In this document: positions 1-28,197 of the stretch, piece after piece | How positions within the stretch are numbered: position 1 is the stretch's first letter | How the letters are laid out: every line of letters starts with the position of its first letter | Virus record (IMG/VR): IMGVR_UViG_3300030333_002654 | Span: 1-28,197 of that record | Length of the DNA stretch: 28,197 bases | Strand: one strand, 5' to 3' | Source: a virus | Translations under genes and position numbers: made by a program | Notes under the pieces: generated by a model | Seen by the model: only the letters and a program-made list of their open reading frames with translations | Told to the model about the DNA's origin: nothing | Databases searched by the model: none

Positions 1-1842
1 CAAGTTCAATTTAATAATTCTGGATCATTTGCAGGATCAAGTTCATTAACTTTCAACTCTGGAACTGGTGCGTTAACAGCTACTTCCTTTGTTGGAAATG
101 TCACAGGAAATTTAACTGGAACGATCCAAACTGCTGCTCAAGCAAATATCACTTCTCTTGGAACATTAACTGGCTTAGATATAGATGGACACTTAACTTT
201 AGGTGATCAAGAATATGCAAAGTTTGGGGTAGGTAGTGATCTAACTGTTGGGCATAATGATTCTACAAATATCAATTTTGTTGAATCTAATCTTTCTCCT
301 TTAGTTCTTACGACTGCTAGTGATAATCCTGTAAAGCTAGAACATTCAGGATCAGTAAAACTTGCAACCAGTTCAACTGGAGTAGCAGTTACAGGAGGGC
401 TAACTGTAAGTGGAGATCTCACAGTCAGTGGTACGACAACAACAGTTAATAGCACTACTGTTGAAGTAGCTGACAAAAATATAGAACTTGGCAAAGTTTC
501 AAGTCCTGATGATACAACCGCAGATGGAGGAGGTTTAACTCTTAAAGGTGCAACAGATAAAACATTTAACTGGGTTAATTCAACAGATGCTTGGACATCT
601 TCAGAGCATATTCAGGTTGCTAGTGGTAAGACATTTATTGGAAATGGTTCAACTTTAACTGCATTAAACGCATCAAACTTAGGGTCTGGAACAGTCCCAA
701 CAGCAAGACTTGGAAGTGGTTCTGTCAATGAAAACAAGTTTTTAAGAGGAGATCAAACTTGGCAAGAAATAAGTTCAATTGTTCCTAATAAATTAAGTGT
801 TGCAGGACAAGGTGGAAACGCAACTTGGTATCCAATTATCGGAGATGCTTACGGTGGAGATTCAAACCTCGGTACAGATAGTACTTTTACTTTCAACCCT
901 TCAACAAACGTATTAACAGCAGGAACATTTAGCGGATCAGGTGCAAGTTTAACTGCATTAAACGCAAGTAATTTAGGATCTGGCACTATTCCTGACGCTC
1001 GATTCCCTGCAACATTACCTGCTGCTAGTGGTGCAAATTTAACCAATGTCAACGCAACAACTCTTGATTCTATTGATAGCGGAAGCTTCTTAAGATCTGA
1101 TGCTGCTGATACTGCTACTGGACTAATTACACTTGAAAACAATGACCATGTAAATCTAGTTCTAAAGGGAACGAGTAATTCAAGAATCGCATTCGTTGAA
1201 GGTAGTACAGACAGAGGTTATATAGGTTGGGATTCAACTCAAAACGGTTACTGGTTTTGGAATGAGGAACAAGGTAGAGGAATACTTTCGAAGGATGTTC
1301 TTCAATGGTATGACGGAGCTAATTATCAAAACATTTGGCACGCTGGAAATGATGGTGCTGGCAGTGGATTAGATGCCGATACGTTAGATGGTGTTCAAGC
1401 TTCAAGCTTCTTAAGATCTGATGCTTCTGATAATTACACAGGAAGCAGATTGCATATGAATCATGGAAGCAATGCTTATCCTTTACTATTTGATGGAACG
1501 GAGGATTCAAAAATTCTTCTTAAAGGTTCAAGCAATCCTTTAATAAGATTCCAAGAAGCTTCTACTGATAAGGCTTTAGTCGGATGGAATAGTAGCGGTT
1601 TTCTTAGACTAACAAACAATGAAGATGCTTCAGAATTAAGAATCCGAGACAACCTTGAATTTGCTGTTGATGGTAGCAATTTCTATTCAGTTATACATCA
1701 AAACAACGTAGGTTCTGGTGGTGCGTTATCCAGTAAGAATGTTTACGTCAATCAGATTCACGGTGATGGTTCAAACCTAACCAACCTTCCTTCTTCCGAG
1801 CCAAGCTATGCAGGAATGCTAAAACACTTCTGCGGGTGCTAA
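1..1842 (+). CDS. Tail fibre protein, 3' part (5' end outside window)
   Basis: Frame 1 is open from the first base to a TAA at 1840-1842, giving 613 residues with no start codon inside the window, so the gene begins upstream. The product is rich in G, S, T and N and has the modular look of cyanophage tail fibres: LTVSGDLTVSGTTTTVN, ADGGGLTLKGATDKTFNW, and repeated LTALNASNLGSGT and FLRSDA blocks. Such fibres sit at the tail tip and bind the host surface. The C-terminus is odd. The protein ends LKHFCGC, but the -1 frame continues for 27 more codons as a plausible helical C-terminus and stops just after the ATG of the next gene (see findings). The following gene starts 54 bases later. Identification as a fibre is confident; the receptor is unknown. 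Confidence 0.85.
   Translation, partial: QVQFNNSGSFAGSSSLTFNSGTGALTATSFVGNVTGNLTGTIQTAAQANITSLGTLTGLDIDGHLTLGDQEYAKFGVGSDLTVGHNDSTNINFVESNLSPLVLTTASDNPVKLEHSGSVKLATSSTGVAVTGGLTVSGDLTVSGTTTTVNSTTVEVADKNIELGKVSSPDDTTADGGGLTLKGATDKTFNWVNSTDAWTSSEHIQVASGKTFIGNGSTLTALNASNLGSGTVPTARLGSGSVNENKFLRGDQTWQEISSIVPNKLSVAGQGGNATWYPIIGDAYGGDSNLGTDSTFTFNPSTNVLTAGTFSGSGASLTALNASNLGSGTIPDARFPATLPAASGANLTNVNATTLDSIDSGSFLRSDAADTATGLITLENNDHVNLVLKGTSNSRIAFVEGSTDRGYIGWDSTQNGYWFWNEEQGRGILSKDVLQWYDGANYQNIWHAGNDGAGSGLDADTLDGVQASSFLRSDASDNYTGSRLHMNHGSNAYPLLFDGTEDSKILLKGSSNPLIRFQEASTDKALVGWNSSGFLRLTNNEDASELRIRDNLEFAVDGSNFYSVIHQNNVGSGGALSSKNVYVNQIHGDGSNLTNLPSSEPSYAGMLKHFCGC
654..672 (+). repeat. Direct repeat inside fibre gene, copy 1
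   Basis: The 19-base string TTTAACTGCATTAAACGCA occurs here and again at 948-966, encoding the repeated LTALNA motif of the fibre. It reflects internal duplication of a fibre module. Confidence 0.7.
948..966 (+). repeat. Direct repeat inside fibre gene, copy 2
   Basis: Second exact copy of the 19-base string found at 654-672. The flanking codons (ASNLGSGT in both copies) are also similar but have diverged at third positions. Confidence 0.7.
1083..1104 (+). repeat. 22-base direct repeat in fibre gene, copy 1
   Basis: A 22-base exact repeat shared with 1404-1425. It encodes SFLRSDA in the same frame in both places, a common cyanophage fibre motif. Confidence 0.7.
1404..1425 (+). repeat. 22-base direct repeat in fibre gene, copy 2
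   Basis: Second exact copy of the repeat at 1083-1104, with no third-position divergence across 22 bases. That suggests recent duplication or gene conversion within the fibre gene. Confidence 0.7.
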
Positions 1843-1896
1843 ACGTAGATCCAATGCTAATATCTAGTCAGATTGACAATGCACTGGTAAGGATCT

Positions 1897-3465
1897 ATGG
1901 CTGATGTCGTACATGAGTTTTCTAGCAATACAAATCTTGGATATTCTGATATTGCTGGAGATGGGGTAACAATTGCTTCTACGACAGGTAGCCAAACAGC
2001 AGTTGTAAGAGATATTGCTGTCGAAGTTGGAGGAGAGAAAAAAATAGATTTTAAAGTTGATGGTGTAAAAGTTGCAACCAGTGATGGCTCTGCAAGTTTA
2101 AGTGGAACGTTGATATTAAAATCTAGTCAAAATCTAAAGATGTGTTCAGGTGAAACCCCCTTCTGGACAGGGATGTGGTCTAATTTTGCTTCTAACAATG
2201 ATAACAATTCTAGTGTAGATAATTCTCATTGGGACTTGTCGAAACAATCCGATTATTTCAATGCTCCATCTGGAGATTCAAGAGTATCATTTAGTTCTCG
2301 ACAAGACAAAGCCATTAGAGGACAGGAAGCTTCAGTAGTTAACTTGACTAATGGATCAGTACAAGGTACTGGCTCTAAAATTACTTGTTGGCCTGCTGAC
2401 CACATGTTTCGCAAACCAGAAGGAGATCTTTATTACACTAGCTACAGATACTATTCAAACGGAAACAATGGATATAACACTTTAAATTATTACGATAGAT
2501 CTGCTGATAGTGTCACAAGATTAATGGATTCAGATACTAGCTATAGAAGTTGGGAAAGTGGTTTTTCTAATAAATATATATTACTTAGATCAACAGGAAA
2601 TATGACTCAATACAAGTTATTGGATACAACTGATAACTCAATTAGCAGTGCTATAACTTGCAAAAATGCTAATAATAACAGTGGAATTTCTATTGGGCTG
2701 AATCAAGATAATCATAATATGTCAATGCTAGATGACTACTGTGCTTTTAAAACATATATGAATAGCAGTGGTCGTCTTTACTTTATACAACTTTCAACTG
2801 GAAAATCTATTTATTGGGAACTTGATAGTGGATGGAATGAAACTTCTAAGCCAAATTACAATAATTCATCTGGTGCTAGTTCCCAAAGTTTTTGCCAGTT
2901 ATGTAAAAACTCTAGTGGCGTATATTATCTCTTATGGCCTTATTACAATACAAACTCTCAAAACACCAGTAGTCAAAGTCAAGGTTATGGGTTGACAGTT
3001 TGGAATTGTGGAACTGACTTGTCTTCTTGGTTTGGTGGCTCCTATTATGCTAATCCTGCTGGATTGCTAACTAGAGAATGTATATGGCAGCCATCAGGAT
3101 CTGGCTCCGATGGACTTGATGAAATAGATTATCGAGGTTTTAGAATATATGACAGTTCTAGTTGGACATCAAGTTGGGGTTCAGGCTATTTCCCTCTTAA
3201 ACAACTAAGTCAAACAGACTCATCTTCTCGCTATTGGATGTGGATGAATAATGAATGGTGCTATATGGTTGACTTAGACAATGTAAGCAGTACTCCTAGT
3301 GATTTTATACAGCAAATCAGATTTACTGAAGGTGGTTCAGATGTAGATATTTTACCTGGTCAAATTGATGCAATGTTTAGTATGACTCCTAAGTTCTCTG
3401 CGAGTGCTTTAGCTGGTTCTTTTGGTACTATAAAAGCAAGAGTATCAGGTATCTTAACTACATAA
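1897..3465 (+). CDS. Tail fibre or receptor-binding-type virion protein
   Basis: A 522-residue protein with no recognised catalytic motif. The first 90 residues form a beta-rich anchor-like segment (SSNTNLGYSDIAGDGVTIAS, then VRDIAVEVGG). They are followed by a long central region extremely rich in S, N, Y, G and W (about residues 95-470) and a C-terminus containing ILPGQIDAMF. Low-complexity, aromatic and Asn/Ser-rich composition directly after a tail fibre gene fits a distal adsorption protein. The ATG at 1897 overlaps the end of the upstream -1 frame extension, suggesting translational coupling to the fibre gene. The next gene starts 3 bases after its stop. The virion role is inferred from position and composition; I do not recognise a named family. 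Confidence 0.7.
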   Translation: MADVVHEFSSNTNLGYSDIAGDGVTIASTTGSQTAVVRDIAVEVGGEKKIDFKVDGVKVATSDGSASLSGTLILKSSQNLKMCSGETPFWTGMWSNFASNNDNNSSVDNSHWDLSKQSDYFNAPSGDSRVSFSSRQDKAIRGQEASVVNLTNGSVQGTGSKITCWPADHMFRKPEGDLYYTSYRYYSNGNNGYNTLNYYDRSADSVTRLMDSDTSYRSWESGFSNKYILLRSTGNMTQYKLLDTTDNSISSAITCKNANNNSGISIGLNQDNHNMSMLDDYCAFKTYMNSSGRLYFIQLSTGKSIYWELDSGWNETSKPNYNNSSGASSQSFCQLCKNSSGVYYLLWPYYNTNSQNTSSQSQGYGLTVWNCGTDLSSWFGGSYYANPAGLLTRECIWQPSGSGSDGLDEIDYRGFRIYDSSSWTSSWGSGYFPLKQLSQTDSSSRYWMWMNNEWCYMVDLDNVSSTPSDFIQQIRFTEGGSDVDILPGQIDAMFSMTPKFSASALAGSFGTIKARVSGILTT

Positions 3466-3468
3466 GTC

Positions 3469-3837
3469 ATGTCTTTAACACAGTCACAAAGTTTTGCTCC
3501 TGCTGCTTCGGCTGGAGCAGCGGGTACAGCAAAATTTGAAAAACCTGCAAGTGGTTCATCTCTTATTAATAGTAAAAGTTCATCTAATAACACTATTTTC
3601 TACACCGTTCCTTCTGGGTATTACTTCAAAGGTTGGGTGACTCATAGTAATTATGAATATGCGCCATCATTCAATAACACTCAATTTGACCAAAGATGGA
3701 TGGCTTATAATGATTCGAATGCAAGTAGATCTAATGCTTTAGGGCAAACTCAAGAAATAATATTACCTCCAGGCACGACAGTAAAATGCGGTTATTCTAT
3801 GACAACCTATGTTCTTGGAAACCTTTTCTCAGCTTAA
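3469..3837 (+). CDS. Small virion-associated protein (unknown)
   Basis: A 122-residue protein with an Ala/Ser-rich N-terminus (FAPAASAGAAGTAKFEKPA) and then a beta-rich, aromatic body (FYTVPSGYYFKGWVTHSNYEY). It has no signal peptide or membrane segment. It lies 3 bases after the receptor-binding-type gene and 3 bases before the tail-fibre chaperone gene, so it is co-transcribed with both. A role as a small fibre-tip or adhesin accessory protein is inferred from position only. Confidence 0.6.
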   Translation: MSLTQSQSFAPAASAGAAGTAKFEKPASGSSLINSKSSSNNTIFYTVPSGYYFKGWVTHSNYEYAPSFNNTQFDQRWMAYNDSNASRSNALGQTQEIILPPGTTVKCGYSMTTYVLGNLFSA

Positions 3838-3840
3838 ATC

Positions 3841-4302
3841 ATGACATTAATTTCTCAATCTAAATTAACTAATGGAACCATAGAAGTTACTGTTAACAGT
3901 GATTTATCTTCCGTTTGGACATTAACAGAAGAAGGAGAAAACCCAAAAAAATGGACATGTAAATTAGATGTTAATAATATTTATACAACTGAACCTTGGA
4001 GAGATGCAGATGCAGTAAAGAGCATGGAACAGGATTTAAAAGCTAATCCTAATTTTTGGGAACCATATAAAACAGCAGAGGAACAAAAGGTTATAGATAC
4101 TCCATTAGAAGCTAAAGTTGTAAGAGCAAAAAGAGATGAACTGTTAAACAAATACGAATGGACAGTTACCTCTCCAGATTTAACAGATGATAAAAAAGCA
4201 GAATGGAAAACTTACAGACAAGCTTTAAGAGATTTACCTGATCAAAGTGGATTTCCTTGGGAAGCAGATGGAATGACTTGGCCTACAAAACCAACATCTT
4301 AG
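3841..4302 (+). CDS. Tail fibre assembly chaperone-like protein
   Basis: A 153-residue protein. The N-terminal half holds a short beta region (VWTLTEEGENPKKWTCKLD). The C-terminal half carries the pattern of the phage tail assembly chaperone family (Phage_TAC/APC type, Pfam PF16778 by recollection): RAKRDELLNKYEWTV, then WKTYRQALRDLPDQSGFPW and a terminal WPTKP. Proteins of this family help fold or attach tail fibres, matching its place at the end of the fibre operon. It is probably cytoplasmic and absent from the mature virion. The intergenic stretch after it (4303-4365) holds a TATAAT box at 4338-4343 without an obvious -35, and an AGGAG at 4346-4350. Confidence 0.75.
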   Translation: MTLISQSKLTNGTIEVTVNSDLSSVWTLTEEGENPKKWTCKLDVNNIYTTEPWRDADAVKSMEQDLKANPNFWEPYKTAEEQKVIDTPLEAKVVRAKRDELLNKYEWTVTSPDLTDDKKAEWKTYRQALRDLPDQSGFPWEADGMTWPTKPTS

Positions 4303-4365
4303 TGTTAGCCGAAAGGGTAGGGGATAGACAGTAGGTTTATAATTCAGGAGAAATGTATTATTTTT

Positions 4366-4581
4366 ATGGCTGATCGTATTGCTCTTGCACAAGAAAAGGA
4401 AAATTTAGGAAAACAGCAGCAGGAAATTGTAGATAGCTACAATGAACAGGTCAAAGAATTGCTAGGAGATTTACCTGCAACAACCCAAGCCAAGCTTGAT
4501 TCTTTAAACAAAAGAGTCGGAGAAATAAATACAATTCTCTTAGAAGACATAGACAAAGAAGCTGGCATTGGCAATGCTTAA
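4366..4581 (+). CDS. Small coiled-coil protein (unknown)
   Basis: A 71-residue, charged, almost wholly alpha-helical protein with heptad-like spacing (EKENLGKQQQEIVDSYNEQV and LNKRVGEINTILLEDI). It has no cysteines and no membrane segment. It overlaps the next gene by 8 bases, so the two are translationally coupled; the partner is a single-pass membrane protein. I do not recognise a family. An upstream AGGAG at 4346-4350 is far from this ATG and better spaced for a six-codon open frame (MYYFYG) whose stop overlaps the gene start. Confidence 0.6.
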   Translation: MADRIALAQEKENLGKQQQEIVDSYNEQVKELLGDLPATTQAKLDSLNKRVGEINTILLEDIDKEAGIGNA

Positions 4582-4777
4582 GATCATTACTTGGATTAAC
4601 TTTGCTGCGTTCATTTTGGGCGTAGCAGGGTTAGGTGGAGCGTTTCTTTTTAGATCAAAAATCTTTGATGCTGTTTTAGATGGCGTTAAAAAAGAACTAC
4701 CTGCTTTAGTTGGCGAAGCTATGCCATCAATACCAAGCGTTCCATCATCAACAGGATCTGTGCTTCCTTTTAAATGA
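4574..4777 (+). CDS. Single-pass membrane protein, cyanophage type
   Basis: A 67-residue protein beginning MLKIITWINF, with one transmembrane helix at about residues 6-26 (FAAFILGVAGLGGAFLF), an amphipathic segment, and a Pro/Ser-rich tail ending STGSVLPFK. I recall small cyanomyovirus proteins of the same layout ending in a TG..LPF motif, so I regard it as a member of that uncharacterised group; this is memory, not a search. I chose the ATG at 4574. A TTG two codons earlier (4568) is possible but less likely. It overlaps both neighbours (8 and 4 bases), placing it firmly in this operon. A holin-like role cannot be excluded. Confidence 0.7.
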   Translation: MLKIITWINFAAFILGVAGLGGAFLFRSKIFDAVLDGVKKELPALVGEAMPSIPSVPSSTGSVLPFK

Positions 4778-5331
4778 TTCAATTTAAATCGTTTAACGGC
4801 CTGACTTCTTTAGTTCTGGGCGGTGGTTTGATTGCTACGAACTTTATGAGCCTTAACCTTTTGGCTCGTAAAGATTCTGGCATCCCAGACATTGCCAAAC
4901 TATCTAGCACTCCTTACAGTTCAATTCAAATTAGGAGTGAAACCAAGCCTGACGGTGCAGAGGAGTGGATGTTTAATTCTAAGCAACACGATCCAAAGCT
5001 AGTTACAACTATTGTTGATGATTCCAAGCCTACTTTTAATGGTGGGGTTAAAAAGAGATATACGCATAAACAAGATGTAGCTCAGTTTGCTATTTATCCA
5101 AAAGGATCAGACGGAAAACTTACAGCAGATCAGATTGCCTGTATTGAAAAGATGGCTCAAGGTCGCTCTAATGGACAATTAATTGCTGATGCTGGATCGG
5201 TTCAAGTTACTCCAGCCTTAACTGGAATCCCAATTATTGGTCCCGTTTTGGCAGGCCTTTGGTTTGGTCAAAGCCGTAAAGCTGTTGGTAATTTAAGTAG
5301 TGATCTTGCTGGTCAATGGAATGACTGCTAA
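4774..5331 (+). CDS. Membrane-anchored virion-type protein of the cyanophage cluster
   Basis: A 185-residue protein. Residues 8-32 (LTSLVLGGGLIATNFMSLNLL) look like a membrane or signal anchor. A soluble alpha/beta middle follows (YAQ-like stretch DVAQFAIYPKGSDGKLTADQ), then a second hydrophobic segment near residues 148-165 (LTGIPIIGPVLAGLWFG). Its ATG overlaps the stop of the preceding membrane-protein gene by 4 bases, and the next gene begins immediately after its stop. Both neighbours resemble cyanophage proteins of unknown function, and this one probably belongs with them. No enzymatic motif is visible. Confidence 0.6.
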   Translation: MIQFKSFNGLTSLVLGGGLIATNFMSLNLLARKDSGIPDIAKLSSTPYSSIQIRSETKPDGAEEWMFNSKQHDPKLVTTIVDDSKPTFNGGVKKRYTHKQDVAQFAIYPKGSDGKLTADQIACIEKMAQGRSNGQLIADAGSVQVTPALTGIPIIGPVLAGLWFGQSRKAVGNLSSDLAGQWNDC

Positions 5332-6135
5332 ATGGAAATAGAAGAAATTGGAATTAGAGAAATACCAGACGCTTCTATTGATACAACAATAATTCGCACA
5401 TCAAATCCACAAATTCCTAGCAATATAGGTTTTCCAGTTATTCAAATGCCTGGCTGTGTAAGGGCTAGGACGTTAAAAAATAAGCAGTTAGTAACAAATG
5501 ATGAAAAAGGAAATTTGATCCTTTGTGATGGCAATGTCCCTACATTAGAAAGCATGGCGATTGATTGGGAAGGTCTTTCTGCTGTTGGTCCTGTAAAAGC
5601 AGAAGAACCAGAATTAGTTGCTCCTACTCCAAATATAAAAACACCAAAAACAGAAACTAAAAAAGAAAAAGAAACTCAAAAAACAGAAAGCCTTGCAAAA
5701 GGTTTAGAACTTCCAAAAGTTGATTTGTCAGGAATAAAAACAGATCAAAACATTGACTTGCCTTGCCCCAGACCTGGCTCGCCTCCGCCTGGGGCTACAG
5801 GGAAATTCTCAACTAAGGTCGTTTTACGCTATGAAAAAAATGGTGATTTATGTGAAACTATTTATCAAGATAGGGCGTTATTTGATGTTATTAATTCGTA
5901 CACGCCGCCACCAAGTACCCTTGTAAATACGTCAACAATTGCTATCACTTCCGTTATCGGAGTTACTGTTATTGGGCAGCCCCTAGCGAAATTCGTACAA
6001 GGCCAGCTCAAAGGGAAGGTCAAAAGTTTTAGTAAAAAATTGACTAAAAAATTGCTTGCTATTCGGAAGAAGAATCCTCCTGTAAAGAGCCTCGCTGAAA
6101 GGCGAAAGGATCAGCGTCAGAACCGCTTGAAGTAG
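5332..6135 (+). CDS. Cyanophage virion/membrane protein with PGCV motif
   Basis: A 267-residue protein. The N-terminal region carries PSNIGFPVIQMPGCVRAR followed by DEKGNLILCDG, a pattern I recall from uncharacterised cyanomyovirus proteins (proline-rich lead, PGCV, then a Gly-Asn..CDG turn). Residues 95-130 are a Lys/Glu/Thr-rich linker. A Cys/Pro-rich patch (LPCPRPGSPPPGATGK) follows, then one transmembrane helix near residue 200 (STIAITSVIGVTVIGQPL), and a very basic tail (KKLTKKLLAIRKK). The basic tail overlaps the convergent minus-strand gene by 77 bases. Function is unknown. It looks membrane-anchored with a cytoplasmic, possibly nucleic-acid-contacting tail. Confidence 0.6.
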   Translation: MEIEEIGIREIPDASIDTTIIRTSNPQIPSNIGFPVIQMPGCVRARTLKNKQLVTNDEKGNLILCDGNVPTLESMAIDWEGLSAVGPVKAEEPELVAPTPNIKTPKTETKKEKETQKTESLAKGLELPKVDLSGIKTDQNIDLPCPRPGSPPPGATGKFSTKVVLRYEKNGDLCETIYQDRALFDVINSYTPPPSTLVNTSTIAITSVIGVTVIGQPLAKFVQGQLKGKVKSFSKKLTKKLLAIRKKNPPVKSLAERRKDQRQNRLK

Positions 6136-6919
6136 ATTCTAATTTAATACTATGAGTATGATCTATTAATTGATTAGGAGGCGTAATTAGGGTTACATCC
6201 TCGCAGACAACAAATGAGGGCGAATTAGGTAAAAATGATACTCCCAATTTTAATTGCTCAGCACAAATTTTTAAACGGCTTAAAGCGTAATCTAATTTTC
6301 TAGCTTTGTAGGCTTGATCTAAATATTTAACTCTGCTAGTTTGTGCAGCCACGCAGTTATTAACCATACGGCGATCTAAAGGCACAGCTATCGTGGCAGT
6401 TATACCATAATTGAAGCTTAAGTTATTTTTTGCTTGTCCTGTTCTGATTGGCTTTGTATATAAAACTCCACCCGGATTAATTAAATTACCGTCGTCATCT
6501 GTACTATCGTCATATACATTTTCTTGGTAGTAAGGTTCAAATGGGTCTTTCCAAGTATTCACTTTAGAGATAAAGGGATTTATTGTAAGAGTCGTTCCGC
6601 TGCAACGGATTCCATCACCTAATTCTTGATACATAAAGCTACCACTTTGAACCTGTATTCCTTGATTAATCACACTGCCTTGTGATGTTGCAGAAGGAGA
6701 AGCTATAGTCGTTGAGTTTGCAAATACTGGTTGACTAAATGTTATTGAGTAAAGACAGATACAGACTCTACTAAAGATTCTGTAGTTGTTGTTCTGTTTA
6801 TTGTGGTTACATTTGACAAGCCTGGATTTGCTAGCGTTTCTGTAAATGAAAAAGCGTTGCCAGCAGTTTTTATTCCCCAGTCGGGTTTGTTTGCTGGAGT
6901 TACATCTACTGATGTCCAT
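6059..6919 (-). CDS. Exported cyanophage protein; start codon uncertain
   Basis: The open frame runs from an ATG at 6919, but the first 45 residues (CNSSKQTRLGNKNC...) look non-coding and lie antiframe over the upstream gene. The plausible protein begins near 6780 with a signal peptide ending FSQPVFA|NS (cleavage after residue 67 of the long frame). The mature part contains LGDGIRCSGTTLTINPF, DPFEPYYQENVYDD, TRTGQ-like TKPIRTGQAKNN, and LDYALSRLKICAEQLKLG. That order matches secreted or virion proteins I recall from T4-like cyanophages. No ATG, GTG or TTG exists between 6778 and the mature part. A rare ATC or ATA start, or an indel that removed the start, must be considered. It is the last of four coupled minus-strand genes. 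Confidence 0.6.
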   Translation of the reverse strand: MDISRCNSSKQTRLGNKNCWQRFFIYRNASKSRLVKCNHNKQNNNYRIFSRVCICLYSITFSQPVFANSTTIASPSATSQGSVINQGIQVQSGSFMYQELGDGIRCSGTTLTINPFISKVNTWKDPFEPYYQENVYDDSTDDDGNLINPGGVLYTKPIRTGQAKNNLSFNYGITATIAVPLDRRMVNNCVAAQTSRVKYLDQAYKARKLDYALSRLKICAEQLKLGVSFLPNSPSFVVCEDVTLITPPNQLIDHTHSIKLESTSSGSDADPFAFQRGSLQEDSSSE

Positions 6920-7188
6920 GTGAAAGTGATGTCGTCAACAGTTTGAGGTGTATTTAATACAGCTTTAGGTGAAATAGTGTTTGTATTTAGTGGCTCTATG
7001 TTATGCCCAGAGACAACGTATTCATAGCCTGATCTATAATCTACTGAGGTTATAGTTTCTGTTACTACAGTCTTAGTTTCTTGCCGAGAATTGAGAGTTC
7101 CTGTAGAAAACGTAGGCACGACTGGAACAGCAGAAACGCTAGTTCCACCAAAGGATATAAGCAGTAATAACTTATATATTTTACCCAC
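6742..7188 (-). CDS. Exported beta-rich protein, paralogue of next gene
   Basis: A 148-residue protein with a clear signal peptide (MGKIYKLLLLISFGGTSVSA) and then a beta-rich, Thr/Val-rich body. It starts with GTG at 7188, overlapping the TAG of the upstream gene by one base. Internal motifs YVVSGHN and IKTAGNAFSFTETL correspond to YAVSGNN and IHTAGSAYSFEESW in the neighbouring protein at 7188-7685, so the two appear to be diverged duplicates. The C-terminus (NRTTTTESLVESVSVFTQ) resembles ends I recall in cyanomyovirus proteins of unknown function. Probably exported to the periplasm or cell surface, or part of the virion; the real role is unknown. Confidence 0.65.
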   Translation of the reverse strand: MGKIYKLLLLISFGGTSVSAVPVVPTFSTGTLNSRQETKTVVTETITSVDYRSGYEYVVSGHNIEPLNTNTISPKAVLNTPQTVDDITFTWTSVDVTPANKPDWGIKTAGNAFSFTETLANPGLSNVTTINRTTTTESLVESVSVFTQ

Positions 7189-7685
7189 TATTTAACATTT
7201 ATTTCTGAACTTGATTGAGCCGTCGCTGTAGTTCCAGCCCCTCCCGCAGTGATAGAAATTACACCAGAACTTAGGACAGAACCTGCTAAATTTCCAGCTA
7301 CACCTCCAGAGGTTACTACGGTATTTCCAAAAGCAGGCATGTCTGCGACCACCCCAGCGGAGACATCTACACCACTTCCAATCGCTGGGATAGCATCGCC
7401 CTGGAGCCAACTTTCTTCGAAAGAATATGCACTTCCAGCAGTGTGGATCTCATAGACACCGACATCTAATGTGGCTGCAGCTGTAGCAGTTCCAGCGGTC
7501 AACTTACCGAAATGCTCGCCAGTTGTAACCTTCATATTGTTTCCTGACACCGCGTAAGTTGATGGAACCCTAATTGCTTGAACTGCTGCTCCGTCAACCT
7601 TGAGGCTTGCTGATGTGGTGTGCTTTATTCCTATATCTGCATTAGCGGGTGCAGCCAGTAAAAGCAAAAGAAAAAATCGTTTCAT
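7188..7685 (-). CDS. Exported Ala/Gly/Thr-rich protein
   Basis: A 165-residue protein with a textbook signal peptide, MKRFFLLLLLAAPANA, cleaved after residue 16. The mature protein is rich in A, G, T, S and V, predicted beta-structured, with TYAVSGNN, IHTAGSAYSFEESW and the C-terminal repeat-like TSGGVAGNLAGSVLSSGV followed by ITAGGAGTTATAQ. It resembles a conserved cyanomyovirus protein family of unknown function (recollection). Its ATG overlaps the stop of the upstream membrane protein gene (ATGA), and its stop touches the GTG of the next gene. Export suggests a role at the host envelope or a displayed virion part. Confidence 0.65.
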   Translation of the reverse strand: MKRFFLLLLLAAPANADIGIKHTTSASLKVDGAAVQAIRVPSTYAVSGNNMKVTTGEHFGKLTAGTATAAATLDVGVYEIHTAGSAYSFEESWLQGDAIPAIGSGVDVSAGVVADMPAFGNTVVTSGGVAGNLAGSVLSSGVISITAGGAGTTATAQSSSEINVK

Positions 7686-8173
7686 TGAAGCTTGCCGTCT
7701 CCACCTATAGAGCGATTAGTTATTGGATCAACCCTTTGGACTTCAGCTTGTTTGGCTATAAGTTCCAATGGCTGTTTAACAATAATAGTTTGATAACCTC
7801 CTGCTGTTGGTATAGAACCAGACCCTTCTTCCTCTTTTTTCTTTTTCTTATTGCCATTATTGGCTCCTACGCTAATTCCCCATCCAGCTAAAATATTCCC
7901 AAGGAGACCTGCAGCAAAAGTACTGTCAATTCTTGGCTGGTCTGGGATGTCCATTCCAAACATCCTTGTAGGAAGTTTGATGTACCCTAATGACAACACA
8001 CAAATACACCAAAAAAGAATAGCCCCCTGGGCTGTTGTAGACACCAAGAACATTATTTTTTCTTGGTACTCAGGTTGGTCTTGATCGTTTTTAACTAATA
8101 CTTTTTCTTCTTTTTCTTGCTTGGCTTGGTTTTTGACTTTTTCTTTGGCATCCATAGAAAAACAAGTAAACAT
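7682..8173 (-). CDS. Two-helix membrane protein (holin-like topology)
   Basis: First gene of the four-gene minus-strand run. I choose the ATG at 8173 (MFTCFSMDAKEK) or 8155 (MDAKEK); an upstream in-frame ATG at 8251 would run across the divergent gene at 8204 and is unlikely. A highly charged lead (KEKVKNQAKQEKEEKVLVK) is followed by a strong transmembrane helix (FLVSTTAQGAILFWCICVLS), a short loop, a second weaker helix (FAAGLLGNILAGWGISVG) and a poly-Lys/Glu cytoplasmic patch. The layout resembles a cyanomyovirus membrane protein located in the same kind of cluster. A holin-like or virion-anchoring role is conceivable but unproven. Confidence 0.6.
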   Translation of the reverse strand: MFTCFSMDAKEKVKNQAKQEKEEKVLVKNDQDQPEYQEKIMFLVSTTAQGAILFWCICVLSLGYIKLPTRMFGMDIPDQPRIDSTFAAGLLGNILAGWGISVGANNGNKKKKKEEEGSGSIPTAGGYQTIIVKQPLELIAKQAEVQRVDPITNRSIGGDGKLQ

Positions 8174-8203
8174 GATTAGATTAGCTACAAACGGCTTAAA
8201 AGT

Positions 8204-8395
8204 ATGAAATTCCTTTCTGAGGAAGCCAAGCAGACTATTGCAAAGGCACATGGCCTAACTGTTGACCAAATCAATAAAAGAATCGAAATATGGAGCCTTC
8301 TTAATGATCCTGATATTTCCAAGCAAGATTTAATCTCTGCCCAACGTGCATGGATAGAATTGCAAAAAGGATATTGGAGCAATAGAAATGTCTGA
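8204..8395 (+). CDS. Small helical protein (unknown)
   Basis: A 63-residue, helix-rich protein (KFLSEEAKQTIAKAHGLTVD, then LNDPDISKQDLISAQRAWIE) without membrane or zinc motifs. It is transcribed away from the membrane-protein gene whose start lies about 31 bases upstream, so the 8174-8203 gap must hold both promoters or their ends. Its stop overlaps the ATG of the next gene by 8 bases, implying joint translation. No family recognised. Confidence 0.55.
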   Translation: MKFLSEEAKQTIAKAHGLTVDQINKRIEIWSLLNDPDISKQDLISAQRAWIELQKGYWSNRNV

Positions 8396-8570
8396 AGTTA
8401 TCGCTGCCTGTATTGGTGCTGTCGTTTCTATCTTCTTATTTACGCTTTCAGTTGTTGTAAATAGAAAAGACAAAGACGTAAGAGCATTGTTTAAACGAGT
8501 AGCTTCACTTGAACAAAGGATTTCATCAATGGAAGGGACAAGCAGAAATAGAAACTGGCGTAATAGATAA
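8388..8570 (+). CDS. Small membrane protein with coiled-coil tail
   Basis: A 60-residue protein: one N-terminal transmembrane helix (about residues 4-23, VIAACIGAVVSIFLFTLSVV), a charged turn (NRKDKDVRA), then a coiled-coil tail (LFKRVASLEQRISSMEG) and a basic end. Such helix-plus-coil proteins are common among phage lysis accessory proteins and superinfection factors, so a lysis or membrane role is possible. It is coupled to the preceding small gene and is followed after about 60 bases by a strong terminator. Confidence 0.55.
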   Translation: MSEVIAACIGAVVSIFLFTLSVVVNRKDKDVRALFKRVASLEQRISSMEGTSRNRNWRNR

Positions 8571-8631
8571 AATTTGGCTAGTTTTAAAGTGGGTCTGCAT
8601 TAGATCTGCTTACTAGAGAGAAGAGGAATGT

Positions 8632-8847
8632 TTAATCCCGCCTAGCTTTAAGCGGGATTTTTTTTAGATTAGCTTCATAAGCTTTTGCAATCCTGTCTTC
8701 TAGTTCAAGTCTTTTGCTAATCGCATATAAACCTGTGTAAAGGGCATGAAATTTGTGAGTCTTTTTTTCCCTCCCGTCAAGTTTGTACCAGCGGTTCATA
8801 TTTTTAACTCGTTGATTATCTTCTTTAATCCATTCGGGTTTATACAT
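8632..8847 (-). CDS. Small basic protein (unknown)
   Basis: A 71-residue basic protein (KEDNQRVKNMNRWYKLDGRE, then a helical ISKRLELEDRIAKAYEANLK). No known motif. It is the last gene of the minus-strand replication block. Its start codon (8845-8847) overlaps the ATG of the divergent gene at 8846, so both genes read outward from one CATG. Its 3' end lies inside the plus-strand terminator. Supported by coding-like composition and position only. Confidence 0.55.
   Translation of the reverse strand: MYKPEWIKEDNQRVKNMNRWYKLDGREKKTHKFHALYTGLYAISKRLELEDRIAKAYEANLKKIPLKARRD
8634..8665 (+). terminator. Intrinsic terminator after small plus-strand pair
   Basis: An 8-bp stem AATCCCGC/GCGGGATT (8634-8641 with 8652-8659), a 10-base loop and a T tract to 8665. 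It ends plus-strand transcription of the 8204-8570 pair. It overlaps the last codons of the convergent minus-strand gene 8632-8847. On the minus strand the stem is not followed by a T tract, so it acts in one direction. Confidence 0.85.
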
Positions 8848-9181
8848 GACTTTGAATAAATTAGTTGATTGGTTAATTGTGGAACCCTCCCTTGAACAAG
8901 AGTTAAAACTCGAACTTGAAGAGAGGGCTATTTTAATATCTGAAGATCACAAAGAGACAGCAATGTTATGCGCCTCTTTATGGAGACAGAATTGGTATAA
9001 AGACGAAATTTTAAAAAATTGTCTTGGAAGAATTGGAGAGTTAGAAGGAAAATTAGTCCAGATGGAACTAGAAAGTTCTAACTCTTGTTGGAAGCGTTTA
9101 CTTAAAAAGGTATTTCCTCGGAGGCAGAAATTTTCCTTTCATCCAGAGCTTGACGCTGTGCTTCGGTCTTTTGTGGATTAA
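8846..9181 (+). CDS. Helical acidic protein (unknown), overlaps next gene
   Basis: A 111-residue protein with a convincing N-terminal 85 residues: LNKLVDWLIVEPSLEQELKL, CASLWRQNWYKDEILKNC, GRIGELEGKLVQMELE. This is a helical, acidic, tryptophan-containing fold without a family I can name. The last 27 residues are read from the opposite strand of the ssDNA-binding-like gene (80-base convergent overlap), so the C-terminus may be a run-on from loss of an earlier stop. It is alone on the plus strand inside a minus-strand block. Confidence 0.55.
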   Translation: MTLNKLVDWLIVEPSLEQELKLELEERAILISEDHKETAMLCASLWRQNWYKDEILKNCLGRIGELEGKLVQMELESSNSCWKRLLKKVFPRRQKFSFHPELDAVLRSFVD

Positions 9182-9485
9182 TGTTTCCAAAAGCTCCATA
9201 ATTTCCACTAAAATTACTTTCTTTACCTTTTGCATTAATCCATACAACATCAACTTCCACTTCTTCTTTTTTGCTAAAATCCCAAACTCTATTTGTTTTA
9301 ACTTTGTCTCTATTGTCACCTAAAGACATTAGATAATCACAAAAAGCTGGAATAGATTCAATTGGAATTGCTAAAGCTAACTGACTTGGGAATTTACCAT
9401 CTTCGTCATAGCTATTCTCTCCAACACTCCACTTGATTGGATAAGGGAGAGCAGGATCGAATTTGTAGTCGTTTTGAATTGCCAT
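9102..9485 (-). CDS. Putative single-stranded DNA-binding protein-like
   Basis: A 127-residue protein. The body is beta-rich with aromatic residues (YPIKWSVGENSYDEDGKF, VWDFSKKEEVEVDVVWIN). The extreme C-terminus reads SASEEIPF, an acidic tip ending Pro-Phe like the DDIPF tail through which SSB proteins recruit partner proteins. It lies 59 bases downstream of the ERF annealing-protein gene, a usual place for a phage SSB. A classical OB-fold signature is not evident, so the call rests on the tail, size and context. The leader before its ATG (AAAAACACGGACAC) is a variant of the AAAAACCACA leader seen upstream of several cassette genes. Confidence 0.5.
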   Translation of the reverse strand: MAIQNDYKFDPALPYPIKWSVGENSYDEDGKFPSQLALAIPIESIPAFCDYLMSLGDNRDKVKTNRVWDFSKKEEVEVDVVWINAKGKESNFSGNYGAFGNINPQKTEAQRQALDERKISASEEIPF

Positions 9486-9544
9486 TTGATTGTGTCCGTG
9501 TTTTTAATTGTTGAAGAATAAGTAAACCAGATTGGGTTGCTTGA

Positions 9545-10225
9545 TCAGGAGACATTAATCTCGCCTATTGTTTGTTTAATTATTTTGGCTAAGAAATTAC
9601 CGTGTGCTTCGGTTGTAATGTGATTTGGTGAAATTTCTTTAGCTGAAATTTTAAACTCTCGTTTAAAGCGTTCTAAAACAACTGTTCGTTGAACTTCATC
9701 TAAACTTCTCAAATCATTTTCAACTTGAGATTTGAAAGCTGGAGCAATAAATTGTGATTGCTTTGGAGCAGTTGGAGTTCTAGTAATTCCTTTCTTTTGT
9801 TCAACTTTTGCTGATAGCGGTGCTGAACTTTCTGCGTCATCATCATCTCCTGCTAAACCATAAATAGCTAAAAGTGCATAACGTCTTGCATAAGTAACTG
9901 CTGAACCTAGAGCCTGCATAATGTTCCCTCGATTAGGAACTAATTCAGGAAAAGGTAAACGACTTACTACTTCTTCTCCGCCAACATGTTTTAAAGTTGT
10001 AACTAAAACAGTAATAACTTTACCGTCATTAGTAATAACAGAGTCAAAGGTTTGTGTATGACATAAACCTAAATGAGTTGCAGGCTGGACTGCATTTAAT
10101 CCACCTGCAAGTGTGGTATAAAAACCATAATTAGCCTTCCCATCTTTGCCAGCAGCATGATGCTCTTGTTGGAATTTTGCAAGAGCTTCAGATAGGCTAG
10201 ATGGTGCTTTTGTAGCAACAGCCAT
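9545..10225 (-). CDS. erf: ERF family single-strand annealing protein
   Basis: A 226-residue protein of the ERF superfamily, which anneals complementary single strands in phage recombination and replication. The family signature is clear near residues 105-130: GSAVTYARRYALLAIYGLAG followed by an acidic DDDDAES. The N-terminal core (residues 1-135) has the usual length. A Thr/Pro/Lys-rich linker follows, then a C-terminal helical domain (LDEVQRTVVLERFKREF) that could bind a partner. The gene has its own operator-bearing promoter (10248-10276). An exonuclease-like PD-(D/E)XK gene and a RusA resolvase gene lie just upstream, giving a complete recombination set. Confidence 0.88.
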   Translation of the reverse strand: MAVATKAPSSLSEALAKFQQEHHAAGKDGKANYGFYTTLAGGLNAVQPATHLGLCHTQTFDSVITNDGKVITVLVTTLKHVGGEEVVSRLPFPELVPNRGNIMQALGSAVTYARRYALLAIYGLAGDDDDAESSAPLSAKVEQKKGITRTPTAPKQSQFIAPAFKSQVENDLRSLDEVQRTVVLERFKREFKISAKEISPNHITTEAHGNFLAKIIKQTIGEINVS

Positions 10226-10247
10226 AAGAGATTAGAGGGACTATTTA

Positions 10248-10276
10248 ATCTTAATAAGAATAGATCCATTTGTACA
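10248..10276 (-). promoter_or_regulatory. Operator-type promoter for erf
   Basis: On the minus strand: -35 TGTACA (10271-10276), a 17-base spacer and -10 TAAGAT (10248-10253). The -10 lies in an imperfect copy of the 13-bp palindrome ATCTTA-N-TAAGAT (10248-10260, one mismatch). It sits between the RusA gene and erf, allowing separate expression of erf and the genes after it. Confidence 0.75.
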
Positions 10277-10278
10277 CC

Positions 10279-10725
10279 CTATAAAGGAATTATTTCAATA
10301 GTTGCCCCCGGTAATTCGTTCTTTACAACGTATTTCTTTGTTGCAGTAATTGAAATAACAAAACTATCATCTTTTAATACTGTTCCCCCTGATGTCATCG
10401 ACAATCCATCAAGTGTGCTTCTGCATAATTTATCAATATCACCACTAGCATGACTTGTTAAAAATTCAGGAGCTGAAGGTTTTAATTTGTTTTTATTTTT
10501 TCCTGTTCCAAAGTGTGATTTAGGACGAGGAAATCGAAAAGTTATTGTAACTATGCAAGCCTTGTCAATTGGATCATCTTGATAAGCTTCTAAACATGCA
10601 TGTCTTATATCTTGTCGCCAAGGATGTACTTTTTTTGAATTTTCAATTAATGCTCCATAACGAGTTACACGTTTTGAACCTTGAGCACCTGGAATGCCAA
10701 TAACTCGAATAGTAATTGAACTCAA
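10279..10725 (-). CDS. rusA: RusA-type Holliday junction resolvase
   Basis: A 148-residue protein of the RusA family, a homodimeric, metal-dependent nuclease that cuts Holliday junctions. Family features in order: the N-terminal strand and loop (VIGIPGAQGSKRVT), HPWRQDIRHA, TFRFPRPKSHF, the acidic core SGDIDKLCRSTLDGLS, then VLKDDSFVI with paired aspartates. It starts with TTG at 10725, which overlaps the upstream stop as TTGA; no internal ATG lies before the conserved core, so the TTG start is well supported. It belongs to the minus-strand replication operon. Confidence 0.88.
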   Translation of the reverse strand: MSSITIRVIGIPGAQGSKRVTRYGALIENSKKVHPWRQDIRHACLEAYQDDPIDKACIVTITFRFPRPKSHFGTGKNKNKLKPSAPEFLTSHASGDIDKLCRSTLDGLSMTSGGTVLKDDSFVISITATKKYVVKNELPGATIEIIPL

Positions 10726-11399
10726 AATGTTTCCCTATTAGCTTCAAAATTTTCCCAAGCTTCGTTCCATTTTAAACGACAAGTTAATGGATCTTGATGG
10801 TCTCCAATTGTGCATTTGCCAGGTCTTGCCCAAACTGTTCTGCAACTATCAACTACTATTCCATGATGATTTGCAAGAGCTTCTACATAACTTCCTAATT
10901 GAGCGTCAGTGGAATATGGTTTTGCATTTTTCTTAGATTGAGTTTTTAAATCTATTAAAACTAATTGTCCTAAATCATGGTCATAACCTAAAAGATCAAA
11001 TTGACCGCCTACTGACTTTTCTAAATCTGCCAGCATGTATTCAACTGCCCAAGGTTCGAAGTTTATCCAAAATTTTTCTTCAAGAAGTGGTGTTACCCAT
11101 TCTTCATATTCTCCAGGGTCAGGATTTGGGTCGCCTAACATTTTTTGTTCTAAACACCAATGCACTTTTTCCCCTCTGGGCTGCCAGATGTGCCTGTATC
11201 TTTCAATGTTTGCTAAAGCCTCTGGACTTTTTTGACTTGAAATTTGTGTAGTAGAAAAAGCTAACCATTCGCCTGTCGGTTCCCAACAATATTGATGGCG
11301 TTCTTCATCCCGATACATGGGAAGTGGAGCAAGTCTTAAATGACTCCAAGGTGGGTCACGGTGAAGACTTGGATTGTTACTTAGTTCTTGATATTTCAT
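10722..11399 (-). CDS. PD-(D/E)XK nuclease (RecB/Cas4-like exonuclease)
   Basis: A 225-residue protein. The nuclease core is seen near residues 130-155: GGQFDLLGYD, then LVLIDLKTQ, giving the D...DXK pattern of the PD-(D/E)XK fold (D135-like and D-x-K). An upstream acidic/aromatic helix (EEKFWINFEPWAVEYMLADL) and a downstream Gln helix (STDAQLGSYVEAL) complete the RecB-like arrangement. In phages, such nucleases pair with annealing proteins such as ERF to resect ends. No four-cysteine cluster is evident, so a typical iron-sulphur Cas4 is unlikely. Coupled at both ends to its neighbours. Confidence 0.75.
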   Translation of the reverse strand: MKYQELSNNPSLHRDPPWSHLRLAPLPMYRDEERHQYCWEPTGEWLAFSTTQISSQKSPEALANIERYRHIWQPRGEKVHWCLEQKMLGDPNPDPGEYEEWVTPLLEEKFWINFEPWAVEYMLADLEKSVGGQFDLLGYDHDLGQLVLIDLKTQSKKNAKPYSTDAQLGSYVEALANHHGIVVDSCRTVWARPGKCTIGDHQDPLTCRLKWNEAWENFEANRETF

Positions 11400-11587
11400 T
11401 ATTTAAAATTCTGAATCTGTTGGATTAAATCTAAATATTCATTTTTTGAACTTATATATTTACTTAAAGCAAGCTCTTTTTCAATTGGATCTTTTTCTGT
11501 TATAAGTTTCCATTTGTTTCTGAGTTCTTCAGATTCTTGTTTTTTTAATAAAGCATTGAGCTTTATAGTTTTTAAATTGTTTTTCAT
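11399..11587 (-). CDS. Small helical protein (unknown)
   Basis: A 62-residue Lys/Glu-rich helical protein (LNALLKKQESEELRNKWKLI, then YISSKNEYLDLIQQIQNF). Its stop overlaps the ATG of the nuclease gene by one base, and it begins 4 bases after the winged-helix gene, so it is part of the replication operon. No family or catalytic motif seen. Confidence 0.55.
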   Translation of the reverse strand: MKNNLKTIKLNALLKKQESEELRNKWKLITEKDPIEKELALSKYISSKNEYLDLIQQIQNFK

Positions 11588-11591
11588 TTTT

Positions 11592-11906
11592 TTAAATCAG
11601 TTTCAAACTAGGTTGGATGCAATTTTTTTCTGTTGGTAAAGTCCAAAGATGTTCTCTTTTTGAATACATTCCAAAAACATAGTCATCTGTTTTTTCAAGG
11701 CGGCCTTCATTAGACAAATTTGTCATTGCTCGTCTAATTGATGTAATTGGACAATTAAGTCCTGCCCGAGCAAGAACCATTGAAGGACTCATAGGTTCGT
11801 TATAAGAATTAAAACAGGCCAAAATTTTTTCGCCTTGAGTTTTAGCTTTTTTATGAGATTCAGCAAGCTCTGAACCTGTTTCTTCTGTGGTGTTGTAGTA
11901 ATTCAT
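11592..11906 (-). CDS. Winged-helix DNA-binding protein
   Basis: A 104-residue protein. Residues 24-72 fit a winged helix-turn-helix: KILACFNSYNEPMSPSMVLA (helices 1-2), LNCPITSIRRAMTNLSNEG (recognition helix), RLEKTDDYVFGMY (wing). It is likely to bind DNA as a transcription regulator or replication accessory protein. It sits in the middle of the minus-strand replication operon, 2 bases after the upstream gene, which slightly favours a replication-related function. Confidence 0.65.
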   Translation of the reverse strand: MNYYNTTEETGSELAESHKKAKTQGEKILACFNSYNEPMSPSMVLARAGLNCPITSIRRAMTNLSNEGRLEKTDDYVFGMYSKREHLWTLPTEKNCIQPSLKLI

Positions 11907-11908
11907 TT

Positions 11909-12181
11909 TTATGTAGGAAAATCTTTTGGGTCTATGACTTCTACTGATTCAGAAGGTGGAGTTGCTTCTCTTGCTAAATTTTTAAATCGAACGCCTTCGT
12001 AGCCTCTTGAAAAGATTGCAAGATTAGAATTTGCATCATCAATACACCGTTGAGCACCTGGACTTGGTTTATCTAAATCATCAAGAGTCCAAAGTGGTTT
12101 TTCTGGATTTGAAGGGTTCGGGCTTTTTAGGCCTCGTTTGAGAAGTTTGATAATCGAGGCTCTGTTATATAAGGGTTCCAT
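11909..12181 (-). CDS. Small replication-operon protein (unknown)
   Basis: A 90-residue protein with an N-terminal helix (LYNRASIIKLLKRGLKSPNP), a proline-rich middle (NPEKPLWTLDDLDKPSPGAQ) and a short C-terminal strand region (GYEGVRFKNLAREA). The ATG at 12181 overlaps the TGA of the upstream gene (TGATG). An in-frame TTG one codon earlier is less likely. The layout resembles the family I recall from marine cyanobacterial phages and plasmids with PSPGAQRCIDD, but I cannot name a function. Confidence 0.55.
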   Translation of the reverse strand: MEPLYNRASIIKLLKRGLKSPNPSNPEKPLWTLDDLDKPSPGAQRCIDDANSNLAIFSRGYEGVRFKNLAREATPPSESVEVIDPKDFPT

Positions 12182-12780
12182 CAATCGAAGCCTCTGGAGG
12201 CCGTAAAGACGCGTTGTGCAGGATGTCCGGTTGTTGGTTCAGGGTTCCATGTTGGTTTTTTACTAACTGAAAAGTTTTCATGGTTTTTTAAAAGGATGCT
12301 TTGCCACTCACTGGCAATAGCTAATTCAAGTTGTTCTCTAGCTGCTGTCTCTCCATATTTCTTTTTTATTCCTAATAAACCTTTTTCACTCATTAATAAA
12401 TCAAAAGCTGCTTCTGTCTTTTTTCCTTTTTTGCTGTACCAAAAATCCTCAATCAAAGTTGATAAAGATTGAAGTTCAAAAGGAATTAATTCTTTACTGA
12501 ATTTAAACCTTGTTTTTTTAAAAATTTCTTTTTCTTTATTTATACTATTAGATACTCTATTTATATTAGATAAAGTACCGTCGCTTTTATTTTCTTTCTT
12601 TCGTTCTTTTTTGTGTGTCTCTGTACCGCTAGGTACTTTAAGGGTAACGTGCTCTGCAACCCCTTTTAATCCTTGTGAGACCATTTCGTTCACAAAGGCA
12701 GTAGTAGAAAGCCAAGGAGGCTTTTCTGTTTGACAGGCCAATAATAAACCTTCATCAATTGGGACGTTTTTAGTGGGCAT
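12181..12780 (-). CDS. Putative replication/DNA-binding protein with N-terminal RHH
   Basis: First gene of the minus-strand replication operon; 199 residues from the ATG at 12780 (an ATG at 12828 would add 16 residues). Residues 1-38 fit a ribbon-helix-helix fold: KNVPIDEGLLLACQTEKPPW, then LSTTAFVNEMVSQGLKG. A disordered, Lys-rich linker follows. The C-terminal domain (about 95-175) is helical with conserved-looking tryptophans: LIPFELQSLSTLIEDFWYSK, KGLLGIKKKYG, LAIASEWQSILLKNHENF. Its position and domain mix suggest an origin-binding or replication-organising role; this is inference. The ATG at 12780 is preceded by AAAAACCCACA, a variant of the shared leader. Confidence 0.55.
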   Translation of the reverse strand: MPTKNVPIDEGLLLACQTEKPPWLSTTAFVNEMVSQGLKGVAEHVTLKVPSGTETHKKERKKENKSDGTLSNINRVSNSINKEKEIFKKTRFKFSKELIPFELQSLSTLIEDFWYSKKGKKTEAAFDLLMSEKGLLGIKKKYGETAAREQLELAIASEWQSILLKNHENFSVSKKPTWNPEPTTGHPAQRVFTASRGFD

Positions 12781-12799
12781 TGAATGTGCTAAATGTGGG

Positions 12800-12899
12800 T
12801 TTTTTATGCATATTTCATGCTTAATCATGCTGTATGCAGTTTTTGGAGGCCACCCTTATTGAAATAAATTGCAATGTTATTTGTGTCGATATGTATAAT
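12800..12899. promoter_or_regulatory. Divergent control region with GCAT repeats
   Basis: The gap between the minus-strand replication operon and the plus-strand gene at 12932. On the plus strand a perfect -10, TATAAT, lies at 12894-12899, with a possible TTGCAA -35 at 12869-12874 (19-base spacing, so weak). At 12808-12845 there are four GCAT/ATGC units, including two CATGA/TCATG repeats in direct order and a GCATAC. These could bind the RHH-containing product of the adjacent gene. Confidence 0.4.
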
Positions 12900-12931
12900 G
12901 TGCTTGACCTGAAGCTCAGAGGCCTTTGCCA

Positions 12932-13126
12932 ATGACCACTAGGACTCAACAAATTAAAAAAGATCTCCAATGTTATGGAGTTGATCCTTTTCAAGTTGCT
13001 GCTGAAGCAATAGAAAGGGGTGACAGACTTTTAGCTCAAGTTAATCGGCTGCAAAAGGTTCTCGCCCAAGTGCCTGATTTAAAAGTTCGCGGACAACATT
13101 GCTCTGGCTTGTGTTCGCATCAATAG
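12932..13126 (+). CDS. Small helical protein (unknown), overlaps RHH gene
   Basis: A 64-residue protein from the ATG at 12932 (a TTG two codons earlier is possible). The first 45 residues look coding: TTRTQQIKKDLQCYGVDPF, then AAEAIERGDRLLAQVNRLQK, a helical or coiled-coil sequence. The rest (VRGQHCSGLCSHQ) lies opposite the RHH gene, with an 86-base tail-to-tail overlap. It has its own TATAAT-type promoter. It is the only plus-strand gene with a good promoter in this minus-strand zone. Confidence 0.5.
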   Translation: MTTRTQQIKKDLQCYGVDPFQVAAEAIERGDRLLAQVNRLQKVLAQVPDLKVRGQHCSGLCSHQ

Positions 13127-13217
13127 CTAATCGAGCGATCTGTTTTTTGACTTCCGGAGTGACACTTACTTGAAGGATTTCACTCCATAATTCACTGCCT
13201 CTTGTTTTGTTTGGCAT
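13041..13217 (-). CDS. Ribbon-helix-helix transcription regulator (58 aa)
   Basis: A 58-residue protein that fits the ribbon-helix-helix (CopG/Arc-like) fold along most of its length: a lead (MPNKTRGSELWSEI), the beta strand LQVSVTP, helix 1 EVKKQIARLAIDANT and helix 2 SQSNVVRELLNQALG. Strand plus two helices with a turn is the standard DNA-binding arrangement for dimers that read palindromes. The ATG at 13217 sits about 16 bases from a variant of the 13-bp operator (13233-13245), suggesting autoregulation, and its mRNA leader would be nearly absent. It is the best in-window candidate for the protein that binds ATCTTA-N-TAAGAT. It overlaps the plus-strand gene 12932-13126. Confidence 0.72.
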   Translation of the reverse strand: MPNKTRGSELWSEILQVSVTPEVKKQIARLAIDANTSQSNVVRELLNQALGREPFAAD

Positions 13218-13232
13218 TATTAGATTTTATTA

Positions 13233-13245
13233 ATCTCAATAATAT
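13233..13245 (-). promoter_or_regulatory. Operator variant upstream of the RHH gene
   Basis: ATCTCAATAATAT on the plus strand (ATATTATTGAGAT on the minus strand), the same sequence as the operator core at 14173-14185 but inverted. An overlapping AGATT-N5-AATCT palindrome lies at 13222-13236. It is located just before the RHH start codon. The -10 (TGAGAT) and -35 are weak here, so the site reads more clearly as an operator than as a promoter. Confidence 0.55.
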
Positions 13246-13248
13246 AAT

Positions 13249-13282
13249 AAAAAACCTGAAAAGCTATTGCCTCTCAGGTTTT
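13249..13282 (-). terminator. Intrinsic terminator of gene 13293-13523
   Basis: On the minus strand, a 9-bp stem AAAACCTGA/TCAGGTTTT (13274-13282 with 13251-13259) with a 14-base loop is followed by T-rich sequence. It ends the upstream minus-strand gene and insulates the RHH gene. Confidence 0.75.
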
Positions 13283-13292
13283 AGTGTTTTGT

Positions 13293-13523
13293 TTAGTAGT
13301 TCAACTTTACTATATGCTTTGTACAAGACCAAGTAAGACCTTCTTTTTTTGCATCTGCAATAAGTTCGTTCTTCTCGTCTTCTGAATAAGCATGTTCATC
13401 CCATTTGTTAGTTGTGATAAACCAGTAATAACTTGGATTGTCTTCCGCGTATTTTTCCTCTTGTGCTTGAATATCAAGTTGTTCGAGGTGGCGGTTTAAA
13501 TCTGCTTCAACTGGGCAAGACAT
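13293..13523 (-). CDS. Small acidic protein (unknown), cassette gene
   Basis: A 76-residue protein from the ATG at 13523. An in-frame ATG at 13586 would put the promoter and leader inside the gene and is rejected. Sequence: CPVEADLNRHLEQLDIQAQE, then YYWFITTNKWDEHAYSEDEK and a basic end (SCTKHIVKLNY). Acidic overall with a central aromatic patch. It forms a self-contained transcription unit: promoter 13549-13577, leader AAAAAACCACAA directly before the ATG, terminator 13249-13282. Function unknown; such units in phages are often early host-takeover genes (inference). Confidence 0.65.
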   Translation of the reverse strand: MSCPVEADLNRHLEQLDIQAQEEKYAEDNPSYYWFITTNKWDEHAYSEDEKNELIADAKKEGLTWSCTKHIVKLNY

Positions 13524-13548
13524 TTGTGGTTTTTTATTGGACTCTTTA

Positions 13549-13577
13549 ATCTTATTAAGATTAAGCCTGTTTGTACA
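13549..13577 (-). promoter_or_regulatory. Operator-type promoter for 13293-13523
   Basis: Minus strand: -35 TGTACA (13572-13577), 17-base spacer, -10 TAAGAT (13549-13554). A perfect palindrome ATCTTA-T-TAAGAT covers 13549-13561. The transcript would start about 18-20 bases before the AAAAAACCACAA leader and start codon. Confidence 0.85.
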
Positions 13578-13618
13578 CGATTGCATCTTTACTGTTGCAA
13601 CATAAATAAAATTTATTT

Positions 13619-13831
13619 TTATGGTGCTGGAGTAAGCATATGTTGTGCATGTTCTGAAGTACGTCCATCAGGCCATTTAATTGTGCAGTAATAGCCAGGA
13701 GTCCCTTTTTTATTGAATTTAACTTTTAGTGATACGACTTTTCCAACTGCAGGAGCTATTTCTGTATACATCCCTGAAGTTCTTTTCTTGTTTACAAAAT
13801 CACCTTCTTTGTACTTAGAAGTTGCAGGCAT
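13619..13831 (-). CDS. Small KOW/SH3-like beta protein
   Basis: A 70-residue, basic, beta-rich protein: KYKEGDFVNKKRTSGMYTEI, then VGKVVSLKVKFNKKGTPGYY and IKWPDGRTSEH. The pattern of a short strand, GDFV turn and GKVVSL strand resembles small SH3-like barrels (KOW type) that bind nucleic acid or protein surfaces. The resemblance is structural intuition, not a named family. It lies after the terminator of the upstream gene (13854-13880), so it has its own start signal or read-through. The region before the ATG is A-rich (TTTTATAAAAAAAACA) without a clear operator. Confidence 0.5.
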   Translation of the reverse strand: MPATSKYKEGDFVNKKRTSGMYTEIAPAVGKVVSLKVKFNKKGTPGYYCTIKWPDGRTSEHAQHMLTPAP

Positions 13832-13853
13832 TGTTTTTTTTATAAAATAAGGT

Positions 13854-13880
13854 AAAAAAAAAGGCTCCTTTTCAGGAGCC
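13854..13880 (-). terminator. Intrinsic terminator of gene 13888-14142
   Basis: Minus strand: GGCTCC-TGAAAA-GGAGCC stem-loop followed by nine T. It lies 7 bases after the stop of gene 13888-14142. Confidence 0.9.
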
Positions 13881-13887
13881 GTTTTGG

Positions 13888-14142
13888 TTAAGCAAAAGTT
13901 CTATCGAACATTTTGCGGGTCATCTGAGTTGCTTGACGAAGATCACGAACAGCTGAATTAAATTCTGTTGTGTGAATCTCCCATCTTTTAATCAGATTGG
14001 TTTTTTGAGCATTCCAAGTGATAATACCTGAATTGCTTTTTTTATTCTTAGCTTGTTCTGCTTGAAAAGCTTTGAATAAATCCTCACGGTTCCAAACTTT
14101 GTTAGTAGCTGGGTTTACGTGAGAGAATGGTTTTTTAGCCAT
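13888..14142 (-). CDS. Small basic protein (unknown), cassette gene
   Basis: An 84-residue basic protein: AKKPFSHVNPATNKVWNRED, LFKAFQAEQAKNKKSNSG, then LIKRWEIHTTEFNSAVRDLR and MTRKMFDRTFA. Helical, with a basic N-terminus; no known motif. Self-contained unit: promoter 14173-14201, leader AAAAACCACACAGG about 14 bases before the ATG, terminator 13854-13880. Function unknown. Confidence 0.62.
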   Translation of the reverse strand: MAKKPFSHVNPATNKVWNREDLFKAFQAEQAKNKKSNSGIITWNAQKTNLIKRWEIHTTEFNSAVRDLRQATQMTRKMFDRTFA

Positions 14143-14172
14143 TTAAAAGACCTGTGTGGTTTTTACTCTTTA

Positions 14173-14201
14173 ATATTATTGAGATTATTTGAAGTCGTAC
14201 A
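14173..14201 (-). promoter_or_regulatory. Operator-type promoter for 13888-14142
   Basis: Minus strand: -35 TGTACG (14196-14201), 17-base spacer, -10 TAATAT (14173-14178). The operator is a diverged palindrome, ATATTATTGAGAT (14173-14185). The same variant occurs inverted before the RHH gene. Confidence 0.7.
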
Positions 14202-14262
14202 CGTATTTTTTAAAATTGATGCGTTTTGATGCGGTTTCTTTGTATTTGTTTAGGGGTCTTAC

Positions 14263-14391
14263 ATGACAAAAAAAGAAAAACCACTAACTTTTTTTTTCGT
14301 GACGGATGACGAAATCACGGCCAATGCCCCAAAACTAAGTCCAGTCCTTCTCGTAAAGAAGTTTTCCTGCTTTTACAATTTCTTTTCCTAG
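14263..14391 (+). CDS. Candidate 42-residue plus-strand ORF
   Basis: A 42-codon frame beginning MTKKEKPLTFFFVTDDEITA, with an AGGGG Shine-Dalgarno sequence 6 bases before the ATG (14252-14256). The N-terminal half looks coding; the second half lies antisense to the gene at 14335-14514 and looks less so. A 14-base TTTTGATGCGGTTT motif upstream (14224-14237) also occurs before the ParB-like gene. It may be a genuine small gene or the remnant of a longer plus-strand gene. Low confidence. Confidence 0.3.
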   Translation: MTKKEKPLTFFFVTDDEITANAPKLSPVLLVKKFSCFYNFFS

Positions 14392-14514
14392 TCTTTCGTT
14401 AGACCATCCTCTTTGAAAAGCTAAACCTGACCAATCTTCTGCTGTTAATGCTTTAAGTATCTTTGGATTAAGAAACTCAAGAGGCATTGACTCAGGAATT
14501 TTTCTAATGTCCAT
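14335..14514 (-). CDS. Small helical protein (unknown)
   Basis: A 59-residue protein from the second of two adjacent ATGs (14514; the other at 14517). Sequence: DIRKIPESMPLEFLNPKILK, ALTAEDWSGLAFQRGWSNER and LGKEIVKAGKLLYEKDW. Helical with a Trp-containing middle; no recognised family. It overlaps the preceding minus-strand gene by 11-14 bases and is the last gene of the operon that starts at the DUF2958 gene. No clear terminator follows. Confidence 0.5.
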   Translation of the reverse strand: MDIRKIPESMPLEFLNPKILKALTAEDWSGLAFQRGWSNERLGKEIVKAGKLLYEKDWT

Positions 14515-14689
14515 CATTTATTCTGTCTAAAGTTAGTTTAATCTCTTTCTTTAGGTAAGGAATTTGTTCTTCCAGCTTCTCCGGTAAAAAAACACAAATC
14601 TTTCGATCTGCTTCTTGGCAAAGAAGGTCAAGAACATATTCCAATCGTTGGATTTTAATTCGAGTATCCATCTCTTTTTGAGTTGTCAT
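14504..14689 (-). CDS. Small helical protein (unknown)
   Basis: A 61-residue charged protein (KIQRLEYVLDLLCQEADRKI, then LPEKLEEQIPYLKKEIKLTL). Predicted helical, possibly coiled coil. It starts 2 bases after the stop of the ParB-fold gene, so it is expressed from the same message. No known function. Confidence 0.5.
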   Translation of the reverse strand: MTTQKEMDTRIKIQRLEYVLDLLCQEADRKICVFLPEKLEEQIPYLKKEIKLTLDRINDGH

Positions 14690-14691
14690 TT

Positions 14692-15651
14692 CTATTTCTC
14701 GTTAGTTAATGGAACGCCTCTAAAAACGCTAAAAGGATCTTTTGTCATATTGTCAACCCTTAAAGCAGGTGCCCTTCCTTGCATAAAGTAATAGGCAGCA
14801 GTGCAATAAAGTTTGAAAGCGTCTTGCCCATACATGGTTTTACCTAAACCTTTTCTAGCAATTAGCTTTTCTTTTAACTTAAATGGAATTTGATCTGTGT
14901 TGTAGTCAATCATGTGGTCTTTTGATTTACCATCAATACATAAATCCAACCAATAAGTGCTCCTTTCATAAGGTTCCATTCCATGAGGAAACTCGTTAAA
15001 GCGTGCTTTTCCTACTTTCATTTCTAAGAAAATTTTAAAAGCAGAAGCAACATAGTTCCCAATGTATTTAGCTCTTAAGTACCCGTCTGCTTCAAGTTGT
15101 TCAAAATATTCTGAATGTCTTTTGTAATAAGAGGCAATTAAATCATCATATTTTGAGTTAGCAAACTTGGCTGATCCTGTAAAATTTGCATCCCAATCGC
15201 CAAATGAAGCTTTAATAACTGCACAAGCTTTAGGGTGCATAGGTGTTCCATGAACAGCAATACGATCAGCTTGACTTCGCTTATTACCAATATCAAAATG
15301 CTTAACTGTTGTGTGATCAATGTTTCTTAAAACATTAAAATGACAAGGAATATCTGCTACAACAACAGCCGACAATCGGTGTTGACCATTAACTAATTGG
15401 CCTAGTTCATTAAAAGCAAGACAGTCCCAACTTAAGTGAAAATTGCCGTCTTTTATGTCACTAACTATTTGAGCAACACTAGAAGATCTAATCTTTCTGT
15501 TGTTTTCAAAATTAGTTTCTAAATACTCTAAAGCTTTTTCTTTATCGATTAATTCAACATCAAAAGTTACTTTTGAATAGTCAAGGTCAGGTTTTCTAAG
15601 CTTTTTAATCTCAGTAATGTTTGATGACCTTCTTGTTCTTCTTGTTCTCAT
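14692..15651 (-). CDS. ParB/sulfiredoxin-fold phage protein
   Basis: A 319-residue protein starting at the ATG at 15651, which overlaps the TGA of the small upstream gene (ATGA). An in-frame ATG at 15669 lies inside that gene and is less likely. After a basic lead (RTRRTRRSSN) the ParB/Srx-type core is seen at residues 40-110: IVSDIKDGNFHLSW, LAFNELGQLVNGQHRLSAVV and HFDIGNKRSQADRIA. The NGQHRL motif is the box typical of this superfamily, whose members bind or cleave DNA or bind nucleotides. The C-terminal two thirds are helical and I do not recognise them. Close relatives in phages are unannotated as a rule; the role could be DNA binding or an early host function. Confidence 0.68.
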   Translation of the reverse strand: MRTRRTRRSSNITEIKKLRKPDLDYSKVTFDVELIDKEKALEYLETNFENNRKIRSSSVAQIVSDIKDGNFHLSWDCLAFNELGQLVNGQHRLSAVVVADIPCHFNVLRNIDHTTVKHFDIGNKRSQADRIAVHGTPMHPKACAVIKASFGDWDANFTGSAKFANSKYDDLIASYYKRHSEYFEQLEADGYLRAKYIGNYVASAFKIFLEMKVGKARFNEFPHGMEPYERSTYWLDLCIDGKSKDHMIDYNTDQIPFKLKEKLIARKGLGKTMYGQDAFKLYCTAAYYFMQGRAPALRVDNMTKDPFSVFRGVPLTNEK

Positions 15652-15779
15652 TTTTTTAAAGACTCGCAAGCTAATTGGATTTTGTTGACCTCACAATCGT
15701 GTTTAGTCATATCGGAAAGAGATGAATTAACACCCCAAAAAAGAACCGCCATAAAGGCGGTAAAAAAGAGGAATCTCAT
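15648..15779 (-). CDS. 43-residue membrane/secreted peptide gene
   Basis: A 43-residue product: hydrophobic N-terminus FLFFTAFMAVLFWGV, then NSSLSDMTKHDCEVNKIQLA and CESLKK. The first 16 residues form a signal peptide or single membrane helix, and two cysteines lie in the short outer part. It is linked on both sides: its ATG overlaps the TGA of the DUF2958 gene, and its TGA overlaps the ATG of the ParB-fold gene (ATGA twice), which strongly supports it as real. A perfect inverted repeat, ACCGCC-N5-GGCGGT (15745-15761), lies within its coding sequence and could attenuate transcription. Confidence 0.62.
   Translation of the reverse strand: MRFLFFTAFMAVLFWGVNSSLSDMTKHDCEVNKIQLACESLKK
15740..15761 (-). 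terminator. Hairpin within small gene (possible attenuator)
   Basis: Minus strand: ACCGCC-TTTAT-GGCGGT stem-loop followed by TTCTTTTTTG. It has the shape of an intrinsic terminator, placed 15 bases after the stop of the DUF2958 gene. It is inside the 43-residue gene, so it would cut off the distal operon unless read through or translated. Interpreted as a partial terminator or attenuator. Confidence 0.55.
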
Positions 15780-16057
15780 TTTGTTAATTCCTCAAAACTT
15801 GTTGTTTCGAAAGAAAGATCTCTTTCAACTTTTAATCCGAATGGACCTTGAATAGCTTCAATCTCTTTCTTGTTGAAATAGCCCATCTCTTTTTCATGGC
15901 CTTCAACATATCCAAAACAGTCACCTGTTTTTGGGTCGTATTCCATGACGTACCAAGTCCAGTAAGTCCAGGGTGTAAACCATTTCACATAAGCCTTATT
16001 TGTAGCTGAATGAATGGCGGGAAGCTTTTTCTCAAGAGCTTTTGTTAATAGCTTCAT
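15776..16057 (-). CDS. DUF2958 family protein
   Basis: A 93-residue protein of the DUF2958 family. Recognised by the sequence and its order: LLTKALEKKLPAIHSA, KWFTPWTYWTWYVMEYD (Trp-rich strand), FGYVEGHEKEMGYFNKKEIE, and GPFGLKVERDLSFETTSFEE. Length fits the family (about 90-110 residues), whose biochemical role is unknown and which is frequent on plasmids and phages. It opens an operon with the 43-residue gene, the ParB-fold gene and two small genes. Its promoter is 16081-16109, and the AAAAACCACA leader touches the ATG. Confidence 0.8.
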   Translation of the reverse strand: MKLLTKALEKKLPAIHSATNKAYVKWFTPWTYWTWYVMEYDPKTGDCFGYVEGHEKEMGYFNKKEIEAIQGPFGLKVERDLSFETTSFEELTK

Positions 16058-16080
16058 TGTGGTTTTTATTGAACAATTTA

Positions 16081-16109
16081 ATCTTAATAAGATTAGAAGC
16101 CTTTGTACA
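16081..16109 (-). promoter_or_regulatory. Operator-type promoter for the DUF2958 operon
   Basis: Minus strand: -35 TGTACA (16104-16109), 17-base spacer, -10 TAAGAT (16081-16086). Perfect 13-bp palindrome ATCTTA-A-TAAGAT at 16081-16093. It drives five genes (16057 down to 14335). The -35 lies directly after the stop of the upstream gene. Confidence 0.87.
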
Positions 16110-16110
16110 C

Positions 16111-16443
16111 TTAGTTTGCAATTTCGTTGTATTCATTAAATAAATACCCATCAGCATTTGCTGCTTCAGTCCATGAATTAGGCTTAAGCTCATCTTCTAA
16201 AGACTTGTCTTTAAGATTCTTTATGGCTTGGAGAGTATCAAGAGCTTCGACTAAAGGGTTTAATTCCGGTCTAGTTAATCCAGCTTTTTTTACTTGAATA
16301 TCATTGATTGATAAAAGCAATCTTTGGATTGCTCTATAAGCAACACCAGCATCATTTATAGGATCTGTTTCAAGTGGTTCCCAATTTCCAGCAGATTCTT
16401 CTTTATACAATTTGCCTTTAATCATTCTGATTTCTTTTGGCAT
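16111..16443 (-). CDS. Small protein (unknown), cassette gene
   Basis: A 110-residue protein from the ATG at 16443. An in-frame ATG at 16536 would cross the terminator and the preceding gene and is rejected. Sequence: IRMIKGKLYKEESAGNWEPL, ETDPINDAGVAYRAIQRLLL, INDIQVKKAGLTRPELNPLV, then LDTLQAIKNLKDKSLEDELK. Alpha/beta with a helical C-terminus. The leader ends ACAAAAACC directly before the ATG, a truncated form of the shared leader. No operator is seen upstream, so it may depend on read-through from the 16508-16744 gene. Function unknown. Confidence 0.57.
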   Translation of the reverse strand: MPKEIRMIKGKLYKEESAGNWEPLETDPINDAGVAYRAIQRLLLSINDIQVKKAGLTRPELNPLVEALDTLQAIKNLKDKSLEDELKPNSWTEAANADGYLFNEYNEIAN

Positions 16444-16470
16444 GGTTTTTGTAGGGGGTAAATGTAGGAA

Positions 16471-16494
16471 AAATAAAAAGCCCCCGAAGGGGCT
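16471..16494 (-). terminator. Intrinsic terminator with UUCG loop, gene 16508-16744
   Basis: Minus strand: AGCCCC-TTCG-GGGGCT followed by TTTTTATTTTT. A stable tetraloop stem of six pairs placed 14 bases after the stop of the upstream gene. Confidence 0.88.
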
Positions 16495-16507
16495 AGTAAA
16501 ATTTAAT

Positions 16508-16744
16508 TTAAAGAGCGTCGTGCCATTTTGTACCAAAGGCAGACATCATTTCATAGTCAGAAGGCTCGTCATTTTCTTCTTCTAAATCGTCAATCAATTC
16601 AGTAGAAGCTTTTGTTAATCCTTCTGCAGCTTCTCCTAAGTTCTTAGCAGCTTTTTCAATCTCTTTAATGTTCTGTCTAAAAACCTCGTCGCCATCTTTC
16701 ATTGTTTGAACGATTTCTCTGAGGCTGTCAGCAAGTTGACCCAT
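16508..16744 (-). CDS. Small acidic helical protein (unknown), cassette gene
   Basis: A 78-residue helical acidic protein: GQLADSLREIVQTMKDGDEV, KEIEKAAKNLGEAAEGLTKA, then LIDDLEEENDEPSDYEMM. The first 52 residues have heptad character; the tail is acidic like DNA mimics or protein inhibitors, although at this length that is only suggestive. Self-contained unit: promoter 16795-16823, leader AAAAACCACACGGAG before the ATG, terminator 16471-16494. Function unknown. Confidence 0.62.
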   Translation of the reverse strand: MGQLADSLREIVQTMKDGDEVFRQNIKEIEKAAKNLGEAAEGLTKASTELIDDLEEENDEPSDYEMMSAFGTKWHDAL

Positions 16745-16794
16745 TTGAAACTCCGTGTGGTTTTTGGAAATGAGAAATAAATTCTCATACGGTT

Positions 16795-16823
16795 ATCTTA
16801 ATAAGATTATTTGATTTTGTACA
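16795..16823 (-). promoter_or_regulatory. Operator-type promoter for 16508-16744
   Basis: Minus strand: -35 TGTACA (16818-16823), 17-base spacer, -10 TAAGAT (16795-16800). Perfect 13-bp palindrome at 16795-16807. Confidence 0.87.
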
Positions 16824-16828
16824 TGCCC

Positions 16829-16851
16829 AAAAAAAAAGAGCCTTGCGGCTC
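16829..16851 (-). terminator. Intrinsic terminator with GCAA loop, gene 16855-17130
   Basis: Minus strand: GAGCC-GCAA-GGCTC followed by nine T (16829-16837). It lies 3 bases after the stop of the upstream gene and immediately before the next promoter. Confidence 0.88.
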
Positions 16852-16854
16852 CTT

Positions 16855-17130
16855 TTACATTCCAACTGATTGCCAATAGCCTTCAGCATAAACTCGCCAA
16901 CGTCCATTCCTTTTGTAGAACTCTGCATGTGATCCACAGATGTATCGAATAGCTTCGCTTACAACGTCATGCATTTTTGCTGGACAAGAATGTTCAATTT
17001 CATCTTTCCAGTGTTGACCTTTATGTAAAACAGAATTTAAAGCGTTTGAAAGATCTTTATGGGTGTAAGGAGTTCCTTCCACTTTCATATTGTCCCATTC
17101 GACTTTTAACTGTTCTTGTGTTTTTGTCAT
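16855..17130 (-). CDS. Small protein (unknown), first cassette gene
   Basis: A 91-residue protein: TKTQEQLKVEWDNMKVEGTP, YTHKDLSNALNSVLHKGQHW, then SCPAKMHDVVSEAIRYICGS and HAEFYKRNGRWRVYAEGYW. Alpha-helical N-terminus and an aromatic, basic C-terminus with three cysteines; no known family. It is the first minus-strand gene after the divergent control region, with operator 17154-17166, leader AAAAAACCAC directly before the ATG, and terminator 16829-16851. Confidence 0.6.
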   Translation of the reverse strand: MTKTQEQLKVEWDNMKVEGTPYTHKDLSNALNSVLHKGQHWKDEIEHSCPAKMHDVVSEAIRYICGSHAEFYKRNGRWRVYAEGYWQSVGM

Positions 17131-17243
17131 GTGGTTTTTTAATTGACTTTTTAATCTTATTGAGATAATGCCCTTCTTTTTATTTTTGATGCGGTTTGTT
17201 GCAATCTTAGTAAGATAAAATTATTAAAAGCTTCATATGCTGA
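17131..17243. promoter_or_regulatory. Divergent control region between early cassettes and packaging genes
   Basis: Holds the minus-strand unit start (operator ATCTTA-T-TGAGAT, 17154-17166; -10 TAAGAT at 17154-17159 but no good -35, TAAAAA at 17177-17182) and the plus-strand promoter for the ParB-like gene (17186-17216). The motif TTTTGATGCGGTTT (17184-17197) lies between and is duplicated at 14224-14237. A protein binding both palindromes could switch both directions. Confidence 0.6.
17186..17216 (+). promoter_or_regulatory. Operator-type promoter for packaging operon
   Basis: Plus strand: -10 TAAGAT (17211-17216) inside a perfect palindrome ATCTTA-G-TAAGAT (17204-17216). The best -35 is TTGATG (17186-17191) with a 19-base spacer, weaker than the minus-strand members. 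It precedes the ParB-like gene by 27 bases. Confidence 0.6.
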
Positions 17244-17747
17244 ATGACTTCAATACAAGACCTTAAGCCTGATCCTCAAAATGCTCGAAAAAGAACTGAC
17301 CGATCTGCTTCTCTTATAAAAGAATCTATTCAACGTTATGGAACAGGTCGCTCAATAGTTATTGATGAAGATAATCGTATTCTTGCCGGTAATGGAACTG
17401 TTGAAGGAGCAAAAGCAAATGGCGTTAAAAACGTCCGTGTGATTGAAGCAGATGGAACAGAGGTGATTGCAATAAAAAGAACAGGATTAACAGAAGAGCA
17501 AAAAATTGGTTTAGCTCTAGCCGATAACAGAACAAGTGATTTATCCGATTGGGATCGGGAGATGCTGCACAATCTTTCTCAAACCCATGACGTCAGCCCT
17601 TGGTTTGATGAAGAAGACTTAGAAAACTTGCTGGGTCAAGCTGATATCAAGGAATACGAAGGAGCAACAGAACACTCAGAAGAAGATTTTGACAACTTCC
17701 AGCACACTTGCCCTAGATGTGGATTTGAGTTTGATGGAAAAAACTAA
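17244..17747 (+). CDS. ParB-like nuclease-domain protein with C-terminal CxxC
   Basis: A 167-residue protein. The ParB N-terminal domain fills residues 1-85: LKPDPQNARKRTDRS, IKESIQRYGTGRSIVID, RILAGNGTVEGAKANG (the GNGT box), then helix TEEQKIGLALADNRTSDLS. An acidic linker follows. The last residues, HTCPRCGFEFDGKN, form a single CPRC knuckle, half of a zinc ribbon. This domain order before methyltransferase and terminase genes is common in siphoviruses, where the protein is thought to act in DNA modification or packaging. It overlaps the methyltransferase gene by 14 bases. Confidence 0.8.
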   Translation: MTSIQDLKPDPQNARKRTDRSASLIKESIQRYGTGRSIVIDEDNRILAGNGTVEGAKANGVKNVRVIEADGTEVIAIKRTGLTEEQKIGLALADNRTSDLSDWDREMLHNLSQTHDVSPWFDEEDLENLLGQADIKEYEGATEHSEEDFDNFQHTCPRCGFEFDGKN

Positions 17748-18774
17748 AGGGTCATGGAACCTGACCGATCTTGCTGGAATAAAAAAGAACGGTTTTAAAG
17801 TTTTTAGTTGCTTCCATTGTGGTGGTGGTTCTTCAATGGGATATAAACTTGCAGGTTTTCATGTCTTAGGTGGTGTTGAAATAGATCCAGAAATGATGGC
17901 GTTATATCGTGCAAACCATAATCCAAAACATAGTTTTCTTATGGGTGTTCAAGAGTTTAATAAAATTCCTTTAGAAGAAATTCCTGATGAATTAAAAAAT
18001 TTAGATATTCTTGATGGATCTCCACCTTGTTCAGTTTTTAGCATGGCTGGCAAGCGTGAAAAAAAATGGGGTAAAGAAAATTATTTTAGAGAAGGTCAAA
18101 AAAAGCAAAAGCTAGATGATCTTTTTGGTCATTTTATTGAAGTAGGAAAAAGGCTTCAGCCCAAAATAATTGTGGCTGAAAATGTTAAAGGCTTAATTGC
18201 TGGGAATGCCAAAGGATATGTAAAAGAAATTTTTACGGCCTTTCGTGAAGCTGGATATAGTGCACAGCTTTTTCTTTTTAACTCAGTAAAAATGGGAGTC
18301 CCTCAAACAAGAGCAAGAACTTTTTTTCTTGCTCGACGGAATAATTTAAACCTAGCAAAAATTCACTTAAGCTTTGATGAGCAGATTGTAACGATTAAGC
18401 AAGCCTTACAGGGTACAAGTCCTAAAGGAGCGAAGCCACTAACTGGCAAGGCAGCAAGGTTATGGAAAGGGACTGTTCCAGGCAATAATTTTTCAAAAGC
18501 TGCAGGCGGTTCTTGGTTTACCTGGAATCGACTTTCTTGGAGAAGACCTTCTCCAACAGTTGTAAGCGGGTCGCCTCCGAGTCATCCTGATGAACAGCGT
18601 TTTCTTAGCCCTAGTGAGATTATTCGCATTCAAAGCTTCCCTGATGACTACAATTTCCTTAAATCTGATCCCTGTTATGTTATAGGGATGAGTGTCCCAC
18701 CTTTTATGACTCAGCGAGTGGCTTTAGAAATTGCTGAGAAATGGCTTATTCCAGAGGCTTCAAATGGCGGCTAA
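17734..18774 (+). CDS. dcm: DNA (cytosine-5-)-methyltransferase
   Basis: A 346-residue C5 methyltransferase starting at the ATG at 17734; a longer in-frame start at 17689 lies within the ParB-like gene. Motifs in order: AdoMet-binding motif I variant FSCFHCGGGSSMG (22-36); motif IV SPPCSVFS with the nucleophile Cys99; motif VI AENVKG (148-153); motif VIII QTRARTFF (191-198); motif X near the C-terminus, IGMSVPPFMTQRVALEIA. The target-recognition region (about 225-290) is short. Such phage enzymes mark their own DNA against restriction. No cognate restriction nuclease lies nearby. Overlaps both neighbours (14 and 11 bases), so it is in the packaging operon. Confidence 0.9.
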   Translation: MEKTKGSWNLTDLAGIKKNGFKVFSCFHCGGGSSMGYKLAGFHVLGGVEIDPEMMALYRANHNPKHSFLMGVQEFNKIPLEEIPDELKNLDILDGSPPCSVFSMAGKREKKWGKENYFREGQKKQKLDDLFGHFIEVGKRLQPKIIVAENVKGLIAGNAKGYVKEIFTAFREAGYSAQLFLFNSVKMGVPQTRARTFFLARRNNLNLAKIHLSFDEQIVTIKQALQGTSPKGAKPLTGKAARLWKGTVPGNNFSKAAGGSWFTWNRLSWRRPSPTVVSGSPPSHPDEQRFLSPSEIIRIQSFPDDYNFLKSDPCYVIGMSVPPFMTQRVALEIAEKWLIPEASNGG

Positions 18775-19087
18775 AGGATCTAGTAAAGCTGAAACTTTAA
18801 TCCGTGTTCAAAGGTTTTCACGGATTATTGCTAATGGTGGAAGAAGATCGGATTGTGTTCGGTATGCTTCAGAAAACTGGGGGGTGTCAGAAAGAACTGC
18901 AGACAACTATTTAGAGCAAGCTAGAGAAGCCCTCAAGGCTGACTGGGATATAGAGCGACCCCAAATGATTGCGGATCTTTTGAGCCAATGCAGCACCTTA
19001 CAGATGGAAGCTAGAAGGGCTGGCCAATACCACATTGCGCTCGGTGCCATTAATACAGCAGCTAAATTAGCTTCTCTTTGCTCTTGA
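18764..19087 (+). CDS. terS: Terminase small subunit
   Basis: A 107-residue protein from the ATG at 18764, preceded by AGAGG 6 bases upstream. Residues 15-60 hold a helix-turn-helix: VQRFSRIIANGGRRSDCVRY, then WGVSERTADNYLEQAREAL (recognition helix). The rest is helical (MIADLLSQCSTLQMEARRAG), as in oligomerising domains of small terminases. It overlaps the methyltransferase stop and the large terminase start, the classical position. It recognises the packaging site and feeds DNA to the large subunit. Confidence 0.8.
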   Translation: MAAKGSSKAETLIRVQRFSRIIANGGRRSDCVRYASENWGVSERTADNYLEQAREALKADWDIERPQMIADLLSQCSTLQMEARRAGQYHIALGAINTAAKLASLCS

Positions 19088-20448
19088 CTATTCTTAAAGA
19101 ATTAACAACTGGGCACGTTTTACATCCTGAAGGGTTTAAACCTTATGCCATTTCATTTGAAGAAAAAAAAGTAGAAACAAATTCTATTAAAGAGCGTATT
19201 TTCAACGGTTTATTAAATTATCAGCAAAACATCTGTAAGGACTTAGAACATAGAATTGTTGGCTTTTGTGCAGGTTATGGAGCAGGAAAAACAAGAACCT
19301 TATGTGCATGGACTACTTTATGTGCTCTTGATAACCCCGGTACGGTTGGGGCTGTTTTCGCTCCTACTGGCGCTTTGGTTCGTGATGTTGTCCAGCGTTC
19401 CCTTGAGGATTTTTGGGAAACAAATCAAATTAATTATGAATATAGAGCCTCGCCGTTGCCCGAGTACAAATTAAATTTGCCTAATGGTGAGGTAACAGTT
19501 CTTTGTCGGTCAATGGAATCTTGGCAAAGAATTATTGGAGTTAACCTTAGTTTTATTGGATCAGATGAGTTAGACACAACTAAAAGTGATATTGCGCAAA
19601 AAGCAATTGAAAAGTTTCTTGGAAGATTAAGAGCAGGTCAGCGTAGACAATTAGGTCTTTTTTCTACACCTGAAGGCTTTGGAACCTTCTATAATTTGTT
19701 TGTCCGAGAAGGTCACAAGGAAGACCGAGCACTTTATAAAGCTCGCACAAAAGATAATCCTTATCTTCCTGATGATTTTCTTCAAGCATTACTTGACAAT
19801 TATCCAGCTTCTTTAGTTAAAGCCTATACAGAAGGCGAGTTTTGTAATCTTCAAACGGGTGCAGTTTATGACCGTTTTGATCGAACAAAACATGTAACTG
19901 AAGATATGCCTGACCACTCAGAAGAAATTATTAGAGTTGGTTGTGATTTTAACGTTGGAAACTGCAATGCAGCTATTGGAGTAATTAGCAAAGGGCATTT
20001 ATACATTTTTGATGAGATTGGAGGAGCACATGACACAGATTCAATGGCTGACCAATTACGAGAAAAATTTCCGCACAGTACGATTTATGCATATCCAGAC
20101 GCTTCAGGTGGAAACAGAAGTACAAATGCTGCAAAGACCGACATCCAACTTTTGCAGCAAAGACGGATTACAAACTTATCAGGTTCAAGCAATCCTTACG
20201 TCCGAGATAGAGTCGCAGCAGTTCAAGCAATGTTGTGCAATGGAAAAGATGAAGTAAGATTGCATATTCATCCTCGTTGTAAAAAAACAATTGAGTCTTT
20301 AGAGCTTCAAGCTTATGCAGAGGATGGCACTCCAGATAAAACGCAAAATTTAGATCACATGGCTGATTCACTTGGTTATTTAATATGGAAAGAGTTCAAT
20401 CCATTACACATGCACTCTGGTCGTGGTACTGGAATTAGGATTTACTAG
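19084..20448 (+). CDS. terL: Terminase large subunit
   Basis: About 454 residues, starting with TTG at 19084 (overlapping the terS stop as TTGA) or TTG at 19078; no ATG is near. ATPase: Walker A AGYGAGKT (about 63-70), Walker B SFIGSDE (about 156-162), coupling motif GLFSTPEG (192-199). Nuclease: the RNase H-type acidic residues GCDFNVG (Asp288), YPDASGG (Asp339) and LDHMADSL (Asp about 431). All expected landmarks are intact, so the motor is presumably active. It translocates and cuts concatemeric DNA at the portal. Confidence 0.95.
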   Translation: MTILKELTTGHVLHPEGFKPYAISFEEKKVETNSIKERIFNGLLNYQQNICKDLEHRIVGFCAGYGAGKTRTLCAWTTLCALDNPGTVGAVFAPTGALVRDVVQRSLEDFWETNQINYEYRASPLPEYKLNLPNGEVTVLCRSMESWQRIIGVNLSFIGSDELDTTKSDIAQKAIEKFLGRLRAGQRRQLGLFSTPEGFGTFYNLFVREGHKEDRALYKARTKDNPYLPDDFLQALLDNYPASLVKAYTEGEFCNLQTGAVYDRFDRTKHVTEDMPDHSEEIIRVGCDFNVGNCNAAIGVISKGHLYIFDEIGGAHDTDSMADQLREKFPHSTIYAYPDASGGNRSTNAAKTDIQLLQQRRITNLSGSSNPYVRDRVAAVQAMLCNGKDEVRLHIHPRCKKTIESLELQAYAEDGTPDKTQNLDHMADSLGYLIWKEFNPLHMHSGRGTGIRIY

Positions 20449-20489
20449 AACTCTTGTTTAAACTGTTTACATAACCAAAGAGGTTCATT

Positions 20490-21920
20490 GTGTATAGCGG
20501 CTACAACTTCTATAAAAGAGAACAAGCTGGAGCAACAGCAGATATTTCAGATCCAAATGCTGCATGGCAAAACATGGAGCCTCATTGGGCATTAATTGAA
20601 GATTTAATGGGTGGATCTTATGAAATGAGAAGAAAGCACAGAAGATATTTGCCTCAAGAACCGCGTGAATTAGATGAAGCTTATGACAACAGACTTGCTC
20701 GTTCAGTTTGTCAACCTTATTACCAACGACTTGAAAGAATGTTGGCTGGAATGTTAACAAGAAAACCAGTCAGATTAAATGATGTTCCTGATGTTATTCG
20801 TGAGCAATTATTTGATGTAGATCTTCAAGGAAACGACTTAAATATTTGGACATACGAGACTGCAAGAAAGATGATTCGTTATGGGCATTGTGGTGTTTTA
20901 GTTGATGCTCCTGCTGATGCAAATGGAAGACCTTATTGGGTGACTTATAGCCCAAGAGAAATTTTAGGTTGGAGAACAGAATTAAAAGATGGACAACAAA
21001 AATTTATTCAACTTAGGTTATTAGAAAAAGTCGTTGAACCTGAAGGGAAATATGGTGAAGAAATTATTGAACAAATACGTTTGTTAACACCAGGAGCTTT
21101 TGAAATTCATCGCCGAAATAGTGATGGTGATTTTCAATTATTTGAAGAAGGAACTACAACTTTATCTGAAATTCCTTTTTCTGTTGCTTATTCCAACAGG
21201 ATTAATATTTTAGAATCACGTCCTCCTATGGAAGATATTGCCGAACTTAATTTAAAGGCATATCAATGTGGTTCTGATCTTAGTAACCAATTACATATAA
21301 GCAGCGTTCCAATGCTGGCTTTTTATGGCTATCCACAAACTTCTGAAGAGGTTAGTGCAGGTCCAGGTGAAGCAATAGCTTTTCCTGCTGATGGTAAAGC
21401 TGAATACATAGAACCAAGTGGAAAAAGTTTTGATGCTCAATATAAACAACTAGATCGGATAGCAGATCAAATTAATGAGCTTGGCCTTGCATCAATATTG
21501 GGGCAAAAATTATCGGCAGAAACAGCAGAAGCAAAGCGAATAGATAGATCGCAAGGCGATAGCACGATGCAGGTGGTCGCACAACAGATGCAAGACATGA
21601 TAGATAACTCTTTAGTATTCCATGCACAGTATTTAGGCAATAATGCAGCAGGTAGTAGTTTTGTTAATCGTGACTTCTTAGCAGCTCGTTTAGAACCTCA
21701 AGAAATCGGTAGCTTGTTGCAACTTTATACGGCTGGAACAATTACACAAGAAACGTTGTTGAAGCAATTACACGAAGGAGAAGTGCTTGGCGATGAGTTT
21801 GACGTTGAGGAAGAGTTGGAGGCAACGCAACAGGCATCATTAATTGAAATGGAACAACCTCAAATTGAAGAAGAGGAAATAGAAGAAGAACCAGAAGACG
21901 AAAATGACGAGGCTGAATAA
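20490..21920 (+). CDS. Portal protein (DUF4055 type)
   Basis: A 476-residue portal protein. It begins with GTG at 20490, well placed 5 bases after AAAGAGG. Features of DUF4055-type portals: WALIEDLMGGSYEMRRKHRR, YLPQEPRELDEAYDNRLARS, ERMLAGMLTRKPVRLNDVPD and YGHCGVLVDAPADANGR. A conserved-looking stem region (PGEAIAFPADGKAEYIEPSG, then TAEAKRIDRSQGDSTM) and a very acidic C-terminus (EEEEIEEEPEDENDE) follow. The dodecameric portal docks TerL and the neck. It is directly followed by the MuF gene. Confidence 0.9.
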   Translation: MYSGYNFYKREQAGATADISDPNAAWQNMEPHWALIEDLMGGSYEMRRKHRRYLPQEPRELDEAYDNRLARSVCQPYYQRLERMLAGMLTRKPVRLNDVPDVIREQLFDVDLQGNDLNIWTYETARKMIRYGHCGVLVDAPADANGRPYWVTYSPREILGWRTELKDGQQKFIQLRLLEKVVEPEGKYGEEIIEQIRLLTPGAFEIHRRNSDGDFQLFEEGTTTLSEIPFSVAYSNRINILESRPPMEDIAELNLKAYQCGSDLSNQLHISSVPMLAFYGYPQTSEEVSAGPGEAIAFPADGKAEYIEPSGKSFDAQYKQLDRIADQINELGLASILGQKLSAETAEAKRIDRSQGDSTMQVVAQQMQDMIDNSLVFHAQYLGNNAAGSSFVNRDFLAARLEPQEIGSLLQLYTAGTITQETLLKQLHEGEVLGDEFDVEEELEATQQASLIEMEQPQIEEEEIEEEPEDENDEAE

Positions 21921-24605
21921 ATGTCAACTACTGTTCCTGTTGGGGATGGAATACCTGCTGCGTTCTACCGCAATGCAATAGATCTAAATCGTTTTAGTAA
22001 TAGCATTTCTAAAAAGCTTGTTACTTCATATAACAATGTAATTCTTAAGGCTGTTGAACAATTAGAAAAAATAGAAAAGCAACCATTAAATAAACGCCCT
22101 GCTTATAAAACAGCAAGACTAAGAGCATTAATTAAACAAACAAAAGAGAGCTTAAACATATGGGCTGATGGGAGTGTTCAAGAATTAATTAGTGAGTTAG
22201 AAGGTGTTGCTAAGGTTCAAGCAGGTTTTATTGAAAAACAAATAAAAAATTCAATCCCTAAAGGGATGACAGAAAAAATTGTAGATGAAATTGGATATTC
22301 TGTTAGGTCTGTTGCTGTTAGTCCGTCATTTGCTAAGTCTGTTGTTAATACAGATCCAACAGCTTTAAACCTTTCTGTTTTAAGAAGTGATTTGGCAGGA
22401 GCCAAAGCATCAAAAGGGACTTTTAAATTAACAGCAAAAGAAGGACAAACAATAACGTTACCTAATGGAAATACTGTTAAAAAGTCATTTCGTGAGTTAG
22501 CAGTAGCAGAAGCAAAACGATTAAATCAAGTTGTTAGAACTGGTCTTTTATCTGGAAATACAACGCCTGAAATTGTTAAAGAGTTAGTAGGGAATTTACA
22601 AAAAGATCAAAAAGGAAGCTTAAGTCAGCTTCTTGCTAAAGGAGGAGTTGCAACAAAAAGAGCAAATAGTCAAGTAACAACAATCGTTAGAACAACTGTT
22701 AATCAAGTTACAAATACAGCAAGCCAAGCTGTTTATAAAGCTAATCCTGATGTGACTGAAGAATATCGTTATGTAGCCACTTTAGATTCAAGAACTTCTC
22801 CTGTTTGCAGAGATTTAGATGGTCAAGTTTTTAAATACAATGAAGGTCCAGTGCCTCCTCAGCATTTTGGTTGTCGGTCTACAACTGTTGCTGTTATTAA
22901 TTACAAAAAATATGGTTTTACCCCACCGCCTATAGGAAAGAGAGCAAGTGCAGATGGTCCTGTTCCTGCTAATACAACTTATGGAAAATGGTTATATGGG
23001 GAGCGTGTAAAAGGATCAAAATTCAAACCTGGCAAAGAACAGATTGCAGCATTAGGAGAACAGAAAGCAAAATATTTTAATCGCTTAGCTAATAAATATG
23101 GTCCTGATCAAGCATTAAAGAAATTAATTAGAGAAGACAATACAGAAGTTTCTTTGGCTCAATTACAGAAGAAATATGGAAAGCCTGAAGACATAAAATC
23201 AAAAGCTAAAAAGACAAAACTGCTTTCAGATAAAGAAAAACAATCACTTACTGCATTTGAAAAAATTAAACCACCTTCAAAAGCTTTAATAGCTAAAGAA
23301 GGAAAATATATGACTGCAGCAGAGAAAGCGGGGCTTGTTCCATATAAGCCTTTAACAGCAGCACAAAAGAAAATGGTTGATAAGTCTATTGCAGCACAGA
23401 AGAAAATAATTGATGAAGAAATGGCAGTAATAGACAAACAAATAAAAGAATCCAAAGCAAAATTGAAAGCATTAGAGGCTTCTGAACAATTAAAACCAAA
23501 AGTTGCAACCTTCAAAGACTTATCTCAAGACACTAAAAACAATCTGCAGAACTTTAAGGATGCTGATTTATCAAAACCAAATCATCAAAAATGGTTTAAA
23601 AACAAAAAGGCAATATATTCAGACATTATCCCTAAGGGTAAATATGACAAAATCACTCCAAAGCAATTAGGAAAGTTAGTAGAAAAGAAACAGATAGGTC
23701 ATCTTCAACAGAAATTTAATAAAGATTTTGAGAAGTCATTGCTTCCTCCTAAACCTGTTGTTCCTCGTGCTCCATTAAAGAAATGGGATGACAAGTCGTT
23801 TATCCAAAAGAATATTGGAAGCACTGACACAAAGACACCACCACCACCTCGGATAGCTGTTAAAAATGGAAAGACAAAAACTGATGATCTTTATTGGAAA
23901 CCTAATCCTAAAAATGCTGCTAAAGACTATGACATGACATTGGCACAGCTAAAAGATGCAGAAGAGCAAATAAGCAATTGGACAGGAAGTTACTTTAAAA
24001 ATATTCGATCTATTCAAATAAAACAGGCAAGATCAGTAGGAAAGCAATTAAATCCAAATGAAATTAGCCTTTTAAATAGTTTGGAATACAGGAGAGGAAT
24101 GACTTCCTCCCAACTTGATTTGCTAGCTAGAAATGCTGACAAAATGGAAAGATATATTGCAAGATCACCTAAATGGAATGGAACACCACGCTTTATAAAT
24201 GAGATTGACGAATTATCTAAAAATCCTTTTTATACAAAACAACCTAATGGAACAATTTTTAGAGGAATGACTGTTCACAAAAAAAATATTGTTGATCAAG
24301 TTCTTCAAAATATGGAGAGAGGCGAAGCTGTTTCTACAATGGAAAGTTGGTCAACAAGTGGAAGAACTGCTTTAAAATTTGCAAAAGGAGAAATAGGAGA
24401 TGGTAATCATGGAATTGTATTTAGACATGTCAACAAACATGGAGTACCAATTGAACACTTAAACGGAATGAATGAAAGTGAGATATTGCAGCCAAGTGGA
24501 GTCAGATATAAAGTTCTTAGCAAAAATACAAAAAACTGGACAGAAAAAATTGATGGACAGATAGAAGAGTACTCTATGACTGAAGTTGTTTTAGAAGCTA
24601 TTTAA
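21921..24605 (+). CDS. MuF-type head protein with C-terminal ADP-ribosyltransferase
   Basis: An 894-residue protein, two to three times the usual MuF length. N-terminus: helical head-morphogenesis part. Residues about 200-325 contain the MuF/minor head domain, ending with TLDSRTSPVCRDLDGQVF and PPQHFGCRST, a Cys/His pattern typical of the family. A long Lys-rich linker follows (about 400-690, coiled coil). Residues about 695-894 fit an R-S-E class ADP-ribosyltransferase: IFRGM with Arg781, the STS motif SWSTSGRTALKFA (Ser811-813), and the ESE motif MNESEILQPSG (Glu852, Glu854). All three catalytic signatures are present, so the enzyme is probably active, with NAD as substrate and an unknown host target. 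MuF-linked toxins are known from other phages; delivery with the virion is inferred. The stop overlaps the antisense gene 24598-24783. Confidence 0.88.
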   Translation: MSTTVPVGDGIPAAFYRNAIDLNRFSNSISKKLVTSYNNVILKAVEQLEKIEKQPLNKRPAYKTARLRALIKQTKESLNIWADGSVQELISELEGVAKVQAGFIEKQIKNSIPKGMTEKIVDEIGYSVRSVAVSPSFAKSVVNTDPTALNLSVLRSDLAGAKASKGTFKLTAKEGQTITLPNGNTVKKSFRELAVAEAKRLNQVVRTGLLSGNTTPEIVKELVGNLQKDQKGSLSQLLAKGGVATKRANSQVTTIVRTTVNQVTNTASQAVYKANPDVTEEYRYVATLDSRTSPVCRDLDGQVFKYNEGPVPPQHFGCRSTTVAVINYKKYGFTPPPIGKRASADGPVPANTTYGKWLYGERVKGSKFKPGKEQIAALGEQKAKYFNRLANKYGPDQALKKLIREDNTEVSLAQLQKKYGKPEDIKSKAKKTKLLSDKEKQSLTAFEKIKPPSKALIAKEGKYMTAAEKAGLVPYKPLTAAQKKMVDKSIAAQKKIIDEEMAVIDKQIKESKAKLKALEASEQLKPKVATFKDLSQDTKNNLQNFKDADLSKPNHQKWFKNKKAIYSDIIPKGKYDKITPKQLGKLVEKKQIGHLQQKFNKDFEKSLLPPKPVVPRAPLKKWDDKSFIQKNIGSTDTKTPPPPRIAVKNGKTKTDDLYWKPNPKNAAKDYDMTLAQLKDAEEQISNWTGSYFKNIRSIQIKQARSVGKQLNPNEISLLNSLEYRRGMTSSQLDLLARNADKMERYIARSPKWNGTPRFINEIDELSKNPFYTKQPNGTIFRGMTVHKKNIVDQVLQNMERGEAVSTMESWSTSGRTALKFAKGEIGDGNHGIVFRHVNKHGVPIEHLNGMNESEILQPSGVRYKVLSKNTKNWTEKIDGQIEEYSMTEVVLEAI

Positions 24606-24783
24606 GATAGGAAGGTCTTTCAGAAAGGTTAATTGTTTCTGTTTTAACTCCTTGCTCTTTTAAATAACTGTCTAGGTCTTTGTCAATTTCTTTATTTGTT
24701 CTGTCGTCGTCAGGGTCAATATTGTAGCTAATCCCAATAGCTGTAAAGGGACTTTTATTAAGGTAAGGTTCTTTTTTTGCCAT
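24598..24783 (-). CDS. Small antisense gene beside ART (unknown)
   Basis: A 61-residue protein (AKKEPYLNKSPFTAIGIS, NIDPDDDRTNKEIDKDLD, then YLKEQGVKTETINLSERPS). It carries an acidic DPDDD patch and a basic lead; no recognised family. It is the only minus-strand gene in the head operon and overlaps the last 8 bases of the MuF-ART gene. It has its own operator-type promoter, 24808-24836. It could be an immunity or antitoxin protein against the ART, or an unrelated early cassette that landed here. Its codon style does not differ visibly from its neighbours. Confidence 0.6.
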   Translation of the reverse strand: MAKKEPYLNKSPFTAIGISYNIDPDDDRTNKEIDKDLDSYLKEQGVKTETINLSERPSYLK

Positions 24784-24807
24784 AAGCTTGGCTGCATTTT
24801 GACTCTT

Positions 24808-24836
24808 ATCTTAATAAGATTAGTGACTTTTGTAAA
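24808..24836 (-). promoter_or_regulatory. Operator-type promoter for antisense gene 24598-24783
   Basis: Minus strand: -35 TTTACA (24831-24836), 17-base spacer, -10 TAAGAT (24808-24813). Perfect palindrome ATCTTA-A-TAAGAT at 24808-24820. It is the only copy of this promoter family inside the head gene region, over 7 kb from the others. Confidence 0.85.
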
Positions 24837-24874
24837 TGCAGTTGCTACGCTAGCTCACAAAACTTGTGGTTTTT

Positions 24875-25555
24875 ATGCCTGACGAAACAACTGCTCCTGT
24901 GGAGCAAGCTGTTGATTCTGAAAAAGAGAATCTTAAAGCCGAACTAGAAGCAATGCGTAAAAAGAATGCTGAGCTTTTAGATGATTACAAAAAAGCAAGA
25001 GAAAAAGCAAAAGCTATTCCTGCTGATGTTGATGTTCAAGCCTTAATTGATTTTAAAAACAATGCTGAACAACTTGAACTTGAAAAACAAGGAAAATACA
25101 CAGAAGCTAGATCAAAACTTGAGGAACAGTACAGAGAAAGATCAGCCGAAAAAGATAAAAAAATTACAGAACTTGAAACAAAAGTTCGAGAGCTGGAACT
25201 TATTTCCCCCGCCGTACAAGCCTTGGCGGAAATAGTACATGATCCAACTTTAGTCTTAAATAATTTCTTACCTAAAGACAAAATTGAAGTTGATAATGGT
25301 GTTCCTGTTGTTGTTGATGGATACGAAAGAACACCTGTTAATGAGTGGGCGAAAGGAAAGTTGCCTGATTACATTTTAAAACAACCAAAGCCTCAAGGTA
25401 GTGGTGCCCCTGCTGGTCGATCTAGTGGAGGTGAAATTCCTGCTGGAACAAAAAACCCATTTGCACAAGAAAGTTTTAATATTACAGAGCAAATGAGGCT
25501 ATATAGAACAGATAAAGATCTATATGATCGCTTGAAAAACTCAGTTAAACGCTAA
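24875..25555 (+). CDS. Scaffolding protein
   Basis: A 226-residue protein from the ATG at 24875; a GTG at 24866 lies in the shared GTGGTTTTT motif and would add three residues. Residues 15-115 are a long coiled coil (EKENLKAELEAMRKKNAELL, then ELEKQGKYTEARSKLEEQYR, and KITELETKVRELE). A Gly/Pro-rich region (QGSGAPAGRSSGGEIP) and a basic C-terminal helix follow (MRLYRTDKDLYDRLKNSVKR). Order, composition and place between the MuF and capsid genes are typical of phage scaffolds, whose C-terminal helix binds the capsid protein during procapsid assembly. Confidence 0.85.
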   Translation: MPDETTAPVEQAVDSEKENLKAELEAMRKKNAELLDDYKKAREKAKAIPADVDVQALIDFKNNAEQLELEKQGKYTEARSKLEEQYRERSAEKDKKITELETKVRELELISPAVQALAEIVHDPTLVLNNFLPKDKIEVDNGVPVVVDGYERTPVNEWAKGKLPDYILKQPKPQGSGAPAGRSSGGEIPAGTKNPFAQESFNITEQMRLYRTDKDLYDRLKNSVKR

Positions 25556-25634
25556 TATATTTGCATAAGGCAAAGTTGTGCTGAGCCGTAAGGGTTTGTG
25601 ACCCACACCGTAAAACTAATTTCTTGTAATTTTT
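25556..25634 (+). other. Leader before the capsid gene with CCGTAA repeats
   Basis: Contains CCGTAAGG (25586-25593), CCGTAA (25608-25613), and a third CCGTAAGG inside the capsid gene (25642-25649). A small GGGT/ACCC hairpin lies at 25592-25604. It may be a capsid leader element or promoter region; no clear -10/-35 pair was found. Confidence 0.35.
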
Positions 25635-26660
25635 ATGGCCACCGTAAGGTCGGACGTAATCATTCCTGAGGTCTTTACGCCGTATTTGATTGAGCAAACA
25701 ACTCAGCGTGATGCCTTTTTGGCTAGCGGTGTGGTTCAACCAATGGCCGAGCTTAATGCGACCGAGGGGGGGGATTTCGTTCAAGTTCCATTCTGGAAAG
25801 CAAACCTTTCTGGAGATTTTGAAGTTCTAAGTGATAGCACTTCTTTAACACCTGGAAAAATTCAAGCTGATAAGCAGATTTCTGTGATTCTTCATAGAGG
25901 TCGTGCATGGGAAGCAAGAGACTTAGCTGCTTTAGCTGCTGGCTCTGATCCTATGGCTGCTATTGGTGCAAAAGTTGGTGCTTATATTGCCCACCAAAGA
26001 CAGAAAGATTTACTTTCAACATTGTCTGGTGTATTCGGTTCAATTAATGCAAATGACAGTAATTCTGCTTTATTTGCTAATTGCATTGATTCGGAAAGTG
26101 GTGACAGTCCAACAGCTTTAAGTCCAAAGCATGTTGCAAAAGCAAAATCAATTCTTGGTGATGCTGGTGACCAACTTTCAGCTGTTTGTATGCACTCAAA
26201 AGTGTATTACGACTTAGTAGAACGTAAGTTAGTTGACTATGTTCTTGCTACTGACACCAATGCAACTGCGACTGCTTCTGGCGGTACTATTGCTCCTGCT
26301 TATGGCAGCAATGGCGCGGTTCCTACATATTGCGGGCTTCGAGTTATCGTTTCTGATGATGTCGCAAAAACTGGTTCTGGTGCTAGCACTGAGTATTCAA
26401 CCTACTTCTTTACACCCGGAGCTATTGCTTCTGGCGAACAGGCAGGTCTAACAACTGAAACAGATAGAGACATCCTTGCAAAATCAGATGCAATGGCTGT
26501 TGATCTTCATTACACATATCATCCTGTTGGCACTAAGTGGGCTGTTACAACAACAAACCCAACTCGTGCTCAACTTGAAACTGTAGCCAACTGGTCGAAG
26601 GTCTACGAACAGAAAAATATCGGAATTGTTAGAGCAACTAACGTTTCTAATCAGGACTAG
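25635..26660 (+). CDS. Major capsid protein (SPP1 gp13-like)
   Basis: A 341-residue protein. The N-terminus ATVRSDVIIPEVFTPYLIEQ, followed by FVQVPFWKANLSGDFEVLSD, matches the SPP1 gp13-like capsid group (HK97 fold). Further features: HRGRAWEARDLAALAAGSDP, AKVGAYIAHQRQKDLLSTL, and a C-terminal VDLHYTYHPVGTKWAVTTT. The length is normal for the family. No protease-type pro-domain is visible, and the separate scaffold gene lies upstream. The decoration-like gene follows 12 bases later with AGAGGT upstream. Confidence 0.92.
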   Translation: MATVRSDVIIPEVFTPYLIEQTTQRDAFLASGVVQPMAELNATEGGDFVQVPFWKANLSGDFEVLSDSTSLTPGKIQADKQISVILHRGRAWEARDLAALAAGSDPMAAIGAKVGAYIAHQRQKDLLSTLSGVFGSINANDSNSALFANCIDSESGDSPTALSPKHVAKAKSILGDAGDQLSAVCMHSKVYYDLVERKLVDYVLATDTNATATASGGTIAPAYGSNGAVPTYCGLRVIVSDDVAKTGSGASTEYSTYFFTPGAIASGEQAGLTTETDRDILAKSDAMAVDLHYTYHPVGTKWAVTTTNPTRAQLETVANWSKVYEQKNIGIVRATNVSNQD

Positions 26661-26672
26661 AGGTAACTAATT

Positions 26673-27038
26673 ATGGCATCACAATTTGAAGCCGTTGCTG
26701 GTAAAGCTATTGGTTACACAACTGGTGGAACTGTTACTCAAGCAACTAACAAATCAACGGCTGTAACTCTAAATACAGAGTCAGGCCAGATAACAATGAA
26801 CGCTGCTGCTTTGGCTGACGGAGCAGAAGTTACATTTCAGGTCAACAATGATCGTGTAGCTGCAACTGACGTTGTAGTTGTCAACCACGGATCAGGTGGA
26901 ACTGCAGGGGCTTATTGGCTCGTTGTTTCCACTGTTGCTGCTGGTTCTTTTAAAGTTACTGTTGGAAATCTTTCTGGTGGTTCTTTAAGCCAAGCAATTG
27001 TCATTAACTATGCTCTTATAAAAGGTGCATCTAGCTAA
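26673..27038 (+). CDS. Head decoration-type protein
   Basis: A 121-residue beta-rich protein: GYTTGGTVTQATNKSTAVTL, NTESGQITMNAAALADGAEV, TDVVVVNHGSGGTAGAYWLV, then GNLSGGSLSQAIVINYALIK. This sequence pattern is frequent in phages directly downstream of gp13-like capsid genes, where it is annotated as a structural or decoration protein. Good Shine-Dalgarno sequence (AGAGGT). Its stop overlaps the start of the next small gene (TAATG). Confidence 0.75.
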   Translation: MASQFEAVAGKAIGYTTGGTVTQATNKSTAVTLNTESGQITMNAAALADGAEVTFQVNNDRVAATDVVVVNHGSGGTAGAYWLVVSTVAAGSFKVTVGNLSGGSLSQAIVINYALIKGASS

Positions 27039-27196
27039 TGGGAATGTTCGCATTTAGGCGGATGAAAGAAAGAGAGGCTGCCGAAAAAGCGGCCTCTATT
27101 TCTGTTGAAACTCCTAAACCAAAGCCCAAAAAAAAGCGTAAAACTAAAGTTTCTTCTAATGGCAATAACGATAGTAGCGACAGCAGGAGCAGCTAA
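27038..27196 (+). CDS. Small basic protein (52 aa) between head genes
   Basis: A 52-residue protein: GMFAFRRMKEREAAEKAASI, then PKPKPKKKRKTKVSSNGNND and a serine-rich end. Short, basic and disordered, with a helical N-terminus. Its ATG overlaps the preceding stop (TAATG), and its 3' end overlaps the connector gene by 38 bases in another frame. Small proteins with a (KP)n/KKKRK tail are common between capsid and connector genes of siphoviruses; function unknown. Confidence 0.6.
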   Translation: MGMFAFRRMKEREAAEKAASISVETPKPKPKKKRKTKVSSNGNNDSSDSRSS

Positions 27197-27719
27197 CGCT
27201 AACAGCTATTTAAGTCTTTCTGATGCACAAGATCTAATAGATGGTCTTATGGAAGATGATGATGTCGTTGCTTGGGGAACTGCTACAACTGACCAAAAAA
27301 ACAGAGCTTTATATTCAGCAACTCAACGGATTGATCGAGAAAGATTTTTAGGAGCAAGAGCAACAGATACACAAGCTTTGCAATGGCCTCGTACAGGAGT
27401 AAGAAAGCCTGATACTTATATTAATACTTATGCAACTGGATTTCCTTTTCGTATAACAACTGATTATTTTACAGACACAGAAATTCCAGATCAAATAAAA
27501 AAAGCATTAGCAGTTTTAGCTGTTTATTTAAATAACAATAAAGATGGTTTAGGACTTAGCGGATTAGAAGATTATCAAAACATCAAGGTTGGATCTTTAG
27601 ATGCAACTCCTAATAATTATGGTGCTGTTGGTGCTGATCGTGTCCCACCAATGTTTGAAAGATACTTCACAGGTATTAGAATTAGTGGACCTGGAAACAT
27701 TGCTGTAAAAAGAAGCTAA
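27159..27719 (+). CDS. Head-tail connector, DnaT-like
   Basis: A 186-residue protein starting at the ATG at 27159 (AITIVATAGAANANSYLSLS). An in-frame ATG at 27105 lies inside the preceding gene and is less likely. Conserved features: SDAQDLIDGLMEDDDVVAWG, RALYSATQRIDRERFLGARA, QALQWPRTGV, and YFTDTEIPDQIKKALAVLAV. This is the DnaT-like fold of phage head-tail connectors (gp6 type). It forms a ring on the portal. Overlaps both neighbours. Confidence 0.82.
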   Translation: MAITIVATAGAANANSYLSLSDAQDLIDGLMEDDDVVAWGTATTDQKNRALYSATQRIDRERFLGARATDTQALQWPRTGVRKPDTYINTYATGFPFRITTDYFTDTEIPDQIKKALAVLAVYLNNNKDGLGLSGLEDYQNIKVGSLDATPNNYGAVGADRVPPMFERYFTGIRISGPGNIAVKRS

Positions 27720-27955
27720 TGGGAATCTCTTATCCTGCTGCAATTATCATCACAGATACAAACGCCCATACTGGGAGGTTTGGAAAAATTACTTGTTTAA
27801 CAGATTCAACTGTTACTTTAGTTTCTTCAAATGTCACTAAAAATGGGTCTTCAACTGTTTCTGGAATTGATTTAAAAGCAAGCACAGACATTGAAGGAAT
27901 CTTTACAAGTATTACTCAAACAAGTGCAGGTTCACTTATTGCTTATAGGATCTAA
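27719..27955 (+). CDS. Small neck/head protein (unknown)
   Basis: A 78-residue beta-rich protein: GISYPAAIIITDTNAHTGRF, GKITCLTDSTVTLVSSNVTK, GIDLKASTDIEGIFTSITQT. The ATG overlaps the connector stop (TAATG). Proteins of this size and pattern between connector and head-closure genes are usually virion components; no family is named here. Confidence 0.6.
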   Translation: MGISYPAAIIITDTNAHTGRFGKITCLTDSTVTLVSSNVTKNGSSTVSGIDLKASTDIEGIFTSITQTSAGSLIAYRI

Positions 27956-28197
27956 TGGCTGTAAAACCTAAAGGCTTTAGGAAAGCTGCAAAGAAAGTTC
28001 TTAAAGCTGTCGGTGGTGATGTAACAATTCGTAAAGTTACAGGGAGTGCATATAACACCACTACCGGAACAGTTGGAGAAACAACAGCAGATACAACTGT
28101 TAAAGGTTTTGTTGAAGGTGTTATTGCAAGACAAGTTGATGATTTAGTAAAAGCAACTGATAAGCGTTTAACAATTGCTGCTTCTGATTTGGACTAC
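27955..28197 (+). CDS. Head closure / minor capsid protein, 5' part
   Basis: The frame begins at the ATG at 27955 (overlapping the preceding stop) and stays open to the window edge, 81 codons. Visible sequence: AVKPKGFRKAAKKVLKAVGG, DVTIRKVTGSAYNTTTGTVG, ETTADTTVKGFVEGVIARQV. The basic helical start followed by a beta segment fits head-closure or stopper proteins that follow connectors (gp16-like position). The rest of the gene is outside the window. Confidence 0.6.
   Translation, partial: MAVKPKGFRKAAKKVLKAVGGDVTIRKVTGSAYNTTTGTVGETTADTTVKGFVEGVIARQVDDLVKATDKRLTIAASDLDY

Follow-up and report, generated by a model that had tools for sequence, protein, structure and literature searches.

A proposed RHH-repressed early regulon of exchangeable one-gene cassettes in a group of uncultured cyanophages

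The window, a virus record of 28,197 bases, contains an array of small genes preceded by copies of the same palindrome, the operator, which overlaps their promoters and is followed by a common leader. The best explanation of this array, to which we assign a probability of about 70%, is an early regulon that the phage encodes and that consists of independent, hot-swappable cassettes, which a small RHH protein would repress. The anatomy of the units, their statistics, their conservation, and the fact that they are gained, lost, and inverted at their borders are observed, in the window or among its relatives. Several parts of the locus escaped the sequence-only reading: a fifth unit (15776-16057), the repressor gene, and the operators at 10247, 13232, 17203, and 24807.

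As judged from its proteins, the window virus shows a partial relationship to cyanophages MED4-184/P-HS2, KBS-S-2A, and S-H1. Its terminase (51-54% identity) and its major head protein (68-80% identity) are nearest to those of the Prochlorococcus phages MED4-184/P-HS2/MED4-117 and of the Synechococcus phages KBS-S-2A and S-H1. In IMG/VR, ~40 relatives closer to the window than these cultured cyanophages were found; their contigs are metagenomic and several are partial. A megablast search of phage records with the 12-kb region returned no match, and neither an operator at the threshold used nor an RHH homologue was found in MED4-184, MED4-117, P-HS2, KBS-S-2A, and S-H1. Other repeated palindromes were sought in MED4-184, KBS-S-2A, and S-H1, none being clear. 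The single-cell marine virus AG-345-A17, considered for its DUF2958 gene, has a few genes in common with the window and lacks the array.

The palindrome AATCTTATTAAGATT is present in nine copies in the window, and operators number 295 across 32 related contigs. Allowing up to three mismatches, it yields 22 strand-matches in the window against 3.9 expected, a count reached by none of 100 shuffles. With a matrix derived from the sites, the nine window operators score at least 18.5, and a random sequence gives ~0.9 sites at a threshold of 10. Five of the nine are located ahead of array genes and the rest ahead of the RHH, ERF recombinase, ParB-like, and 61-aa genes (Table 1). Of 122 unique promoters from the 32 contigs, 104 carry TAAGAT as the -10 hexamer embedded in the palindrome; exactly 17 nt upstream of this hexamer, 52 promoters have TTGACA and 18 have TGTACA. 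TGTACA occupies the -35 position in the window lineage, which has a single operator. In one clade, TTGACA sits within another copy of the operator, AATCTTATTGACATT, located 22 nt upstream, and the -35 box is often found inside a second operator among the 32 contigs. With the polymerase site covered at -10, and often at -35, the palindrome is placed as a repressor site would be. Most unit promoters possess a predicted -35/-10 pair at 17-nt spacing, so that the units bring their own promoter, as do morons and self-contained cassettes. Some clade-1 promoters harbor an additional upstream repeat of GCATCAAA pairs, present in 12 of 144 units and in 0.5% of random stretches, which could be an activator site.

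Table 1. Coordinates of the array units and of the other operator-bearing genes in the window.
Feature	Position	Strand	Remarks
ERF-like recombinase gene (9545-10225), operator	10247..10261	-	matrix match
RHH (CopG/Arc-like) protein gene, 58 aa, proposed regulon repressor	13041..13217	-	PF01402 E=4.6e-6; PHROG Arc-like repressor
RHH gene, operator	13232..13246	-	matrix score 18.5; also ahead of the RHH gene in relatives; read as putative autoregulation
Unit 1, terminator	13251..13282	-	14-bp stem and T-run
Unit 1, gene U0, 76 aa	13293..13523	-	core unit, 20 contigs
Unit 1, leader AAAAACCACA	13525..13534	-	exact match
Unit 1, operator	13548..13562	-	holds -10 TAAGAT (13549-13554); -35 TGTACA (13572-13577); 17-nt spacer
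Unit 2, terminator	13863..13880	-	hairpin and T-run
Unit 2, gene U15, 84 aa	13888..14142	-	variable
Unit 2, leader AAAAACCACA	14155..14164	-	exact match
Unit 2, operator	14172..14186	-	matrix match
Unit 3, terminator-like hairpin	15745..15761	-	overlaps 43-aa second gene; relatives have it after this gene too
Unit 3, first gene U3, DUF2958, 93 aa	15776..16057	-	PF11171 E=6.3e-12; heads operon down to 14335
Unit 3, leader AAAAACCACA	16058..16067	-	exact match
Unit 3, operator	16080..16094	-	matrix match
Unit 4, terminator	16479..16494	-	hairpin and T-run
Unit 4, gene U1, 78 aa, acidic	16508..16744	-	core unit, 18 contigs
Unit 4, leader AAAAACCACA	16756..16765	-	after 5' hairpin, before GGAG
Unit 4, operator	16794..16808	-	matrix match; inversion border (L045, L047, L049)
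Unit 5, terminator	16838..16852	-	hairpin and T-run
Unit 5, gene U4, 91 aa	16855..17130	-	variable; DUF3085 gene instead in L046
Unit 5, leader AAAAACCACA	17130..17139	-	exact match
Unit 5, operator	17153..17167	-	matrix match
ParB-like gene (17244-17747, rightward) and DNA methyltransferase gene, operator	17203..17217	+	matrix match
61-aa gene (24598-24783), operator	24807..24821	-	matrix match; gene reversed within head operon

The leader is short and A-rich. Its exact form AAAAACCACA occurs six times, five of them directly before the starts of the unit genes of the array; this form is that of one clade, the other clade having ATCAACCACA. The AACCAC motif, placed either immediately before the ATG or ahead of GGAG/AGGA, lies within 35 nt upstream of 118 of the 178 operator genes, against 20 of the 566 genes devoid of operator (Fisher p ~1e-69, a value that overstates independence because the contigs are related). 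For the short form of the leader, a role through RNA structure was considered and rejected, since this form does not fold. A terminator stands after 97 of 144 units, as compared to 11 of 489 control genes, and all five window units have one, again as in morons or self-contained cassettes; the hairpin of unit 3 is possibly an attenuator. The four units initially proposed, each comprising an operator, the shared leader, a small gene, and a strong intrinsic terminator (units 1, 2, 4, and 5), are borne out in every element, each ending in a strong hairpin and a T-run. The description of the whole interval as an array of self-contained cassettes holds for five units, but not throughout: no operator precedes the genes at 13619-13831 and 16111-16443, and 14335-15779 is part of the operon headed by the first gene of unit 3.

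Among the 32 contigs, 33 families of operator-plus-leader genes are found. Units are present or absent as wholes among the relatives, as morons or self-contained cassettes are; U0, U1, and U3 are widespread, and many other families occur in only one to three contigs. Contig L006 carries two extra whole units (55-aa and 63-aa genes), flanked by copies of the promoter region, between unit 5 and the ParB-like gene. In L046, a 122-aa DUF3085 gene replaces the unit 5 gene; sequence identity is regained at the promoter and at the -35 region that comes next. The segment 13600-13849 is absent from L046. Three contigs, L045, L047, and L049, have the block that runs from U1 towards 14689 in inverted orientation, and the border of the inversion in L047 lies at the unit 4 operator. 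Breakpoints lie within 50 bp of an operator in 45% of cases, against 21% at random, an enrichment that is partly expected and biased upward because conserved promoters prolong alignments.

These events could also be read as ordinary morons or homing-type insertions, the regulatory sequences of which would be kept only for expression while recombination takes place elsewhere. Breakpoints are indeed found within genes as well (the C-terminal part of U1, a mosaic U0) and, for some of them, near terminators, and conserved promoters will align whatever the true crossover. The promoters themselves argue otherwise. Those found at the same position in the window, L044, and L006 mix tracts from different unit promoters: the ParB-side promoter of L044 agrees with L006 promoter 1 in its upstream tract and with promoter 3 in its downstream tract, and its middle part is similar to promoters 2 and 3. 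From their sequences, the promoters of this group look chimeric, and an inversion border falls at an operator. Insertions with recombination elsewhere are improbable, if less so than the other two alternatives to the main reading. The sequence-only reading suggested that the units are interchangeable modules gained one by one and that identical gene content and order in all relatives would argue against modular exchange. Gene content does differ among the relatives, and the proposal stands in that units are inserted, lost, replaced, and inverted at promoter repeats. It has to be narrowed in that some breakpoints are intragenic and core units persist: most relatives retain U0, U1, and U3, and therefore not all units are freely exchanged.

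The RHH gene adjoins the array and bears its own operator. Its product scores 26.8 bits with the PF01402 profile, above the cut-off of 20.5, and the gene is found at 22 related viral loci, being present wherever the contigs checked extend to that point. Residues I14, Q16, and S18 of the RHH strand are invariant in an alignment of 10 relatives; based on a hand alignment with CopG, we take them to be the strand residues facing the DNA. On these grounds, the RHH protein is probably the repressor acting on the palindromes, and the position of the operators over -10 and -35 is consistent with repression. The sequence contains the p576-like layout (see below) of an RHH gene, putatively autoregulated, and of operators placed at several promoters.

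A repressor acting on its own gene and on many operators would also suit the lysogeny (immunity) control of a temperate phage, in which the units would be lytic-onset or lysogenic-conversion genes, and the presence of the ERF recombinase and ParB-like genes under the same operators fits this scheme too. A temperate phage should possess an integrase and/or prophage copies. In nine related contigs of 27-44 kb, which may be incomplete, neither an integrase of the tyrosine type (PF00589), the one type covered, nor an HTH_3 repressor was found, and across 84,980 cellular genomes neither the RHH gene nor a long operator pattern was detected. A lysogeny module, considered for this locus, finds no support in these searches, and immunity control is quite unlikely. 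Within the reach of the contigs and searches just mentioned, the same results favour a lytic lifestyle, with an early pulse that is transient, over lysogeny. About as unlikely is that the palindrome serves an activator or a host regulator and that the RHH gene is merely its neighbour: RHH binding is itself deduced from the layout and the GCATCAAA pairs stand upstream of some promoters, but the palindrome covers -10, often with a second copy over -35, which is the classic position of a repressor, and the RHH gene, with a palindrome of its own, accompanies the array in the contigs that reach it.

Pfam, PHROGs, and PADLOC assign no function to most unit proteins; PADLOC gave no match of weight and no anti-CRISPR (Acr) match was obtained. 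The variable units do match mobile-element families that have no assigned function, namely DUF2958 (U3), DUF3085 (the replacement in L046), and DUF7717 (another family). In a single example, on a Serratia conjugative plasmid, a DUF3085 gene lies within 3 kb of ardA. The weak matches of the acidic, coiled product of unit 4 were dismissed as being of the composition type. An AlphaFold model of U0, of moderate quality, displays a bb-a-b domain for which no relative was found in the PDB, and that of the DUF2958 protein was too poor for a structure search. Elsewhere in the window, a DNA methyltransferase gene is located downstream of the operator 17203..17217, and the position of 24598-24783 in the head operon constitutes a second variable slot. 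The proposal of anti-defence or host-takeover genes draws on these family matches, on the ardA neighbourhood, and on the analogy with p576 (PMC8708921) and SIRV2 (PMC11065993), and an anti-defence function of the units is plausible; as a tentative proposal, host defence would be countered by one or more of the variable units, to which we give slightly less than an even chance.

From this arrangement we infer RHH binding, repression, early timing, a role of the recombinase, and protein function along the following lines. Each cassette would consist of a sigma-70-type promoter, an operator over -10 (often with a second one over -35), the AACCAC leader, usually one small gene, and a terminator. 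Upon infection, the host RNA polymerase would transcribe the bare DNA, and many small proteins would be made at once. As the RHH protein accumulates, it would bind the palindromes and turn the cassettes off, thereby limiting expression to a short early pulse. Homologous recombination, helped by the phage-encoded ERF annealing protein and exonuclease, could delete, insert, swap, or invert whole units and leave expression intact, because all cassettes have the same promoter-leader.

Cyanophage anti-defence genes easily escape detection, being small and without resemblance to known genes. Should the regulon work as proposed, one palindrome and one leader would mark such genes by their position, and the yield here is 33 operator-controlled gene families from only 32 contigs. 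These viruses seem to reshuffle their early toolkit cassette by cassette, relatives gaining, losing, swapping, and flipping units at switch sequences, which makes them a concrete case of phage modular exchange apparently running through the regulatory sequence itself. A wider, and rather doubtful, extension is that uncultured cyanophages have a population-wide cassette system in which the promoter-leader acts both as expression signal and as recombination port. Whatever small gene is inserted between a promoter and a terminator would then join the repressor-timed early pulse. Operator scanning would list many new proteins for anti-defence or host takeover of marine picocyanobacteria, and AACCAC would represent a translation start element of a new kind.

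Several known systems share parts of this organization. In the establishment regulon of p576, a Bacillus conjugative plasmid of the pLS20 family (clade II), the RHH repressor Reg-p576 controls its own gene and several promoters through flanking operators, and the downstream genes are mosaic and mostly unknown, include an anti-restriction gene, and have been proposed to be expressed as a transient entry pulse (PMC8708921). The locus described here likewise has an RHH gene with an operator of its own and operators at several promoters, followed by mosaic, mostly unknown genes. In contrast to the few operons of p576, it belongs to a phage and is made mainly of single-gene units with operators over -10/-35, an AACCAC leader, and, for most units, a terminator; the comparison of the RHH protein with Reg-p576 extends to the fold class. 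The early gene set of SIRV2 that is controlled by Aca8 comprises small, mostly single unknown genes, among which are known anti-CRISPR genes, under a common strong promoter region also borne by a predicted repressor gene (PMC11065993). Small, mostly single genes and a proposed repressor gene under one common promoter sequence are found here as well, but SIRV2 is an archaeal virus with archaeal promoters and a winged helix-turn-helix predicted repressor, in place of the RHH protein, and an anti-CRISPR match is lacking here. In the Aca-regulated anti-CRISPR operons, a strong early promoter is shut off by a small phage repressor (PMC8708921), as proposed for the cassettes; Acas are described as HTH proteins (PMC9410906), unlike the RHH protein, and those operons carry Acr genes, which find no match in the units. 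Phage morons are self-contained one-gene insertions, as is 24598-24783 in the head operon, and differ from the array, where many units standing together share one operator and have the promoter itself as their common border. Finally, the SAS/ESAS of cluster K mycobacteriophages are short asymmetric motifs before the starts of numerous small non-structural genes; roughly half are accompanied upstream by an inverted repeat, for which the role of a protein site has been proposed, according to the available part of the source (PMC3203893). As far as this text goes, the likeness resides in a short motif just before the start codons of small genes and an upstream inverted repeat; the sequences differ, and it reports neither a per-gene terminator nor an identified repressor. 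The regulon would thus work like the repressor-timed anti-defence regulons and the SAS/ESAS gene sets, and their combination appears as a new arrangement, carried by a group of uncultured cyanophages.

The acidic protein of the fourth unit (78 or 49 aa) differs among close relatives in its C-terminal part, which has been swapped, a case of intragenic exchange. A 61-aa gene in reverse orientation, carrying an operator of the array type, lies within the head-gene operon, and this slot harbors different small genes in relatives. The gene of the ribbon-helix-helix (RHH) protein, the proposed repressor, overlaps an opposite-strand ORF tail to tail, both being conserved in relatives.

Direct-repeat pairs of GCATCAAA precede some unit promoters (12 of the 144 units vs 0.5% of random stretches) and may form an activator site. 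Downstream of the DUF2958 gene, the 43-aa gene has its start overlapped by a strong hairpin of terminator type, which recurs after the same gene in relatives and might act as an attenuator.

One product with an NGQHRL motif matches PHROG 5931 and, judged by eye, is possibly ParB/DGQHR-like. Elsewhere, a ParB-like gene and then a DNA methyltransferase gene share one array-type operator; the methyltransferase could serve in self-methylation against restriction.

Coordinates of the features in the window
Feature	Position
Protein shared with AG-345-A17	9102-9485
Protein shared with AG-345-A17	11909-12184
ORF opposite RHH gene	12932-13126
Overlap with RHH gene	13041-13126
GCATCAAA pair	14220-14240
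NGQHRL protein	14692-15669
Hairpin	15745-15761
Acidic unit protein	16508-16744
GCATCAAA pair	17184-17200
ParB-like and methyltransferase genes	17244-18774
Head-operon slot	24598-24821

The single-cell marine virus AG-345-A17 (L151, 32% GC) has in common with the window the ERF, DUF2958 and exonuclease proteins and the two tabulated ones (41-52%), a possible clue to the host.
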